NCBI GenBank assembly: GCA_017500845.1 | Contig: JAFVXY010000012.1 | Span: forward strand, 1-61,467 | DNA: 61,467 nucleotides | Origin: Clostridia bacterium | GTDB taxonomy: Bacteria; Bacillota; Clostridia; Christensenellales; Pumilibacteraceae | Direction: 5' to 3' | Part shown: one piece after another, positions 1 to 61,467 of the stretch | Layout of the letters: every line of letters starts with the position of its first letter | Numbering within the stretch: position 1 is the stretch's first letter | Notes under the pieces: model-generated | What the model was told of the DNA's origin: nothing | The model's input: only the letters and a program-made list of their open reading frames with translations | The model's database searches: none | Program-made: the position numbers and the translations under genes

Positions 1-1
1 G

Positions 2-310
2 GTGTGTGATGAGCACGAAGGTGAATATCACATTCCTTCTCACGTAATTGAATGCATGTTGTTCTGGGTCAAAGCAAAGACATATAAAAAAATACGTGAT
101 AACAATGCAGAACAGGATGCTAGAAAATTGTTTCTTGCGGTAGAGCAAAGTGTTAGAGCAAGATTGAAAAATATAGAAGATTTGGATGAAGCGACAGAGA
201 TTAACGGTATTAAACCGCTATTCTCTAACTGGAATGAGTATAATATTGTTCTTGAATTTTGGAATGATTTGCACGACTATTTAACAAGCAACTATGATTT
301 CGAAAGATAA
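2..310 (+). CDS. C-terminal part of an unrecognised protein (5' end outside window)
   Basis: The frame is already open at the left edge and ends at a TAA (308-310), so only the last ~102 residues are visible and the true start lies outside the window. The visible part is lysine/glutamate rich and probably helical, with no signal peptide, membrane segment or catalytic motif that I recognise. It ends 61 bp before the start of the phosphoribosyltransferase-like gene on the same strand and shares its AT-rich codon use (AAA, GAA, AAT), unlike the housekeeping genes further right. I infer that it belongs to the same transferred cassette, perhaps as a third component. It could equally be the end of an unrelated neighbour. 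Confidence 0.55.
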   Translation: MCDEHEGEYHIPSHVIECMLFWVKAKTYKKIRDNNAEQDARKLFLAVEQSVRARLKNIEDLDEATEINGIKPLFSNWNEYNIVLEFWNDLHDYLTSNYDFER

Positions 311-371
311 GTCAAAATTAATACGCAGTAAGCAAAGAAAAGGAAAAACTCAAATAGAGAAAGGAGATAAA

Positions 372-1595
372 GTGAACAGGGAACAAATAACCAAAGAAAT
401 TGCCAATATAATACAAAACTTTAGAAAAGATGAGTTGCCCATACAACTTGACAGCGAGCATGTTGAAAAATGGGTTTCTCAGTTTTCTCAAGGGACTCAG
501 GATATTATACTTTTTGAAACGCTACATGTGCTTGAGGAATGGTATTTTAGTGATTCAAAAATTGACGATATATTAGATAGCATATTGACATACATAACAA
601 AAAAATATGGATTTTCAAGTGAGTTTGAAATGTTGAAATCGGTCTCATTTATTCAAGTGCAGGAAACGGGTTTGAGTCAGCGAAAAATGCTTGAACGATT
701 GATTAACATGGTAAACGATCGATATGATTATCCTTTGAAAACATCTGTGGATGAAGAAACAAAACATTATGTTTATATTGATGATGGATTATATACCGGT
801 AGAAGAGCTCGAACAGATATTGAAGAGTGCTTATGGTTATTACCTAGTGGATCAACCTTAGATGTGTTTTATATAGTAGGAGCTACGCAAGGGGTGGAGT
901 ATGTAAAAAACAAATTAACCTCTATTATTGATGAACAAAACATTCAGTTCAAAATACATACTTATAAAAAGCTGTGCAACAACAAAAAAGTATCGAAAAC
1001 ATATGAGTATAATGGTGAACGCGTTGAAACATATGAAAAATACAAGAAGTGCTTGTGGCCGACCTCAAGAGCGTCAGGAATTCAAGAAATCGCTGATTAT
1101 TATTCTTCTTTGATGCAACTTGGAGATAATTATGAAAAGATTCCTTATAGAGCATATCCATGGGAGAATGATAACGGTATTTTTTCATCGGCACAAAATC
1201 GCGAAATTGTAGAAATTGAGTTTCTTGTAAAAGGAATAGAAATAATTCGCAGTTTATCTAAAGAGAGTAAGATGTATCCGTTAGGATACAATTTGTGGCC
1301 TTCGTTTTGGTTTGGTTCATTTTGTGCGTTTGATATGAACATTTCCAACGCTTGTCCCCTTGTGCTATGGTGGGGTAATTTGTTAAAGGAAGGTAATCCA
1401 TTAGATAATTGGTATCCGCTTTTGCCAAGACGGAGTAATGCTGAAAGTGACGAAGCGGAAGCTCTTGATTGGAATAGCGATGATTTTGGAATGGAGAAAG
1501 ATCAATACAACATGTGCCCTGATTGCTTCTGTTATTTTGGGCATGACCAAGATGGTGGAAATGGTTTCTGTATCGATTGTGCATGGAAGCATTAA
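372..1595 (+). CDS. Phosphoribosyltransferase-like protein with C-terminal zinc-ribbon-like motif (candidate conflict-system component)
   Basis: 407 aa from a GTG start at 372, chosen because AAGGAG (361-366) sits 5 nt upstream; an upstream in-frame ATG at 294 has no ribosome binding site. Residues ~133-144 read YVYIDDGLYTGR, with hydrophobic residues before Asp-Asp (137-138) and Thr-Gly (142-143). This matches the PRPP-binding loop of type I phosphoribosyltransferases. The very C-terminus carries CPDC (382-385) and CIDC (400-403), a zinc-ribbon-like pair. The N-terminal ~120 residues are helical and unassigned. PRTase-like domains of this type (I recall the name PRTase-CE) have been predicted in bacterial conflict systems; that link is from memory and needs a profile search. 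The next gene encodes a nuclease-like protein, which supports a defence role. No salvage enzyme partner lies nearby. Substrate and activity are unknown. Confidence 0.7.
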   Translation: MNREQITKEIANIIQNFRKDELPIQLDSEHVEKWVSQFSQGTQDIILFETLHVLEEWYFSDSKIDDILDSILTYITKKYGFSSEFEMLKSVSFIQVQETGLSQRKMLERLINMVNDRYDYPLKTSVDEETKHYVYIDDGLYTGRRARTDIEECLWLLPSGSTLDVFYIVGATQGVEYVKNKLTSIIDEQNIQFKIHTYKKLCNNKKVSKTYEYNGERVETYEKYKKCLWPTSRASGIQEIADYYSSLMQLGDNYEKIPYRAYPWENDNGIFSSAQNREIVEIEFLVKGIEIIRSLSKESKMYPLGYNLWPSFWFGSFCAFDMNISNACPLVLWWGNLLKEGNPLDNWYPLLPRRSNAESDEAEALDWNSDDFGMEKDQYNMCPDCFCYFGHDQDGGNGFCIDCAWKH

Positions 1596-1677
1596 ATGTT
1601 TATATGGGTTTGATGTAATAAATGTTAAATTTGTTTAATGAGTCTTGCTGATTTCTATACTATGGCGAAGGAGATTT

Positions 1678-3144
1678 ATGAAAATCATGAAGGATTTCAT
1701 TGCCGAAATAAGAAAAATAAGGACAGATGAGTTGATATTAGAGCTGTCCAAACTCTCTATTCAAATGTTTCAAAGCGAAACACGACATATGAAAAACTTA
1801 CCTATTCAAGTTAATCAATTTGGAATTTGGAAAAATAAAGAAGTGTTGTTAACTGCGTGGGACATTCTAAATGTTGAATTTTTGTCGATCAAAAATAGCA
1901 ATGATTATAGAGATTCGAAACAAAAGAGCTCAATCGGAGAACTTATAAATTTATATCGTGGATACGAAAATGCGCAAAAAGATTTGGAATACTTAAAAGA
2001 CGGATCTTTAAACGAAGTATTTCGGACCGTTTTAGGAATGACGGCAGAGCAGTTTCAGTATCAAAACTTGGATTATTTTTTCGAGAGATTTAATAGGAAC
2101 TACTATATTCTTGTAGCAGCTGATAAATTTGAGCATAGAGACAGTTTGGATGTTTCAGCTGCGTTGGAAAACGTATTTGGGTATTCGGTAGAAGATTATT
2201 TGTCTATTATGTTGATGGTGTATTGGCTTTGTTCTAAATGTCCAGAGCCATTGTCTGCGCCCGAGAGCGTTTACAAGAAAACAACTGCAACAGTTTTCAC
2301 AAAAGAGAATATAACAAATTTTGTAAAACACTATTCATGCTCTTATACTGATTTGAGAGGTTCTTCTTTAGGTAAACAACTTCTATATTCAAAGCCGTTC
2401 ATTAAAACCGATCGAAGTGGTAAATATATTGCATCAAGCATGTTAGCCGTGTTTATGCTGATTGGTAATGGATTGTATTGGGTAGTGCGAGATTATTATC
2501 AAAAGAAAGGAACACAAGAATTTCCCAATAAATTCGGATTGCTTTTTGAAGATTATATAAAAGACTTGGCATCGAAATACTGTAAATCAAATGAGTGGCA
2601 AGTGATAGAACAAGGAGTCGAGAAAGGCGCGGATTTTCTTTTTGATTTTGGTGATTTGAGATTGCTCGTTGAAGCGAAGTCTGCGCTATTAAAGCTTGAT
2701 GCGAAGCAGCAAGTGCCAAATCTTCATTCTGCAAATCAATTTTTCGAGAGAAACATAGAAGAATCGTACAAACAATTGAATAGAAGTTTTGAAGAATTTT
2801 CTAAAAAAGGTGATTTGCCAATTGCAAAGATTATTTTATTGTACGACGAATTTTCGAATACAGCCATCATTGAACATTCTTTATTTGATGTATTTCAAGA
2901 GGATAAAAAATTTTTTGTTATGACTATCCGTCAACTTGAAATACTACTGCATCTGCATAAACACAATTCAGATAAATTTGAGTCAGTTCTTCAAAAAATT
3001 ATTGATTCTATGAATTCATCCTCTTCAAAAATGAACATGGATGCTTTGTATAGCGAATTGGATATAAATGAAAATCCTCTTTTTGAAGGAGAAATGGATT
3101 ACTTCCAAAAGCAGATGCAACATTTTGAAATGAATCTAAAATAA
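1678..3144 (+). CDS. PD-(D/E)XK nuclease-like protein (candidate effector of the PRTase-like cassette)
   Basis: 488 aa from ATG 1678, chosen for AAGGAG at 1668-1673; an in-frame ATG at 1645 lacks a binding site. Residues ~290-340 resemble the restriction-endonuclease core: a helix around LLFEDYIKDL, then GADFLFDFGDLRLLVEAKS with Asp319, Asp326 and Glu332-Ala-Lys334, i.e. D...ExK, the signature of PD-(D/E)XK nucleases. Asn/Gln- and Lys-rich helices follow. The N-terminal ~280 residues have no motif I recognise. The gene starts 82 bp after the PRTase-like gene, same strand and same AT-rich composition, so the two are probably co-transcribed. I infer a nucleic-acid-cleaving effector. A non-catalytic DNA-binding relative is possible because the motif was judged by eye only. 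Confidence 0.65.
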   Translation: MKIMKDFIAEIRKIRTDELILELSKLSIQMFQSETRHMKNLPIQVNQFGIWKNKEVLLTAWDILNVEFLSIKNSNDYRDSKQKSSIGELINLYRGYENAQKDLEYLKDGSLNEVFRTVLGMTAEQFQYQNLDYFFERFNRNYYILVAADKFEHRDSLDVSAALENVFGYSVEDYLSIMLMVYWLCSKCPEPLSAPESVYKKTTATVFTKENITNFVKHYSCSYTDLRGSSLGKQLLYSKPFIKTDRSGKYIASSMLAVFMLIGNGLYWVVRDYYQKKGTQEFPNKFGLLFEDYIKDLASKYCKSNEWQVIEQGVEKGADFLFDFGDLRLLVEAKSALLKLDAKQQVPNLHSANQFFERNIEESYKQLNRSFEEFSKKGDLPIAKIILLYDEFSNTAIIEHSLFDVFQEDKKFFVMTIRQLEILLHLHKHNSDKFESVLQKIIDSMNSSSSKMNMDALYSELDINENPLFEGEMDYFQKQMQHFEMNLK

Positions 3145-3255
3145 ATGAATAGACGGTAATCATGAGCTACAATTGTCGCATTTAAAATACTGAAAAACAG
3201 CCAAAAATAAAGCAAAAATCTCCGCAAGTGGTCAAACATGTGGTCAAAGGCGAAA

Positions 3256-3306
3256 AATGGGCTTGTTCAACCCTCGAAGCAGGGAAGAACGAGCCCATTA
3301 TATTTA
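3256..3306 (+). terminator. Hairpin after the nuclease-like gene
   Basis: A 13-bp stem (3256-3268 with 3287-3299, one G-T pair) carries a smaller inner stem CCCT/AGGG and is followed by ATATTTATT. It lies 112 bp after the stop at 3144. The uridine tract is weak, so termination is plausible rather than certain. Confidence 0.5.
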
Positions 3307-3350
3307 TTGCGAAAACGCGAGATTTCAAGAGATTTTGCAAGAAAATAAAG

Positions 3351-3382
3351 AAAAATCGGGAATCTTACGACTCCCGATTTTT
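3351..3382. terminator. Bidirectional intrinsic terminator
   Basis: AAAAATCGGGA (3351-3361) pairs perfectly with TCCCGATTTTT (3372-3382), an 11-bp stem with a 10-nt loop and T-runs on both strands. It can end the plus-strand cassette and the minus-strand GNAT-GtrA pair. Confidence 0.75.
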
Positions 3383-3491
3383 GGTCTGATGTGACGCGTT
3401 GGCGGTGCCAACGCCGCTTGAACTTGCTTAGTCGCATCTTATCCCCATAACCCCAAGCGTTGTTTTATTAAGCTTGCGTATACGCTTGACT

Positions 3492-3932
3492 TTAGTCTAT
3501 GGTGGGCTTGTCGCCGTTGGGTGTTTGACTTACTGCGGAGTCGCACGAGCCGCGGTACACGACGAAGCGAGTGTACAAGAACTCAAGCACGAAGTTGGCA
3601 AGCATGGTAACAGCCTCTACGATAAACCCATTGATACCGCTTTCTTCGGCAAGGGCACCGAGAATTGTGGATACGGGTGTAAACACGGCGTAAAAGATCA
3701 GAACAAGCAGCATTGCCAGCTTGATATTGTTTGCCGACCTAAATGTGTACTTGCGATTGATGGTAAAGTTCCAAAGCACCGAGGCAAGCAGGCTGATAAG
3801 GTAGCTAACCCAATAATTGAGGCTAAGTAGCTCGTAAAGCAGGGTGAACAGTCCTATTTGAATAATGCCTGCGCTGATAGAGATAAGGGTAAATTTTACC
3901 GCGCGAAGCCATTCTTTTTTAACCCCTGCCAT
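3492..3932 (-). CDS. GtrA-like small membrane protein
   Basis: 146 aa with four hydrophobic helices, typical in length for the GtrA family. These proteins are thought to flip or help transfer polyprenyl-phosphate-linked sugars across the membrane during surface polysaccharide decoration. Matching features are the opening VKFTLISISAGIIQIGLF, the YWVSYLISLLASVLWNFTINRKYTF segment with its conserved N-x-x-[YF]-x-F pattern, and a basic end. The start at 3932 is chosen because it lies 1 nt after the stop of the upstream GNAT-like gene; reading further upstream only overlaps that gene. The short C-terminal tail is polar. No glycosyltransferase lies in view, so the sugar substrate cannot be guessed. 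Confidence 0.75.
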   Translation of the reverse strand: MAGVKKEWLRAVKFTLISISAGIIQIGLFTLLYELLSLNYWVSYLISLLASVLWNFTINRKYTFRSANNIKLAMLLVLIFYAVFTPVSTILGALAEESGINGFIVEAVTMLANFVLEFLYTRFVVYRGSCDSAVSQTPNGDKPTID

Positions 3933-3933
3933 A

Positions 3934-5064
3934 CTAAGCCTCGATGTCGCCGATAAAGCAACGGCGGCGCTTGTGTTGCTCGACCTTAAAAGTCTTCCAA
4001 AGGCTTTGAACGTTTGTGTTAGTTTCAAGCTCGGGGCCGGTTTCGCAATACGTAACGCCGTTTTCGATACATCTTGTAACCAAGGCGTTCATTATGATGC
4101 CGGGGAGTCCCGCCTTTTGGTACTCGGGCTTGACTGCCACAAAGTACATTTCCAGCACGTCGTTCTTGCCGTTGATAGCGTTAAGGACGGGAATGAAGCC
4201 AAACGGAAGCAGCTTGCCGTTGCATTTTTTCAGTGCTTTTGCGATGGACGGAACCATCAGCGCAAAGGCAACGAGCTTGCCGTCGCGATCCTTAATCGAG
4301 CATACGTATTTGAGATTTACGATCGAAATGTTGTCGTCAATCGCTTTTTGAACGACCTCCTTGGTAAGCGGAACGGTGCCGTACAGCTTCGAAAACGCCT
4401 CGTCGATTACGTCAAATGCCTCGCGCGCATCGGAGATAAGATCTTTGCGCTTATCGTATGTTACAAGCTTAAAGCCGTGGCGCTTGATTACGTAGTCCGA
4501 AATTTTTGCTATGCGTTCGTTGGGCTTATTTGGCATATATACCTTATATTCCACCCAGTCGATGTCCTTGCGTAGCCCCAGCCTTTCCATGTGGGCAAGG
4601 TAGTAGGGGTGGTTGTAAAAGGTGATGGACATATTCAGCTGGTCGAAGCCCTCGACAAGCATGCCCTCGTGGTCCATGTCGTGGAAGCCGATGGGGCCGT
4701 TGACCTGAGTAAGACCGCGTTCCTTTGCCCACCCTGTTACCTCGGCAAACAATGCCGCCGACACGTCGTAGTAGTCAATAAAGTCGAAGCGCGTAAAGCG
4801 AATAGCGCGTTTGTCCCACTTTTCGTTGTAAGCCTTGTTTATAAGCACACCTATTCTGCCCACGATTTTTTTGCCGTGATAGGCAAGAAACAGCTTGGTT
4901 TCGCAGTAAGAATAGGCTGGATTTTTTTGAGGCGTAAAGTAGGACATCTCGTCCTCGAACATAAACGGAACGTAATACTCGTTATTCTTATACAGCTCGT
5001 TGGGGAATTCCACCCACTTTTTTAGTTGAGATCTCGTCTTAACCTCGACAATGCTTGGAGTCAT
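3934..5064 (-). CDS. Large GNAT-like acyltransferase family protein
   Basis: 376 aa, starting MTPSIVEVK after a GAGGT ribosome binding site on the minus strand. It resembles the long (~380 aa) GNAT-superfamily proteins common in gut Firmicutes and Bacteroides: an N-terminal half with GKKIVGRIGVLINKAYNEK (acetyl-CoA-binding-like strand and loop), a middle containing NGPIGFHDMDHEGMLVEG, and a C-terminal half with LEMYFVAVKPEYQKAGLPG followed by a helix, as in GNAT motif A. It therefore looks like two GNAT-like lobes. Substrate is unknown. It is followed after 1 nt by the GtrA-like gene, so the two are co-transcribed and may act together on a surface molecule; that link is inference. Confidence 0.65.
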   Translation of the reverse strand: MTPSIVEVKTRSQLKKWVEFPNELYKNNEYYVPFMFEDEMSYFTPQKNPAYSYCETKLFLAYHGKKIVGRIGVLINKAYNEKWDKRAIRFTRFDFIDYYDVSAALFAEVTGWAKERGLTQVNGPIGFHDMDHEGMLVEGFDQLNMSITFYNHPYYLAHMERLGLRKDIDWVEYKVYMPNKPNERIAKISDYVIKRHGFKLVTYDKRKDLISDAREAFDVIDEAFSKLYGTVPLTKEVVQKAIDDNISIVNLKYVCSIKDRDGKLVAFALMVPSIAKALKKCNGKLLPFGFIPVLNAINGKNDVLEMYFVAVKPEYQKAGLPGIIMNALVTRCIENGVTYCETGPELETNTNVQSLWKTFKVEQHKRRRCFIGDIEA

Positions 5065-5264
5065 AATTTTACCTCACAAATAAGATTGGACACATATGTA
5101 ATATAACATAAATATATTATGCTAGCAAACGTTTTTTGCAAAAATCATACACCCACATCTATTATTTTACCTTATTATTGTTAAAAGAGTGTTAAAGCGT
5201 ACAAAAAATCATCCTCAAAATGATTCGCTTATCGGGACAAAAGTCATTTGTTTTAGCAAATCCT

Positions 5265-5293
5265 TTGATTTTTGCGGATAAAGGTGGTATAAT
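5265..5293 (+). promoter_or_regulatory. Sigma-A promoter of the flavoprotein pair
   Basis: TTGATT (5265-5270), 17-bp spacer, TATAAT (5288-5293); the start codon is at 5320 with GAGGTGAG upstream. Confidence 0.6.
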
Positions 5294-5319
5294 GGAAGCA
5301 GACGAGGTGAGAAAAGCGA

Positions 5320-6525
5320 ATGGATAAATTCAAGGTGATTATTATTGGCGGAGGGGCAAGCGGAATGTGGCTTGCCGCCATGCTCGGCAAAAAGCTTGGT
5401 GGCGAGGTGGCGATTTTAGAGCGCAACGACCGTGTGGGTAAAAAATTGCTCGCTACCGGCAATGGGCAGGGAAACGTAGGCAACAAAAATTTTTCGCTTT
5501 CTTGCTATCGAGGGGACGGCAGTCTGATTTCTTCGGTATTCCAAAACGCGCCTCAGGACAAAATTTTGGCGCAAATGCAAGGCTTGGGAATATTGACTTC
5601 AGCTGACGAGAGGGGAAGAATCTATCCGCTTTCGCGTCAAGCGTCCTCCGTTTTGGAAATGCTTCGTACGGCGTATCTATCGCAGGGCGTCAAGGAAATA
5701 GTTAATGCCGAGGTGTCGTCCATATGTAAGGTCGCGGGCGGATACGTGTTGCAAACAAAGGTCGGCGAATTTTTTGCACGCAACGTAGTTTTTGCAACAG
5801 GCGGCAAAAGTGGCAACGGCTTTGGTACCGACGGCTCAGCCTATGAGCTGATGCGTTCGCTCGGGCACAGCGTAACGGCGCTTATGCCCTCCTTGGTTGC
5901 GCTTAAAGCCGACACGGCTTATCTAAAAAACCTAAAAGGCGTAAGAATTGATGCAAGGCTTTGTTGCTTACAAAAGCCAAACATAAGCGAGCGGGGAGAT
6001 GTTTTGTTTACGGATAGCGGAATAAGTGGAGATGCCGCTTTTAGATTATCCGCACGCTTGTCGCAAAATTTTCCGTGCGAGTGCAAAATAGACTTTTTGC
6101 CCGATTTTACGCAAGAAGCGTTAGAGGAGCAGCTCGTCAAAAAAGCAAGAACGCAACGCTTTACGGCTCTTGAATTGCTCGTTTCGGTAGTGCATAAGCA
6201 GCTGGCAAAGAATATTTTACGCATGATAAACGTTGGCGAAAATGCGCCGTCAAACGCTTTTGTTGCACAAAAATGCGCATACGTAATAAAGAATTTTGCG
6301 CTTACAGTTGTCGGAACGGCAGGGTTTGGGGTGTCGCAGGTAACTAAAGGCGGCATACCTGCCGCAGAGGTTTGCTTAAGCTTAGAGAGTAAGCTTGCTA
6401 CGGGCGTGTACCTGTGCGGAGAATTGCTGGACGTGGACGGAGATTGTGGCGGCTACAATTTGCAATGGGCGTTTGCTTCGGCAACGGTAGTCGCACAAAG
6501 CTTGTTGCAAAGGAAACAAAAATGA
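5320..6525 (+). CDS. HI0933/YhiN-family FAD-binding flavoprotein
   Basis: 401 aa. The N-terminus IIIGGGASGMWLAAMLGKK is the Rossmann GxGxxG FAD fold. It is followed by LERNDRVGKKLLATGNGQGNVGN, the family signature (GRKLLxTGxGRCN type), although the usual GRCN is GQGN here. The middle gives FATGGKSGNGFGTDGSAY, and the C-terminus has GVSQVTKGGIPAAEV and CGELLDVDGDCGGYNLQWAFASA, which is the diagnostic end of this family. Family members include the bile-acid-related BaiN, and the general annotation is aminoacetone oxidase-like NAD(P)/FAD-dependent oxidoreductase. The next gene overlaps it by 4 bp (ATGA), so both are translated from one mRNA. The physiological substrate is unknown. Confidence 0.8.
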   Translation: MDKFKVIIIGGGASGMWLAAMLGKKLGGEVAILERNDRVGKKLLATGNGQGNVGNKNFSLSCYRGDGSLISSVFQNAPQDKILAQMQGLGILTSADERGRIYPLSRQASSVLEMLRTAYLSQGVKEIVNAEVSSICKVAGGYVLQTKVGEFFARNVVFATGGKSGNGFGTDGSAYELMRSLGHSVTALMPSLVALKADTAYLKNLKGVRIDARLCCLQKPNISERGDVLFTDSGISGDAAFRLSARLSQNFPCECKIDFLPDFTQEALEEQLVKKARTQRFTALELLVSVVHKQLAKNILRMINVGENAPSNAFVAQKCAYVIKNFALTVVGTAGFGVSQVTKGGIPAAEVCLSLESKLATGVYLCGELLDVDGDCGGYNLQWAFASATVVAQSLLQRKQK

Positions 6526-8054
6526 AAAAAATTACTAATCTTGTATGTCCGCCCGAATGTGATATAAAAACGGTTGTCGCAAAGGAGTTGCACCTTTCGC
6601 CCGACCAAATAGGCGAAATACGTATTTTGAAAAAATCAATAGACGCACGCAAAAAGCCGTCCGTTTTTTACGTTATCACTGCCGAGGTGTATCTAAAAGA
6701 CGAAATTGCCGCACCACGATATAATCTCAGCTATCCGAGTGTAGAGTGGAAAGCTGCGCCCGTTGCCGTTGTAGGCGCTGGGCCGTGCGGTCTTTTTTGC
6801 GCGTTAAGGCTGGCAAAAAGCGGGGTCCCCGTGCTTGTTTTCGAGCGCGGTGACGACGTAGATGCGCGAAAAAGGTCGGTACAGAATTTTATTGCAACAA
6901 GGGTGTTAGATACCGAAAGCAACGTTCAGTTTGGCGAGGGTGGCGCGGGCACCTTTTCGGACGGAAAGCTTAATACTCAGACAAAAAGTCCGCTTATAGG
7001 GGAGGTGCTTGCCACCTTCGTCGAGTACGGTGCGCCGCAAGAAATTCTGTGGGAAAGTAAGCCGCATATCGGCAGTGACAAGCTGCCCAAGGTTGTAAAA
7101 GCAATAAGACAAGAAATAGAGCGCTTGGGCGGGAAGGTCTTTTTCCGCTGTGCCGTAACGGATTTTCAGGTAAAAAACGGCTGTATAGCTTCGGTTACTG
7201 CGGGCGGAAACAAATACGACGTATCCGCATTGGTGCTTGCAATTGGGCATAGTGCGAGAGATACCTTTCGCAAGCTGTGCCAAAAGGGTTGCATAATGGA
7301 GCAAAAACCCTTTGCCGTTGGGCTTAGAGTGGAGCATTTGCAGGATAGCATAGGTAGGGCTCAGTACGGAGCATCACACAAGCTTCTTCCTCCTGCCGAC
7401 TATAAATTGACGGCAAAGGTTGGCGACAGAGGCGTGTATTCCTTTTGTATGTGCCCGGGTGGTGAGGTTGTTGCCGCATCGTCCGAGAGTGGCAGATTGG
7501 TGGTTAACGGAATGAGCAATTATGCCCGTGACGGCAAAAACGCCAACGCTGCGCTTGTTGCTCAGGTATCGGCTCGTGATTACGGCGAGGGGGTTTTCGC
7601 CGGGCTTAATTACCAAGAAAGATTGGAGGAGCGTGCGTTTACGGTGGGCGGTGGAAATTTTGCCGCGCCGCTTGCGCGAATGGAGGATTTTCTTGGTAGA
7701 AAAAAGAGCGTTAGATTGGGCGAAGTTACTCCTACCTATCCGATGGGCTATTCCTTTTGCAAGATGGAGGATGTTTTGGGCGAGGAGCTTTCGGACACCT
7801 TGCGTGCGGCGGTTGTGGATATGGACCGTCGCCTTAAGGGCTTTGCACATCCCGACGCTATTCTTACGGCGGTAGAAACGCGAACCTCTTCGCCGATTCG
7901 TATAATTCGCGGAGAGAATATGCAGTCGCTTAGCTATTCGGGATTGTACCCTGCAGGTGAGGGCGCAGGGTACGCAGGCGGAATCACCAGCGCCGCTGTT
8001 GACGGACTAAGGGTAGCGTCAGCCATTATCGCAACTGCAACAGACGTAAAATAA
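6522..8054 (+). CDS. FAD-dependent dehydrogenase-like protein (COG2509 type)
   Basis: 510 aa from ATG 6522, which overlaps the previous stop (ATGA). A ~90-residue N-terminal domain precedes the FAD Rossmann motif VAVVGAGPCGLFCALRLAKSG (about residues 85-105) and an ERG acidic strand end. Further family features are NVQFGEGGAGTFSDGKLNTQTK, LAIGHSARDTF, and a C-terminal PAGEGAGYAGGITSAAVDGL FAD-contacting segment. These match the clostridial uncharacterised FAD-dependent dehydrogenases of COG2509. The tight coupling to a second flavoprotein suggests a shared redox pathway, but neither substrate is known. Composition is like the neighbouring core genes. Confidence 0.8.
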   Translation: MKKITNLVCPPECDIKTVVAKELHLSPDQIGEIRILKKSIDARKKPSVFYVITAEVYLKDEIAAPRYNLSYPSVEWKAAPVAVVGAGPCGLFCALRLAKSGVPVLVFERGDDVDARKRSVQNFIATRVLDTESNVQFGEGGAGTFSDGKLNTQTKSPLIGEVLATFVEYGAPQEILWESKPHIGSDKLPKVVKAIRQEIERLGGKVFFRCAVTDFQVKNGCIASVTAGGNKYDVSALVLAIGHSARDTFRKLCQKGCIMEQKPFAVGLRVEHLQDSIGRAQYGASHKLLPPADYKLTAKVGDRGVYSFCMCPGGEVVAASSESGRLVVNGMSNYARDGKNANAALVAQVSARDYGEGVFAGLNYQERLEERAFTVGGGNFAAPLARMEDFLGRKKSVRLGEVTPTYPMGYSFCKMEDVLGEELSDTLRAAVVDMDRRLKGFAHPDAILTAVETRTSSPIRIIRGENMQSLSYSGLYPAGEGAGYAGGITSAAVDGLRVASAIIATATDVK

Positions 8055-8092
8055 ACGAGTATACGTACCTATACTTTTTAGTCAAAGAACAC

Positions 8093-8128
8093 AAGCCTAT
8101 CTTGCGGAAAGAGCAAGGTAGGCTTGTT
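8093..8128 (+). terminator. Hairpin after the flavoprotein pair
   Basis: AAGCCTATCTTGC (8093-8105) pairs with GCAAGGTAGGCTT (8113-8125) with one G-T pair; only a short TGTTT follows. It is probably the transcription end of the pair. Confidence 0.5.
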
Positions 8129-8257
8129 TAGCGGATAACCTCAATCGCGCCCCACTGTCATCCTAGAGCGAAGCGAAGGATCTGTGGGGCATAACCAATC
8201 TTCGCTTGTTGCAGCGCGGAATTGGTTTTTTAGCGTAATATGCACAATTGCGCCCAA
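8127..8257. repeat. Left direct repeat flanking the AAA ATPase gene
   Basis: This ~130-bp stretch runs from TTTAGCGGATAACC through a CCCCACTGTCATCC...AGCGAAGGATCTGTGGGG hairpin element (8150-8189) and TTGTTGCAGCGCGGAATTGG to a GCGCCCAAA module. The same order of blocks, nearly identical, occurs at 9741-9875 on the other side of the ATPase gene. Confidence 0.8.
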
Positions 8258-8309
8258 AGCAAATCTTCGATTTTGCCCAAAAAGAGGCTGTGCCTGCGTC
8301 TTGCGTATA

Positions 8310-9560
8310 TCAGATTTCAAAACAATTGTCGTTAAGTAAAAAATCGAATAGGCTCAGAATCAAAATACCGTCTTCGTTATAGTACGATTTTATTATATCT
8401 TTAACTATAATAATTTTTTTAAAGGAATCGCCGATTCTTGTTAGAGAATTTTGCTCTTGTAGCATTTTTTCTTTATCGGGGACAGCTAATGCCGATTGAA
8501 TATAATAACGTCTGTCAGCCTTGTTGCAAACAAAATCTACTTCTGCTTGCACTCTAACAGATTTTCCGCTTTCGCTTTTGCTGTATTCTACAACGCCTAC
8601 GTCAACGTTAAAGCCCCTAATTTTTAGTTCGTTATAGATAATATTTTCCATAATATGGGTTTCTTCAATTTGACGAAAGTTGAGTCGCGCATTTCTTAGC
8701 CCTATATCGGTAAAGTAATACTTAGACGGCGTATTGATATACTTTTTGCCCCTAATATCATATCGTTTGGACTGTGATATTAAATATGCATCAACCAAAT
8801 GCTCTAAATAATTGTTAAGCGTATCAGGGTGAATAGAAACTTGCTTCACGCTCTTAAAGGTATTAGATAATTTTTTCGGGTTAGTGAGCGAACCAATCGA
8901 AGAAGAAAGAATGTCTAAAAGCTCGGCAAGCTCAGCATCGTTGCGGACTTTGTGTCGCTCCTTGATGTCCGTCAGATAGGTTTCGGCAAAAATATTTTTC
9001 AGATAAGCCACCTTATCCTCATCGGTTTTATATTCCAAAGCTTTGGGAAGCCCTCCATAAATACAATATTGTTTCCACGCATCCTCTTTGGTGCCACCGT
9101 ACACCGAATAGAACTCCTTAAATGAAAGAGGACTAATGTGAACTTCATCGCCTCTGCCACGGAATTCGGTAATTATATCCTTGGATAAAAATTTAGCGTT
9201 ACTGCCCGTAACGTAGGTGTCAGTATTTTTAATATGCAAAAAACTATTCAAAACGTCTTCAAACTCGGCTACAAACTGAACTTCATCGAGAAGAATATAG
9301 TACTGCTTGCCATCAACGACTTGTGAATGAACGTAATCGCATAACGCATCGGGATCTCGATATTTTTTGTTTTTCCTATCGTCCAAGGCAAGCGTTATTA
9401 TATGATTATCGTCAACGCCTTGCTTTTTTAAATAATTGTAAAAAAGCTCAAACAGTAGGTAAGATTTACCGCAACGGCGAATTCCGGTTATTACCTTTAC
9501 CAAACCGTTGTGCATTCTATCTATTAGTTTTTGTAAATAAACGTCTCTTTTGATTTCCAT
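8310..9560 (-). CDS. AAA ATPase with DUF4143-type C-terminus
   Basis: 416 aa from ATG 9560, preceded by TTAGGTG on the minus strand. The N-terminal AAA domain shows the Walker A GIRRCGKSYLL (about residues 27-37), Walker B YYILLDEVQ, and the sensor-like VTGSNAKFLS followed by the family's arginine RGRG. The C-terminal half has KYYFTDIGLRNARL, then VQAEVDFVCNKADRRYYIQSAL, an ExDF...Q motif resembling the degenerate nuclease-like domain of DUF4143 proteins. Such ATPases are abundant, often AT-rich and mobile, and their function is unsettled. This copy stands alone, is more AT-rich than its neighbours and is bracketed by long direct repeats (8127-8257 and 9741-9875), which suggests insertion as a cassette. 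Confidence 0.8.
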   Translation of the reverse strand: MEIKRDVYLQKLIDRMHNGLVKVITGIRRCGKSYLLFELFYNYLKKQGVDDNHIITLALDDRKNKKYRDPDALCDYVHSQVVDGKQYYILLDEVQFVAEFEDVLNSFLHIKNTDTYVTGSNAKFLSKDIITEFRGRGDEVHISPLSFKEFYSVYGGTKEDAWKQYCIYGGLPKALEYKTDEDKVAYLKNIFAETYLTDIKERHKVRNDAELAELLDILSSSIGSLTNPKKLSNTFKSVKQVSIHPDTLNNYLEHLVDAYLISQSKRYDIRGKKYINTPSKYYFTDIGLRNARLNFRQIEETHIMENIIYNELKIRGFNVDVGVVEYSKSESGKSVRVQAEVDFVCNKADRRYYIQSALAVPDKEKMLQEQNSLTRIGDSFKKIIIVKDIIKSYYNEDGILILSLFDFLLNDNCFEI

Positions 9561-9740
9561 GATGCACCTAATAAGATTTTTTTGCGTGTATATGCAAAAA
9601 TTTTCAGTACTATTGTAGCTCGTTTGCCCAATAAAGTCAATATAAATGACGTGCCAATAAGAAAAAACTTGACGAATATGCAAAAATTTTCAATAAATTG
9701 CAAGGTCAAGCTTTGCTTGTTGCAGCGCGGAATCTGTTTA

Positions 9741-9875
9741 TTTAGCGGATAACCTCAATCGCGCCCCACTGTCATCCCCCACGCGCAAGCGAAGGATCTG
9801 TGGGGCATAACCAATCTTCGCTTGTTGCAGCGCGGAATTGGTGCGTTTAGCGTAATAAGCACAATCGCGTCCAAA
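9741..9875. repeat. Right direct repeat flanking the AAA ATPase gene
   Basis: Second copy of the 8127-8257 repeat, same orientation, with a TGTCATCC...GGATCT hairpin element at 9764-9805. With the hairpin modules at 9878-9890 and 9901-9913 it fills the 9561-9914 gap, where I see no gene. Confidence 0.8.
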
Positions 9876-9914
9876 AACAGGCTTTGCCTGCGCCCAAAAA
9901 GAAGCTCTGCTTGG

Positions 9915-9943
9915 TTGACATATTACAAAATTCGTGCTAATAT
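9915..9943 (+). promoter_or_regulatory. Promoter of the csoR-ATPase operon
   Basis: TTGACA (9915-9920), 17-bp spacer, TAATAT (9938-9943). The expected transcription start falls at the edge of the C/G-tract operator that follows. Confidence 0.7.
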
Positions 9944-9950
9944 ACTATTG

Positions 9951-9976
9951 CACCCCCCCCCACGGGGGGGTGGGGG
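9951..9976 (+). promoter_or_regulatory. C-tract/G-tract inverted repeat, likely operator of the CsoR-family repressor
   Basis: A run of ten C is followed by AC, seven G, T and five G: a near-palindromic C-run/G-run dyad. CsoR/RcnR-family repressors are known to bind such GC-tract inverted repeats. It sits just downstream of the -10 box, where repressor binding would block initiation. The homopolymer lengths could be inexact because long C-runs are sequencing-prone. Confidence 0.65.
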
Positions 9977-10010
9977 ATATCAAACAAACCATACCAAAGG
10001 AGAAGGCAAT

Positions 10011-10334
10011 ATGAGCGAGAGCACGAGATTACATACCTGCACGGGTGAGGAGCACAGTGCCGAAAGCGAGCAACACAAAAAAGCCGTTCTAAAGATGGCA
10101 AACAACCGTCTTGCCACGGTAGAGGGTCACATTAAGGCAATACGCAAAATGCTTGACGAGGGCAGGAGCTGCGTCGACCTTGTAACTCAGCTTCTTGCGG
10201 TCGAGCGTTCTATACGGTCGGCGAGCAAGCTGATACTAAGCAACCACCTTGATACGTGCGTAAAGGACGCCGTAAAGGGCGGCGACACAAGCGAGGTGGA
10301 CGAAATGCACGAGCTGCTGGAGCTGTTTTTATGA
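10011..10334 (+). CDS. csoR: CsoR/RcnR-family metal-sensing repressor
   Basis: 107 aa from ATG 10011 behind AAAGGAGAAGG. It is the all-helical DUF156 fold: LATVEGHIKAIRKMLDEGRSC, then VDLVTQLLAVERSIRSASKLIL and SNHLDTCVKDA. A cysteine in helix 1 (GRSC) together with His-x3-Cys in helix 2 (NHLDTC) is the Cys-His-Cys pattern typical of copper(I)-sensing CsoR proteins; a histidine-rich N-terminal segment (HTCTGEEHSAESEQH) may add ligands. It represses until metal binds. The stop overlaps the start of the metal ATPase (ATGA), so the protein very probably controls that operon through the GC-tract dyad just upstream. The metal cannot be fixed from sequence, see the ATPase. Confidence 0.85.
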   Translation: MSESTRLHTCTGEEHSAESEQHKKAVLKMANNRLATVEGHIKAIRKMLDEGRSCVDLVTQLLAVERSIRSASKLILSNHLDTCVKDAVKGGDTSEVDEMHELLELFL

Positions 10335-12403
10335 GCCAAAATATTTTTGTGCTAAAGGGTCTGAATTGCGCTCATTGCGCGGCAAAAATCGAACGTGACG
10401 TGGCGGCACTTGCGGGCGTTGAGTCAGCCTCGATAAACCTTATAAAGCAAACCCTGACGGTAAGCGGCGAGGTGCGCGCGCTTGCTAAAAAAGTAACGGC
10501 AATTGTCAAAAAATACGAGGACGGTGTTGAGGTTTTAGAACAAAACGGAGTAGTTGCGCCGCAAACCTCGTTTGACAAGGTAATGCTTATTCGTATTATT
10601 ATAGGCTCGGTTTTGTTTGCGACAGGGCTGATTCTTGGCGCGACAACCATAAAAGCGTGGATTCGTCTATCCGTTTTTGCGTGTGCATACCTCGCAGTTG
10701 GCTTTGACGTGCTTTTTAAGGCGATGAAAAACATAGTGCGCGGCAGAGCTACCGACGAGCATTTTTTGATGGCGCTTTCCACCGTGGGTGCGATATTAAT
10801 CGGCGAGTACCCCGAGGCGGTTGCCGTTATGCTGTTCTATCAGATAGGCGAGTTTTTCCAAGCGGCGGCGGTGGCACGCTCTCGAAAAAGCATTGCCGGT
10901 CTTATGGCGCTAAGACCTGACCATGTCACCGTCATTCGTGACGAACAGCTTACCGTGTCACCTGACGAGGTCGAGGTGGGCGAGGTTATAGTGATAAAGC
11001 CCGGCGAGAAGGTCGCTCTTGACGGCGTGGTAAAAAGCGGCTCGTCCAGTCTTGATACAAGCGCGCTTACCGGCGAGTCTGTTTTGCGAAGCATCGGTGA
11101 GGGTGACGAGGTGCTTAGCGGCTGTGTAAACTGCGGCGGAGTGCTTACCGTAGAGGTAACAAGGCGCGCTAAGGAAAGCACCGCATCAAAGATTATCGAC
11201 CTTGTGGAGAACGCTTCAAGCAAAAAAGCACCTGCCGAAAATTTCATTACGGCGTTTGCAAGATACTACACCCCTGCCGTGGTGGTGCTTGCCGCCTTGC
11301 TTGCGGTAGTTCCGTCGCTTATTGTTGGCGGCTGGGCGGAGTGGCTGCACCGAGCACTTGTATTCCTCGTGGTGTCCTGTCCGTGCGCCTTGGTGGTGTC
11401 CGTTCCGCTAACCTACTTTGGCGGAATCGGGGCGGCTTCAAGGCGGGGCGTGCTGGTTAAGGGCGGTAACTATCTCGACGTGCTTGCCAAGGTGGATACT
11501 GTGATTTTCGACAAAACAGGCACGCTTACAAAGGGTCAGATTGAGGTCAGCCAAGCCTTGCCGATGGGAATAAGCCAAAGCGAATTGCTTAGACTTGCCG
11601 CTACGGCGGAGTGCTATTCAACTCATCCGATTGCAAGGTCAATAGTGGATAGCTGCGGCTTGGTTATAGATAAAAGCGACGTTTCCTTTAGCGAGGAAAT
11701 CTCTGGTAAAGGCGTAAGGGTTATATCTCAGGGCGACGAAATTTTGGTGGGTAATGCCGCGCTTATGCGAGAGTATGGCGTAGAATTTGAGCCGTGCGAC
11801 AAGCCGGGTACAAAGGTCTACGTGACCAAAAATCGCACGTACGTAGGGTGCATTTTGCTGTCTGATACGGTAAAGGCGGACAGCAAATCGGCAATAGACA
11901 GCCTCAAAAAGCAGGGCGTAGCAAAAACGGTTATGCTTACGGGTGACGAGCGTGGTATCGCTAAAGAGGTGAGCCGTCAGCTGGGTATAGACGAGCTTTA
12001 TGCCGAGCTTTTGCCCCATCAAAAGGTGGAGCTGCTTGAGCAAATTTCAAGCGAAGGTAAGGTGGCTTTCGTGGGTGACGGAATCAACGATGCGCCCGTG
12101 CTTGCCCGCGCGGACGTTGGCGTTGCAATGGGCGGTCTTGGCTCGGATGCGGCAATCGAGGCGGCAGACGTCGTGCTTATGAGCGACGAGCCGTCCGCAC
12201 TACCCGGGGTTATAGACATAGCCAAACGCACCAATCGCATAGTAAGACAAAACATAATTTTTGCGCTCGGCGTCAAGGCGGCTATTCTTATTTTAGGCGC
12301 GTTCGGTATCGCGGGAATGTGGGCGGCGGTGTTTGGCGACGTGGGCGTAACCGTCCTTGCCGTATGCAACGCACTTAGGATAATGAAAAGAAAGAATAAA
12401 TAA
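10331..12403 (+). CDS. P1B-type heavy-metal-exporting ATPase (zinc/cadmium-like)
   Basis: 690 aa. N-terminal heavy-metal-binding domain with GLNCAHC (Cys13, Cys16), about eight membrane helices, TGES in the actuator domain, CPC at 350-352 (SCPCALVVSVPL), the phosphorylation site DKTGTLT with Asp394, HP in THPIARS, and GDGINDAPVLA in the hinge. A lysine in helix 7 (VKAAILILG) and DVG in helix 8 match the zinc/cadmium/lead subgroup rather than copper exporters, which usually carry CPCALGLATP. It would pump metal out of the cytoplasm. Co-transcribed with the upstream CsoR-family gene (4-bp overlap). The regulator looks copper-type while the pump looks zinc-type, an unresolved mismatch. Confidence 0.9.
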   Translation: MSQNIFVLKGLNCAHCAAKIERDVAALAGVESASINLIKQTLTVSGEVRALAKKVTAIVKKYEDGVEVLEQNGVVAPQTSFDKVMLIRIIIGSVLFATGLILGATTIKAWIRLSVFACAYLAVGFDVLFKAMKNIVRGRATDEHFLMALSTVGAILIGEYPEAVAVMLFYQIGEFFQAAAVARSRKSIAGLMALRPDHVTVIRDEQLTVSPDEVEVGEVIVIKPGEKVALDGVVKSGSSSLDTSALTGESVLRSIGEGDEVLSGCVNCGGVLTVEVTRRAKESTASKIIDLVENASSKKAPAENFITAFARYYTPAVVVLAALLAVVPSLIVGGWAEWLHRALVFLVVSCPCALVVSVPLTYFGGIGAASRRGVLVKGGNYLDVLAKVDTVIFDKTGTLTKGQIEVSQALPMGISQSELLRLAATAECYSTHPIARSIVDSCGLVIDKSDVSFSEEISGKGVRVISQGDEILVGNAALMREYGVEFEPCDKPGTKVYVTKNRTYVGCILLSDTVKADSKSAIDSLKKQGVAKTVMLTGDERGIAKEVSRQLGIDELYAELLPHQKVELLEQISSEGKVAFVGDGINDAPVLARADVGVAMGGLGSDAAIEAADVVLMSDEPSALPGVIDIAKRTNRIVRQNIIFALGVKAAILILGAFGIAGMWAAVFGDVGVTVLAVCNALRIMKRKNK

Positions 12404-12900
12404 AGATTGGATGTGCCTGCGGCGCGTAAAAACAGGCGGTGCCTGTACCCCTCTGCTACTGTCATCTTAGGGCGTAGCGAAGGAGCTATTGGGTGATAAA
12501 AGGATGAGTAGTTGCGCAACGATAGTATATTTAGCATAGTAAACCTTAATCGCGCCCAAAATCAATTTTTGATTGTTGTACTTTTTTATGCGCTAAAAAA
12601 GTGCGCAAAAAAAGCGCTGGGGACAAAAATAGGGCTCCCACAAAAAGCTTGACTTTTTGTGGGAAGAGGAGCAACCGACCAAAAATGCAAGCCTTTGCTT
12701 TTTAGCAAAGGCGGCAAAAGAGGGAGAGTTGCGACGAGGCTGTGTCCGTCCCCCGCAACGCGTTTTCGCCTATGGCGAAATGAATAAGGTCGGGGAGGTG
12801 TTGGAAAAAAGCTAATGCGCAAGATAGGCGGAATTAGCAGTAAAAGCAGTTTGCACCCAAAAAGAAGCTATGCTTCCGCCCAAAAACAGGCTATGCCTGC
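12404..12900. repeat. Repeat-filled gap, copy A of the GTACTTTTTTA element
   Basis: No gene seen in this 497-bp stretch. Hairpin module CAGGC/GCCTG lies near 12437. Copy A of a three-copy element runs 12541-12821: a CAATT/GATTG module, the stem GTACTTTTTTA with TAAAAAAGTGC, then GCAACGCG and the hairpin TTTCGCC/GGCGAAA. Copy A is longer than copies B and C because of an internal insert holding a perfect 12-bp hairpin (12636-12647 with 12653-12664) and GCCTTTGC/GCAAAGGC. Two further modules, GAAGC/GCTTC (12864-12876) and CAGGC/GCCTG (12887-12899), close the stretch. Confidence 0.8.
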
Positions 12901-12929
12901 TTGCAATTTTATTTGCAGAGTGCTATAAT
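12901..12929 (+). promoter_or_regulatory. Promoter of the YwaF-like pair
   Basis: TTGCAA (12901-12906), 17-bp spacer, TATAAT (12924-12929). It begins immediately after the last repeat hairpin; the start codon is at 12990. Confidence 0.7.
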
Positions 12930-12989
12930 AAGTTTGCGGTGTCGAATTTTGACGAGATTTGACATATAGATAGATGGGAGAATAGCATA

Positions 12990-13754
12990 ATGTTTAATAC
13001 CGTGCATATTTTATATATGATAATTTCCGCGGCTATTACGGCAGGGCTACTTGTTCTTGCCGCTTACAAGGTGCGTCGGCAATCCACCAAGGACAAAATT
13101 CTAAAGGCGGCGGCGGTCGTTACCGTAATCATCCATTACAGCAATCTGTGGGTGGACTATCTTACCACGGGCACGGCAGAAGTCGAAAACAACCATTTGT
13201 TTTTGGTTCACCCGTGCAACGTAATGATGTGGCTACTCGTGCTTGCCGCTTTTTTGCCCAAAAAAGAGGGAACGTTTTACGAAATCTTGTCCGAGTTCGT
13301 GTTTTGGGGCGGAATAGTATGCGGCAGTATCGGAATCATATTCAACACCAACTTCGACTCAAATCCCACGCTTGCCGACTACGACGTTCTAAAAGGGCTT
13401 GTCAGCCACTCGACCATGATTTTCGGCTGTATATATATGGGTGTAGGCAAGTATATGAGGGTGCGCGTATTCAACGTGCTTAGCGGCGCGGCAGGCATGC
13501 TGTTCTTCCTTTTGGACGGAGCGATCGTAAACGGAATCTTTGCTCTTTGCGGTCTTGAGCCTGTCAATTCTATGTATTTGCAAGAAAGCCCGTTTGCAAC
13601 CATGCCGTGGCTCAATCCGCTGGTTATGGGTATTGCGGCAATAGTGCTGCTGTTTTCCGTCACTGCGCTTTACGAGCTTCGCCTCCCCAAAGAGGAGCGC
13701 TGGTACAGCAAGCTTAAAATAAAAGTGGAAGAGCTTGGACTCAAAAAGAGATAA
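12990..13754 (+). CDS. YwaF-like integral membrane protein 1
   Basis: 254 aa with about seven hydrophobic helices. The pattern FLVHPCNVMMWLLVLAAF, then GGIVCGSIGIIFNTN, then GLVSHSTMIFGCIYMGVG with a conserved histidine before a membrane helix, matches the YwaF/TIGR02206 membrane protein family, whose biochemical role is unknown. Start ATG 12990 follows GGGAGAATAGCATA. The C-terminus is charged and cytoplasmic-like (LPKEERWYSKLKIKVEELG). A second, diverged member follows 51 bp later on the same strand; the two probably arose by duplication and may form a heteromer, which is inference. Confidence 0.7.
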   Translation: MFNTVHILYMIISAAITAGLLVLAAYKVRRQSTKDKILKAAAVVTVIIHYSNLWVDYLTTGTAEVENNHLFLVHPCNVMMWLLVLAAFLPKKEGTFYEILSEFVFWGGIVCGSIGIIFNTNFDSNPTLADYDVLKGLVSHSTMIFGCIYMGVGKYMRVRVFNVLSGAAGMLFFLLDGAIVNGIFALCGLEPVNSMYLQESPFATMPWLNPLVMGIAAIVLLFSVTALYELRLPKEERWYSKLKIKVEELGLKKR

Positions 13755-13805
13755 TTTTTGCGGCTACGCAGGCAGTAGCTAAGGATAAATAAAAGGGAGA
13801 TAAAT

Positions 13806-14618
13806 ATGAGAGAACTGTTTTTTAGGCTTTTTAGCGATACGCCGTTTGGCGCAGGGGTGACTATCGAGTCATTTAACATCTGGCACATTTTGTATATACT
13901 TATAATCTTCGGCGGCGCGATTTCTGCGGCAATCCTTATGCGAAGCAAGGATATGTCCGTAAAGGAAAAAACGCTTAGAATTCTCGGTTACCTACTTGTA
14001 ATTTCGTATGTTGCCGACTTCTTCGTGCATGACTTTGTGTACGCCGATTGCGTGGACGGCGCGTACGAGGCGGCAGGGCTTAATATGGATAAGCTTCCGT
14101 TCCATATCTGCACCGTGCTCTGTCCCATAATCGCTTTTGTGCAGTTCAACAAAAAGTTCCACCGTTTTATCGAGCCTATCGCCGCACTTGCTATTGTTGC
14201 GCCCCTTATGTATCTTACGTACCCCAGCACGGGCGTGGGCGGCGAGCCGTGGTGCTACCGTACCGTACAAACTATGTTCTTCCACGGCGTGGAATTTGCT
14301 TGGGGCTTCCTTACCGTTGCGTTTGGCAAAACCAAGCTTGAGTATAAAAATGTTTGGAAGGCGGCTGTCGTTCTTGTGGGTATCGCATTGTGGGCAAAGC
14401 TTGGCAATACCCTGCTTGGCTACAACTGGTTCTTCTTGGAAAGTGATCCGTTTGGAATCGGCTTGCCCCCGATTGCGCTTTTATTCCTTGTGCCGATTGC
14501 AATTTTTGCTATGGTAAACATCATCTACGGCATCAGCTACGGCGTAATTGCGGTTATGCGTAAGCGTGGCTGGCTTAATAAGGAGCAACAGCAAACACAA
14601 GAGGAAGCCGAGCAATAG
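13806..14618 (+). CDS. YwaF-like integral membrane protein 2
   Basis: 270 aa, about seven hydrophobic helices, GGGAG ribosome binding site before ATG 13806. It shares with its upstream neighbour the layout WHILYILIIFGG..., LPFHICTVLCPIIAFVQF (equivalent to the HPCNVMMW segment), a central AAxAIVAPLMYL helix, and MFFHGVEFAWGFLTVAFGK, where the histidine corresponds to GLVSHSTMIFG. The C-terminus ends in a Gln/Glu-rich tail (KEQQQTQEEAEQ). Function unknown; co-transcription with the first copy and the PPOX-fold gene is likely because gaps are short and no terminator intervenes. Confidence 0.7.
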   Translation: MRELFFRLFSDTPFGAGVTIESFNIWHILYILIIFGGAISAAILMRSKDMSVKEKTLRILGYLLVISYVADFFVHDFVYADCVDGAYEAAGLNMDKLPFHICTVLCPIIAFVQFNKKFHRFIEPIAALAIVAPLMYLTYPSTGVGGEPWCYRTVQTMFFHGVEFAWGFLTVAFGKTKLEYKNVWKAAVVLVGIALWAKLGNTLLGYNWFFLESDPFGIGLPPIALLFLVPIAIFAMVNIIYGISYGVIAVMRKRGWLNKEQQQTQEEAEQ

Positions 14619-14679
14619 CAGTAAAACGCCGATACGTATCGGCAATATGGTGTAATTTTACAAAAAGAGGTAAACAATT

Positions 14680-15045
14680 ATGAGTAAGGCTTATGAATTT
14701 TTGCGTGAGTGCGGAGCGTTTTTCGTTTTGACTAACAACGGTGATTTTCCTGCCGGCAGACCTTTTGGTGCGGTGATGGAGGAGGACGGCGACCTTTTTA
14801 TCGCAACCAACGATATGGGTCAAACACATAAGCAGCTTCGCATCAGCGGCAATATGCAAATCGTTGCAAAAAAGGAAGGCAGTCGCGAGTGGATTCGTAT
14901 CACAGGCGTAGCTGCGGAGTGTAAGGACGAGGAGCTGCAACAAAAAATGTTCGACACCTGCCCCGTGCTGTACCGGATCTATCCCGACAGCCGCGAGCAT
15001 TTCTTGCTTTTTAGAGTAAAGGTGTTGGACGTGGAGGTAAAGTAA
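14680..15045 (+). CDS. Pyridoxamine 5'-phosphate oxidase-fold protein
   Basis: 121 aa, the size of single-domain split-barrel flavin-binding proteins. AYEFLRECGAFFVLTNNGDFPAGRPFGAVMEEDGDLFIATND follows the family layout of a helix, then strands with an arginine-proline contact, and later SREWIRITGVAAECKDEELQQKMF. Such proteins bind FMN or F420 and reduce or oxidise small substrates; which one is not evident. The RBS is AAAGAGGT before ATG 14680. Its stop is directly followed by the ATG of a small membrane protein, so both are co-translated. It is likely part of the YwaF-pair transcript that ends at the terminator at 15307-15336. Confidence 0.8.
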   Translation: MSKAYEFLRECGAFFVLTNNGDFPAGRPFGAVMEEDGDLFIATNDMGQTHKQLRISGNMQIVAKKEGSREWIRITGVAAECKDEELQQKMFDTCPVLYRIYPDSREHFLLFRVKVLDVEVK

Positions 15046-15279
15046 ATGATTATTACTAAGTCGGGTCTAATGTGGCTATCGCTTATCACATTTTTGCTTG
15101 CCGCAGTCATACTTGTATTTGCATTTTTCTTCTATCATTTCTTTGGCGCAAACGGTTTTTCGCGACAGTACAGCAAACAGCCGCACAAGCCGTTCATATC
15201 AAATATGATTGCAAATCTCGGCGTGCTTTTTCTGTTCACCTCAATGCTCAGCCTAATCGCCGCATTATTGTTTTGCTAA
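15046..15279 (+). CDS. Small two-helix membrane protein of unknown function
   Basis: 77 aa. Two hydrophobic segments (about residues 8-31 and 52-76) flank a polar loop rich in Phe, Ser, Gln and Lys. The ATG follows the preceding stop with no gap, so expression depends on coupling. The C-terminus ends in a hydrophobic stretch and cysteine. I do not recognise a family; position suggests a role with the PPOX-fold protein or the YwaF-like proteins. Confidence 0.6.
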   Translation: MIITKSGLMWLSLITFLLAAVILVFAFFFYHFFGANGFSRQYSKQPHKPFISNMIANLGVLFLFTSMLSLIAALLFC

Positions 15280-15306
15280 CAAATAAAGCTAAATATAAAA
15301 TCAAAG

Positions 15307-15336
15307 GTCATTACGCATTAGCGTGATGGCTTTTTT
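15307..15336 (+). terminator. Intrinsic terminator
   Basis: GTCATTACGC (15307-15316) pairs with GCGTGATGGC (15321-15330) through two G-T pairs, followed by six T. It ends the 12.9-15.3 kb transcript. Confidence 0.75.
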
Positions 15337-15377
15337 GCGCTTATAATAAAAAATCGTAAAAACTTTTTATAAACCTA

Positions 15378-15412
15378 TTGACAGCGCGGCAAGGATATGA
15401 TAAAATATCATA
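15378..15412 (+). promoter_or_regulatory. Promoter and operator of the tetR-ABC operon
   Basis: TTGACA (15378-15383), 17-bp spacer, TAAAAT (15401-15406). A perfect inverted repeat TATGATA-AAA-TATCATA (15396-15412) covers the -10 box, so the TetR-type protein encoded directly downstream probably represses its own operon here. Confidence 0.7.
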
Positions 15413-15448
15413 CGATATATAACAATAGTTATATTGTGGAGGAGAGTT

Positions 15449-16009
15449 ATGCCGCCGAGAGTAAAAATAACAAAAGAAGATATTATAAAAACTGCCACCG
15501 CGCTTGTAAGAGTAAGCGGCGAGCAAGCCATCAACGCAAGGGCAATAGCCGCCGCCTTAAGCTGTTCGACGCAGCCGATATTTTCTAACTTTGCTACTAT
15601 GGACGAGCTTCGACGTGCCGTGATTGACCGTGCGGAATCGCTTTGCGCCGAGTATTTAAAGCGCGAGGTGCAAAGTGGGGTTTACCCGCCGTATAAGGCA
15701 AACGGTATGGCGTATATTCGTTTTGCCAAAGAGGAAAAGGAGCTTTTTAGGCTTCTTTATATGCGCGACCGTTCTGCCGAGGTAATACCCGAGGAAACCG
15801 AGCTAACTAATCAAATGGAGAATTTTGTGCATAATAATACGGGGCTTGTGGGTAACGACACAAAGCTTTTTCACCTCGAAATGTGGGCGTACGTTCACGG
15901 CGTTGCCACCATGTTTGCTACCGGCTATCTCGATCTTGATTGGGAGCTTGTTAGCAAAATGCTTACGGATGCGTACCAAGGGCTAAAAAAGCAGTATGCT
16001 GTGGAGTAG
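15449..16009 (+). CDS. TetR/AcrR-family transcriptional regulator
   Basis: 186 aa from ATG 15449 behind GGAGGAGAGTT. The N-terminal helix-turn-helix is ITKEDIIKTATALVRVSGEQ, then INARAIAAALSCSTQPIFSNF, the usual TetR recognition helix region. The remaining ~130 residues form the ligand-binding helical domain and have no assignable ligand. It is followed by 3 bp and then an ABC exporter, and a perfect palindrome overlaps its own promoter. It is therefore most likely the autorepressor that derepresses the exporter when its (unknown, perhaps toxic) substrate binds. Confidence 0.85.
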   Translation: MPPRVKITKEDIIKTATALVRVSGEQAINARAIAAALSCSTQPIFSNFATMDELRRAVIDRAESLCAEYLKREVQSGVYPPYKANGMAYIRFAKEEKELFRLLYMRDRSAEVIPEETELTNQMENFVHNNTGLVGNDTKLFHLEMWAYVHGVATMFATGYLDLDWELVSKMLTDAYQGLKKQYAVE

Positions 16010-16012
16010 AAT

Positions 16013-16741
16013 ATGGAAGCGATAAAAATTGAAAATCTTACCAAAAAATACAAGGACGTAGTCGCAGTTGACGGTCTTTGCCTTACCGTTTTTGGCGGTG
16101 AGCTGTTTGCCTTGCTGGGCGTAAACGGGGCAGGCAAGACCACCACCATCAAAATGCTTTCGTGCCTAACCGCGCCCACAAGCGGTGACGCATTTTTGAT
16201 GGGCTACAGCGTAAGCAAGCAAGCCGCATCGGTCAAATCGCTGATTGCGGTATCCCCGCAGGAAACGGCTGTCGCGCCTGCGCTTACCGTGCAAGAAAAC
16301 CTGCGGCTTATGTGCGGAGTTCACGGCATAGGTGGCGACAAGCAGAATGCCAAGATTAAGGAGCTTACAAACAGTCTGGGGCTTGAGGGCGTGATAAACC
16401 GTAAGGCGGGTAAGCTTTCGGGCGGCTATAAGCGCAGACTAAGTATTGCAATGGCGCTTATCAGCGAGCCGAAGATACTTTTTCTTGACGAGCCTACTCT
16501 TGGGCTGGACGTGCTTGCGCGAAGCGAGCTGTGGGATATTGTTCGTTCGCTAAAGGGCAAGATTACCATAATTTTGACAACTCACTATATGGAAGAAGCC
16601 GAGGCGCTTGCCGACCGAATCGGTATTATGGGCGAGGGCAAGCTTCTTGTTGTCGGCGCGGCGCAGGAAATTAAGGACGCCGCTCACGCAGAGAGCTTAG
16701 AGCAAGCCTTCGTGACAATCGTAAAGGGGGGTGTAAAATGA
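16013..16741 (+). CDS. ABC transporter ATP-binding protein (ABC-2 exporter type)
   Basis: 242 aa. Walker A GVNGAGKTTTIK (about residues 39-50), Q-loop SPQE, signature LSGGYKRRLSIAMAL, Walker B ILFLDEPTLGLD, and the switch histidine in LTTHYMEEAE. This is the DrrA/CcmA-like class that powers ABC-2 permeases in export of drugs, lipids or polysaccharides. The gene lies between the TetR regulator and the permease; the permease start overlaps its stop (ATGA). Substrate unknown. Confidence 0.9.
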   Translation: MEAIKIENLTKKYKDVVAVDGLCLTVFGGELFALLGVNGAGKTTTIKMLSCLTAPTSGDAFLMGYSVSKQAASVKSLIAVSPQETAVAPALTVQENLRLMCGVHGIGGDKQNAKIKELTNSLGLEGVINRKAGKLSGGYKRRLSIAMALISEPKILFLDEPTLGLDVLARSELWDIVRSLKGKITIILTTHYMEEAEALADRIGIMGEGKLLVVGAAQEIKDAAHAESLEQAFVTIVKGGVK

Positions 16742-17469
16742 AAATGCTGACCTTTGCCAATCGTAACGCTAAAGAAATTCTTCGCGATCCGCTTAATTTG
16801 TGCTTTGGAATCGGCTTTCCCGTGGTGCTTATTTTGTTGCTTAGTGCAATTCAGGCAAGCATACCCGTCAGCCTTTTTGAGATAGAGCGTCTTGCCCCGG
16901 GTATTGCGGTTTTTGGAGGCTCGTTTATGACGCTGTTTTCCGCCACCATTATATCTAAGGATAGGCAAAGCTCGTTGCTTCAAAGGCTGTACACGACGCC
17001 GCTTAGACCCATAGACTTTATTCTCGGATACACGTTGCCCATGCTTCCGATTGCGATTGCGCAAAGCGTGATATGCTATGCCGTTGCAATTATTCTCGGG
17101 CTAAAATTGTCGGTAAATCTTTTGTACGCTATTGCGTTTACCGTACCGATTGCCGTTTTCTTTGTTGCTCTTGGACTGCTTTTTGGCAGCGTGCTAAACG
17201 ACAAGCAGGTGGGAGGAATTTGCGGCGCACTGCTTACCAATCTTTCGGCGTGGCTATCGGGGACGTGGTTCGACCTTCAGCTTGTAGGCGGCGCGTTTAA
17301 GGATATTGCGTACGCCTTGCCGTTCGTTCACGCCGTGGAGATGGAGCGAGCCGTGGTTGTAGGTAATTTTTTGGCGGCGATTCCACATTTATGGTGGGTG
17401 CTTGGGTACGCGACCATCGCGCTCGTTGCGGCGGTGTTGCTCTTTTTGCGACAGATGAAAAGGCAGTAA
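16738..17469 (+). CDS. ABC-2 type permease
   Basis: 243 aa with six predicted membrane helices and the typical ABC-2 layout: helix 1 after NAKEILRDPLNL, a periplasmic-side loop, helix 2 SFMTLFSATIISKDRQSSLLQRLYTTPLRP, then four further helices and a C-terminal RQMKRQ tail. The DRQSSLLQRLYTTPL segment is the coupling region that contacts the ATPase. It starts within the stop of the ATP-binding gene. The pair would form a homodimeric-type exporter under TetR control. Confidence 0.85.
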   Translation: MKMLTFANRNAKEILRDPLNLCFGIGFPVVLILLLSAIQASIPVSLFEIERLAPGIAVFGGSFMTLFSATIISKDRQSSLLQRLYTTPLRPIDFILGYTLPMLPIAIAQSVICYAVAIILGLKLSVNLLYAIAFTVPIAVFFVALGLLFGSVLNDKQVGGICGALLTNLSAWLSGTWFDLQLVGGAFKDIAYALPFVHAVEMERAVVVGNFLAAIPHLWWVLGYATIALVAAVLLFLRQMKRQ

Positions 17470-17647
17470 TAGCTGGCTCTGTAGCAAAGCCTAAAAATAG
17501 GACTTTTTTGCGAGAAACAACGGCATTGCACATAAAAGTACAAAATAGTGTAAAAAATTACAGAAATTTATAAAAAATCACCTTGCGTGAGGTATTGCTC
17601 GTTACGCCGGGTAATGCTATATAGTAGTCATCAAGGAGGTGAAAGCT

Positions 17648-18379
17648 ATGTCAAAATACACGACCGGAGAAATCGCAAGGCTGTGCGGCGTATCGGTGCG
17701 AACCGTTCAATATTACGACGACAGAGGAATCCTTGCACCCAGCGACCTGACTGAGGGCGGTCGCAGACTGTATAGCGAGGACGACCTTAGGCGTATGCGC
17801 ATCATTTGCTTTCTGCGCGAAGCCGGACTTCCAATCAGCAGCATCGCTGCTTTGCTTGCCGAAAAAAAGCCCGAAAGCATAATTTCGCTTTTGCTCGAAG
17901 AGCAGGAAAGCGTTTTGCGTGAGGAGCTGTCTAAGACCCAAGCAAAGCTTGAGCTTATTGAGGGCATTAAGAGCGAGCTAAAAGAGGTTAGGAATTTCTC
18001 GGTTGAATCTATCGGTGATATAGCACGCGTTATGAAAAACAAGGATAAACTCAAAAAAATGCGTCTTACTATGGTGTTTACGGGTATTCCCGTTACCGCA
18101 TTGCAGTGGACGTCCATAGTCCTGTGGATCACAAACGGACTTTGGTGGCTGTTCGTGATATGGGCTGCCGTTGCCATACCGTGGGGAATAGCTGTATCTA
18201 TCTATTACTTCAGGCACGTTGCGTACGTCTGCCCCGAATGTCACGAGGTGTTTAGGCCTAAATTAAAGGAAGCGTTCTGGGCATACCACACGCCCAAAAT
18301 GCGCCGTCTGACCTGCCCGAAATGTGGGCAAAAGCATCTGTGCGTTGAGATATACGCAGACAAAGAGCATAACGGCTAA
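17648..18379 (+). CDS. MerR-family regulator with membrane helices and C-terminal zinc ribbon
   Basis: 243 aa from ATG 17648 behind AAGGAGGTG; a GTG at 17639 lies inside the ribosome binding site and is not used. Residues 1-70 are a MerR winged helix (YTTGEIARLCGVSVRTVQYYDDRGILAPS...GGRRLYSEDDLRRM), then a coiled coil. Unusually, two hydrophobic helices follow (about 135-180: VTALQWTSIVLWITNGLWWLFVIWAAVAIPWG), then two CxxC pairs at 195/198 and 223/226 (CPEC, CPKC), a zinc ribbon. This is a membrane-tethered regulator that could sense at the membrane or an extracytoplasmic/cytosolic metal site. A -35-like TTGCTC (17595-17600) and TATAGT (17620-17625) are 19 bp apart, the long spacing MerR activators use, so autoregulation is plausible. 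Confidence 0.8.
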   Translation: MSKYTTGEIARLCGVSVRTVQYYDDRGILAPSDLTEGGRRLYSEDDLRRMRIICFLREAGLPISSIAALLAEKKPESIISLLLEEQESVLREELSKTQAKLELIEGIKSELKEVRNFSVESIGDIARVMKNKDKLKKMRLTMVFTGIPVTALQWTSIVLWITNGLWWLFVIWAAVAIPWGIAVSIYYFRHVAYVCPECHEVFRPKLKEAFWAYHTPKMRRLTCPKCGQKHLCVEIYADKEHNG

Positions 18380-18467
18380 GTACAAAAAACCGTCACCGTA
18401 TAGCCGTTTTCTAATCAAAGGCGGCAAAATAAGCTACGGATAACGGTAATATTAATGCACTTTAGTG

Positions 18468-18498
18468 GCGGCGCGGATTTTGTCCTCGCCGCTTTTTT
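18468..18498 (+). terminator. Intrinsic terminator after the MerR gene
   Basis: GCGGCG (18468-18473) pairs with CGCCGC (18487-18492), followed by six T. It lies between the convergent merR-type and CDF genes. Confidence 0.65.
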
Positions 18499-18552
18499 GC
18501 GTTATTTTTTTGCCGCTTTGGTTGTTGTTATATACGGGTAAAGTTCAAAAGG

Positions 18553-19695
18553 CTAATGCGAAAAGCCGTCGTACTCTACGGTAATAATCAATCTGTATTT
18601 TTTATCAATCGCGCTTACTGCGGCTTCGATTCGCTCCTTAATTTCTTCCTTAGATAGGTCGGCTTCGTAGGGGATAGCAATGTCAAAAAGGACGTTGGTG
18701 TGATTTTCGCCCCTTACCACTCTAAAATCGTGAATGGAGAATCTGGTGTCTATATCCCCAACGATTTTTTGTACGGCGCACTTAAGCTCGTTCACCTCGG
18801 GATTGTCAACCTCGACGGGGTCAAGGTGACCGGTAAGCACGATGGAGGTGTTTTCGGCAAAATCTCTTTCGATCTCGTCTATAAGCTCGTGCGAAACCAA
18901 AACGTCCACGCTTGCCGCTACCTCGATATGCACGCTTGCAAAAAACTTGTTTGCGCCGTAGCAGTAAACGCATAGGTCGTGTACCGAAAGTACACCATCG
19001 TATGCGAGAATTCTGTTCCTTATGTCCTTTATCATTTGCTTGTCGGGTGCCTTTCCTATAAGGTTAGAAAACGCTCCGCGCAAAATAACGATAGCCGACC
19101 ACGCAATAAACAGCGCAACGATTATGCCAACGTAGCCGTCTGCGTTATAGCCCGTGGCCGCGCTGATTATAAAGCAGGCAAGTGTTACGAGGGTAGAAAT
19201 GCTGTCGGTAAGACAGTCGATTGCGGTGGCAGAGAGTATGGTAGAATTGATTTTGCGAGCCGTTATTCGGTAATACAAAAACAGCGAAAATTTTACTAAG
19301 ATAGAGGCGGCAAGGACGGCAATTATCCAATACGAAAACACCACTCCCGTGGGGTTTATAATTTTTTCAATAGATTCGCGCACGGTGTTGACCGCCACAA
19401 ACAAAATCAAAAAGGCAACGGACAACGAGCATATGTATTCAATTCTTTCGTGACCAAAGGGATGCTCCTTGTCGGGCGGCTTTGACGAAAGCTTAAACGA
19501 GATTAGCGACACAACCGAGCTTCCGCAATCGGTAAGATTGTTCAGCCCGTCTGCCACTACCGAAATCAACCCAAAAAGGCTTCCAACCACGATTTTCGTC
19601 GTTGCAAGCAAAACGTTTGCAATAATACCAATTAGGCTTGCTATTTTTCCGCGCAAGCTTGCGGCTTTTGCCTTGCAATTTTCCACGTACTGCAC
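18553..19695 (-). CDS. Cation diffusion facilitator (CDF) family metal transporter
   Basis: 380 aa with six membrane helices in the N-terminal ~220 residues and a cytoplasmic C-terminal domain. Helix 2 holds VADGLNNLTDCGSS and helix 5 TAIDCLTDS, giving the Asp/Asn metal site pattern; HPFGHER is the family's loop motif between helices 2 and 3. The C-terminal domain (ALSVHDLCVYCYG..., then a second similar unit) is longer than usual and looks like two ferredoxin-like repeats. CDF proteins exchange cytoplasmic Zn, Fe, Mn or Co for protons. The chosen GTG at 19695 has only a weak AAAAGGT-type site upstream, so the start could be a few codons later. Confidence 0.85.
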   Translation of the reverse strand: MQYVENCKAKAASLRGKIASLIGIIANVLLATTKIVVGSLFGLISVVADGLNNLTDCGSSVVSLISFKLSSKPPDKEHPFGHERIEYICSLSVAFLILFVAVNTVRESIEKIINPTGVVFSYWIIAVLAASILVKFSLFLYYRITARKINSTILSATAIDCLTDSISTLVTLACFIISAATGYNADGYVGIIVALFIAWSAIVILRGAFSNLIGKAPDKQMIKDIRNRILAYDGVLSVHDLCVYCYGANKFFASVHIEVAASVDVLVSHELIDEIERDFAENTSIVLTGHLDPVEVDNPEVNELKCAVQKIVGDIDTRFSIHDFRVVRGENHTNVLFDIAIPYEADLSKEEIKERIEAAVSAIDKKYRLIITVEYDGFSH

Positions 19696-19739
19696 CCCGT
19701 CTTGTTGTGACTTGACCTTTTCCGTCTACTATATATTTT

Positions 19740-20044
19740 ATATATGACTAAATTATAACACAAATTTATAAAAAAACAATATCTTTCGCCGCATTAAATC
19801 TTGTAAAAATTAAATTTTAATTTTTAACATATTCATTATTTCAAAGATTCTTGGGGTAACAATGGAGGAGCTATTTCAAGAAGAATAATATATTGAAAAG
19901 AATTGTAATATTCAAGAAGACTCAATTAACGCCCCCCTTTTTTAAGTTTGTAAGGGTTAAGATTGGCAGAGGCGGTCGATGCGAGATGCGGACGGATAAA
20001 ATTTGAAAGATAAAAAAGAAATGTTCCTGTCGTTTATGATATGG
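19740..20044. other. AT-rich intergenic stretch, no gene seen
   Basis: It holds the AT-rich upstream region of the CDF gene and short stop-interrupted frames only. No ribosome binding site is followed by a credible coding run, and I see no copy of the repeat families found elsewhere. Confidence 0.5.
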
Positions 20045-20077
20045 ACAAAAAAACAGCACCACGTGGGTGCTATTTTT
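20045..20077. terminator. Bidirectional terminator downstream of the first XRE gene
   Basis: AGCACC (20055-20060) pairs with GGTGCT (20066-20071) and runs of A and T flank both sides; on the minus strand the hairpin is followed by seven T, ending the XRE transcript. Confidence 0.6.
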
Positions 20078-20146
20078 GGTTTTTATTGGTCTTTGTCTTT
20101 TGGGGTCACCGTTTTTTCGGCACATATTTTTTAGGGGGGGAAGGTC

Positions 20147-20563
20147 TTATTCAAAAAGCAAATCGTCGATGGTGCAACCAAAATAATCGGCGATTTCAAT
20201 TAGCTTTTGAAGGCTGGGCAGGGTTCCGTTTTTCCATCTGCTTAAGCTTATTCTTGCGAGGCTTAGCTCCTTACAAAGCTTTCTGCCCGATATTTTCTTG
20301 GCGCGCATAAGCGCAAGCAAATTACTATAAAATGCTTGGCTGTCTATCGTATACGGCTTGAAGCGGTTATCGTCGCTTCTTTCAAGCAAATAATCAATGC
20401 TTACCTCAAGGTAATTGGCAAGTTTAATAAGAGTCGGCAGGCTGGGATACCTGTGTCTGTATTTATAAAAGGTGTTCTCCGAAATGATTTCATCAAACAA
20501 GCTTTGCGTTGTTTTACCTTGCTCTTCCAAAATATTCAAAACAAAATCTATAAAATCCATCAT
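20147..20563 (-). CDS. XRE-family regulator with two helix-turn-helix domains (SLOG module 1)
   Basis: 138 aa from ATG 20563. Alternatives are ATG 20560 and ATG 20599; no site has a good ribosome binding site, and 20563 leaves a complete N-terminal domain. Two HTH domains are stacked: residues ~4-62 (DFIDFVLNILEEQGKTTQSL...YKYRHRYPSLPTLIKLANYLEVSIDYLL) and ~75-137 (FYSNLLALMRAKKISGRKLCKEL...LSRWKNGTLPSLQKLIEIADYFGCTIDDLLF). The second is a canonical XRE fold with SRWKNG in the recognition region. The gene is divergent from a SLOG-fold protein, the same arrangement as at 55.6-56.4 kb. It probably represses that neighbour through the inverted and direct repeats between them. Confidence 0.8.
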   Translation of the reverse strand: MMDFIDFVLNILEEQGKTTQSLFDEIISENTFYKYRHRYPSLPTLIKLANYLEVSIDYLLERSDDNRFKPYTIDSQAFYSNLLALMRAKKISGRKLCKELSLARISLSRWKNGTLPSLQKLIEIADYFGCTIDDLLFE

Positions 20564-20607
20564 AAGCACAATTTTCCCGACAAAAAGTATTATTTCCATA
20601 ATATTAT

Positions 20608-20659
20608 TGCCTAATATGATGCCATATTGCTTGCAACTGCCTAATTAGTGTCCTATAAT
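20608..20659 (+). promoter_or_regulatory. Promoter and candidate operators of SLOG gene 1
   Basis: TTGCAA (20631-20636), 17-bp spacer, TATAAT (20654-20659). Upstream of the -35 box lies the inverted repeat AATATG-ATGC-CATATT (20613-20628). The octamer TGCCTAAT occurs twice, at 20608-20615 and 20638-20645, on either side of the -35 box. These are candidate sites for the two-HTH regulator. Confidence 0.55.
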
Positions 20660-20680
20660 AAGGTCAGCGAGGTGAGAATT

Positions 20681-21190
20681 ATGGAAAGAGAAAAAACAGC
20701 CTGCCTTACGGGACATAGACCAAAATATTTACCGTGGGGTTATAATGAAGATTTTGATAGCTGCTTAAAATTCAAAAAAGATGTACGCGAGATTTTCTGT
20801 GATGTGATGGCACGTGGCATAAATTGTTTTTTGACGGGCATGGCGGAGGGGTTTGATATGATAGGTGCCGAGGTGCTTATTGATTTACGAAAAAAGAATA
20901 AGTGGATCAAAATCATAGCAGTCGTTCCTTGCAAAGGGCAGGAATTAAAGTGGACTAACGAGCAACAAAAAAGATACTGCAAAATTCTAAAAAAATGTGA
21001 TGAGGTGATAGTTCTATCGCAAGGTTATACGCCAACGTGTATGCACGAAAGAAATAAATATATGGTAGAGCATTCAAGGGTGGTTATCGCTTGTTACAAC
21101 GGTAGACCCAGTGGAACGGGAAAGACGATAAAATTTGCCTCGCGGGCGGGGTGTGATATTCGCGTTATAAATCCTGAGGATTATATATAG
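20681..21190 (+). CDS. SLOG-fold protein, DUF1273/YpsA-like (module 1)
   Basis: 169 aa from ATG 20681 behind GAGGTGAG. It opens with ACLTGHRPKYLPWGYNE, the DUF1273 'TGHR' motif, continues with FLTGMAEGFDMIGAEVLIDL, then a Rossmann-like strand IIAVVPC, DEVIVLSQGYTPTCMHERNKYMVEHSRVVIACYNG and GTGKTIKFASRAG. SLOG proteins bind nucleotides or NAD-like ligands (YpsA/GpsB in Bacillus, TIR-associated sensors elsewhere). The divergent XRE gene and the second such pair at 55.6 kb suggest a small mobile sensing or conflict module. Ligand and target are unknown. Confidence 0.8.
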   Translation: MEREKTACLTGHRPKYLPWGYNEDFDSCLKFKKDVREIFCDVMARGINCFLTGMAEGFDMIGAEVLIDLRKKNKWIKIIAVVPCKGQELKWTNEQQKRYCKILKKCDEVIVLSQGYTPTCMHERNKYMVEHSRVVIACYNGRPSGTGKTIKFASRAGCDIRVINPEDYI

Positions 21191-21219
21191 CGATATTTAG
21201 AATTATGTTTCGGTGCAAG

Positions 21220-21790
21220 ATAGGCATATTTAGCAGACCCACGCCCGCCGCGCCCACAAACAGGCTGTGCTTGCCCCACTAGATCCTTCGCTTCGCTCTA
21301 GGATGACACGTGGGGCAAAAGGGCTTTCGTGGTTGCGCAATGTCAAAGATGGGTCTCTTCCTCAGTCTCGCTTAACGCCATGGCAGCTCCCTCGTCAGAT
21401 GGAGCTATTATAAGGTTGAAATTTTTAGTTTCTGCGCGGAATTGGATTGCTCAGCGTAAAGACACAATCGCGCCCACAAACAGGCTGTGCCTGCCCCACT
21501 GTCATCCCGCACGCGCAAGCGAAGGATCTAGTGGGGGCGGTTCCGTGTTGTCTTAATTACTACAAGACAATCCCGTAGTCGGCTACGCACTCAGCTCCCT
21601 TATGCTCTAGGGAGCCTCTGTAAGGTTGTTTTTTTATTAGTTTTTGCGCAAGAGTGGCTTGTTTACCATACCCACTCCTGCTGCGCCCAAAAAGAAGCTA
21701 TGCTTCCCCGCGAGATCGGATGCAACGCATCGCCCTACGGATTCGACTACGCTTAGGATGAAAGTGGGGCGGGAGTGAAACTTTGCGGAC
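21220..21790. repeat. Large repeat cluster, no gene
   Basis: No coding region is supported here. In order it holds: hairpin module CAGGC/GCTTG near 21262; an inverted copy of the CCCCACT...GGATGACA hairpin element (21274-21315); a block shared with 56554-56640 (21351-21436, CTCAGTCTCGCTT...GGAGCTATTATAAGG); CAGGC/GCCTG near 21481; a forward TGTCATCC...GGATCT element (21494-21537); and a block shared with 45724-45811 (21564-21652) containing CGTAG/CTACG and GCTCCC/GGGAGC hairpins. Confidence 0.8.
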
Positions 21791-21815
21791 AAGGGCGGCA
21801 AGGGGTTGCTTACGG

Positions 21816-21844
21816 TTGCAAAACGTAGAATATTGTGCTATAAT
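21816..21844 (+). promoter_or_regulatory. Promoter of the DUF1576 gene
   Basis: TTGCAA (21816-21821), 17-bp spacer, TATAAT (21839-21844). Confidence 0.7.
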
Positions 21845-21866
21845 AGCATAACTGAGAGGGGACGTT

Positions 21867-23318
21867 ATGGAGCACATGACACATATAACTCACGTGCCGC
21901 CGATGCAAACGGTGTTGCACGAGCATGAGCAAAAGCGCAATTATAGGATAATAATTTTGTACACGCTGTTTTTGTCGGTAGCGTTTTTGATTGCCGGGCT
22001 TGTTGCGGCATTGATTACGCACGAAACGGCGTTTTTGGCAAATCTAATGCGAATATTCACCTCGCCGTCCAAGCTTGTAACCGACTATTATGCGCTTGGC
22101 GGACTTGCCGCAACGCTGTTCAACGTGGCGATTTGCGGACTGTCGTGCAACCTTATAATAATAATCAGCCACACAAAGGCTAATGCGACCACGTTTGCGG
22201 GCTATATGCTGGTTGTGGCGCATTGCTTTTACGGACTTAACTTTCTTAATATGTGGCCGTCCATTCTGGGCGTGGTGGTATATTGCCTCGTGACAAAGCG
22301 TCACATCAGCGAGAACGTACATATTGCATTTTTCTCGACTGCGCTGGCGCCCTTTATCAGCGAATTTTTGTTCAGATATACGCTGGGCGAAATGTTTTCT
22401 ACCGGCAATCCGCAGGTTACCGTGCTTGGTATAATCCTCGCCGTGCTTTTGGGACTTGCTTCGGGCTTTGTCGTTCCTGCTTTGCTTCCTGGTACGACGG
22501 CAATGCACCGCGGCTTTAATATGTACAAGGCAGGACTTGCAATCGGTATTTTGGGAATTTTCCTCAACGCTTTTCTTTTTGAAAACTTGGGACTGGAAAG
22601 CTCGACCACCGTTACGGTGGAGAACGAGGCGTACTATGCGCTTCGTTACGCCTATCGCGGCTTTATCAATATTTTTCTTGCCGTGATTTTTGTTTCGACG
22701 TTGACGGTAGGATTTTTCCTTAACGGTCGTTCGTTTCACGGCTACGGCAAGCTGTGGAAATGCACCGGCTACGGCGTGGACTTTATAGACAAATTCAAGA
22801 TGCCGCTTTGCCTCGTGAATATTGGCATCTACGGCTTGTGCATTATGGCGTACCTTAATATCGTTTTTATTTTGCCCGAGATTTTTTCGGCACTCCCAAA
22901 GGGTGTTGGCTTTACCGGCGCAACAACGGGTGTCGTTTTTGCCGCCCTTACCTTTGCCGCAGACGGTCAACAGCCGCGCACCGTGTTCCCCATAGTGGTG
23001 GGATATGCCACCCTTTTTGGCTTGGTGTGTGCCATTTGCGCAATTGCAAAGCTCCAAATTCCGTGGACGCTGTCCTCGCAGGCGTATATCAACGGACTTG
23101 CGTTCGCCACAGGTCTTTGCCCCTTTGCGGGCAAGTACGGCTTTAGGGTGGGTGTGCTTGCGGGCTTTTTGAGCGCAGTAATCTGCACCTCGACCGCAAC
23201 CATGCACGGTGGCTTCGTGCTTTACAACGGCGGCTTTACGGCAGGACTTACTGCTCTTGTGCTGTTGCCCATACTTGACTTTTACAAGGTTAAGCCGAGG
23301 TTCGATACCGATATGTAA
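21867..23318 (+). CDS. DUF1576-type polytopic membrane protein
   Basis: 483 aa with about eleven to twelve hydrophobic helices, the usual size of the clostridial DUF1576 family. Recognisable stretches include VVPALLPGTTAMHRGFNMYKAGLAIGILG and, near the C-terminus, TSTATMHGGFVLYNGGFTAGLTALVLLPILD: two similar 'MHxGFxxYxxG' segments that suggest internal duplication of an inverted-repeat transporter-like fold. The start ATG 21867 follows GAGAGGGG. The N-terminal ~35 residues are hydrophilic and His-rich (HMTHITHVPP). Function unknown. The acyltransferase gene follows after 44 bp and may be co-transcribed. Confidence 0.75.
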   Translation: MEHMTHITHVPPMQTVLHEHEQKRNYRIIILYTLFLSVAFLIAGLVAALITHETAFLANLMRIFTSPSKLVTDYYALGGLAATLFNVAICGLSCNLIIIISHTKANATTFAGYMLVVAHCFYGLNFLNMWPSILGVVVYCLVTKRHISENVHIAFFSTALAPFISEFLFRYTLGEMFSTGNPQVTVLGIILAVLLGLASGFVVPALLPGTTAMHRGFNMYKAGLAIGILGIFLNAFLFENLGLESSTTVTVENEAYYALRYAYRGFINIFLAVIFVSTLTVGFFLNGRSFHGYGKLWKCTGYGVDFIDKFKMPLCLVNIGIYGLCIMAYLNIVFILPEIFSALPKGVGFTGATTGVVFAALTFAADGQQPRTVFPIVVGYATLFGLVCAICAIAKLQIPWTLSSQAYINGLAFATGLCPFAGKYGFRVGVLAGFLSAVICTSTATMHGGFVLYNGGFTAGLTALVLLPILDFYKVKPRFDTDM

Positions 23319-23362
23319 AAATGGCAATACGTTTGCGAGTTTTTATATCAAAAGGAGATTTA

Positions 23363-24187
23363 ATGTACTACAGGCACAATTTGAATTACGAATACCCAGA
23401 GCGCAGTGACGAGCATATGATTACGGTTAAGCATTTGCGCGACACCCATTTTGACGAGAATTATCCGTACTATCCGCGCGGCTTTTGGCACAAGTTTAAG
23501 CGCGCCGTGCTGTGGATTTTGCTCAACCTTGTTGTTTTTCTCGTTTGCACAATAAGGCACGGAGTAAGAATAAAGGGCAGAAAAAATATTGCTAAGCACA
23601 AAAAAGAGTTCAAGGACGGAGCAATTACAATCGCCAACCACGTGTTTATGTGGGACTATATTTGCGTGCTAAAGGCAATTCGTCCAAGATTACAATATCA
23701 CCCGGGCTGGAAAACAAACTTCGAGGGGCCCAACGGCCCGCTTATTCGCTGGGTGGGCGGAATCCCCATTCCAACCGACAATATGCGTGCAATGGCGAAG
23801 TTCCAGATGGCAATCGGTGACGTACTAAAGGACAAAAACTGGCTGCACTTTTTTCCCGAGGGATCGATGTGGTTTTACTACCCCGACGTTCGCCCCTTCA
23901 AAAAGGCGGTGTTTAAGTATGCGGTAAGATTCAACCGTCCCGTTATTCCCATGGGGTTTTCGTTCAGACCGCCTAAGGGCTTGCGTAAGCTGATAAGCAA
24001 AAAGCCGCTTGTTACCCTTACCGTCGGCGAGCCGCTTTATCCCGATAAGACCCTACCGCAAAACGAGGCTATCGACAAGCTCCACGCCGAGGCATACCAC
24101 GCCGTACAGGGCTTGTGCGGAATCCACCCCGGCGACCCCACCTACAACACCGATCAAAACATCGACAACTACAAATCCACAATGTAG
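23363..24187 (+). CDS. 1-acyl-glycerol-3-phosphate acyltransferase-like protein (PlsC family)
   Basis: 274 aa from ATG 23363 behind AAAAGGAG. A membrane helix (VLWILLNLVVFLVCTI, ~residues 43-58) precedes the acyltransferase motifs: NHVFMWDY (His-x4-Asp, motif I), a middle GGIPIPTDN, FPEGSMWFY (motif III) and a proline-containing VIPMGFSF (motif IV). The enzyme would esterify a lipid intermediate with a fatty acyl group at the cytoplasmic face of the membrane. The C-terminal ~40 residues are polar (HPGDPTYNTDQNIDNYKSTM) and not part of the family core. It ends 45 bp before a bidirectional terminator. Confidence 0.85.
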   Translation: MYYRHNLNYEYPERSDEHMITVKHLRDTHFDENYPYYPRGFWHKFKRAVLWILLNLVVFLVCTIRHGVRIKGRKNIAKHKKEFKDGAITIANHVFMWDYICVLKAIRPRLQYHPGWKTNFEGPNGPLIRWVGGIPIPTDNMRAMAKFQMAIGDVLKDKNWLHFFPEGSMWFYYPDVRPFKKAVFKYAVRFNRPVIPMGFSFRPPKGLRKLISKKPLVTLTVGEPLYPDKTLPQNEAIDKLHAEAYHAVQGLCGIHPGDPTYNTDQNIDNYKSTM

Positions 24188-24231
24188 CAAAACGGCAATA
24201 CGTTTGCACGGTTTTATGTAAAGACAGCAAC

Positions 24232-24264
24232 AAAAACGGACGTACAAAATATACGTCCGTTTTT
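24232..24264. terminator. Bidirectional terminator between convergent genes
   Basis: AAAAACGGACGTA (24232-24244) pairs with TACGTCCGTTTTT (24252-24264), 13 bp, with T-runs on both strands. It serves the acyltransferase gene and the minus-strand Cys/His-rich gene. Confidence 0.85.
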
Positions 24265-24289
24265 TACTGCTATCAGCGACGGCTAATTG

Positions 24290-24655
24290 CTACTTTTTGC
24301 ATCTGAAGGGAAAGGGCGGAACGCAAACCTTAACCAAAAAGCATTCGCACTCGTGTTCGTTTTTCTCGCACTCGTGGTAATGCTTTTTGTCCTCACGGTC
24401 GTGCTTACACTCGCACTTGCCCTCGTATTCGCGGTCGTGCTTTCTGCACTCGCACTTATCCTCGCGGTCGTAGTCCCTCTCGCAGTCGTCGTGCTTGTTC
24501 ATGGTGTAAACCTTAGCGCAATGGCAATCCCTGCGCTCCTCGTGATGATCCCTTTCGGACCACTCCTCGTAGCCGTGACGGTTCTTAGCTTCAAAAGCGC
24601 TCTCGCTCTTGCCGTATTCGCCTTTGCCGCAGCCGTAGTCGTAATAGTTCTTCAT
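24290..24655 (-). CDS. Highly charged Cys/His-rich protein, possible metal-binding or coat-like
   Basis: 121 aa. The start is supported by a strong AAGGAGGAATTGT before ATG 24655 and a clean terminator downstream. The protein opens with a Tyr/Gly-rich MKNYYDYGCGKGEYG. It continues as an array of Cys, His, Asp, Glu, Lys and Arg with repeated units like CECRKHDRE, CECKHDRED and ECEKNEHECEC, and closes with the hydrophobic LVKVCVPPFPFRCKK. About 12 cysteines and a similar number of histidines give many possible metal sites. No known domain is seen. Low-complexity charged, Cys-rich proteins of this kind occur among spore coat and metal-storage proteins, but that assignment is only a guess. Expression seems real because both control signals are strong. 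Confidence 0.65.
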   Translation of the reverse strand: MKNYYDYGCGKGEYGKSESAFEAKNRHGYEEWSERDHHEERRDCHCAKVYTMNKHDDCERDYDREDKCECRKHDREYEGKCECKHDREDKKHYHECEKNEHECECFLVKVCVPPFPFRCKK

Positions 24656-24786
24656 ACAATTCCTCCTTAGGGTGTATTATACTACATACTATGCAGGGGT
24701 GGCGGGGTGTGTTAAAAAACTCCGCAGTGATATAAGCCCTATTGGAATTTGTGATATGCTTTAGCGCAAAACAAGCTTCGCCGACT

Positions 24787-24829
24787 CCCACTGGCATCCC
24801 CCACGCGCAAGCGAAGGATCTAATGGGGG
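24787..24829. repeat. TGTCATCC-type hairpin element
   Basis: A copy of the CCCACTG...ATCC...GCGAAGGATCTA...TGGGGG element with inverted C/G ends, in forward orientation. It sits immediately left of the duplicated lipoprotein control region. Confidence 0.7.
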
Positions 24830-24832
24830 CTT

Positions 24833-25108
24833 GTCATTGCGAGCATAGCGAAGCAATCTCAAAATCCCAAGAGAGTGCTAGGGTGGTCAAAAGTGGCCTT
24901 TGCTTACAAAAATTTACAATAATAGCCTTGACAACATGATAATTGTTAGGTAAAATATGCTAAATGAGCCTGTACAGTAATGACTGCACCGGAAATATAA
25001 TAAAGCGATAACTAAATAAAAAATTTCACAAAAAATTTTTAAAAGCAAGGAAACTTTTTTGCAAAAAAACTGATATATATAGTGACAAACAAAAATGGAG
25101 GTATCATT
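24833..25108 (+). repeat. Duplicated control region of the lipoprotein family, copy 1
   Basis: From GTCATTGCGAGC to the start codon, ~276 bp match 61162-61437 with about a dozen substitutions over the first ~265 bp. It contains a full promoter, a ~145-nt leader and the ribosome binding site GGAGG (25097-25101). The last ~45 bp of the leader recur a third time at 26089-26133. Confidence 0.85.
24928..24956 (+). promoter_or_regulatory. Promoter of lipoprotein gene 1
   Basis: TTGACA (24928-24933), 17-bp spacer, TAAAAT (24951-24956); identical boxes and spacing in the copy at 61257-61285. The leader to the GTG is about 145 nt, long enough to carry regulation. Confidence 0.7.
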
Positions 25109-26020
25109 GTGAAAAAGATAGTAAGTTTTATTCTTGTTGCGTTATTATTGTTTACACTTGTAGGGTGTAACCAAAACGAGCAGATGGACGAGATGGAGAA
25201 AAAAATAGCGCAGTTAGAGCAAGCGCTTCAAAATCAAGCTGACGTCAATGACGAGTTGAGCGCAGAATTACAGGAGCAAAAGTCCGCCAATGAGTGGCTT
25301 GGTCAGCTTATATTGACCCAACAGGGTTTGATTGATAAGCAGCAGGAAACTATTGATGATCAGCGAGCGGAAATAGAGAGTATGAAAGGAGCAATAGACA
25401 ATATTTCCGGTAAACCGATACAATTTACGGAATCAGCACCTGTTTATGACGAGAGAGAAAACGACAAAACTATATGTTATTTTGGCAATCTACCGACCTT
25501 TTCGTGGGAAGAACCGTACGAAGATTTTTTGAATTATTATCAAAGCACATACGATAGCAATACAAATGGCAGACTGTTTATTTTGAGCCCCGAAAATGAT
25601 TCAAATGAGACATTACAGGACTTTTTTATTAAGACACAAAGCGAAGAGATGCCTTACGAAAAACCGATGACAGTTGAATACGTGAATATTTTTGACGTTA
25701 CTCTTGGGTTTTTTAATCGTTATAGTGGTGAGGGAGAAGGAAATTTTGCACCAAGTGTAGAAATAGCCTTTTATGCACCTGCGGTATCTAACGAGGTGGC
25801 GGAGCAGTTTGATAGGACAAAGGTATTTCTTAAATTTGGCAATAACGCCACAAAGGGGTGGAACGAGGGCAATTATTATTTTAATATTTATATGCCCATT
25901 GAGGGCGAGGGCGTAACAAGCAACGTATGCATAGGAACCTGCCATTATGATGTGTGCGCAAATCTTTCTGTAGAATGGTTTGAAAGATTTATTTACAGAA
26001 ATTTGTTTTTGGGAGATTAA
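25109..26020 (+). CDS. Coiled-coil lipoprotein 1
   Basis: 303 aa from GTG 25109, chosen for GGAGG 7 nt upstream. Residues 1-20 are a lipoprotein signal peptide ending in the lipobox LVGC (Cys20, lipidation site). Residues ~24-115 form a long coiled coil rich in Gln, Glu and Asp (QMDEMEKKIAQLEQALQNQ and similar). The C-terminal ~190 residues form a globular domain I do not recognise, ending CIGTCHYDVCANLSVEWFERF and LFLGD. The protein should be anchored to the outer face of the membrane with a stalk. It is paralogous to the next gene and to the gene starting at 61438. Function unknown. Confidence 0.8.
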   Translation: MKKIVSFILVALLLFTLVGCNQNEQMDEMEKKIAQLEQALQNQADVNDELSAELQEQKSANEWLGQLILTQQGLIDKQQETIDDQRAEIESMKGAIDNISGKPIQFTESAPVYDERENDKTICYFGNLPTFSWEEPYEDFLNYYQSTYDSNTNGRLFILSPENDSNETLQDFFIKTQSEEMPYEKPMTVEYVNIFDVTLGFFNRYSGEGEGNFAPSVEIAFYAPAVSNEVAEQFDRTKVFLKFGNNATKGWNEGNYYFNIYMPIEGEGVTSNVCIGTCHYDVCANLSVEWFERFIYRNLFLGD

Positions 26021-26133
26021 ACACGCTTTTTGTAGGGCGGCAATGAGCGCAAAAAGTTTTTAAAAATTTTACAGAAAACAAAAGTATGATAAAACTGATA
26101 TATATAGTGACAAACAAAAATGGAGGTATCATT

Positions 26134-27072
26134 GTGAAAAAGATAATAAGTTTTATTCTTGTTGCGTTATTATTGTTTACACCTGTAGGGTGTAACCAAA
26201 ACGAGCAGATGGACGAGATGGAGCAAAGAATTGCTCAGTTGGAGAAAGCGCTTCAAAATCAAGCAGATGTCAATGACGAGTTGAGCGCAGACTTGGAGGA
26301 ACAAAAGTCCGCCAATGAATGGCTTGGTCAGCTTATTCTTACCCAGCAAGGCTTGCTTGACGAACAAAAGCAAGCCATTGATAGTCAGCAGGGGGTGCTT
26401 GACGAGCAAAAGGAAGTTATTGACAGTCAGCAGAAACAATTAGACCTTGCCGAAAAAGCAATAGACAATCTTTTGGGTAAGCCGATAGAATTTACTGCTC
26501 AGACGCCTATTTATGATTATAATTTGTTTGATGATTATGAGCTTATAAAGTATTTTGAGTTATATCCTTCAGGCGACAAGAGTAACTTTGAAAGCTTTAT
26601 GGATTATTACAATACGGAATTTAGAGAAATTTTTGATGAAAAACATTTTTTGTTAAACGCCTCGGAAGACGAGGTTGCAGTTAATGGCGGGCAAACTTAT
26701 GGTGTATCTGCGCAAAATATTGATGGAGAATATGTAAATCCTATAATTTTTGACAATCGATTCGTATGGGACGAGGCGATAAAAAACTATATGTATAAAA
26801 AAGACGAAGAAGAGAGTGATATTGGGCGTTTATCTACAGTTCATTTAACTATGTATCTTGCGCCGTTGCCGGCAGACTATAATTCATGGCACTCAAAAGA
26901 TTGTATTCGTTTAGAATTTGGTGAACTGCAAAAAGAAGGTTATGCCGAGATGTATTTTAATATTTATGTAGGTTCAAGGTGTATAGGCACTTGCTATTAT
27001 AGTGCAAATGCAACGCTTACTTATAGATGGTTTGAAAGATATTTTAGAGAAAACATGTTTTTAGGAGAATAG
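26134..27072 (+). CDS. Coiled-coil lipoprotein 2
   Basis: 312 aa from GTG 26134, same ribosome binding site and leader end as copy 1. Signal peptide with lipobox PVGC (Cys20). The coiled coil is nearly identical to copy 1 up to QLILTQQGL, then is lengthened by a 14-residue repeat, LDEQK-x-x-IDSQQ, present about twice (two heptads each). The C-terminal domain is diverged but keeps CIGTCYYSANATLTYRWFERYF and MFLGE at the end. The stalk is thus conserved while the exposed domain varies, as expected for a surface protein family under diversifying selection. Function unknown. Confidence 0.8.
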   Translation: MKKIISFILVALLLFTPVGCNQNEQMDEMEQRIAQLEKALQNQADVNDELSADLEEQKSANEWLGQLILTQQGLLDEQKQAIDSQQGVLDEQKEVIDSQQKQLDLAEKAIDNLLGKPIEFTAQTPIYDYNLFDDYELIKYFELYPSGDKSNFESFMDYYNTEFREIFDEKHFLLNASEDEVAVNGGQTYGVSAQNIDGEYVNPIIFDNRFVWDEAIKNYMYKKDEEESDIGRLSTVHLTMYLAPLPADYNSWHSKDCIRLEFGELQKEGYAEMYFNIYVGSRCIGTCYYSANATLTYRWFERYFRENMFLGE

Positions 27073-27075
27073 AGA

Positions 27076-27647
27076 ATGAAAGCTATAATAGTCGTGGATA
27101 TGGCGAGTTATACTGCCTATATGAATATGGCTTTTTCTTGTCCGGCTCTTAAAGCATATATAACTCGTGACCCGGGCGGCTTGAGTATGAGTTATTAAGC
27201 AATGGCACGTATGCAATAAGAAAGGGGGTAGCAAATTTTGACGGTCAGGTCATAATTCCTGCTACGTACAAGAATAAACCCGTTACGGTAATAGGCGATT
27301 ATGCGTTTGCCTATACGGAATTGGAATACGTAACAATTTCCTACGGCATAACGTCCATTGGAAGCCATGCGTTTGCGTATACGTCGATAGAGGATATAGT
27401 AATTCCAAGCAGTGTAGTTTCGGTAGGCGACAATGCATTTGGCGGTTGCAACAGTCTTGGTGTGGTGGCTCTATTGAGAACGGCAGAAGATGGTATAACC
27501 TACATTCATCCCAATGCTTTTGGTGACAATTTCGGTATATGCATGTTAGTGTTTGACGAAGCAAGCTATTATGCGTATTATAATCACTTTATATCAGTTG
27601 GACAAGAAGAGCTTGCCGAGTATATTCAGTTTATAATGTATTTATAG
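27076..27647 (+). pseudogene. Remnant of a BspA-like leucine-rich-repeat surface protein gene
   Basis: From about 27171 one frame encodes LEYELLSNGTYAIRKG, then FDGQVIIPATYKNKPVTVIG, DYAFAYTELEYVTI, SIGSHAFAYTSIEDIVIPSS and VSVGDNAFGGCNSLG. These are typical LRR_5 (BspA) repeats, preceded by the family's 'GLxYxLLxNGTYxxxxG' opening. This frame has no start: a TGA at 27168-27170 interrupts it, while the ATG at 27076 opens another frame that ends at 27198 with RDPGGLSMSY. A single indel near 27171-27185 would join RDPGG to LEYELLS. The piece therefore looks frameshifted and 5'-truncated. A sequencing error or an unusually short gene from the TTG at 27321 are alternatives. Confidence 0.6.
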
Positions 27648-27769
27648 GACTGTAACGCTTAGTAAAATTGCGCAAGCGAGGTTGTAAAAAATTAAGCAAA
27701 GCGTGCTTACGGGTAAAATACTTGTAAGCACGTTTTTTGCCAAGCGATTTTAGTGCGCAAGATAGGATT

Positions 27770-27842
27770 GCTTGACGTACAACGCTCGCCGCGCCCAAAA
27801 ACAGGCTATGCCTGCGCCCATAATCAATCTTCAATTGTGCTT
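27770..27842. repeat. Hairpin-module repeats before guaA
   Basis: CAGGC-TAT-GCCTG (27802-27814) and CAAT-CTTCA-ATTG (27825-27837), each preceded by GCGCCCA, in the gap after the leucine-rich-repeat remnant. Confidence 0.7.
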
Positions 27843-27862
27843 GAAAAATTTGTTCAATTTGC

Positions 27863-27891
27863 TTGCTAATTTGCGCGAAAAATGTTATACT
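27863..27891 (+). promoter_or_regulatory. Promoter of the GMP synthase subunit gene
   Basis: TTGCTA (27863-27868), 17-bp spacer, TATACT (27886-27891). Confidence 0.6.
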
Positions 27892-27948
27892 TATCCAATA
27901 ATTTGGAAAACCAAACCTATTCTAATCCACATCACGGAGGAAATTCAT

Positions 27949-28950
27949 ATGGAAAACAACAAAAGACCGGACAGCATGGCAAGAATAGACAGCGTTGAGC
28001 TTGCAAATGCGTTTATAGCCGAGCAGGTGGAGGCTGTTCGTGCGCAGGTGGGAAACAAGAAGGTGCTTCTTGCTCTTTCGGGCGGAGTTGACTCTTCGGT
28101 TGTTGCCGCTCTTTTAATTAAGGCAATCGGCAAGCAGCTTGTGTGCGTACACGTTAATCACGGACTTATGAGAAAGGGCGAAAGCGAGCAGGTCGTTGAG
28201 GTGTTTGGCAAGGAGCTTGATACCAACCTCGTTTACGTAGACGCAACTGACAGATTCCTTAATCTTCTTGCCGGCGTAGCCGACCCCGAAAGAAAGCGTA
28301 AGATTATCGGCAAGGAGTTTATTGAGGTTTTTGCTGACGAGGCAAGAAAGCTTGAGGGCGTTGAATACTTGGCGCAGGGCACTATCTACCCCGACATTCT
28401 CGAAAGCATAAAGCAGGCAGAGGGCAAAAAGGCGGTTAAGTCGCACCACAACGTTGGCGGACTTCCCGAGGACCTTAACTTCGAGCTTGTTGAGCCGATA
28501 AAGCTACTTTTTAAGGACGAGGTTCGCGTTGTGGGTGAAGCGCTTGGATTGCCCCGAAAGATGGTATACCGTCAGCCGTTCCCGGGCCCCGGACTTGGCG
28601 TAAGATGCCTTGGCGCAATCACTCGCGACCGTCTTCACGCGCTCCGCGAAGCCGATGCGATTTTGCGTGACGAGTTCGACAAGTGCGGACTTGCAGACAA
28701 GGTTTGGCAGTATTTTATTGCAATTCCCGACATTAAGAGCGTAGGCGTTAAGGACGAGAGCCGCTACGAGGGCTGGCCCGCAATCATTCGCGCCGTAAAC
28801 ACGAAGGATGCGATGACCGCAACCATCGAGGAAATCCCGTACGCTGTTCTTAACAAAATAACCGCGCGTATCACCGCAGAGGTGGATGGTATCAACCGCG
28901 TGCTTTACGACCTTACCCCGAAGCCGACCGGCACCATCGAGTGGGAATAA
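27949..28950 (+). CDS. guaA: GMP synthase, ATP-pyrophosphatase subunit without glutaminase domain
   Basis: 333 aa from ATG 27949 behind CGGAGGAAATTCAT. The ATP-PPase P-loop LALSGGVDSSVVAALL (~residues 44-59) is followed by VCVHVNHGLMRKGE, YLAQGTIYPDILE, KSHHNVGGLPEDLNFELVEP, and the C-terminal dimerisation part with RQPFPGPGLGVRCLG and KPTGTIEWE. It adenylates XMP and aminates it to GMP. The ~190-residue glutamine amidotransferase domain of ordinary bacterial GuaA is absent, as in archaeal two-subunit GMP synthases. A separate glutaminase subunit or free ammonia must supply nitrogen; no glutaminase gene is in view. Promoter and ribosome binding site are clear, so this is a designed start, not a truncation. 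Confidence 0.9.
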   Translation: MENNKRPDSMARIDSVELANAFIAEQVEAVRAQVGNKKVLLALSGGVDSSVVAALLIKAIGKQLVCVHVNHGLMRKGESEQVVEVFGKELDTNLVYVDATDRFLNLLAGVADPERKRKIIGKEFIEVFADEARKLEGVEYLAQGTIYPDILESIKQAEGKKAVKSHHNVGGLPEDLNFELVEPIKLLFKDEVRVVGEALGLPRKMVYRQPFPGPGLGVRCLGAITRDRLHALREADAILRDEFDKCGLADKVWQYFIAIPDIKSVGVKDESRYEGWPAIIRAVNTKDAMTATIEEIPYAVLNKITARITAEVDGINRVLYDLTPKPTGTIEWE

Positions 28951-29005
28951 GCAGCATAGCGGCAAGCGGCTACGAAAAAAATTTAGCCCTGCTATCGAAT
29001 TTTGC

Positions 29006-29034
29006 TTGACAAAAGGGTAGAGGGGCGGTACAAT
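29006..29034 (+). promoter_or_regulatory. Promoter of the thiamine operon
   Basis: TTGACA (29006-29011), 17-bp spacer, TACAAT (29029-29034), directly upstream of the TPP riboswitch. Confidence 0.75.
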
Positions 29035-29053
29035 AACACTACAATTTAATATC

Positions 29054-29140
29054 TAACGGGAGCTTGTATTACAGGCTGAGAGGAAGGAGTTGACCTTCGA
29101 CCGAGAACCTGATTTGGATAATGCCAACGTAGGGACGCCT
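29054..29140 (+). promoter_or_regulatory. TPP riboswitch (THI element)
   Basis: Conserved THI-box blocks in order: ACGGGAGC, CTGAGAGG (29076-29083), GAACCTGAT (29105-29113) and GGATAATGCCAACGTAGGGA (29116-29135). These are the pyrimidine- and pyrophosphate-sensing helices of the TPP aptamer. Followed by an intrinsic terminator at 29175-29212, so TPP binding probably stops transcription before thiS. Confidence 0.95.
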
Positions 29141-29174
29141 TGTAAAATATGAGGAATATCTAAGCAATTAAGCA

Positions 29175-29212
29175 AAACGGAAGTTATCCATTAGCGGTAA
29201 CTTCCGTTTTTT
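29175..29212 (+). terminator. Riboswitch-controlled terminator
   Basis: AAACGGAAGTTA (29175-29186) pairs with TAACTTCCGTTT (29198-29209), 12 bp, with a T-run to 29212. It lies between the TPP aptamer and thiS, the expression platform. Confidence 0.85.
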
Positions 29213-29235
29213 GTTGTAGTTTTGGAGGTAATAAC

Positions 29236-29430
29236 ATGGTTAGGGTAAATGGGCAGGAGTTGAATATCGCGGGCAAGACGGTTGCCGAATATCTTGCCAC
29301 TACAAATTATGATATCAGACGAATTGCAGTGGAGAGAAACGGCGATATCGTGCCTAAGGCAAAATATGAGGAAACTCTGCTGCATGACGGCGACAGCATC
29401 GAGGTCGTCAGCTTTGTGGGAGGTGGCTGA
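29236..29430 (+). CDS. thiS: Sulfur carrier protein ThiS
   Basis: 64 aa, ubiquitin-like. [21 protein letters not shown] opens the beta-grasp fold, and the protein ends VSFVGGGG-type with a terminal Gly-Gly, the site that ThiF adenylates and that is converted to thiocarboxylate. It donates sulfur to the thiazole ring. RBS GGAGGT before ATG 29236. First gene after the riboswitch terminator. Confidence 0.95.
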
Positions 29431-29431
29431 T

Positions 29432-30067
29432 ATGATTCCCACAAAAGAAGAATGGATATGTGCGCTTGAAGCTCGCCACGGTAAAGAGCTGCAAAAGGAG
29501 CTTTCGGCGGCAACGGTTGCCGTGTGCGGTCTTGGCGGGCTCGGCTCGAATATCGCTGTTTTGCTTGCGCGCATAGGCATAGGGAAGCTTATCCTTGTAG
29601 ACTTTGACCGTGTGGATATAAGCAACCTACACCGCCAGCAATACAAGGCAAATCAGATAGGAAAGTACAAGACAGAGGCGCTTGCCGAAAATCTGTTAGA
29701 GATTGCTCCGTACATCCGACTTGAAGCACACACCGAGTGCATAACGCACGAAAACGCCGTTACGTTATTGCAAAATGCTGACATTATCTGCGAAGCATTT
29801 GACAGCGCCGAAAGCAAAGCAATGCTTACAAACATAGTGCTTGATGAGCTGCCAAGTAAGTATTTGGTTGCGGCGTCGGGCATGGCGGGGATAGGAAGCG
29901 CAAATTCTATTAAGTCGCGCAAGATAACAAATCGGTTCTATATCGCAGGTGATGGCGTTAGTGAGGTAAGCGGCGACCTCGGGCTTGTAGCATCGCGAGT
30001 TGCGATTTGCGCGGCGCATCAGGCGCATACGGTCTTACGAATTTTAGCAAAACAATTTGAAGTATAA
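29432..30067 (+). CDS. thiF: ThiS adenylyltransferase ThiF, short clostridial type
   Basis: 211 aa from ATG 29432, 1 nt after the thiS stop. Nucleotide-binding VAVCGLGGLGSNIAVLLARIG (residues ~30-50), then ILVDFDRVDISNLHRQQY, the conserved DxDxVxxSNLxRQ of E1-like enzymes with the catalytic Arg, and ADIICEAFDSAESK. It lacks the paired CxxC zinc motifs of longer E. coli-type ThiF, matching the short family-2 ThiF seen beside thiS/thiG/thiH in clostridia. It adenylates the ThiS C-terminus. Confidence 0.9.
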   Translation: MIPTKEEWICALEARHGKELQKELSAATVAVCGLGGLGSNIAVLLARIGIGKLILVDFDRVDISNLHRQQYKANQIGKYKTEALAENLLEIAPYIRLEAHTECITHENAVTLLQNADIICEAFDSAESKAMLTNIVLDELPSKYLVAASGMAGIGSANSIKSRKITNRFYIAGDGVSEVSGDLGLVASRVAICAAHQAHTVLRILAKQFEV

Positions 30068-30085
30068 AGGAAAGGTGAAACGAAT

Positions 30086-30856
30086 ATGAACAACGACAAG
30101 CTTATTATTGGCGGTCACGAATTTGACTCCCGATTCATTCTCGGCTCGGGAAAATATTCTATGAAGCTCATCGAGGCGGCAATAAAGGATGCGGGTGCAG
30201 AAATCATTACTCTCGCCGTTCGCCGTGCTAATACCAAGGAGCAGGAAAGTATACTCGATTATATACCCAAGGGGATTACGTTGCTACCCAACACAAGCGG
30301 AGCAAGAAACGCCGAGGAAGCCGTTCGCATTGCTCGTCTTGCGCGTGAGCTTGGGTGCGGTAATTTTGTAAAAATCGAAATTATGCGCGACAGCAAGTAT
30401 CTGCTTCCCGACAATGCCGAAACGGTTAAGGCGACCGAAATTCTCGCAAACGAGGGATTTGTGGTTATGCCGTATATGTATCCCGATCTCAATACCGCCC
30501 GTGACCTTGTAAGCGCAGGCGCGGCATCGGTTATGCCGCTGGCTTCCCCCATAGGGTCGAACAAGGGGCTTGCAACCAAGGAGTTTATTCAGATTTTGAT
30601 TGACGAAATCGACCTTCCGATTGTAGTAGACGCAGGCATTGGCAGACCCTCGCAGGCGTGTGAGGCGATGGAGATGGGCGCGGCGGCGATTATGGCAAAC
30701 ACGGCACTTGCAACGGCAGGCGATCTCCCCATGATGGCGGCGGCGTTTAGGCAGGCGATTGAGGCAGGGCGCAAGGCATATCTATCGGGGCTGGGCAGAG
30801 TTTTGACGCGTGGCGCTTCGGCATCCGATCCCTTGACGGGATTTTTGAGAGATTGA
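30086..30856 (+). CDS. thiG: Thiazole synthase ThiG
   Basis: 256 aa TIM barrel. Recognisable stretches: [71 protein letters not shown] and [20 protein letters not shown]. It condenses deoxyxylulose-5-phosphate, dehydroglycine and the ThiS thiocarboxylate to the thiazole phosphate; in anaerobes the dehydroglycine comes from ThiH, encoded next. RBS AAAGGTGA before ATG 30086. Confidence 0.95.
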
Positions 30857-30865
30857 GGAGAGGAC

Positions 30866-32119
30866 ATGGAAAACAAATTTTTTGTAGATTCACGGCATCT
30901 GTCGCCCGAAGCTCTTTCAAAAAAGCACCGTATCGAATCCGACCCCTCCTGTAGAAAGAGCCACATGGAATATTTGCCGGGTATGGAGATTATCGAGTCG
31001 GACGTTTGTGCACAGGTTATGTCGCAGATGAATGCCTACGATTACAGTAAATATACGGCGAGGGACGTAAGGGCGGCGCTCGAACATAACACCTGTGGGA
31101 TAGAGGATTTTAAGGCGTTATTGTCGCCTGCCGCCGAGCCTTTTCTTGAGCAAATGGCAGAGAGAGCAAGGATAGAAACGAGCAAGCATTTTGGCAATAC
31201 AGTCTATTTGTTTACGCCCCTCTATATCGCAAACTACTGCGAAAACTACTGCGTTTATTGCGGATTTAACTGTTACAACGACATCAGCCGTATGAAGCTG
31301 ACGATGGATCAGATCGAGCGCGAGATGAAGATTATCGCAGATAGCGGAATGGAAGAAATTCTTATTCTTACGGGCGAAAGCCGTGCGCAAAGTGACGTGC
31401 AGTATATAGGTGAGGCGTGTAAGCTTGCAAGAAAATATTTTCGCATGGTGGGGCTTGAGATATACCCCGTCAATACCGACGAATATAGGTTTTTGCACGA
31501 ATGCGGTGCCGACTACGTGACCGTGTTCCAAGAAACGTATGACACCGACAAATACGAGCAGCTTCACCTGCTTGGTCATAAGCGTGTATGGCCGTACCGC
31601 TTTGATGCACAGGAGCGCGCGCTAAGAGGCGGTATGAGGGGTGTGGCATTCTCGGCACTTCTTGGGTTATCGGATTTCCGTAAGGATGCCTTGGCAAGTG
31701 CTTTGCACGTCTATTACTTGCAGAGAAAATATCCGCACGCAGAAATGTCGCTGTCGTGCCCGAGGCTTCGCCCTATTATCAACAACGACAAAATCAGTCC
31801 TATGGACGTTCACGAAAAACAGCTTTGCCAAATTATCTGTGCTTACCGTATTTTTCTTCCGTTTGTGGGAATAACGGTATCCTCGCGCGAGAGTGCTCGA
31901 TTCCGCAACGGCATTGTAAAGATTGCCGCTACAAAGGTATCGGCAGGCGTTTCGACAGGCATAGGCGACCACGACAGCAAATACAACGGCAAAGAAGCCG
32001 ACGGGGGACAGGGCGACGAGCAGTTTGAGATAGACGATAGCCGCAGCCTTGACAAAATGTACAAGGATATTGCAGACGAGGGCTTGCAGCCCGTACTCAA
32101 CGACTATCTGTATATGTAA
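30866..32119 (+). CDS. thiH: Tyrosine lyase ThiH (radical SAM)
   Basis: 417 aa. The radical-SAM cluster motif is CENYCVYC (Cys-x3-Cys-x2-Cys) within a longer NYCENYCVYCGFNCYN, followed by MEEILILTGESRAQ (SAM-binding) and QETYDTDKYEQLHLLG. It cleaves tyrosine to dehydroglycine for ThiG. Its use instead of the oxygen-dependent ThiO indicates anaerobic life. Starts 9 bp after thiG behind GAGGAGAGG. Confidence 0.95.
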   Translation: MENKFFVDSRHLSPEALSKKHRIESDPSCRKSHMEYLPGMEIIESDVCAQVMSQMNAYDYSKYTARDVRAALEHNTCGIEDFKALLSPAAEPFLEQMAERARIETSKHFGNTVYLFTPLYIANYCENYCVYCGFNCYNDISRMKLTMDQIEREMKIIADSGMEEILILTGESRAQSDVQYIGEACKLARKYFRMVGLEIYPVNTDEYRFLHECGADYVTVFQETYDTDKYEQLHLLGHKRVWPYRFDAQERALRGGMRGVAFSALLGLSDFRKDALASALHVYYLQRKYPHAEMSLSCPRLRPIINNDKISPMDVHEKQLCQIICAYRIFLPFVGITVSSRESARFRNGIVKIAATKVSAGVSTGIGDHDSKYNGKEADGGQGDEQFEIDDSRSLDKMYKDIADEGLQPVLNDYLYM

Positions 32120-32129
32120 GGAGAAAAAT

Positions 32130-32768
32130 ATGAAAAGCTTTGATACGACTCTTTATTTTATCACTGACAGCACCGGCTTTGACGAGGCGGAATTTTTGCG
32201 CCGTGTGGAGGAAGCCCTAAAGGGCGGCGCAACCATATTGCAGCTTCGCGAAAAGAATAAAACCACGGGCGAGTATATCGAGCTTGCCGAGAGGGTTCAC
32301 GGTTTGACAAGCAAGTACAATGTTCCGCTTATTATCGACGACCGTATCGACGTTGCTATGGCGGTAGGGGCCGAGGGAGTTCATCTTGGCAAGGAGGATA
32401 TGCCCATTGCCACGGCACGAAAAATACTTGGTGATAGGTTTATCATCGGTGCAACGGCAAAAACCGTTCCTTGGGCGATTGAGGCCTACGAGGGCGGCGC
32501 AGATTATCTCGGTGTTGGGGCAATCTATCCCACGACCACCAAGGTCAAAACCGTTTTAACCTCTACAGGGACGCTTGACGCTATCTGTAAGGCGGTTCCC
32601 ATTCCCGTCAACGCCATCGGTGGACTTAATAAGAATAACACGGACGTGCTTCGCGGCATCGGTATTGCAGGCATTTGCGTTGTGTCGGCAATAATGAAGG
32701 CAGAGGACCCAAAAAAAGAAACTATGGTTTTGCTTTCCATCGCCAAGGAGCTTAAAAAAATTCAATAA
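32130..32768 (+). CDS. thiE: Thiamine-phosphate synthase ThiE
   Basis: 212 aa TIM barrel. ILQLREKNKTTGEYIELAE, PLIIDDRIDVAMAVGAEGVHLGKEDMP and GADYLGVGAIYPTTTK are diagnostic. It joins HMP-pyrophosphate with thiazole phosphate to give thiamine phosphate. RBS AAGGAG before ATG 32130. Central in the operon between thiH and thiD, so the product of both branches is made on the same transcript. Confidence 0.95.
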   Translation: MKSFDTTLYFITDSTGFDEAEFLRRVEEALKGGATILQLREKNKTTGEYIELAERVHGLTSKYNVPLIIDDRIDVAMAVGAEGVHLGKEDMPIATARKILGDRFIIGATAKTVPWAIEAYEGGADYLGVGAIYPTTTKVKTVLTSTGTLDAICKAVPIPVNAIGGLNKNNTDVLRGIGIAGICVVSAIMKAEDPKKETMVLLSIAKELKKIQ

Positions 32769-32827
32769 ATGCAATAGCGTATGCGCATTTTTGTGACAGA
32801 ACCATAAAACAACGCAAAAGGAGAAAA

Positions 32828-33625
32828 ATGAAAACAGCATTATCAATCGCAGGAAGCGATACCTCGGGAGGCGCCGGTATTCAAGCGGATATCAAAACGA
32901 TGACGCTTAACGGTGTTTACGCCATGAGTGCGATTACGGCTCTCACGGCACAAAACACGACAGGCGTAAGAGGAGTGCAGGAATCGACTCCCGAATTTTT
33001 GATGCAACAAATTGACGCGGTGTTTGAGGACATTCGCCCCGATGCTGTCAAAATCGGTATGGTAAGCTCGAGCGAGTTGATTAAGGTCATCGCAGACAGA
33101 CTTAGATACTATAAAGCCGAAAACATTGTGGTGGATACCGTTATGGTTGCCACCAGCGGGTCAAGGCTAATATCCAAGGTGGCAATCAATACGCTAAGGG
33201 AATATTTAATTCCTCTTGCAACCGTTGTTACGCCCAATATTCCCGAGGCAGAGGTCTTGTCGGGCAAGCGCATACTGTCGCAAGAGGACATGATAAGCGC
33301 CGCAGAGATTATAAGTAATACTTATCACTGCGCAGTGCTGCTTAAGGGCGGACATAGCGTAAGCGATGCAAACGACCTGCTGATTAGTGGCGGCGAGCAT
33401 CGTTGGCTACTCGGCAAGCGAATCAACAATCCCAACACGCACGGAACGGGCTGTACACTCTCAAGCGCCATTGCCGCTAATCTTGCCAAGGGGTACGACC
33501 TGTATACCTCGGTTTGGCGTGCCAAGGAATTTGTTTCGGGCGCACTTGCCGATATGCTCGACCTCGGGCGCGGCTCGGGCCCAATGAACCACGCTTTTGA
33601 TATAAAAAGCCAATTTACTAAATAA
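32828..33625 (+). CDS. thiD: Hydroxymethylpyrimidine/phosphomethylpyrimidine kinase ThiD
   Basis: 265 aa ribokinase-fold. Opens [21 protein letters not shown], then [38 protein letters not shown] and the catalytic [20 protein letters not shown] with Asp/Gly-Gly-anion hole. Phosphorylates HMP twice to the pyrophosphate used by ThiE. RBS AAAGGAG before ATG 32828; a 59-bp gap separates it from thiE. Confidence 0.95.
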
Positions 33626-33647
33626 AAATGCTGAAAGGAGCAAAAAT

Positions 33648-34952
33648 ATGAGAAATTATACGACACAAATGGATGCCGCAAGACGTGGCATTATCACACC
33701 CGAAATGAAGGCAGTCGCCGCCAAGGAATTCAGAACTGAGGAAGAAATTAGAGGGCTTGTTGCCAAGGGACAGGTCGCTATCTGTGCCAATAAGCTGCAT
33801 ACGTGCATCGATCCCAATGGCGTTGGATCAATGCTCCGCACCAAGATTAACGTCAACCTCGGCGTGTCAAAGGACTGCAAGGACTATGATATAGAGATGC
33901 AAAAGGTTATGGCGGCGGTTGATATGGGCGCCGAGGCAATTATGGATCTCTCGTCGCACGGCAACACACAGCCCTTTCGCCAAAAGCTGACAAGAGAATG
34001 CCCCGCTATGATAGGAACCGTTCCCGTATACGACAGCGTTATTCATTATCAGCGTGACCTCGCCACCCTTACCGCCAAGGACTTTATCGACGTGGTAAGG
34101 CTTCACGCACAGGACGGCGTGGACTTTGTAACGCTTCATTGCGGAATTACGCGCAAGACCATCGAGCAGATCAAAAGGCACAAGAGAAGGATGAATATCG
34201 TCTCGCGCGGAGGCTCGCTCGTGTTTGCGTGGATGAGCATGACGGGCGAGGAAAACCCCTTCTACGAGTATTACGACGAGATTTTGGAAATCTGTCGCGA
34301 GTACGACGTGACAATTTCGCTGGGTGACGCTTGCCGCCCCGGCTGTCTTGCCGACGGTAGCGACGTGTGCCAAATCGAGGAGCTTGTTCGCCTCGGTGAG
34401 CTTACCAAACGCGCGTGGGAAAAGGACGTTCAGGTTATGGTAGAGGGCCCCGGGCATATGCCAATGGATCAGATCGAGGCCAATATGAAGCTTCAGCAAA
34501 CGGTCTGCATGGGTGCGCCCTTCTACGTGCTTGGACCCATCGTCACCGACATCGCACCGGGATACGACCACATCACCTCGGCTATCGGCGGTGCTATTGC
34601 GGCGGCAAGCGGTGCGGCGTTCCTTTGCTACGTTACGCCTGCCGAGCATTTGGCACTCCCCAACGTTGAGGACGTAAAGCAGGGCATTATTGCTTCGAGA
34701 ATTGCTGCTCATGCCGCAGATATTGCAAAAAAGATCCCTCATGCAAGAGATATAGACGACCGCATGGCGGATGCGAGAAGAACGCTCGATTGGGAAAAGC
34801 AGTGGGAATGTGCCATCGATCCCGAAACGGCAAGGCGTATCCGTGACGAGCGAAAGCCCGAGCACGACGATACCTGCTCGATGTGCGGCAAGTTCTGTGC
34901 GGTCAGAAGCATGAATAAGGCGCTTAATGGAGAGTACATAGATATTTTGTGA
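33648..34952 (+). CDS. thiC: Phosphomethylpyrimidine synthase ThiC
   Basis: 434 aa. It converts aminoimidazole ribotide to HMP phosphate with a [4Fe-4S] cluster and SAM. Diagnostic parts: [76 protein letters not shown], and the C-terminal cluster motif CSMCGKFC (Cys-x2-Cys-x4-Cys with the following residues). It is the short form lacking the N-terminal extension of proteobacterial ThiC, typical of anaerobes. Last gene of the operon; RBS GAAAGGAG before ATG 33648. Confidence 0.95.
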
Positions 34953-35463
34953 TAAAAAAGTAAGCTGTAGCCTGCGGCGATGATACGCTTGCCGATGCGT
35001 GATGGGGCGTTGCTTTTAGAATGGATAAAAGGATTAGTGCTCGCTCAACAACAGTATATTTAGCAGACAATGCCCGCCGCGCCCAAAACAGGCTATGATT
35101 GTTGCAGCGCGGAATTGGCTTGATTAGCATAATAAACCTCAATTGCGCCCAAAATCAATTTTTGATTGTTGTACTTTTTTTATGCGCTAAAAAAGTACGC
35201 AAAAAAAGCGCCGGGACACTTTCGCGATTGTGTCCCGGACCCCGCAACGCGTTTTCGCCTGTGGCGAAAAGAATAAGGTTGTGGGGAATGGCGTAAATTT
35301 GCTTCTGCGCGGAATTGGCTTGATTGGCGAATAAAAACAATCGCGCCCAAAAAGAAGCTTTGCCTGCGCCCCCACTGTCATCCCCCACGCGCAAGCGAAG
35401 GATCTAGTGGGGGCAAAAATAAGTGTGCCTGCTCACCTAATAGGTTCTTCTCCCTATGCTGCA
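34953..35463. repeat. Repeat cluster after thiC, copy B of the GTACTTTTTTA element
   Basis: No gene seen. It contains a mixed hairpin module (CAGGC arm followed by a GATTG arm) near 35090, TTGCAGCGCGGAATTGG at about 35101, copy B of the three-copy element (35133-35310, with GTACTTTTTT-ATGCGC stem and TTTTCGCC/GGCGAAAA), a GAAGC/GCCTG mixed module near 35353 and a TGTCATCC...GGATCT hairpin element (35369-35413). Confidence 0.8.
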
Positions 35464-35496
35464 CAAAAAAAGAACACATACGGGTGTATGTGTTCT
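35464..35496 (-). terminator. Terminator of the tRNA operon
   Basis: Perfect 11-bp stem (35471-35481 with 35486-35496), loop of 4, and on the minus strand a run of six or more T. It lies directly after the 3' end of tRNA-Val. Confidence 0.85.
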
Positions 35497-35501
35497 TTTT
35501 T

Positions 35502-35577
35502 TGGTGGGAGCTATAGGGATCGAACCTATGACCCTCTGCTTGTAAGGCAGATGCTCTCCCAGCTGAGCTAAGCTCCC
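35502..35577 (-). tRNA. tRNA-Val (anticodon TAC)
   Basis: 76 nt including an encoded CCA. Acceptor GGGAGCT pairs with AGCTCCC; D-loop AGCTCAGCTGGGAGAGC; anticodon arm TCTGC-CTTACAA-GCAGA gives TAC; T-arm GGTTCGATCC. Last of three tRNAs in one minus-strand transcript. Confidence 0.97.
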
Positions 35578-35581
35578 ACGC

Positions 35582-35656
35582 TGGTGACTCCATCGGGAAT
35601 CGAACCCGAGTTACCGCCGTGAAAGGGCGATGTCTTAACCGCTTGACCATGGAGCC
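35582..35656 (-). tRNA. tRNA-Glu (anticodon TTC)
   Basis: 75 nt with encoded CCA. Acceptor GGCTCCA with TGGAGTC, loop CTTTCAC gives anticodon TTC, T-loop GGTTCGATTCC. Separated by 4 bp from tRNA-Val and 5 bp from tRNA-Met. Confidence 0.97.
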
Positions 35657-35661
35657 ATGTT

Positions 35662-35738
35662 TGGTAGCGGCAGTGGGATTCGAACCTACGACCAATCGGG
35701 TATGAACCGAGTACTCTAGCCAACTGAGCTATGCCGCC
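35662..35738 (-). tRNA. tRNA-Met (anticodon CAT, elongator-like)
   Basis: 77 nt with encoded CCA. Acceptor GGCGGCA pairs with TGCCGCT (one G-T); D-arm TAGCTCAGTTGGCTAGAG; loop TTCATAC gives CAT; no initiator-type unpaired first base, so an elongator tRNA-Met is likely. First gene of the tRNA operon. Confidence 0.95.
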
Positions 35739-35755
35739 ATAACGAAAGCCATTAC

Positions 35756-35784
35756 ATTGTAGCAGAAGAACAAATAAAAATCAA
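35756..35784 (-). promoter_or_regulatory. Promoter of the tRNA operon
   Basis: On the minus strand TTGATT (35784-35779), 17-bp spacer, TACAAT (35761-35756). Transcription would start about 10 bp before the mature 5' end of tRNA-Met. Confidence 0.7.
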
Positions 35785-35876
35785 CTGTTTGATAGGGGTT
35801 TTTCAAAAAAAATTTAGAAAATTTTGTTTGGTGGCGTGTGTTTGGCGTAATGGCAAAAATTTATTAAAAATGGGTA

Positions 35877-35905
35877 TTGACAAATGGCGCAAGCTGTTAT
35901 AAAAT
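35877..35905 (+). promoter_or_regulatory. Promoter of the deo operon, start codon at the predicted +1
   Basis: TTGACA (35877-35882), 17-bp spacer, TAAAAT (35900-35905). The ATG of deoC is at 35913, seven bases after the -10 box, which is where transcription should begin, suggesting a leaderless mRNA. Confidence 0.65.
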
Positions 35906-35912
35906 GTAAGGT

Positions 35913-36563
35913 ATGGAAATAAAGGAAATTTTAGGTAAATGTGATCACACCTGCTTGTCCAAAACGGCAACGTGGGAGGAAATTAAAGGGACGGTAGAGG
36001 ACGGCATAACCTACGGCGTGGCTTCGGTTTGCATTCCGCCCTGCTTTGTAGAGCGTGCGGCTCGCTTTGCGTGCGGCAGAGTGGCGATATGCACGGTGGT
36101 GGGATTCCCCAACGGCTACTCCACCACGGCGGCAAAGGTAGCCGAGACGGTAGAGCTTATAGCTGTAGGCGCAGACGAAATCGATGTGGTACTAAACGTC
36201 ACGAGGCTAAAAGAGCGCGACTACGATTATATCGTGGACGAAATCGCCGCGCTCAAAAAAGTATGCGGCAAAAAGGTTTTGAAGATAATAGTAGAAACCT
36301 GCCTTCTGACCAAAGAAGAAATTGCCGTTATGTGCGAGCTGGTGGTGCGTGGCGGTGCGGATTTTATAAAGACGTCCACGGGTTTTGATAGCGCAGGCGC
36401 AAAAATCGAGGACGTTGAGGCAATGCGTGAGTTTTTGCGCGGTAGGGCAAAAATCAAGGCGGCGGGCGGAATCCGCACCTTAGAGGACGCCGAGGCGTTT
36501 ATTGGCGCAGGCGCGGACAGAATCGGAACAAGCGGCATTGTAAAGGCAGTTAAGCAACAGTAA
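35913..36563 (+). CDS. deoC: Deoxyribose-phosphate aldolase DeoC
   Basis: 216 aa TIM barrel, usual length. CDHTCLSKTATWEEI, SVCIPPCFVERA, VVGFPNGYSTTAAKVAE, GADEIDVVLNVTRLKE, LKIIVETCLLTKEE, and the Schiff-base lysine in DFIKTSTGF, ending IKAAGGIRTLEDA. It cleaves deoxyribose-5-phosphate to acetaldehyde and glyceraldehyde-3-phosphate, the last step of deoxynucleoside breakdown. First gene of the salvage operon. No ribosome binding site precedes the ATG, and the promoter's expected +1 coincides with it. Confidence 0.93.
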   Translation: MEIKEILGKCDHTCLSKTATWEEIKGTVEDGITYGVASVCIPPCFVERAARFACGRVAICTVVGFPNGYSTTAAKVAETVELIAVGADEIDVVLNVTRLKERDYDYIVDEIAALKKVCGKKVLKIIVETCLLTKEEIAVMCELVVRGGADFIKTSTGFDSAGAKIEDVEAMREFLRGRAKIKAAGGIRTLEDAEAFIGAGADRIGTSGIVKAVKQQ

Positions 36564-36612
36564 ATAATCACCGAGGCAGAATTTGCTTCATTTATATATA
36601 AAGGAGAATTTT

Positions 36613-37335
36613 ATGCACCATCACAAGGACTGTACACCTACGCCTCATATCGAGGCAAAAAAGGGCGATTTTGCGGACACCGTAATTATGCCGGGAGATC
36701 CGCTTAGGGCAAAATTTATAGCCGAAACCTATTTAGAAAACGCCGTGCTTGTCAACAACGTGCGCGGAATTTGCGGCTACACCGGTTACTACAAGGGCAA
36801 GCGTGTATCCGTTATGGCGTCGGGCATGGGTCAGCCGTCGATAGGAATTTACTCGTACGAGCTATTCAACTTTTACGACGTAAAAAGCATAATTCGTGTT
36901 GGCACCTGCGGCAGTATGCACAAGGATTTGCACGCACGTGACATTATTATTGCGATGGGAGCTTGCACCAACGGCAATTTTGCGGCTCAGTACCGCTTGC
37001 CCGGCACATTTTGCCCCATTGCCGATTTCGACCTCGTAAGGCGGGCGGCGGCGATAGCTGAGGAGAAGGGTTTAACCTACAAGGTGGGCAATATGCTCTC
37101 GTCCGACACCTTTTACGATGATGCAAATTCTGCGCTTGAGTGGGCAAAGATGGGTGTGCTCGGCGTCGAGATGGAGTCGGCGGCGCTGTACTGCAACGCT
37201 GCCCGTGCCGGCAAAAAGGCGTTGTGTATTTGCACGGTTAGCGACTCGTTTATTTATCCCGAGGAGAACACCACGTCGGCGGAGCGACAAAGCTCGTTTA
37301 CCAAGATGATGGAAATCGCCTTGGAAATTGCGTAA
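36613..37335 (+). CDS. deoD: Purine nucleoside phosphorylase DeoD
   Basis: 240 aa from ATG 36613 behind AAGGAG. PHIEAKKGDFADTVIMPGDPLRAKFIAETYL, GMGQPSIGIYSYELF, VGTCGSMHKDLHARDII, and VEMESAALYCNAA with TVSDSF are the signatures of the trimeric/hexameric PNP-UDP family. It splits purine (deoxy)nucleosides with phosphate to base plus (deoxy)ribose-1-phosphate, which DeoB converts for DeoC. The His-rich start MHHHKDCTPTPH is a normal DeoD N-terminus with additional histidines. Confidence 0.93.
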   Translation: MHHHKDCTPTPHIEAKKGDFADTVIMPGDPLRAKFIAETYLENAVLVNNVRGICGYTGYYKGKRVSVMASGMGQPSIGIYSYELFNFYDVKSIIRVGTCGSMHKDLHARDIIIAMGACTNGNFAAQYRLPGTFCPIADFDLVRRAAAIAEEKGLTYKVGNMLSSDTFYDDANSALEWAKMGVLGVEMESAALYCNAARAGKKALCICTVSDSFIYPEENTTSAERQSSFTKMMEIALEIA

Positions 37336-37339
37336 GATT

Positions 37340-38500
37340 ATGGCAAAAAGAGCGTTTATTATAGTGCTGGACAGTCTGGGGATAGGCGCAATGCCGGACG
37401 CAGTCAGATGGGGCGACGAGGGTAGCAACACCTTGGGGGCAATTCGAGGTCACCGAGAATTTGACTGTCCCACCTTGGCGGAGCTTGGATTGTTTAATAT
37501 AGACGGCGTGGGCGGCGGCGTGGCTAATCCTAAGGCAAGCTTTGCCAAAAACGCCGAGGCGTCGCTTGGTAAGGATACCACCGTGGGACATTGGGAGATC
37601 GCAGGACTGATTTCGGTCGGCGATTTGCCCACCTTCCCCAACGGCTTCCCTGACGAAATTATTACGGAGTTCAAACGCGCAACGGGCAGAAACGTGCTGT
37701 GCAACAAGCCGTATTCGGGCACCGAGGTTATCAAGGACTACGGCGAGGAGCATATTAAGACGGGAAGCCTTATTGTGTACACCTCGGCGGATTCGGTGTT
37801 TCAAATAGCGGCGCACGAGGACGTCGTGCCTTTGGGGCGGCTTTACGAGTACTGCGAGGCGGCTCGCAAAATTTTGGATAGATACGGTGTGGGTAGAGTT
37901 ATTGCTCGTCCGTTTGCGGGCAAGCATCCGTTTGTCAGAACGGCAAACAGACACGACTACTCCATTGCTCCGCCGCAAAAAACAATGCTGGATATTCTCA
38001 GCGAGGGCGGCTTGGACGTGATTGCGGTCGGAAAAATCTACGACATTTTTGCGGGGCGCGGCATTACGCAATCTTACCGCACCAAGAGCAACGGGCAAGG
38101 CATGGACGAGGCAATCAGGCTTGCAAAAACCGATTTTTGCGGGCTGTGCTTTGTCAACCTTGTGGACTTTGATTCGGCGTACGGACACCGTAACGACGCC
38201 GCGGGCTATGCAAGAGCGATGACCGAATTTGACGGTAAGCTTGCTTTGCTTTTGCCGCATTTGCGCGAGGGCGATATACTTATTATTACTGCCGATCACG
38301 GCTGTGACCCAACTACGACCAGCACCGACCACTCGCGTGAATACACGCCGCTTCTTGTGTACGGCAAGGGGATAAAAAGTGGCGTAAATCTTGGCACACG
38401 CGACAGCTTTGCAGATATTTCGGCAACCGTGCTTGAGTTTTTTGGACAAAACCGCCAAAGCACTAGCGGAAAAAGCTTTTTACGCGAGGTGAAAATATGA
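37340..38500 (+). CDS. deoB: Phosphopentomutase DeoB
   Basis: 386 aa of the alkaline phosphatase superfamily. AFIIVLDSLGIGAMPDA (metal-binding Asp), GDEGSNTLG, the catalytic threonine region GKDTTVGHWEIAG, FVNLVDFDSAYGHRND, and LIITADHGCDPTTTSTDHSRE with the second metal site. It moves phosphate from C1 to C5 of (deoxy)ribose. Starts 4 bp after deoD; its stop overlaps the cdd start (ATGA). Confidence 0.95.
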   Translation: MAKRAFIIVLDSLGIGAMPDAVRWGDEGSNTLGAIRGHREFDCPTLAELGLFNIDGVGGGVANPKASFAKNAEASLGKDTTVGHWEIAGLISVGDLPTFPNGFPDEIITEFKRATGRNVLCNKPYSGTEVIKDYGEEHIKTGSLIVYTSADSVFQIAAHEDVVPLGRLYEYCEAARKILDRYGVGRVIARPFAGKHPFVRTANRHDYSIAPPQKTMLDILSEGGLDVIAVGKIYDIFAGRGITQSYRTKSNGQGMDEAIRLAKTDFCGLCFVNLVDFDSAYGHRNDAAGYARAMTEFDGKLALLLPHLREGDILIITADHGCDPTTTSTDHSREYTPLLVYGKGIKSGVNLGTRDSFADISATVLEFFGQNRQSTSGKSFLREVKI

Positions 38501-38889
38501 GTGACCTTGAACTTTTGAACGAAGCCATTAAGGCAAGAGGCAACGCCTATGCACCCTACTCGGGCTTTAAGGTGGGCGCGGCTGTGCTTACAGGGTCGGG
38601 CAAGGTTTTTTGCGGTTGTAACGTAGAAAACGCCGCATACTCCGCTTGTCTTTGTGCCGAGAGAGTGGCGATATCTAAGGCAATATCCGAGGGCGAGCGA
38701 GAGTTCGAGGCAATAGCCGTCGTGGGCGGCAAGGACGGACTGATTTTTTGTCCGCCGTGCGGAGAGTGCAGGCAGGTGCTTGCCGAGCTTTGCGGCTTAG
38801 ACCTTAAGGTTATTTTAGGCACGCCCGACAATATAAAAATATTTACGCTTAGAGAGCTTCTTCCTGTGGCGTTTGGTGAACTAAAATGA
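38497..38889 (+). CDS. cdd: Cytidine deaminase
   Basis: 130 aa, the usual size of the small tetrameric enzyme. YAPYSGFKVGAAVLTGSGKVFCGCNVENAAYSACLCAERVA contains the zinc cysteine and catalytic Glu in CAER, and PCGECRQVLAEL gives the other two zinc cysteines. It deaminates (deoxy)cytidine to (deoxy)uridine for the phosphorylase encoded next. 4-bp overlaps with both neighbours imply translational coupling. Confidence 0.95.
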   Translation: MSDLELLNEAIKARGNAYAPYSGFKVGAAVLTGSGKVFCGCNVENAAYSACLCAERVAISKAISEGEREFEAIAVVGGKDGLIFCPPCGECRQVLAELCGLDLKVILGTPDNIKIFTLRELLPVAFGELK

Positions 38890-40181
38890 GAATGTACGAT
38901 ATTATCAAAAAGAAGCGTGACGGCGGCGAGCTGACCGACGAGGAAATTCGTTTTTTTGTGGGCGGCTATGTAGATGGCAGTATTCCCGACTACCAGGTGT
39001 CCGCACTCCTTATGGCAATCTACTTTGTGGGTATGAGCGAGCGTGAAACGGCGACTCTTACCTTTGCCGTGCGTGATTCGGGCGCTACGCTACAGGGACT
39101 TGACGTCGGCGGCTTTCGTGCCGACAAGCATTCGACGGGCGGCGTAGGCGACAAGACCAGCCTTGCGGTTATGCCCATCGTTGCTGCTTGCGGCGTTAAG
39201 GTCGCCAAAATGAGTGGCAGAGGGCTTGGACATACGGGCGGCACGGTGGATAAGCTGGAGGCAATCGAGGGCTTTGATACCGCACTTTCGGCAGAAAAAT
39301 TCGCTGACGTTGTAAAAAAGGTGGGTGTGGCTATCGTGGGGCAAAGCGCAACGCTTGCTCCTGCCGACAAGCTGCTTTACGCGCTCCGTGACGTTACCGC
39401 AACTGTGGACAGCATTCCGCTTATAGCGTCCAGCATTATGGGCAAAAAGCTTGCCGCTTGCGACGACTGCATAGTTCTCGACGTTAAGTGCGGAAGCGGC
39501 GCTTTTATGAAAACGATAGAGGATGCAAAACGCCTTGCTACCGCTATGGTAGATATAGGCAAGCGTGCGGGCAAAAGAATATCCGCGCTTATTACCGATA
39601 TGGATATTCCGCTGGGGGCTACGATTGGCAACAGCCTCGAGGTGGTGGAGGCAATAGACGTGCTTAGGGGCAAAGCGCCTAAGGATTTAACCGAGCTTTG
39701 CATTGCTCTTAGTGCCGAAATTTTGTGGCTATGTGGGCTTGGCAATCGCACAGAGTGCGAAGAAATGGCAAAGCAAGCCTTGATATGCGGACGTGCGTTA
39801 GACACTCTCGCCGCCATGGTCGAGGCGCAGGGCGGAAACAAAAAATGGATATACGATACCTCGTTTTTCCCACGCGCAAGGTTTACAAAAGAGGTGATTG
39901 CGCCCAAAAGCGGCTTTATATCAAGCGTAAACGCCGAGGAATACGGCGGCGTAAGCTTACTTCTTGGTGCCGGCAGAAGCAAGGTGGGCGAGAGCATCGA
40001 CTGTGCGGCAGGAATCGTGCTTTACAAAAAGACGGGCGACTACGTAAATCAAGGCGAGGTAATTGCAGTGCTTCACTCAAGCCGCGATTGCTTTGACGCC
40101 GCGGAGAGTAAGCTGCTTGCCGCAACCGTGATAGGAGATAAGCCCACAAAAAGGCCGCTTGTTTTGGATAGAGTGGAGTAG
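38886..40181 (+). CDS. pdp: Pyrimidine-nucleoside phosphorylase
   Basis: 431 aa. MYDIIKKKRDGGELTDEEI, ADKHSTGGVGDKTSLAVMPIVAACGVKVAKMSGRGLGHTGGTVDKLEAI (the family's glycine-rich phosphate site), DVKCGSGAFMKT and a biotinyl/lipoyl-like C-terminal KKTGDYVNQGEVIAVLHS. It phosphorolyses uridine, deoxyuridine and/or thymidine. An operon with cdd, deoB and deoC supports a Bacillus-type Pdp over a strict thymidine phosphorylase, but the substrates cannot be separated by eye. Confidence 0.93.
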   Translation: MRMYDIIKKKRDGGELTDEEIRFFVGGYVDGSIPDYQVSALLMAIYFVGMSERETATLTFAVRDSGATLQGLDVGGFRADKHSTGGVGDKTSLAVMPIVAACGVKVAKMSGRGLGHTGGTVDKLEAIEGFDTALSAEKFADVVKKVGVAIVGQSATLAPADKLLYALRDVTATVDSIPLIASSIMGKKLAACDDCIVLDVKCGSGAFMKTIEDAKRLATAMVDIGKRAGKRISALITDMDIPLGATIGNSLEVVEAIDVLRGKAPKDLTELCIALSAEILWLCGLGNRTECEEMAKQALICGRALDTLAAMVEAQGGNKKWIYDTSFFPRARFTKEVIAPKSGFISSVNAEEYGGVSLLLGAGRSKVGESIDCAAGIVLYKKTGDYVNQGEVIAVLHSSRDCFDAAESKLLAATVIGDKPTKRPLVLDRVE

Positions 40182-40242
40182 GGGTTTGACCCCGCAATGC
40201 GGCTTGGTGCGTTTTTGGGAAAAGCAAAAAAGGAGTAATTTT

Positions 40243-40890
40243 TTGGAAAATATAAAAGGTGTAATTTTCGATTTGGACGGCACGCTCTTTGACTCGCTGT
40301 GGGTTTGGGAGGAGGTCGATAGGCGATTTCTTGGCAAGCGCGGCTTCGAGGTGCCGCCCGACTATTCGCTTGCAATCAGCGCGATGAGCTATCGCGAAAC
40401 GGCAGAGTACACGATAAGGCGTTTCGGTCTAAACGAGCAGCCCGAGCAGCTTATGCGAGAGTGGCTGGATTTAGCGCGCGAAATGTACGCAGGAGAGGTC
40501 AAGTTCAAGGACGGCGCAATCGAGTTTTTGCACGCGCTTAAAAAGAGGGGGCTTAAGCTGGGAATAGCCACCTCATCCACTGCCGATTTGTATATGCCGC
40601 TTCTAAAAAACACCGATACGTATCCGCTTTTTTCTACCATAATGGATACAAGCGGCATGCGTGGCAAGGACTATCCCGACGTTTATCTTGCGGCGGCAAG
40701 GGCTATGGGCTTACAGCCCCACGAGTGCGTGGTTTTCGAGGACGTAGAAACGGGGCTGAAAAGTGCAAAGCAAGGCGGCTTTGTTACTGTAGCAATCGTT
40801 GACAAGCATTTTTCGCCTCAGATGAAAGAAATAGCCCATTTTACTGCGGCAACCTATTCGCAATTGTTGGAGCTTATTGAGGCGAGGTAA
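40243..40890 (+). CDS. HAD-superfamily phosphatase/phosphomutase-like protein
   Basis: 215 aa from TTG 40243, chosen because AAGGAG (40230-40235) lies 7 nt upstream and no ATG gives a sensible start. VIFDLDGTLFDS is HAD motif I, followed by a helical cap, LKLGIATSSTADL (motif II), and a motif III/IV region with GKDYPDVYLAAARAMGLQPHECVVFEDVETGLKSA. The beta-phosphoglucomutase/phosphatase subgroup is likely. It closes the nucleoside salvage operon and may dephosphorylate a sugar or nucleotide intermediate; the substrate is unknown. Confidence 0.85.
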   Translation: MENIKGVIFDLDGTLFDSLWVWEEVDRRFLGKRGFEVPPDYSLAISAMSYRETAEYTIRRFGLNEQPEQLMREWLDLAREMYAGEVKFKDGAIEFLHALKKRGLKLGIATSSTADLYMPLLKNTDTYPLFSTIMDTSGMRGKDYPDVYLAAARAMGLQPHECVVFEDVETGLKSAKQGGFVTVAIVDKHFSPQMKEIAHFTAATYSQLLELIEAR

Positions 40891-40928
40891 CCAAAATAAA
40901 ATTTTGTTACTGCGCATACACTACCTAT

Positions 40929-41174
40929 ATGGTTTACGATAAGGCTTACGTAGCGGTGGTGATGATGGTGGACGAGGACGGCAGAGAGATTCCGCTTTTC
41001 GTTATTTACGAGGGTAGGCGGTACGATATCGACAAGGTTGTGGCAATCACCAAGGCTCCGCCAAAGCACGTTGCGGGTCTTGTTACCACAAGGTACGACT
41101 GCAAAATCGCAGGGAGAGTGGCTACCGTGTACCGCGAAGACGGCGGCAGGTGGTTTGTGGAGGTGGCGCGGTAG
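40929..41174 (+). CDS. Small conserved-looking hypothetical protein
   Basis: 81 aa with two similar halves: a beta-strand-rich part (YVAVVMMVDEDGREIPLFVIYEGRRYDIDKVV) and a second (VTTRYDCKIAGRVATVYREDGGRWFVEV). The pattern looks like a compact beta-barrel or SH3-like fold. No family recognised. No ribosome binding site is visible before the ATG at 40929, and a TATAT box-like CTATAT runs into the ATG, so the start is uncertain. Placement after the HAD gene hints at read-through. Confidence 0.5.
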   Translation: MVYDKAYVAVVMMVDEDGREIPLFVIYEGRRYDIDKVVAITKAPPKHVAGLVTTRYDCKIAGRVATVYREDGGRWFVEVAR

Positions 41175-41238
41175 AGGACGCAAGCAGGGCTACGCCAAGA
41201 TAAAACGCAAAAAGCCGCGATAAAGCCGCCAAAACGAC

Positions 41239-41267
41239 TTGCAAAAGGACAAATAATATAGTATAAT
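41239..41267 (+). promoter_or_regulatory. Promoter of the M18 aminopeptidase gene
   Basis: TTGCAA (41239-41244), 17-bp spacer, TATAAT (41262-41267). Confidence 0.7.
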
Positions 41268-41299
41268 ATACTCAAATCTACTTGGAGGTAAATTTTTTT

Positions 41300-42664
41300 A
41301 TGTATGCAAAGAATATCTGGAAAGATATAACCGAAGAAAAGAAGAAGGCGATTTTTGAGTTCGGTAAGGACTACATCGACTACTTGACCAAGGGCAAGAC
41401 CGAAAGACTTGCCGCTGCCGAGACCGAAGCAATCGCAATCAAAAACGGCTTCGTTAAGGCTGAGGATGCAAAGGAGCTTAAGCCCGGCACCAAGGTTTAC
41501 TTTACCAACATGAGCAAGAACATTGCTATGTACATAATCGGCAAGCGCCCCATCACCGAGGGTATCCGCATTTTGGGCGCGCACATCGACTCCCCGAGGC
41601 TTGACCTCAAACAAAATCCGCTTTACGAGTCCAACGGCTTCGCTCTTTTGGACACTCACTACTATGGTGGCGTAAAGAAATATCAGTACGTTACCATTCC
41701 CCTTGCGCTTCGCGGCGTGGTTTGCAAAAAGGACGGCACCGTGGTTGATGTTAACATCGGTGACGACGAGGGCGATCCGGTTGTAGGTATCAGCGATCTT
41801 CTTATCCACCTTTCGGGCGATCAGATGAAGAAGACGGGCGACAAGCTTATCGAGGGCGAGGCACTTGACGTTACGGTTGGCTCCATTCCGCTTGAGGGCG
41901 AGGAAAAGGACGCTGTTAAGGCAAACGTGCTTAAGTTCCTTAAGGAAAAGTACGACATCGAGGAGGAGGATTTCCTTTCGGCAGAAATCGAGGTTGTGCC
42001 CGCAGGCCCGGCTCGTGACTACGGCCTTGACCGTAGCATGGTTGCAGGCTACGGACACGACGACAGAGTTTGTGCGTACGCTTCGCTTCGTGCGATTTTG
42101 GACGTAGAGGTTCCCGAATACACCTCGTGCTGCATTCTCGTTGACAAGGAAGAAATCGGCAGCGTTGGCGCAACCGGCGCACAGTCGCTCTTCTTCGAGA
42201 ACACCATCGCTCACCTTCTTCAGGCAAGCGGCGACACCAACTACTTCTCGCTTAGAAAGGCTATGGAAAATTCGCGTATGCTCTCCAGCGACGTAAGCGC
42301 AGGCTTCGACCCCCTCTTCCCCGAGGTGAACGAAAGCAAGAACGCCGCTTACCTCAACAGAGGTATCGTGTTCAACAAGTACACAGGCCGTGGCGGTAAG
42401 GGCGGCTCCAACGACGCTAATCCCGAATACGTTGCTTGGGTTCGTAAGATTATGGACGAGAACAACATTTACTTCCAGACCGCAGAGCTTGGCAAGGTTG
42501 ACCAGGGTGGTGGCGGAACGATCGCTTATATTCTCGGCAACTACAACATGAACGTTATTGACGCAGGTATCTCCGTGCTTAATATGCACGCTCCGATGGA
42601 AATCGTAGCAAAGGCTGACGTGTACGAGGCGTACCTCGCTTACAGAGCGTTCCTCTTGGCGTAA
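41300..42664 (+). CDS. M18-family zinc aminopeptidase
   Basis: 454 aa, the usual size of aminopeptidase I proteins. Start ATG 41300 follows TTGGAGG. Metal ligands: the His in LGAHIDSPRLDLKQNPLY, the Asp in YGHDDRVCAYASLRAIL, the catalytic Glu pair in LVDKEEIGSVGATGAQS, the Asp in SSDVSAGFDP, and a C-terminal His in NMHAPMEIV. DTHYYGGVKKYQ is another family segment. It removes N-terminal residues from peptides in the cytoplasm. High expression is suggested by strong promoter and codon use and a clean terminator; otherwise stand-alone. Confidence 0.93.
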   Translation: MYAKNIWKDITEEKKKAIFEFGKDYIDYLTKGKTERLAAAETEAIAIKNGFVKAEDAKELKPGTKVYFTNMSKNIAMYIIGKRPITEGIRILGAHIDSPRLDLKQNPLYESNGFALLDTHYYGGVKKYQYVTIPLALRGVVCKKDGTVVDVNIGDDEGDPVVGISDLLIHLSGDQMKKTGDKLIEGEALDVTVGSIPLEGEEKDAVKANVLKFLKEKYDIEEEDFLSAEIEVVPAGPARDYGLDRSMVAGYGHDDRVCAYASLRAILDVEVPEYTSCCILVDKEEIGSVGATGAQSLFFENTIAHLLQASGDTNYFSLRKAMENSRMLSSDVSAGFDPLFPEVNESKNAAYLNRGIVFNKYTGRGGKGGSNDANPEYVAWVRKIMDENNIYFQTAELGKVDQGGGGTIAYILGNYNMNVIDAGISVLNMHAPMEIVAKADVYEAYLAYRAFLLA

Positions 42665-42696
42665 CTAAATAGCAAAAACCAAAAGAAAGTACAAAA

Positions 42697-42723
42697 AACC
42701 CTCTTACGTAAGAGGGTTTTTTG
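42697..42723 (+). terminator. Intrinsic terminator of the aminopeptidase gene
   Basis: AACCCTCTTAC (42697-42707) pairs with GTAAGAGGGTT (42708-42718) as a near-perfect palindrome followed by TTTTTT. Confidence 0.85.
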
Positions 42724-42768
42724 CATAATGTGTTGGCACAAGGAATTGGTTTGATTAGCGGATAAAAC

Positions 42769-43884
42769 TCAATCGCGCCCAACAGAAGCTGTGCTTCCGC
42801 CCAAAGTCAAGCTTTGCTTGCGTTTTTCGGCGTTTGCTTTGATTTGCGCCTGTCTGTTTTTTTCGGCGGTGCGTTCGCGGCTGATTCTTCTGCGGCGATT
42901 GCCTGCACGCAGTATTGCGCTATCGTCATATTCGGTGGTCGCAACCTCGCCGAGCATAGCAAGGAAGTCTTCTTTTGTCATAAACTTAAGTCTATGACCC
43001 ATTTTGTGCGTATCCTTGGCGTAGGTGTATCTTGCCGTCTCGGTGCCGTCGTGTACGAACACGTTACTGCTTTCTACGCCCGAGGAATACCTGCCGCCCA
43101 GCTCGTAAATTTTGGCAATACGGTTGCGGGTAAGGGTTATGTCGCCCAGCTCCATTTCCTCGTCGAAGCACACCACTTTACCCGAAAACGGCAACCCGTG
43201 TGCCTTGTTTTTGGTCAGCGACAATAAAAATTCGTTCAGAAGTCGCTTTTTGGTTTTGGCGTTCGAGTAGTCAATTTCGGTATAAACGGTGTCGGTATAG
43301 CAGTTTTTTATGCCCGACCTACTAATTTTGCCCGGCATAATTCCGTACGTTTCAAGGAACTCGGCAAGGCTCTTGCCCTCGGCTTTGAGTAGCCCTTCAA
43401 GCACGCGCAGAGTGGCAACCGCGTCGTCCATCGAGCGATGCTCCAAAAACTCTATGCCAAACTCCTCCGCCGCGGCGGAAAGAGCGTAGTTGCGGTTCTC
43501 GTGCTTATGAATGGCGTACATAAGCTGTACGTCAAAAAACTCGTATCCCATGGGCGCAAGCTTGTAGGTGCGAATGGCGTCGGCAAGGTAGTTGACGTCG
43601 TTGATAATCGAAAAGCCGATTACCGTAATGTCGCCGTTAAAAAGCGACCTTATGCGGTCGTAAACAAGAGGAAAGCGGGGCGCGGCACGAAAAACATCTT
43701 CGGTGTACGCAAGCTTGATTACCTTGCCAAAAAGTCGCTTGTTAAACGGCTTGTTGGGGTTGACGATAATATCGTCCTGCTCAATTATATTAAAGTTTTC
43801 GTCGGCGATGCAGTAGCCAAAGCTGCATAGGCTTCCGTTTTTGCCGCCGTCACAGCTTTCTATATCATAGCAAAGGTATCTCAT
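42769..43884 (-). CDS. DEDD-type 3'-5' exonuclease-like protein with repeat-derived C-terminus
   Basis: 371 aa. Start ATG 43884 (MRYLCYDIES) is chosen over a GTG at 43893 because GGAG lies 8 nt upstream and the ATG overlaps the stop of the HAD-IIA gene. RNase-H-like exonuclease motifs: LCYDIES (motif I, Asp/Glu), VIGFSIINDVNYLADAI (motif II) and RSMDDAVATLRVLEG (motif III, with His before it as in DEDDh). This is the DnaQ-like class that degrades DNA or RNA ends. The last ~18 residues (SLTLGGSTASVGRD end) are read from an intergenic hairpin-repeat unit at 42769-42830 that supplied the stop codon. Basic residues (RNRRRRISRERTAEKNRQ) precede it. Confidence 0.8.
   Translation of the reverse strand: MRYLCYDIESCDGGKNGSLCSFGYCIADENFNIIEQDDIIVNPNKPFNKRLFGKVIKLAYTEDVFRAAPRFPLVYDRIRSLFNGDITVIGFSIINDVNYLADAIRTYKLAPMGYEFFDVQLMYAIHKHENRNYALSAAAEEFGIEFLEHRSMDDAVATLRVLEGLLKAEGKSLAEFLETYGIMPGKISRSGIKNCYTDTVYTEIDYSNAKTKKRLLNEFLLSLTKNKAHGLPFSGKVVCFDEEMELGDITLTRNRIAKIYELGGRYSSGVESSNVFVHDGTETARYTYAKDTHKMGHRLKFMTKEDFLAMLGEVATTEYDDSAILRAGNRRRRISRERTAEKNRQAQIKANAEKRKQSLTLGGSTASVGRD
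42775..42820. repeat. Hairpin modules inside the exonuclease 3' end
   Basis: GAAGC-TGT-GCTTC (42785-42797) and CAAGC-TTT-GCTTG (42808-42820), each after GCGCCCA or CGCCCAAA. They are members of the family of intergenic repeats but overlap the exonuclease coding frame. Confidence 0.75.
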
Positions 43885-44654
43885 ATATCCCACTCCGCAA
43901 TCGAATTTACAATCTTGTCCACCTTCAAGCCGCTGCTTAGGTATGCCGCCATGTCCGTTTCGCCCGTTAAGGTAAGCACCGAGCGAATGCCGCTGTCTAT
44001 ACCAAAGCGCATATCGGTGTACAGCCTGTCCCCCACCATAGCGGTGCGAGAGGGAGCGGCTCCCGTTCTACTAAGAATGCACTCCGCCATAACCTTGTGG
44101 GGCTTGCCGCAGATAAGGTGGGGTCTAATGCCCGTCGTGCCCTCGATTAGCAAAATCGTACTGCCGATGTCGGGCAAATATCCGTCCTCGCTCGGGCACG
44201 TCATGTCGGGGTGAGTGGCGATATAGTAGGCGCCACCTGCAATAAGCTTGCACGCTTTTACCAGCTTGTCGTAGCTAAGCGTTTTGTCGTAGGTAAGCAC
44301 TACGGTGTCGGGCTGTATGTCCGTAACGTTCACGCCCGCCGAGATAAATTCCTCGGTCACCTCGGGTGAAGCCAAAAGATAAACCCTTGCATCGGGCTTA
44401 TGTGCCATAATCCAGTCGGCAGTGGCGTTTGCCGAGGTGTACACGTTGTCCTCGGTCGCCTCTATTCCCAGCCTGTTCAGCTTGTCCACGTAATATTTTT
44501 TCGTTGCCGAGGAATTGTTGGTCAAAAAAATAACCTTGCCCTGTGCTTTCATTCGGGCAAGAGCGTCTTTAGCTCCGTCAATCAGCTTGCCGCCGAGATA
44601 GACGGTGCCGTCAAGGTCAAGTAAAAAACAATCAATGCAGCCTTTAAGTTTCAT
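43881..44654 (-). CDS. HAD-IIA family sugar phosphatase (NagD-like)
   Basis: 257 aa from ATG 44654. FLLDLDGTVYLGGKLIDGAKDAL is HAD motif I followed by the NagD opening, FLTNNSSATKKYYVDKL motif II, the C2 cap with YLLASPEVTEEFI, then GKPHKVMAECIL and MVGDRLYTDMRFGIDSG motif IV. NagD-like enzymes hydrolyse sugar or nucleotide phosphates in the cytoplasm. The gene starts where its promoter's +1 should lie, without a ribosome binding site (see promoter). The next gene, an exonuclease, overlaps its stop, so the two are co-transcribed and may act in nucleotide turnover. Confidence 0.88.
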   Translation of the reverse strand: MKLKGCIDCFLLDLDGTVYLGGKLIDGAKDALARMKAQGKVIFLTNNSSATKKYYVDKLNRLGIEATEDNVYTSANATADWIMAHKPDARVYLLASPEVTEEFISAGVNVTDIQPDTVVLTYDKTLSYDKLVKACKLIAGGAYYIATHPDMTCPSEDGYLPDIGSTILLIEGTTGIRPHLICGKPHKVMAECILSRTGAAPSRTAMVGDRLYTDMRFGIDSGIRSVLTLTGETDMAAYLSSGLKVDKIVNSIAEWDI

Positions 44655-44660
44655 AAAGCC

Positions 44661-44689
44661 ATTGTACCATTTATAAAAATAAATGTCAA
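44661..44689 (-). promoter_or_regulatory. Promoter of the HAD-IIA gene, leaderless arrangement
   Basis: On the minus strand TTGACA (44689-44684), 17-bp spacer, TACAAT (44666-44661), then GGCTTT and ATG. The expected +1 is the A of the start codon, and no ribosome binding site is present. Confidence 0.7.
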
Positions 44690-44725
44690 CGCTTTGCAAA
44701 GTTTTGTGATGTTTATCAAATACGA

Positions 44726-44754
44726 TTGACAAAGTTTTTTTTATGTCGTATAAT
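44726..44754 (+). promoter_or_regulatory. Promoter of the MscS-type gene
   Basis: TTGACA (44726-44731), 17-bp spacer, TATAAT (44749-44754), divergent from the HAD-IIA promoter. Confidence 0.85.
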
Positions 44755-44790
44755 GGACAAGTTAAAAAAATTTTTATAGGAGATAGGTTT

Positions 44791-45618
44791 ATGGACATTA
44801 ATTTCAGTCAAATAGTCAATAACGTTATTGACTGGTTTGCGACTACCGGCGTAAACGCCATTCTTAAAGTTCTCGTTGCGCTTATCGTAATGTGGATATC
44901 GTTCAAGATCATCAACAGACTTACGCGCAGACTCGAAAAGAGAATTCTTTCTAAGAAAAAAGCGGATAAGACAATTACTACTACGCTTTTCACTGTGATG
45001 AGAATTGCTCTTAAGGTTCTTATCTTTGTTTGCCTTATCGGCTACGTTGGTATTGATACCAGCGGTATCGCGGCTCTTATCGCATCTCTTGGTGTCGGCG
45101 TTGGTCTTGCCGTAAACGGCACGCTCAGCAACTTTGCAGGCGGCGTATTGCTTATAATCACTCGCCCGTTCAAGGTTGACGACTACGTAGAAGCAGGTGG
45201 AGTAGAGGGTACCGTAGAGGAAATCAGCATCGTATTTACCAAGATTCGCACGGTAGACAACAAGCTCGTTTACGTTCCCAACGGTACGCTTTCGACGTCC
45301 ACTATCATAAACTACACCGCTAAGGATTTGCGCCGTCTTGATCTTACGTTCTCTATTTCGAGAGCCGAGGACTTCAAGAAAGCCGAAAACGTTATTTTGG
45401 CTACCGCAAACGGTCACAATAAGGTTCTTAGCGACCCCATGGCTACCGCAAGAATAAGCGAGCATACCCTTAACGAGTGTAAGATTACGCTTAAGGCTTG
45501 GGTAAGAACGGACGATTATTGGGACGTATACTTCGACCTTCAGGAAAACGTAAAAACCGCAATGGACGATTACGGCATTATCGGTGCAGTAAGTCAGCTT
45601 GAAGTAAAAATGAAATAA
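44791..45618 (+). CDS. Small-conductance mechanosensitive channel, MscS family
   Basis: 275 aa from ATG 44791 behind AGGAGATAGG. Three membrane helices; the pore helix is ALIASLGVGVGLAVNGTLSNFAGGVLLIITRPFKVDDYVEAG, the glycine/alanine-packed TM3 of MscS followed by the beta-domain. EGTVEEISIVFTKIRT, YVPNGTLSTSTIINYT and the C-terminal alpha/beta cage finish the fold. It opens when the membrane is stretched and protects the cell in osmotic downshock. Ends 20 bp before a terminator. Confidence 0.93.
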   Translation: MDINFSQIVNNVIDWFATTGVNAILKVLVALIVMWISFKIINRLTRRLEKRILSKKKADKTITTTLFTVMRIALKVLIFVCLIGYVGIDTSGIAALIASLGVGVGLAVNGTLSNFAGGVLLIITRPFKVDDYVEAGGVEGTVEEISIVFTKIRTVDNKLVYVPNGTLSTSTIINYTAKDLRRLDLTFSISRAEDFKKAENVILATANGHNKVLSDPMATARISEHTLNECKITLKAWVRTDDYWDVYFDLQENVKTAMDDYGIIGAVSQLEVKMK

Positions 45619-45637
45619 CCCCAAAACGTACAAAAGC

Positions 45638-45673
45638 AAAACACCTATTTATACTTGTAAGTAGGTGTTTTTT
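45638..45673 (+). terminator. Terminator of the MscS gene
   Basis: AAAACACCTA (45638-45647) pairs with TAGGTGTTTT (45662-45671); a T-run of six or more closes it. Confidence 0.75.
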
Positions 45674-45965
45674 GTTGCAAAAATAAATATACGTTGCTAA
45701 GAATTTTGTGCTTTTACATAGATAAGACAATCCCGTAGTCGGCTACGTGCTCAGCTCCCTAATGCTATAGGGAGCCGCTATAAGGATAAGTTTTTATTAG
45801 TTTATGCACAACGACAGTATGTTTAGCAGAGAAAGCTCGCCGCGCCCAAAACAGGTTGTGCCTGCGCGGAATTGGATTGTTTAGCGGATAAACTTCAATC
45901 GCGCCCAAAGACAGGCTATGCCTGCGCCCAAAGTCAATCTTCGATTGTTTTTTGGGAAAAGGGCG
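45674..45965. repeat. Repeat cluster before the threonine-glycine operon
   Basis: No gene. It holds a block shared with 21564-21652 (45724-45811: CGTAG/CTACG and GCTCCC/GGGAGC hairpins) and three hairpin modules: CAGGT/GCCTG (45852-45864), CAGGC/GCCTG (45912-45924), CAATC/GATTG (45935-45947). Confidence 0.8.
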
Positions 45966-45974
45966 TTTTATTTA

Positions 45975-46003
45975 TTGACAACTGTCGCGCAAAATATTAT
46001 AAT
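45975..46003 (+). promoter_or_regulatory. Consensus promoter of the tdh-kbl-gcv cluster
   Basis: TTGACA (45975-45980), 17-bp spacer, TATAAT (45998-46003), both boxes perfect. A ~40-nt leader with GTGGAGGT precedes tdh. Confidence 0.85.
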
Positions 46004-46048
46004 ATGTGTTAGACTGATTAGGTTCAGCCAAGTGGAGGTTACATAACT

Positions 46049-47083
46049 ATGAAAATGGACGCACTCGTAAAGAGACATGCTGAAAAAGGACTTTGGCTTG
46101 AGCAAGCGGAAGTCCCCGTAATCAAAGAGGGTGAGGCACTCGTTAAAATTCACAAAACCGCTATTTGCGGCACGGACGTTCACATTTACGAATGGAACCA
46201 GTGGGCGCAGGACACCATAAAGACTCCGATGATTATCGGTCATGAGTTCGTGGGCGAAATCGTAGAAATCAAGGGTGAAAGCCCGGTATTCAAGGTGGGC
46301 GACCTTGTAAGCGGCGAGGGTCATATCGTTTGCGGACATTGCCGCAACTGCATGGAGGGTCATAGACATTTGTGCCCCAACACTCGCGGTATCGGCGTTA
46401 ATATTCAGGGAATTTTTGCAGAGTACGCGGCGATTCCGCTTACCAACCTTTGGAAGTGCGAAAAGGATATTCCCGAGGAAATGTACGCAATTTTCGATCC
46501 GTTCGGCAACGCAACGCACACCGCGCTTGCATTCCCCGTTCTTGGCGAGGACGTTCTTATTACGGGTGCAGGTCCCATTGGCGTAATGGCGGCGGCAATA
46601 GCTAAGCACGCAGGTGCAAGACACGTCGTTATCACCAACCGTTCGGACTGGCGTCTTGACTTTGCAAAGGAAGTCGTTCCCGGTGTAGTTACGGTAAACA
46701 CCAAGACCACCAGCATCAAGGACGTGCAGAAGCAGCTTGGCATGACCGAGGGCTTCACCGTAGGTCTTGAGATGAGCGGCAACGTAAACGCATTAAATCA
46801 AATGATCGACAATATGATAAACGGCGGCAAGATTGCACTCCTCGGACTTGGTATCGAGGGCGGCATTGCATGGGATAAGTTCATCTTCAAGGGACTTACC
46901 GTGCAGGGCATTTACGGCAGAAAGATGTTCGACACCTGGCGCCAGATGAGCGCAATGCTCCAAAGCGGCTTGGACATCAGCAAAATAATTACTCACCGCT
47001 TGCCGTACACCGAGTTCGAAAAGGGCTTCGAGCTTATGATTAGCAAAAAAAGCGGCAAAATAATTCTTGACTGGACAAAATAA
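46049..47083 (+). CDS. tdh: L-threonine 3-dehydrogenase
   Basis: 344 aa zinc-dependent medium-chain dehydrogenase. [18 protein letters not shown] (catalytic zinc Cys), [13 protein letters not shown], the structural-zinc cysteines in [15 protein letters not shown], the Tdh-specific [17 protein letters not shown], and the Rossmann [22 protein letters not shown]. It oxidises threonine to 2-amino-3-ketobutyrate with NAD+. First gene after a consensus promoter; Kbl, its obligate partner, starts 10 bp downstream. Confidence 0.95.
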
Positions 47084-47093
47084 GGAGAAACTT

Positions 47094-48284
47094 ATGTACA
47101 AGACCACAAAAAATATTATGGAAGCAACCCTTGCCGACATCAAGGAGCAGGGGCTTTGGAAGGAAGAGCGCGTTATCACCACCGAGCAGGCTAACGTAAT
47201 CGACACGACTGCATCTAAGGGTGTGCTTAACTTCTGCGCAAACAACTACCTCGGACTTTCCAACAACAAAGAGGTTATCGCGGCGGCAAAGGCAAGCTAC
47301 GACAGCTTTGGCTACGGCCTTAGCAGCGTTCGCTTCATTTGCGGCACTCAGAGCATTCATAAGGAGCTTGAGCGCAAGGTGAGCGAATTCCTCTCCACCG
47401 AGGACACCATTCTTTACAGCAGCTGCTTCGATGCAAACGGCGGCTTGTTCGAAACCATCACGACGGCTGAGGACGCAATTATTTCGGACGAGCTTAACCA
47501 CGCAAGCATTATTGACGGCGTTAGACTTTCGAAGGCAAAGAGATACAGATACAAGAACAACGATATGGCTGACCTCGAGGCTCAGCTTATCGCCGCAGAT
47601 AAGGACGGCGCAAGACAAAAGGTTATCGTAACCGACGGCGTGTTCTCGATGGACGGCATTATCGCAGACCTTAAGGGAATTTGTGACCTCGCCGACAAGT
47701 ACGACGCACTCGTAGTGGTTGACGACAGCCACGCAACAGGCTTCGTAGGCAAGACGGGCAGAGGTAGCTTTGAGCACTGTGACGTTAAGGGTAGAGTGGA
47801 TATTATCACCGGCACGTTCGGTAAGGCACTCGGCGGTGCTTCGGGCGGCTTCACCTCGGGCAAGAAGGAAATCATTGCACTTCTTCGTCAGCGCAGTAGG
47901 CCGTACCTTTTCTCCAACACCCTTGCACCCAGCATGTGCGCGGCAACCATCAAGGTTCTCGATATGCTTATGCAGTCCACCGCGCTCCGTGACAAGGTTA
48001 TGGAAAACGCAAGATACTTCCGCGAGCAGATGGAGGCAAACGGCTTTGACCTTGCAGGTAGCGGCCACGCAATCGTTCCCGTAATGCTCTACGACGCAGT
48101 ACGCGCTCAGAAGTACGCAGAGAAGATGCTCGAAAAAGGCATATACGTAATTGGATTTTTCTATCCCGTTGTGCCTAAGGGAAAGGCTCGTATCCGCACC
48201 CAAATGTCGGCGGCTCATACCAAGGAGGACATCGACAGGTGCGTTAAGGCGTTTGTGGAAACGCGCGCCGAGCTTGGATTCTAA
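47094..48284 (+). CDS. kbl: Glycine C-acetyltransferase (2-amino-3-ketobutyrate CoA ligase)
   Basis: 396 aa of the PLP-dependent alpha-oxoamine synthase family. [67 protein letters not shown], and the PLP lysine in [14 protein letters not shown]. It cleaves the Tdh product with CoA to glycine and acetyl-CoA. RBS AAGGAG before ATG 47094. With tdh it forms the threonine-to-glycine route feeding the gcv genes that follow. Confidence 0.95.
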
Positions 48285-48289
48285 AATAA

Positions 48290-49246
48290 ATGAGATTGCT
48301 GTTTTTTAGGTCGGATAGCTTGTATCCGCACCTCAATCAGGCAATAGAAACGTACCTGCTCGATATGGCAGACGCGGACACCGAAATTTTGTATCTATGG
48401 CAAAACGACAAGACCGCGTTCATCGGCAAAAACCAAAACGCCTATACCGAATGCAAAACCGAGATAATCGCCCGTGACGGTGGCTTTATCGCAAGGCGCA
48501 TTTCGGGCGGTGGCGCAGTCTTTCACGATGCGGGCAACCTCAATTTTACCTTCGTGTCAGCAAAACAGAACTACGATAAGGCAAAAAATTTCCGCATTAT
48601 GACTCAGGCTATGAGGTCGCTGGGCTTTGACGCAGAGCTGAACGGTCGCAACGACGTGGTTATCGGCGGCAGAAAGTTTTCGGGCAACGCGTTTTATAAG
48701 GGGAGCAACGCCTGCTTCCATCACGGCACCGTTCTTATAAGGTCGGACAAAACAAAAATGTCGAGATACCTCAACGTGCCCGCGGTAAAGCTTAAGGCAA
48801 AGGGCGTAGAAAGTGTGGTCAGTCGTGTGGTAAACCTCAGCGAGCTGGACGAGTCGGTAACCGCGGACAGCGTGGCAGACGCGCTTAAGGGGGCGTTCGA
48901 GTCGTACTACGGGCAAAAGGCGATAGCACTGACCAAAGCCGATTTTGACAGTATTAGGCTTGACGAGATAGTCAGCCGCTACTCCGACCCCGATTGGATT
49001 ATGGGCGACAATATCTTTTACGATATGCGTGCCGAGGTTCGTTGCGAGTGGGGTACGGCAGACGTAAGGCTCGAGGTCAAGGGCAATACGATTGTAAAGG
49101 CAAAAATTTATTCGGACTGTCTGGACGTGGGTGCCGTAGCGGCAAAGGAAGCCCTGCTGGTCGGTGCGGACTTATATAAAGGAAAACAAGGTGTCGAGGA
49201 CATTCTCTCGGCATTTGGGGAGCAGAAAATATGGATTACGAATTAA
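48290..49246 (+). CDS. lplA: Lipoate-protein ligase
   Basis: 318 aa. FIGKNQNAYTECK and RRISGGGAVFHDAGNLNFTFV are the LplA signature; GRNDVVIGGRKFSGNAFYK and HHGTVLI complete the lipoyl-AMP site, and a C-terminal accessory domain starts near residue 230. It attaches scavenged lipoate to GcvH, encoded three genes on. Starts 5 bp after kbl without a ribosome binding site, so it is probably coupled. It overlaps the lpd start by 16 bp. Confidence 0.93.
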   Translation: MRLLFFRSDSLYPHLNQAIETYLLDMADADTEILYLWQNDKTAFIGKNQNAYTECKTEIIARDGGFIARRISGGGAVFHDAGNLNFTFVSAKQNYDKAKNFRIMTQAMRSLGFDAELNGRNDVVIGGRKFSGNAFYKGSNACFHHGTVLIRSDKTKMSRYLNVPAVKLKAKGVESVVSRVVNLSELDESVTADSVADALKGAFESYYGQKAIALTKADFDSIRLDEIVSRYSDPDWIMGDNIFYDMRAEVRCEWGTADVRLEVKGNTIVKAKIYSDCLDVGAVAAKEALLVGADLYKGKQGVEDILSAFGEQKIWITN

Positions 49247-50592
49247 TTGTTTTAGGTGGTGGCCCCGGTGGTTATACCGGCGCAATCAGAGCGGCAAAGC
49301 TCGGTAAAAAGGTTGCTCTTATCGAAAAGGACAGCCTTGGCGGAACGTGCCTTAACCGTGGTTGTATTCCCACGAAGGCGCTTCTTCACTCGGCAGAGCT
49401 TTATTCGTCCAAAAACGAATGGGCAGAGCTTGGCATTTTGGCAGAGAACGTTACGCTTGACGAGGGCAAAATCTACGAGCGCAAGCAAAAGGTTGTTGCT
49501 ACTCTCCGTGACGGCGTAAAGTCGCTTGTTAAGGCAAACGGAATCGACCTAATCGAGGGCGAGGGCGTTTTGACAGGCGAACACACTATTAAGGTTGGCG
49601 ACAGAGAAATCTCGGCAGACTACATCTTGCTTGCAACCGGCTCGGTACCGTCGGCAGGCAGCAAGGAGCGTCCGCTTATCGGCGTAGAGTACACCGTAAA
49701 TTCGGACGACGTTTTGGCGGCTCCCGTAAAAGGTGACAATATCACCATTATCGGCGCAGGCGTAATCGCACTTGAGTTTGCCACCTACTATGCGGCAATC
49801 GGCAAAAGCGTTACCCTTCTTGCACCCGGCGAGCGCATCATAAAGATGATGAGCAAGGACGCAAGCGTTCAGCTTACCGCAGTTCTCAAAAAGCAGGGCG
49901 TAAAGATCGTTACCGGCGTTAAGGTAAAGAGCGTTGACGAAAATCACACCGTTTATTACGCTACCGAAAAGGGCGAGGCAAGCGTAGCCGGCGACGCCGT
50001 TATCACGGCAATCGGTCGCAAGCCCGTTTTGGATATCGGTCTTGACAAGGTAGGCATCACGGTAGATAAGTTTATCGCCGTTGACGACAATATGTACACC
50101 GGCAAGGCGGGCATTTACGCATGCGGCGACATCACCGGCAAAATGCAGCTTGCACACTTCGCGGCGGCAAGCGCAATCACGGCGGTAGAAAGCATGTTCG
50201 GACTTCCGCACAGCATGGATTTGTCCGTATGCCCCTCGTGTATTTACACCAGCCCCGAGCTTGCTTCGGTCGGCAAAAAGGAAACCGATATCGAGAACGC
50301 TAAGGTGGGCAAGTTCTTGATGGGCGCAAACGGCAAGTCGCTTATCGAGGGCGTAAACCGCGGCTATATCAAGGTTATCGCAGACGAAAACGACGTAGTC
50401 GTAGGTGCCGAAATCTTCTCGGTACGCGGCACGGATATTATGGGCGAGCTTTCCCTTGCAATCGCAAAGGGACTCAAAACTCACGAGGTGTCCGAGGTTA
50501 TTCACCCGCACCCCACCGTTATGGAAGCCATCGGCGAAAGCGTAGAGGACATTTACGGCTTGGCTACTCACATGGCGCCCAGAAGACGCTAA
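49231..50592 (+). CDS. lpdA: Dihydrolipoyl dehydrogenase (glycine cleavage L-protein)
   Basis: 453 aa. Opens YELIVLGGGPGGYTGAIRAAKLGKKVALIEKD (FAD), the redox disulfide GGTCLNRGCIPTKALLH, NAD-binding ITIIGAGVIALEFATYYAAIG, YACGDITGKMQLAHFAAASA, and the C-terminal active-site His-Glu in EVIHPHPTVMEAIGE. It reoxidises the dihydrolipoyl arm of GcvH with NAD+. The start ATG 49231 has GGGGAG upstream. Its position beside lplA and gcvTHP supports a dedicated role in glycine cleavage rather than pyruvate dehydrogenase. Confidence 0.95.
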   Translation: MDYELIVLGGGPGGYTGAIRAAKLGKKVALIEKDSLGGTCLNRGCIPTKALLHSAELYSSKNEWAELGILAENVTLDEGKIYERKQKVVATLRDGVKSLVKANGIDLIEGEGVLTGEHTIKVGDREISADYILLATGSVPSAGSKERPLIGVEYTVNSDDVLAAPVKGDNITIIGAGVIALEFATYYAAIGKSVTLLAPGERIIKMMSKDASVQLTAVLKKQGVKIVTGVKVKSVDENHTVYYATEKGEASVAGDAVITAIGRKPVLDIGLDKVGITVDKFIAVDDNMYTGKAGIYACGDITGKMQLAHFAAASAITAVESMFGLPHSMDLSVCPSCIYTSPELASVGKKETDIENAKVGKFLMGANGKSLIEGVNRGYIKVIADENDVVVGAEIFSVRGTDIMGELSLAIAKGLKTHEVSEVIHPHPTVMEAIGESVEDIYGLATHMAPRRR

Positions 50593-50665
50593 AGGCATCA
50601 CAAAGGGCTTGCGCAAAAAAGCGTTGCCCTTGACAATATTGATAATATATTAAGGAGAAAATACT

Positions 50666-51742
50666 ATGGCAAAAAGAACACCTTTATATGATATCCACGT
50701 AAAGTACGGTGGACAAATCGTAGATTTCGCGGGATATGAGTTGCCCGTTCAGTACGAGGGCTTGGGCGTTATCAAGGAGCATACCGCTGTAAGAACGCAA
50801 GCAGGTCTTTTCGACGTTTCGCACATGGGCGAAATCGTTGTTTCGGGCGAGCGCGCAGAGGAAGCACTCAACAATTTGCTTACCAATGACATTCGCGGAA
50901 TGTACGACGGTCAAATCAGATATTCGCTTCTTCCCAACGACAAGGGCGGCGCTGTTGACGACGTTCTCGTTTATCGCATCAGCCAGACTGCATACCTTAT
51001 CGTAGTTAATGCGTCCAACGCAGACAAGGATGCTCGTCACATTGCGGCAAGATTGCCCCAGGACGTAACTTTTGCTAACATCTCGGATGCAGTAGCTCAG
51101 GTTGCACTTCAGGGTCCCAACTCCGAAGCAATCCTCAAAAAGCTTGTTGCAGAAGAATTTATTCCCAAAAAGTACTATTCGTTCACTAAGAACGTTGTAA
51201 TTGGCGGCATTCGTTGCCTTATCTCCCGCACCGGCTATACCGGCGAGTTCGGTTACGAAATTTACTGCGGCAATATCGACGCTTGCGATCTCTACGAGGC
51301 TATTATGGAGGCAGGCAAGGAGCACGGTCTTGTTCCCGCAGGTCTTGGCGCACGTGACACCCTTCGTCTTGAGGCGGCTATGCCCCTTTACGGACACGAG
51401 CTTGGCGAGGATATCCCCGTAAACGAGGTTGGTCTTGGCTTTGGTATCAAGATGGGCAAGGAGAGCTTCGTTGGTAAGGCTGCTCTTGAAGCACACGAGC
51501 CCGAGTACGAGCGCGTTGGTGCAAGGCTTGTTGATCGCGGTATCGCTCGTGAGCATTGCGACGTTTATTGCGGCGACGAAAAGGTTGGTATCGTTACCAG
51601 CGGTACGCACGCTCCCACGCTTGGCTATCCCATCGCAATGCTTCGTATCAAGAAGGGCGTAGAGGGTCAGCTTACCGTTGACGTACGTGGCAGAAGACTT
51701 AAGATCGAGCTTATTCCGCTTCCGTTCTACAAAAAGGCGTAG
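50666..51742 (+). CDS. gcvT: Aminomethyltransferase (glycine cleavage T-protein)
   Basis: 358 aa. TPLYDIHVKYGGQIVDFAGYELPVQY, AGLFDVSHMGEIVVSG, LTNDI...GQIRYSLLPNDKGGAVDDVLVYR and GYTGEFGYEIYCG are typical of GcvT; the folate-binding Arg/Asp residues lie in the first two domains. It moves the methylene group from the aminomethyl-lipoyl arm to tetrahydrofolate and releases ammonia. Clear AAGGAG ribosome binding site before ATG 50666. Confidence 0.95.
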   Translation: MAKRTPLYDIHVKYGGQIVDFAGYELPVQYEGLGVIKEHTAVRTQAGLFDVSHMGEIVVSGERAEEALNNLLTNDIRGMYDGQIRYSLLPNDKGGAVDDVLVYRISQTAYLIVVNASNADKDARHIAARLPQDVTFANISDAVAQVALQGPNSEAILKKLVAEEFIPKKYYSFTKNVVIGGIRCLISRTGYTGEFGYEIYCGNIDACDLYEAIMEAGKEHGLVPAGLGARDTLRLEAAMPLYGHELGEDIPVNEVGLGFGIKMGKESFVGKAALEAHEPEYERVGARLVDRGIAREHCDVYCGDEKVGIVTSGTHAPTLGYPIAMLRIKKGVEGQLTVDVRGRRLKIELIPLPFYKKA

Positions 51743-51862
51743 TAAGTAACGCTTTGTATAAAGGCGACAACGCACAAAACAAAAAACGGCGATACGTTGC
51801 GGCAAAATCGTGACGGATTGCTAAAAATAAACAGTAAAATCATATCTATGGAGGATATAAAA

Positions 51863-52222
51863 ATGAGTAAGTTAGTATTTGCAAACACCCATGAATGGGC
51901 AAAAATCGAGGACAACGTAGCAACCATCGGTATTTCCGATCACGCACAGCACGAGCTTGGCGACTTGGTATTTATCAACCTTCCTGCTGTTGGCGACACC
52001 CTTACCGCAGGCGAAGCTTTCTGCGACGTAGAATCCGTTAAGGCTGTATCGGACGTTATGGCTCCCATCAGCGGCAAGGTTATCGAGGTTAACGAGGAGC
52101 TCGAGAGCGCACCCGAGGCAATCAACGAGGACGCTATGGGCGCTTGGATTTGCAAGGTAGAGGTTACCGCTGTTCCCGACGACCTTATGGACGAGGCAGC
52201 TTACGCAGAATTCATTAAATAA
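51863..52222 (+). CDS. gcvH: Glycine cleavage H-protein
   Basis: 119 aa. LVFANTHEWAKIEDNVATIGISDHAQHELGDLVFINLP followed by the lipoyl-lysine site VESVKAVSDV and EELESAPEAINEDAMG. It carries the aminomethyl group between the P-, T- and L-proteins on its lipoyl arm. ATG 51863 is chosen because the in-frame ATG at 51848 lies in the GGAGG ribosome binding site. A 120-bp gap to gcvT and a hairpin after it allow separate control of its level. Confidence 0.95.
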   Translation: MSKLVFANTHEWAKIEDNVATIGISDHAQHELGDLVFINLPAVGDTLTAGEAFCDVESVKAVSDVMAPISGKVIEVNEELESAPEAINEDAMGAWICKVEVTAVPDDLMDEAAYAEFIK

Positions 52223-52255
52223 TTCAAACAAAGCTCAAAAAAATCATAACGCAAC

Positions 52256-52281
52256 ACCCTTGTGAGTATTCGCAAGGGTTT
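52256..52281 (+). terminator. Weak hairpin between gcvH and gcvPA
   Basis: ACCCTTG (52256-52262) pairs with CAAGGGT (52273-52279), followed only by TTG. It is too weak to be a full terminator; it could be a partial stop that raises GcvH over the P-proteins or an RNA-processing site. Confidence 0.4.
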
Positions 52282-52300
52282 GCCCAAATAAGGAGATAAA

Positions 52301-53635
52301 ATGTCTAACTATTTATCTATTACCGAGCAAGAGGAGAAGGAAATGCTCGAGGCGATTGGCGTATCCAAGCCGTCCGACCTCTATGCAGATATTCCCATCT
52401 CGCTCAAAAATAAGGCGCTCAAAATCGCGCCGGGCAAGTCGCAGCAGCAAGTAATGGAGGAGATCGAGGCATACGCTAAGGAAAACGTTGTTTTCGATTC
52501 CATTATGCGCGGAGCAGGCGCTTACGACCACTACGTTCCGTCGGTAGTAAGATACCTTTCGTCGCGTAGCGAATTCCTTACCGCATACACCCCCTATCAG
52601 GCAGAAATGAGCCAGGGTATTTTGCAAAGCATCTTCGAGTTCCAGACCATGATTTGCTCGCTTACCGGAATGGAGGTTGCAAACGCTTCCGTTTACGACG
52701 GCTCGTCGGCGGCGGCAGAGGCGGCATTCATGTGCGTAGAAAAGAACAAGAAGGTTATTCTCGTTCCCGAAAACGTTAAGCCCGAGGTTATCGAAACCAT
52801 GCGCACCTACCTTAGCCGCAGAGGCATCGAGATTAAGGTGCTTAAGGAGTCCGAGGGCTACATTAAGGACGGTAAGGTAGATACCCAGATGCTCGAAAAG
52901 GCTATAAACGAAAACACCGCTTGCGTGTACATCGAGCAGCCCAACTATTATGGAATCATCGAGGACGCAGAGTTCGTTTGCGATATGGCTCACCACAAGG
53001 GCACCAAGGTTATTATGGGTTGCAACCCCATGACCCTCGCTCTTTTGCGTTCGCCCGCTGATTGCGGCGCTGATATCGCTGTCGGCGATGCACAGCCGTT
53101 CGGCCTTAGCGTATCTTTCGGTGGACCGTACCTCGGCTTTATGGCAACCAGAGTTAACAAGGACACCATGCGCCGTATGCCGGGCAGAATCGTTGGTCAG
53201 ACCACCGACGGACAGGGCAACCGTTGCTTCGTTCTTACCTTGCAGGGCAGAGAGCAGCACATTCGCCGCGAAAAGGCGATGAGCAACATTTGCTCCAACC
53301 AGGCTCACTGCGCGCTTGTTGCTTCTATGTATCTTTCGGCAATGGGCAAAGAGGGTCTAAAAGAGGTTGCTACCACCTGTACCTCGCTTGCTCACTATGC
53401 GGCACAGCAGTTCACGCAGGGCAAGGCTACTCTTAAGTATCCCAATAACAACGATTTCTTCCACGAGTTCATTACCGTTACGCCCACCAAGGCGGAGAAG
53501 ATTGTAGAAAAGTGCGCTAAAGAGGGCGTGCTTGCAGGTCTTCCCATCGGACCTAACGAAATCTTGTGGTGCATGACCGAGAAGGTTCGCAAGAGCGACA
53601 TCGACAAGGTTGCCGAAATTATGAGGAGGGCGTAA
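52301..53635 (+). CDS. gcvPA: Glycine dehydrogenase (decarboxylating), P-protein subunit 1
   Basis: 444 aa of the split P-protein. YLSITEQEEKEMLEAIGVSKPSDLYADIP, AGAYDHYVPSVVRYLSSRSEFLTAYTPYQAEMSQG, LTGMEVANASVYDGSSA, and GDAQPFGLSVSFGGPYLGF are the signatures of the N-terminal half. It lacks the PLP lysine, which is in GcvPB. The two form the heterotetrameric decarboxylase common in Firmicutes. AAGGAG precedes ATG 52301; gcvPB begins 2 bp after its stop. Confidence 0.95.
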   Translation: MSNYLSITEQEEKEMLEAIGVSKPSDLYADIPISLKNKALKIAPGKSQQQVMEEIEAYAKENVVFDSIMRGAGAYDHYVPSVVRYLSSRSEFLTAYTPYQAEMSQGILQSIFEFQTMICSLTGMEVANASVYDGSSAAAEAAFMCVEKNKKVILVPENVKPEVIETMRTYLSRRGIEIKVLKESEGYIKDGKVDTQMLEKAINENTACVYIEQPNYYGIIEDAEFVCDMAHHKGTKVIMGCNPMTLALLRSPADCGADIAVGDAQPFGLSVSFGGPYLGFMATRVNKDTMRRMPGRIVGQTTDGQGNRCFVLTLQGREQHIRREKAMSNICSNQAHCALVASMYLSAMGKEGLKEVATTCTSLAHYAAQQFTQGKATLKYPNNNDFFHEFITVTPTKAEKIVEKCAKEGVLAGLPIGPNEILWCMTEKVRKSDIDKVAEIMRRA

Positions 53636-53637
53636 TT

Positions 53638-55080
53638 ATGAAGCTTATTTTTGAAAGATCGCGCAAGGGCGTTAGATGCGCTACGATTCGTCCGCTTGAG
53701 GTTTCGACATATAGCGTAGAAAAGAAGTACCTTCGTAAGGAGCTTGCTCTCCCCGAGGTTGCAGAGGTTGACCTTGCCCGTCACTATACCGAGCTTAGCC
53801 GCAACGCTTTCGGCGTTGACAGCGGCTTCTATCCGCTTGGCTCCTGCACGATGAAGTACAACCCCAAAATCAACGAGGAGCTTGCTTCGCTTCCCGGATT
53901 CAGCAGGGTGCATCCTCGCCAAGAGGTTGATACCGTTCAGGACTCGCTTCACCTTATGGCAGACCTTTCGGCTGACCTTATGGAGCTTACCGGAATGGAC
54001 GGCATGACCTTGCAGCCGTGTGCAGGCGCTCACGGTGAGTTCACCGGCTTGCTTCTTATCGCGGCATACCACGAGAGCCGCAAGGACACCAAGCGTACCA
54101 AGATTTTGGTGCCCGATACCGCACACGGAACAAACCCCGCGTCCGCTGTAATGGCAGGCTTCGAGGTTGTAAATATTCCGTCTAATGCCGAAAAGGGCGT
54201 AGACCTTGATGCACTCCGTGCAGCTGTAGGCCCCGACACCGCGGCACTTATGCTTACCAACCCGACCACTCTCGGACTTTTCGAGAAGAATATCGAGGAA
54301 ATCAGCAAAATCGTTCACGATGCAGGCGGCTTGCTCTACTATGACGGAGCAAACCTCAACGCAATTATGGGCGTTGTTCGCCCCGGCGATATGGGCTTTG
54401 ACGTAATCCACCTTAATCTCCACAAGACGTTCTCCACCCCGCACGGCGGCGGCGGACCGGGCAGTGGACCGGTAGGCTGCAAGGCAATGCTTGCCGAGTT
54501 CTTGCCCAAGCCGTCTATTGTTAAGGACAAAAAGGGTAATTACGAATTCAGCTGTCCCAAGAATTCTATCGGTAAGGTTTCCACCTTCTACGGTAACTTC
54601 GCAGTTATGGTTAAGGCGTTTGCTTACGTTCGCACCTTGGGCAGCGACGGTATCAAGGAAGCAGCCGAGCACGCAGTTCTCAACGCCAACTACATGAAGG
54701 CTAAGCTCGAGGATATCTATCCCACCGAGAACAGATACTGCATGCACGAGTTCGTTGTGGATATCCAAAAGCTTAAGGACCAAACGGGCGTTTCCGCAAA
54801 GGATATCGCAAAGGCTATGATCGACAAGGGCATTCACCCGCCCACGATGTACTTCCCGCATATCCCGGGCGTAATCGACGAGTCGCTTATGATCGAGCCT
54901 ACCGAAACCGAAAATAAGGAAACTCTCGACGAGGCTATCGCAGTTCTCCGTGAGCTTTACGACCTTGCATTCAAGGATGCTAAGTACTTGCAGGAAGCTC
55001 CGCACAATATGGCAATTTCCCGTCCCGACGAGGTTGCCGCAGCGCGTAAGCCCATCGTAAGATTCGAAGGCGAGTACTAA
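53638..55080 (+). CDS. gcvPB: Glycine dehydrogenase (decarboxylating), P-protein subunit 2
   Basis: 480 aa. FYPLGSCTMKYNPKINEELASLPGF, MTLQPCAGAHGEFTG, VPDTAHGTNPASAVMAGF, LTNPTTLGLFE, and the PLP lysine in HLNLHKTFSTPHGGGGPG. It decarboxylates glycine and loads the aminomethyl group onto GcvH. ATG 53638 follows GAGGAGGGCG at the end of gcvPA. Last gene of the cluster; the terminator lies ~100 bp downstream. Confidence 0.95.
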   Translation: MKLIFERSRKGVRCATIRPLEVSTYSVEKKYLRKELALPEVAEVDLARHYTELSRNAFGVDSGFYPLGSCTMKYNPKINEELASLPGFSRVHPRQEVDTVQDSLHLMADLSADLMELTGMDGMTLQPCAGAHGEFTGLLLIAAYHESRKDTKRTKILVPDTAHGTNPASAVMAGFEVVNIPSNAEKGVDLDALRAAVGPDTAALMLTNPTTLGLFEKNIEEISKIVHDAGGLLYYDGANLNAIMGVVRPGDMGFDVIHLNLHKTFSTPHGGGGPGSGPVGCKAMLAEFLPKPSIVKDKKGNYEFSCPKNSIGKVSTFYGNFAVMVKAFAYVRTLGSDGIKEAAEHAVLNANYMKAKLEDIYPTENRYCMHEFVVDIQKLKDQTGVSAKDIAKAMIDKGIHPPTMYFPHIPGVIDESLMIEPTETENKETLDEAIAVLRELYDLAFKDAKYLQEAPHNMAISRPDEVAAARKPIVRFEGEY

Positions 55081-55181
55081 GATTTATCTAAAAAACCAAC
55101 GTACGTTAAGGCGTTTTTCGTAACGATTTAGCAAATAAGCATAAATCATAGCGAAAAAACGCTTGCGATAAAGTAAAAAAT

Positions 55182-55215
55182 AAGAGCTTGGAATGTATTT
55201 TCCGGGCTCTTTTTT
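55182..55215 (+). terminator. Terminator of the glycine cleavage cluster
   Basis: AAGAGCTTGGAA (55182-55193) pairs with TTCCGGGCTCTT (55200-55211) with two G-T pairs, then TTTT. Confidence 0.8.
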
Positions 55216-55337
55216 GCACAAAAATCACCTCGTAAAGAAAAGAACAAAGCGCAAACAAAAAGTTTTATAAACATGACAGACGTTGTCGTATTTGGTGTAG
55301 TATAATAAGCTATCCTAATAAAATGAGGGCTTATTGT

Positions 55338-55406
55338 ATGTACTTTTTGGTTTTTGTTGCCGCGAATGTTTGCACTTTTTTTGGTGATATAGCAAAAAAG
55401 TTTTAG
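55338..55406 (+). CDS. Possible 22-residue hydrophobic peptide
   Basis: A 22-codon frame (MYFLVFVAANVCTFFGDIAKKF) starts at ATG 55338 after GAGGGCTTATTGT, with a TATAAT at 55301-55306 upstream but no convincing -35 box. One hydrophobic segment with a charged end is the form of type I toxin peptides, but a short random frame is the default. Low confidence. Confidence 0.2.
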   Translation: MYFLVFVAANVCTFFGDIAKKF

Positions 55407-55439
55407 GGGGTAGAGTGGAGAATATGTTCCAGCGTAAAA

Positions 55440-55541
55440 TGCGCTTAATTAGCATACCCCGCCCGCCTGCGCCCAAAACAGGCTATGCCTGCGCGCCCAA
55501 AAAGGAGCTTTGCTTCCGCTCAAGAACAGGCTTTGCCTGTG
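55440..55541. repeat. Hairpin modules beside the second XRE gene
   Basis: Three modules in a row: CAGGC-TAT-GCCTG (55479-55491), GGAGC-TTT-GCTTC (55504-55516, one G-T pair) and CAGGC-TTT-GCCTG (55527-55539). The 55081-55541 stretch has no other feature apart from the terminator at 55182 and the small frame at 55338. Confidence 0.75.
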
Positions 55542-55570
55542 AAAAAGGGACTGTGTTTACAGTCCCTTTT
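55542..55570 (-). terminator. Terminator of the second XRE gene
   Basis: AAAAGGGACTGT (55543-55554) pairs with ACAGTCCCTTTT (55559-55570), loop GTTT; on the minus strand it is followed by T5. It begins at the XRE stop codon. Confidence 0.8.
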
Positions 55571-55814
55571 AGTACGTCCCTTCCAAATCTTTGTCTTTGA
55601 ATAATTCGTCATCAAAGAAGTCATAGAGCGATATATCCAATGCCTGGCACATATCAAGAATCGTTCGCGTGCCGGGATTCTTGCTTTTTCCATAAAAAAT
55701 ACTTTTCATAGAGCCTGCCGGCATTCCCGATAATGTCGCTAATTTATTAGGACTGATGTTGCGTTCCTCGCACAAAGCATATATCCTTTTTGTGATCGCT
55801 TCTTCTAATTGCAT
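55569..55814 (-). CDS. Single-domain XRE-family regulator (SLOG module 2)
   Basis: 81 aa, one helix-turn-helix covering almost the whole protein: ITKRIYALCEERNISPNKLATLSGMPAGSMKSIFYGKSKNPGTRTILDMCQALDISLYDFF. The recognition helix is around MPAGSMKSIF. It is divergent from a SLOG-fold gene, with a perfect 24-bp palindrome plus an extra half-site between them, so it most likely represses the neighbour and itself. AT-rich and flanked by repeats. It resembles the C-terminal HTH of the two-domain regulator at 20.1-20.6 kb in layout only; the operators are unrelated. Confidence 0.85.
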   Translation of the reverse strand: MQLEEAITKRIYALCEERNISPNKLATLSGMPAGSMKSIFYGKSKNPGTRTILDMCQALDISLYDFFDDELFKDKDLEGTY

Positions 55815-55835
55815 ATTCTCATTATTCCCAAAGTT

Positions 55836-55904
55836 ATATCTTCTATAATTTTATCAAAAAAGGCATTAAAAAATAGAAGATATATCTTCTATTTGTGATA
55901 TAAT
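55836..55904 (+). promoter_or_regulatory. Operator-promoter region of SLOG module 2
   Basis: A perfect 24-bp palindrome (55871-55894, core TAGAAGATATATCTTCTA) and a matching half-site ATATCTTCTAT (55836-55846) lie between the two start codons. The -10 box TATAAT of the SLOG gene (55899-55904) is five bases downstream of the palindrome, and the place of the -35 box is inside it, so binding of the XRE protein should block transcription. Confidence 0.75.
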
Positions 55905-55921
55905 ATGGACAGGAGGTATTT

Positions 55922-56422
55922 ATGAAGAAAACAATTTCATTTTTCGGTCATAGAATTTTATGGAACGTAGATATTAGAGAAAGAGTAAAAACGGTATTAG
56001 AGTCTTATTTTTATTATGAAATATGTTGTTTGATTGGCACCCACGGGGAATTTGACCGATTAGCACTGTCCGTTTGTAGGGAGTTAAGAAAAAGTTATTC
56101 TAATATTAAGATAACAGCTGTTTTCAGCACGTTAAAGACTTTACTAAAAGATGCTTATTTATATGATGATGTTGAAACAATGATTTATGAAGTAGAACAA
56201 GAACATTTTAAAAATCAAATTACAGTATCTAATAGAAAAATGATTGATGATAGCGATTTGATTATTTGTTATGTAGATACAAACAAATATCGAAGTGGTG
56301 CAAAAAGAGCTGTTGAATATGCCACAAAGCAGGGTAAAGAAGTAATCAACTTATTTAGGGAAAAAGATAGACCGTTTTATGGAATGACAAAGGAAGAAAT
56401 TGAATCTGCGTGGAAAAAATAA
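55922..56422 (+). CDS. SLOG-fold protein, DUF1273-related (module 2)
   Basis: 166 aa from ATG 55922 behind CAGGAGG. ISFFGHRILWNVDIRERVK carries the 'GHR' motif near the N-terminus, followed by CLIGTHGEFDRLALSVCRELRK, the Gly-rich substrate site with the 'GEFD' acid, a central variable loop, MIDDSDLIICYVDTNKYRSGAKRAVEYATKQGKEVINLF, the final Rossmann strand and helix. It is a shorter and quite different SLOG protein from that at 20.7-21.2 kb but keeps the same gene order with a divergent XRE gene. AT-rich codon use suggests recent transfer. Ligand unknown. Confidence 0.8.
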   Translation: MKKTISFFGHRILWNVDIRERVKTVLESYFYYEICCLIGTHGEFDRLALSVCRELRKSYSNIKITAVFSTLKTLLKDAYLYDDVETMIYEVEQEHFKNQITVSNRKMIDDSDLIICYVDTNKYRSGAKRAVEYATKQGKEVINLFREKDRPFYGMTKEEIESAWKK

Positions 56423-56721
56423 AATAGACATAGCGTAAAAAGTATAGGTTACGTATGCAAAAAGCGCCTTATTCTAACGAGGGAGGTGGCATTTTCGTAA
56501 GAAAATGACGGAGGGAGAGAAAATAAAAAATGACAAATAAAGCCGTCACATAAGGGTCTCTCCCTCAGTCTCGCTTTGCGCCGTGGCAGCTCCCTCGTCA
56601 GATGGAGCTATTATAAGGTTGAAATTTTTAGTTTCAGCGCAAGTATGGCTTGTTTAGCGCAAAGACACAATCGCGCCCAAAAAGAAGCTGTGCTTCCGCC
56701 AAGGTCAAGCTTTGATTGTGG
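56423..56721. repeat. Repeat cluster before the DUF1540 gene
   Basis: It contains a block shared with 21351-21436 (56554-56640, CTCAGTCTCGCTT...GGAGCTATTATAAGG), module GAAGC-TGT-GCTTC (56684-56696) and a broken module CAAGC-TTT-GATTG (56706-56718). No gene seen. Confidence 0.75.
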
Positions 56722-57018
56722 TTAATCTTTTACAAAGGTCAGGCAAAGTGCTTCGGCGCCGTCGCCCATAACGGTGATACCGCCGGCGATACACTTGTTG
56801 TTTTTTTGAAATATGCAGTTCGCCTTGCAAGCCACCGAGGTGTCAACCGAGTAGTCCGCTTTTATAAAGTCGCTGCCGGCTTCAAACATACTTGCCTTCT
56901 TTTCGACAGGCTCATAGGTAAGGCAGTCGGTGTTATTTGCCACCTCTATTTTGCGGGCACAGCAGCAGTACCCCTTGTTATGCTTACAAGCTTTTTTGCC
57001 ACATTTAAGGTCTTTCAT
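56722..57018 (-). CDS. DUF1540-type cysteine-rich small protein
   Basis: 98 aa from ATG 57018 behind GGAGGAACTAAAA. N-terminal KDLKCGKKACKHNKGYCCCARKIEV and C-terminal DTSVACKANCIFQKNNKCIAGGITVMG give two Cys-rich repeats of the DUF1540 form (C-x3-5-C...C-x-AG-I-V). Such proteins probably bind metal; some are linked to sporulating Firmicutes. The promoter of the divergent P-type ATPase gene begins 78 bp away, so a functional link (metal or calcium homeostasis) is possible but not shown. Confidence 0.8.
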   Translation of the reverse strand: MKDLKCGKKACKHNKGYCCCARKIEVANNTDCLTYEPVEKKASMFEAGSDFIKADYSVDTSVACKANCIFQKNNKCIAGGITVMGDGAEALCLTFVKD

Positions 57019-57095
57019 TTTTAGTTCCTCCTTTAATATAAGGATATTTTGGGCACTAAATCGCAAATATATTCACTTAATTTTGCCACTTGCTA

Positions 57096-57124
57096 TTGAC
57101 AGCGGCTACAAAGTGTGGTACAAT
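57096..57124 (+). promoter_or_regulatory. Promoter of the P2-type ATPase gene
   Basis: TTGACA (57096-57101), 17-bp spacer, TACAAT (57119-57124). Confidence 0.8.
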
Positions 57125-57193
57125 TTTATTTGGCGGCGAAGCAAATTTGCAAAACAGCTTTGCCGATCGATTTGTATAAGGAGAGATGCGCTT

Positions 57194-59761
57194 ATGGCAC
57201 TAAAAGGTTTTAGGTCGAATAAGCTTAAGGATGGCGACGAGCGATCGGGACAGCTTTCCGGCGGCGACCCTGCAAGCACTAACGAAAGCGAAAAGAAAGA
57301 ACGCCTTATAGAAGAAGGTATTATAAAACAAGAAAAAAAGAAAAAAATCAGACCTGCATCCGATATGAGTAGGGCAAAAAGATACGAGGTAGATCACAAT
57401 CACGGACTCAACGACGAGCAAATTGAGGAGCGTGTATCAAGCGGATATATCAACGTAAGTTCTACGCAAAAGGGTCGCTCGTATCTTGGCATCGTGGTGG
57501 GTAACCTATTTACCTTCTTTAACGTGCTTGTTTTTATCGTGGCGGGTGCTCTTATTTGGGCGGGCGCAAAATTCACGCAGCTACTCTTTTTGGGAATCAT
57601 TCTTGCCAACGTAGCCATCGGAATTATTCAGGAAATTCGTTCTAAGCGCACTATCGAAAAGCTAAGCCTTATTACGGCGCCCACGGCTGTGACTATTCGT
57701 AACGGCGTGCGCACCCCCGTCCCCGTGGACGAGCTTGTAATAGACGACGTTATAAGCTTAGAAACAGGCAATCAGATATGCAGTGACTGCATTCTTATGG
57801 TGGGCGAGTGCGAGGTAAACGAGTCTGTTATAACGGGCGAAAGCGTTCCCGTTATAAAAAAGGCGGGCGATATGCTGTATAGCGGTAGCTACGTTTCGTC
57901 GGGCACTTGTTATGCGAGGGTAGAGAAGGTTGGTGCAGACAACTATATCGAAAAGCTTGCCTCCAACGCCAAAAGGTACAAAAAGCCTAAGAGTGAGCTT
58001 CGTAACTCCATAATGTTCATTATCAAAATCGTAACCGTCTTTATTATACCGATTTCTATTCTTATGATTTTCGGTGCGCTTGGTAGAAGCGAAAACGGTA
58101 TCGAAATAGAGGATATTCAGCGTACAATCAACAGCGTCTCGGGCGCAATTATAGGTATGATACCTGCAGGTATGTTTTTGCTTACGTCTATGGCTCTTGC
58201 TATCAGCGTCATTCGTCTTGCAAAAAAGAACGCGCTTGTGCAAGACCTTTATTGCATAGAAATGCTTGCACGTGTCGACGTTTTGTGTCTTGATAAGACC
58301 GGAACCCTCACCGACGGCACCATGAGAGTCAACAAGCTTATTCAGCTTACCGAGGTGCAGGAGTATTCAATTACCGACATAGTGGGCTCGCTACTGGCGG
58401 CGACAGGCGACAACAATCAGACGGCAATTGCGCTTAGCAATGCTTACGGCATTGCAAACAAATTCCGCCCATCGGCGATTTTGCCGTTCTCGTCACAGCG
58501 TAAGCTTTCGGCTGTTACCTTCGAGGACGTGGGCACCTTCGTTTTGGGTGCGCCCGAGTTTGTTATAAGAGAACGCAACCCCGCTTTTGAGGCGCTCGTC
58601 AACGAGAACGCCGCAGACGGCTTCCGTATGGTGGTTATCGGGCATTCGGACAAGCCCATCGGCGAGCAAATTCCCACAGACCTTAAGCCGCTGTACCTTA
58701 TAGCCATCGAGGATCATATCCGCGAGGATGCGATAGATACGATAGCCTGGTTTAAGCAAAACGACGTCGCTATAAAAATCATAAGCGGCGACAATCCCAT
58801 CACCGTTGCCGAGGTAGCAAAGCGTGTGGGTGTGCCCGATGCGGACAAGTTCATTTCGCTTGACGGCTTGTCCAGCCAAGAGGTGGTCGAAGCGGCAAAT
58901 CAGTACACCGTTTTCGGTCGCGTAACTCCCGAACAAAAATGCTTGCTTATACGTGCTCAAAAGGCAAAGGGTCACACCGTTGCAATGATGGGTGACGGCG
59001 TAAACGATATTCTCGCAATGCGCGAGGCGGACTGCTCGGTTGCCATTGCTTCGGGTAGCGAGGCGGCGCGCAACGTAAGCCACTTGGTGCTTCTCGACAG
59101 CAATTTCTCGTCTATGCCCAGCGTGGTAGGCGAGGGCAGGCGCGTGGTAAACAATATTACTAAGTCGGCTTCGCTCTTTTTGATGAAGACCTTTATGTCC
59201 ATCGTGCTTTCGCTTATTTTCCTACTTATGGGCGAGGACTATCCGCTTCATACCAACCACCTGCTTATACTGGAAATTCTTATAATCGGTGTTCCCTCGT
59301 TTGTGCTTGCGCTTCAGTCAAATAAGCAGCGCATTCAGGGTAACTTCCTGTCCAACGTCGTCAGCCGAGCAATTCCCGGCGGCTTCGCTCTGGTGCTTAA
59401 CATAATGGCGGTGTACGTATTCAAGGAATTCCTGCTTACGGGATACGGACCGGACGCTATTACGGCAGAGTTTGCAATCTCGATGATGGTTATTGCGCTG
59501 TCGTGGACGGGCTTTATGATTCTTCTCAAAATTTGCGAGCCGTTCAACGCCTTCCGTATATTCCTGCTAATCATAGTATTCGTGCTTATGCTTATTGCAA
59601 TGGCGTTTATGGACGAGTCCATCGGCATTGTAAAGCTCGAGCTTGCAAACCCCATTCACCTTGCAAGCCTACTCTTTATAGTGGTGGAGGTGCTGGTCGC
59701 CTATTTCACCGTGTCAATGGTAATGAAGCTGTTGACCGTACTAAAAGTCATGACCGACTAA
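57194..59761 (+). CDS. P2-like cation-transporting P-type ATPase (CtpE-related)
   Basis: 855 aa from ATG 57194 behind AAGGAGAG. A ~70-residue hydrophilic, Lys/Glu-rich N-terminus precedes the core: TGES (from residue 214), DKTGTLT with Asp367, GDGVND (from ~600), and a C-terminal bundle to ten membrane helices. The sequence around helix 4, MIPAGMFLLTSMALAISVIRLAKKNALVQDL and following IEMLARVDVLCLDKTGTLT, fits the CtpE-like branch that has a PEGL motif. Here the ion-binding glutamate is replaced (IPAGM instead of PEGL), so the transported ion is uncertain. No CPC motif, so not a heavy-metal exporter. Confidence 0.88.
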   Translation: MALKGFRSNKLKDGDERSGQLSGGDPASTNESEKKERLIEEGIIKQEKKKKIRPASDMSRAKRYEVDHNHGLNDEQIEERVSSGYINVSSTQKGRSYLGIVVGNLFTFFNVLVFIVAGALIWAGAKFTQLLFLGIILANVAIGIIQEIRSKRTIEKLSLITAPTAVTIRNGVRTPVPVDELVIDDVISLETGNQICSDCILMVGECEVNESVITGESVPVIKKAGDMLYSGSYVSSGTCYARVEKVGADNYIEKLASNAKRYKKPKSELRNSIMFIIKIVTVFIIPISILMIFGALGRSENGIEIEDIQRTINSVSGAIIGMIPAGMFLLTSMALAISVIRLAKKNALVQDLYCIEMLARVDVLCLDKTGTLTDGTMRVNKLIQLTEVQEYSITDIVGSLLAATGDNNQTAIALSNAYGIANKFRPSAILPFSSQRKLSAVTFEDVGTFVLGAPEFVIRERNPAFEALVNENAADGFRMVVIGHSDKPIGEQIPTDLKPLYLIAIEDHIREDAIDTIAWFKQNDVAIKIISGDNPITVAEVAKRVGVPDADKFISLDGLSSQEVVEAANQYTVFGRVTPEQKCLLIRAQKAKGHTVAMMGDGVNDILAMREADCSVAIASGSEAARNVSHLVLLDSNFSSMPSVVGEGRRVVNNITKSASLFLMKTFMSIVLSLIFLLMGEDYPLHTNHLLILEILIIGVPSFVLALQSNKQRIQGNFLSNVVSRAIPGGFALVLNIMAVYVFKEFLLTGYGPDAITAEFAISMMVIALSWTGFMILLKICEPFNAFRIFLLIIVFVLMLIAMAFMDESIGIVKLELANPIHLASLLFIVVEVLVAYFTVSMVMKLLTVLKVMTD

Positions 59762-59794
59762 TTAACGCACAAAAGATGGCTCTATCGGCCTTAC

Positions 59795-59818
59795 AAAAAG
59801 CGGCTCAGCCGCTTTTTT
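59795..59818 (+). terminator. Terminator of the P2-type ATPase gene
   Basis: AAAAAGCGGC pairs with GCCGCTTTTT around a TCA loop, followed by T-run to 59818. Confidence 0.85.
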
Positions 59819-59851
59819 GTTGGCTTGTGTGAGCAAAAAACCGGAGGACGT

Positions 59852-60526
59852 ATGGTAGAAATTTTGGACAAAATCTTGCTTAGCAAAAATGCGGCAAACG
59901 AATTTTATAAATGCTACAACGGCGAGTTTAAGAAGTGGTTGTTGGGCGTTTTGCCAGAGATTGAGGACTGCAAAAAATTAGCACAGGACAATCCTTGGCA
60001 TATCTATAATTGTCTTGACCATATCCTTCACTCGGTGGACGAGATGGCAAGGCTATCCTTGGAATGCCCGATAAGTGTGCGCCGAATGCTCGTTTACGTT
60101 ATGCTTCTGCACGACATGGGCAAGCCGCAGTGCAAGTCGCGGCGATTTTCTAAGCTGTATGGCAGAGAGGTGGACAGCTTCTTTTCGCACAATAAGGCAA
60201 GTGTAAGCATTGCTCGCAGAGTGCTTCCTGTTTTTGGATTTGATAGCAAAAGCACAAAAATCATGCTTACGCTTATCGAAAATCATGACGTTTTTATGAC
60301 CGTTAGCCTAAAAGAATACGCAAAGCCGCATCACAAAATTCTTGATAGCGCCTACCTTGACGGGCTGATTGACGCCCTTGCAAAAGAGTCGGGGATAGAC
60401 GGCGTAAAGGCTATGCAATATCTGTTGTGGGTAGGGGAAGCGGATAACCTTGCCCAAAACCCCGATATGACGGCAAAGCCCTTGCAGATGCTTGAAAAAA
60501 TGAATGAAATGCTTGAAGGTAAATGA
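59852..60526 (+). CDS. HD-domain phosphohydrolase-like protein
   Basis: 224 aa from ATG 59852 behind GGAGGACGT. HIYNCLDHILHSVDEMARL followed by VYVMLLHDMGKP gives the His...His-Asp (residues 87-88) pattern of HD metal phosphohydrolases, and LIENHDVFM supplies a further His-Asp region. The layout resembles the HD half of CCA-adding enzymes without the nucleotidyltransferase. It may hydrolyse nucleotides or phosphoester RNA ends; the substrate is unknown. It is preceded by a terminator and followed by repeats, so it is a single-gene unit. Confidence 0.82.
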   Translation: MVEILDKILLSKNAANEFYKCYNGEFKKWLLGVLPEIEDCKKLAQDNPWHIYNCLDHILHSVDEMARLSLECPISVRRMLVYVMLLHDMGKPQCKSRRFSKLYGREVDSFFSHNKASVSIARRVLPVFGFDSKSTKIMLTLIENHDVFMTVSLKEYAKPHHKILDSAYLDGLIDALAKESGIDGVKAMQYLLWVGEADNLAQNPDMTAKPLQMLEKMNEMLEGK

Positions 60527-61158
60527 CGTACTTTTTTATGCGCAAAACCTCATCCGTCACTCACTTCGTTCGTGCCACCTTCCCCAAAGGGGAGGGGTAA
60601 TGCTATGCTTGTTGCAGCGCGGAATTGGCTTGATTGGCATAATAAGCCTCAATCGCGCCCATAATCAAGCTGTGCTTGTACTTTTTTATGCGCTAAAAAA
60701 GTACGCAAAAAAAGCGCCGGGACACTTTCGCGGCTGTGTCACCCCCGCAACGCGTTTTCGCTTACAGCGAAAAGACAAGGTTGGGGGAGTGGTAGACAAA
60801 GCTTCTGCGCAAGAATGGCAAGTTTGGTGTTACAAGCTCTCCGCGCCCAAAGTCAAGCTTTGCTTGTTGCAGCGCGGAATTGGTTTGATTGGCGAATAAT
60901 GCCTAATCGCGCCCAAAGTCAAGCTTTGCTTGTTGCAGCGCGGAATTGGTTTGATTAGCGAATAATGCCTAATCGCGCCCAAAGACAATCTTCGATTGCC
61001 CACGAGATCTCGCCTACGGCGCCCTGCGGGTTCGACTTCGGGCTATGTCCTACGCGTGGGGATGACACGTGGGCAAAAGGGCTCCGTTTGTTGCAGTGCG
61101 GAATTGATGCGCCCCCCCACTGTCATCCTAGAGTGCAAGCGAAGGATCTAGTTGGGGG
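60527..61158. repeat. Long repeat array, copy C of the GTACTTTTTTA element
   Basis: No gene in this stretch. In order: TTGTTGCAGCGCGGAATTGG (60609 onward), module CAAGC/GCTTG and copy C of the three-copy element (60641-60810, GTACTTTTTTA with TAAAAAAGTAC, TTTCGCT/AGCGAAA), two almost identical ~65-bp units with CAAGC-TTT-GCTTG (60854-60866 and 60920-60932), CAATC-TTC-GATTG (60986-60998), a decayed GGATCT-type element to ~61078, and a TGTCATCC...GGATCT element (61113-61158). Confidence 0.8.
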
Positions 61159-61161
61159 ATA

Positions 61162-61437
61162 GTCATTGCGACCGTAGCGAAGCAATCTCAAAATCCCAAG
61201 AGATTGTTATGGTGGTCAAAAATAGCCTTTGCTTACAAAAATTTACAATAATAGCCTTGACAACATGATAATTGTTGGGTAAAATATGCTAAATAAGCCT
61301 GTACAGTAATGATTGCACCGGGAATATAATAAAGCGATAACTAAATAAAAAATTTCACAAAAAATTTTTAAAAGCAAGGAAACTTTTTTTCAAAAAAACT
61401 GATATATATAGTGACAAACAAAAATGGAGGTAATTTT
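61162..61437 (+). repeat. Duplicated control region of the lipoprotein family, copy 2
   Basis: Matches 24833-25108 with about a dozen substitutions over most of its length, from the GTCATTGCGA element to the ribosome binding site. The promoter boxes TTGACA (61257-61262) and TAAAAT (61280-61285) and the ~150-nt leader are conserved; the last ~10 bases before the start codon differ. Confidence 0.85.
61257..61285 (+). promoter_or_regulatory. Promoter of lipoprotein gene 3
   Basis: TTGACA, 17-bp spacer, TAAAAT, as in the copy at 24928-24956. Confidence 0.7.
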
Positions 61438-61467
61438 ATGAAAAAGATAATAAGTCTTATCCTTGCA
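61438..61467 (+). CDS. Start of a third coiled-coil lipoprotein gene (3' end outside window)
   Basis: Only ten codons are visible: MKKIISLILA, the beginning of the same signal peptide as the lipoproteins at 25109 and 26134. It has ATG instead of GTG, GGAGG upstream and the duplicated control region. The remainder lies beyond the window. Confidence 0.75.
   Translation, partial: MKKIISLILA

What the first reader, a model, noticed from the sequence alone, without database searches (positions are those of the whole stretch)
372..3144. AT-rich two-gene cassette joining a PRTase-like protein to a PD-(D/E)XK nuclease-like protein
Seen: a PRPP-loop motif (YVYIDDGLYTGR) with a C-terminal CxxC/CxxC pair, followed 82 bp later by a protein with GADFLFDFGDLRLLVEAKS. 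Both are much more AT-rich than the housekeeping genes. Known: PRTase-like domains have been predicted in bacterial conflict systems, and PD-(D/E)XK domains are common defence effectors. Inference: the PRTase-like protein may sense or modify a nucleotide signal, or ribosylate a target, that licenses the nuclease. I know of no characterised system with exactly these two parts.
Basis: partly seen in the sequence, partly recalled or inferred. Interest (0 to 1): 0.8.

Follow-up and report, generated by a model that had tools for sequence, protein, structure and literature searches.

The report
NADAR-less DS-32-type defence cassette
An unnamed bacterium carries what looks like an anti-virus gene cassette: a phosphoribosyltransferase-like protein of a known defence family that lacks its usual partner enzyme and instead sits between a probable signal-making enzyme and a probable nucleic-acid-cutting enzyme.

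Summary
Both genes are real. 372-1595 encodes a PRTase-CE protein (PF24390, E 4.8e-37) close to NCBI's DS32_1 anti-phage family (237 bits, cut-off 250), plus a CxxC/CxxC tail. 1678-3144 encodes a distant GapS1 relative (E 3.2e-11, 43 bits against a cut-off of 320) with PD-(D/E)XK residues in place.

The surprise is the missing partner. In 52 of 60 related loci NADAR directly follows the PRTase; NCBI names such pairs DS32_1/DS32_2. The window and its five nearest relatives, all five Bacillota, show none; the window and the four relatives put in the tree form one clade (100/99). The nearest relative has a Shedu PD-(D/E)XK gene just upstream.

Against: the exact pair was found nowhere else, so the nuclease may be a mere neighbour. 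Best reading, only just ahead of that: a CBASS-like variant of DS-32; mechanism inferred.

The parts
2..310 (+). C-terminal 102 aa of a probable CD-NTase (oligonucleotide cyclase); the rest lies beyond the contig start
   Evidence: Four PADLOC cyclase models match in their C-terminal parts, E 7.5e-7 to 5.5e-4; the best model has one match in the genome, here. No Pfam, NCBIfam or PDB match.
360..374 (+). ribosome-binding site AAAGGAG and GTG start of the PRTase gene
   Evidence: Read from the sequence; an ATG start at 294 in the same frame is possible but has no such site.
372..1595 (+). PRTase-CE protein of the DS32_1 kind, 407 aa
   Evidence: PF24390 E 4.8e-37 over residues 31-353; NF053875 DS32_1 237.4 bits, cut-off 250, whole model covered; D137, D138 and G143 invariant in 48 relatives.
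1437..1592 (+). C-terminal tail with two CxxC pairs, a probable zinc-binding tail
   Evidence: Shared with the nearest relative L041 and a PIN_12 protein, L007.
1678..3144 (+). PD-(D/E)XK nuclease-like protein, distant relative of GapS1, 488 aa
   Evidence: NF047931 E 3.2e-11, 42.8 bits, cut-off 320; E291, E332, K334 and Q366 invariant in five GapS1-like proteins; profile matches Can2 at E 0.005.

Best explanation
A branch of the DS-32 phage-defence family in which the PRTase-CE effector has no NADAR partner and is carried in a CBASS-like cassette of at least three genes. On infection the upstream CD-NTase would make a cyclic oligonucleotide that switches on the effectors: the PRTase-CE, which would use PRPP to put a (phospho)ribosyl group on a base or nucleotide and so stop growth or phage replication, and the PD-(D/E)XK protein, which would cut nucleic acid. 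Shown: the families, the motif residues, the gene order and direction, and the lack of NADAR. Inferred: that the cut gene is a working CD-NTase, its product, co-expression, PRPP use, the targets and the outcome.
For: Three co-directional genes of like low G+C with gaps of 61 and 82 bp. Cyclase models match the upstream fragment. PRTase-CE of the DS32_1 kind with its motif kept; PD-(D/E)XK residues kept. NADAR absent beside the PRTase and in the genome as held, in a clade that lacks it. A more distant PRTase-CE (L037) sits with a CARF6 protein and an ORC-CDC6-like ATPase, so PRTase-CE does occur next to a protein family of messenger-sensing type. PRTase-CE/NADAR is named anti-phage by NCBI.
Against: The trio was seen once. 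None of the five nearest relatives showed a cyclase beside the PRTase as far as their neighbours were read or scanned (the PADLOC tally shows only 25 of 192 families). The cyclase is a 102-aa fragment without its catalytic half. No known messenger sensor domain was matched in either effector candidate. Promoter-like and terminator-like sites in the first 3.7 kb are no more than chance (12 against 13.3 expected, 3 against 2.0), so co-expression is not shown.
Confidence: 0.4

Rival explanations
1. A defence island of independent units. A NADAR-less DS-32-type PRTase works alone, next to a GapS1-like nuclease that works alone and the end of a separate CBASS or other cyclase system.
For: The pair was found nowhere else. 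Most of the seven other GapS1-like hits had no constant partner in the stretches read (two of the seven not read). Three of the five nearest PRTase relatives (L042, L043, L045) had no recognisable defence partner by eye. The Shedu gene beside L041 is a family that I recall as a single-gene system.
Against: Same strand, like G+C, short gaps, good ribosome-binding sites. Two of six members of the branch (window, L041) have a PD-(D/E)XK gene directly beside the PRTase, from different families.
Confidence: 0.38
2. One reading: the PRTase makes or senses a nucleotide-type signal, or ribosylates a target, and this licenses the PD-(D/E)XK nuclease; the upstream fragment is unrelated.
For: Adjacent co-directional genes; Shedu PD-(D/E)XK beside the nearest relative; NADAR, the usual partner, is missing, so something may take its place.
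Against: No conserved pairing with this nuclease family. The cyclase-like fragment is a more direct signal source.
Confidence: 0.14
3. Not defence: a salvage-type PRTase and a housekeeping or decayed nuclease on an AT-rich remnant.
For: No experiment on this lineage. In 396 genomes of the order the only PRTase-domain match was the window's own, so no conserved role in the group can be argued either way.
Against: Sporadic distribution, intact frames, motif residues kept, nearest named families anti-phage.
Confidence: 0.05

Closest known systems
DS-32 (NCBIfam NF053875 DS32_1 PRTase-like protein + NF053876 DS32_2 NADAR protein)
   Same: The PRTase-CE protein matches the whole DS32_1 model at 237 of the 250 bits required; its nearest relative L041 passes at 259.
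   Different: No NADAR beside it or in the genome as held; extra CxxC/CxxC tail; cyclase-like and nuclease-like neighbours instead.
GapS1 (NCBIfam NF047931)
   Same: PD-(D/E)XK-type residues and overall alignment with the GapS1 model over residues 90-367.
   Different: 43 bits against a cut-off of 320: a distant relative, not a member.
CBASS
   Same: A cyclase-like gene directly upstream of two candidate effectors.
   Different: The catalytic half of the cyclase is not in the assembly, and no known CBASS effector or messenger sensor was matched.
CARF6 / ORC-CDC6-like / PRTase-CE gene set (L037; L038 by eye)
   Same: Contains a PRTase-CE protein in a probable messenger-sensing setting.
   Different: A different PRTase-CE branch that the DS32-type profile does not pick up; no CARF or ORC-like gene in the window cassette.
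Shedu (SduA)
   Same: A full-length SduA gene lies directly upstream of the nearest relative's PRTase (L041), also a PD-(D/E)XK family.
   Different: The window's nuclease is GapS1-like and downstream.

Membership tests
DS-32 | PRTase-like protein above the DS32_1 cut-off (250 bits) | tested here: not met
   237.4 bits, whole model covered, E 2.2e-70. Narrow miss; L041 of the same clade scores 259.
DS-32 | NADAR (DS32_2) gene beside it | tested here: not met
   None in the first 8 kb of the window at any credible score, none in the genome at E <= 1 (75% complete). Control 49 of 49.
PRTase-CE (PF24390) | Score above the gathering cut-off (27 bits) | tested here: met
   128.6 bits, full model 1-253.
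PRTase-CE (PF24390) | PRPP-loop-like acidic motif | tested here: met
   D137, D138 and G143 invariant in 48 relatives; the motif region aligns with PyrR at E 0.14, weak.
GapS1 | Score above the NF047931 cut-off (320 bits) | tested here: not met
   42.8 bits.
PD-(D/E)XK nuclease superfamily | Acidic residues and E-x-K of the active site | tested here: met
   E291, E332, K334, Q366 invariant; position 319 is D in four and E in one of five. Nuclease activity not tested.
PD-(D/E)XK nuclease superfamily | Fold | tested here: inconclusive
CBASS | CD-NTase with its catalytic motif | tested here: inconclusive
   C-terminal part only, E 7.5e-7; the catalytic part is not in the assembly.
CBASS | Effector activated by the CD-NTase product | not testable with these tools
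   Needs biochemistry.
DS-32 and CBASS | Protection against phage | not testable with these tools
   Needs plaque assays.

The most novel reading that the evidence does not exclude
A new CBASS-like type whose effector is a phosphoribosyltransferase: a cyclic oligonucleotide switches on a DS-32-type PRTase that marks nucleic acid or nucleotides with (phospho)ribose, and a partner PD-(D/E)XK nuclease acts on the marked molecules in place of the NADAR glycosidase that would remove such marks in other lineages.
Probability: 0.12. Interest if true: 0.85.

Novelty: new variant of a known kind. Interest (0 to 1): 0.5.

Why it matters
I found no paper in the held library that gives the substrate of the DS-32 PRTase. 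A branch that does without NADAR asks directly whether NADAR is an antitoxin (then the PRTase must be held off another way, such as by a messenger) or a catalytic partner (then something must replace it). If the cyclase link holds, phosphoribosyl transfer would be a new kind of output for messenger-based immunity.

Tried and rejected
Scans that gave nothing useful: P0001 alone in genome contigs (10 stretches matched a pattern, none a relative), in viral contigs and in phage records; P0002 in viral contigs and plasmids; P0003 in plasmids, phages and viral contigs. The tail motif: only the window itself in 338 phylum genomes, nothing in viral contigs.

Weak PRTase-CE hits: 47 of 398 phylum genomes matched at E <= 0.001 but only 3 (one of them the window's own) passed the cut-off; the other 44 were not used and not checked one by one. 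PDB hits of P0002 alone were mostly designed proteins and were set aside as likely composition matches. The best PDB hit of the PRTase profile was an EF-hand protein in the N-terminal region (E 0.0022), better than the PyrR hits; I set it aside because it does not touch the motif.

Rows left out of the 48-row tree: L045 (reading frame broken in two), L070, L080, L084, L085, L091, L093-L095, L097 and the three plasmid proteins. L085 (Actinomycetota) also has no NADAR and was therefore not tested as a second loss. L080 and L084 are cut or broken and cannot be judged.

Limits of the negative results. The search for GapS1-like genes beside PRTases used the single window protein and would miss very distant ones; the PRTase profile used beside GapS1-like genes was built from DS32-type proteins and does not see L037-type PRTase-CE. 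GapS1-like loci L104 and L105 were searched only in the short stretch fetched. Of 39 loci with a co-directional upstream ORF I scanned the upstream gene of 25, leaving out mostly short ORFs, plus a second L041 gene and the window fragment (27 in all); only the 25 commonest of 192 PADLOC families and of 34 Pfam families were shown. An alignment of GapS1-like proteins was too diverse to scan with.

Papers: PMC13092281 (DefensePredictor): figure legends read and passages seen; its main text names PRTase and NADAR domains but not DS-32, so tying NCBI's DS32 names to it is inference. PMC11125620 and PMC9503650: passages. PMC10853773: term search without a hit. All other papers: listings only. Recalled, from no call: what CBASS and SAVED are, that Shedu is a single-gene system, the usual reading of the PRPP-loop motif, and the PD-(D/E)XK motif order.

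Full report
What is there. The window is bases 1-61467 of a contig of an unnamed 1.28-Mb genome, 75% complete. Its first 3.1 kb hold three genes in one direction: 2-310 (open at the contig start), 372-1595 and 1678-3144. They are 33-35% G+C, while the window after base 3500 averages 47.8% and never falls below 37.4% over 2.7 kb. The gaps are 61 and 82 bp. Both complete genes have a good ribosome-binding site (read). No terminator-like site on the + strand lies in the gaps, but promoter-like and terminator-like sites are at chance level in this stretch (12 against 13.3 expected, 3 against 2.0), so an operon is likely but not shown.

The middle gene. It holds a full PRTase-CE domain (PF24390, E 4.8e-37) and covers the whole NCBIfam model DS32_1, 'phosphoribosyltransferase-like anti-phage protein', at 237.4 bits, 12.6 short of the cut-off. 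In an alignment of 48 relatives, D137, D138 and G143 of the PRPP-loop-like motif are invariant. All 48 match PRTase-CE. The profile aligns the motif with PyrR, a known PRTase, only weakly (E 0.14). After the domain the window protein has a tail with two CxxC pairs, which the three plasmid relatives lack. Among the ORFs of 112 loci searched by pattern, the tail is on the window protein, on the nearest relative L041, and on a PIN_12 protein from another genome of the order (L007/L039). A PIN-like protein of a Priestia plasmid matches it weakly (E 3e-3). It looks like a portable zinc-binding tail of effector proteins; that is inference from few cases.

The usual partner is missing. I collected 60 relatives: 45 loci in genome contigs, 12 in viral contigs and 3 on plasmids. 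A NADAR gene follows directly in 52 of 60: 37 of 45, 12 of 12 and 3 of 3 (L092-L097 look like near-copies of one another). The eight without are the five closest to the window (L041-L045, all Bacillota by record title), L080 and L084 (cut or broken, cannot be judged) and L085 (Actinomycetota, a real exception). NCBI calls the NADAR of the Klebsiella pair DS32_2. In E. coli, 62 of 5,426 genomes match part of a related pair; the ten rows shown are annotated as a PRTase-like protein with a NADAR protein. As a control, the first 228 bp after the PRTase stop gave NADAR in 49 of 49 loci that have it (all but the plasmids), and in none of L041-L045 or the window. No NADAR was found in the window's genome, with the caveat of 75% completeness. 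On a tree of 48 rows the window and L041-L044 form one clade, support 100/99, with a single change of state.

The downstream gene. It is a distant relative of GapS1 (E 3.2e-11, 43 bits, cut-off 320). Across five GapS1-like proteins E291, E332, K334 and Q366 are invariant and position 319 is D in four and E in one, the pattern of a PD-(D/E)XK site. The only PDB sequence matched by their profile is Can2, E 0.005, over the same region. No other PRTase locus shows such a gene: a search of the ORFs of 97 loci found only the window's. In 61 relatives of the window's genome the nuclease was found only in the window's own. GapS1-family hits in 398 phylum genomes number 8 with the window's own; none of the other seven shows a DS32-type PRTase in the stretch held, five of them with wider surroundings read. 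One (L106) follows a PIN_12 gene.

The upstream gene. The 102 aa that are left match the C-terminal parts of four PADLOC cyclase models, E 7.5e-7 to 5.5e-4. The best model has one match in the genome, here, at E 6e-6; the same search rang in 2 of 14 control genomes, both archaea, so the domain is not unique to cyclases. Pfam, NCBIfam, PDB, plasmid, phage and viral-contig searches did not recognise the fragment. I rate a CD-NTase as likely (about 0.8), not proved.

Neighbours elsewhere. L041, the nearest relative (43% identity in the best segment; with tail), has a full-length Shedu gene upstream (SduA 360 bits; SduA_C E 6.6e-13) that ends about 11 to 20 bp before the PRTase, depending on its start codon, and only 228 bp of sequence after the PRTase. 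By eye, L042 sits among phage tail genes, L043 beside a relaxase-like gene on the other strand, and L044 follows an AlbA-type gene. Of 26 upstream genes and the window fragment scanned, five matched HsdM-type methylases and four SNF2/DEAD-type helicases. Of four long NADAR ORFs scanned, two carry DUF1156, one a type I specificity domain above cut-off, and one a specificity match below it. So PRTase/NADAR pairs are often built into DNA modification systems. A more distant PRTase-CE (L037) sits with an ORC-CDC6-like ATPase and a CARF6 protein; L038 has the same order by eye.

How it most likely works. NADAR enzymes remove ADP-ribose from guanine in DNA and are antitoxins to DarT1 (passages of PMC11125620). 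By analogy the DS-32 PRTase would add a ribosyl group that NADAR takes off; this is inference. A PRTase without NADAR must be held inactive in another way, or act on something that needs no reversal. A cyclase directly upstream would offer a switch, and the nuclease a second effector. I favour this reading (0.40), barely ahead of an island of independent genes (0.38), because the trio has been seen once.

Novelty. The parts are of known kinds. A NADAR-less DS-32 branch, with a shared tail and nuclease neighbours, is a new variant as far as my ten paper searches show. I could not see supplementary files, most subscription papers or bioRxiv.

Noticed in passing
L051, L053, L059, L086; upstream genes in alignment A5: PRTase-CE/NADAR pairs are built into type I restriction-modification operons and DUF1156/DUF499/helicase systems, with NADAR fused to methylase or specificity proteins.
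   Followed up: partly
L037 6101-10029; L038 3620-7438: PRTase-CE with an ORC-CDC6-like ATPase and a CARF6 protein, beside DNA methylase-like genes (L038 by eye).
   Followed up: partly
L007/L039, L115: PIN_12 or PIN-like proteins carry the same CxxC/CxxC tail as the window's PRTase.
   Followed up: partly
window 3351-3382: A 14-pair hairpin, terminator-like on the - strand, just after the AT-rich cassette; number of such sites is at chance level.
   Followed up: no
window 25082-27072: Two tandem, similar AT-rich ORFs that look like lipoproteins with a coiled-coil stretch (by eye).
   Followed up: no
window 8310-9683 (-): ORF that looks like an ATP-binding protein of the AAA/DUF4143 kind in an AT-rich stretch (by eye).
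   Followed up: no
window 29046-29152: TPP riboswitch, 59.9 bits.
   Followed up: no
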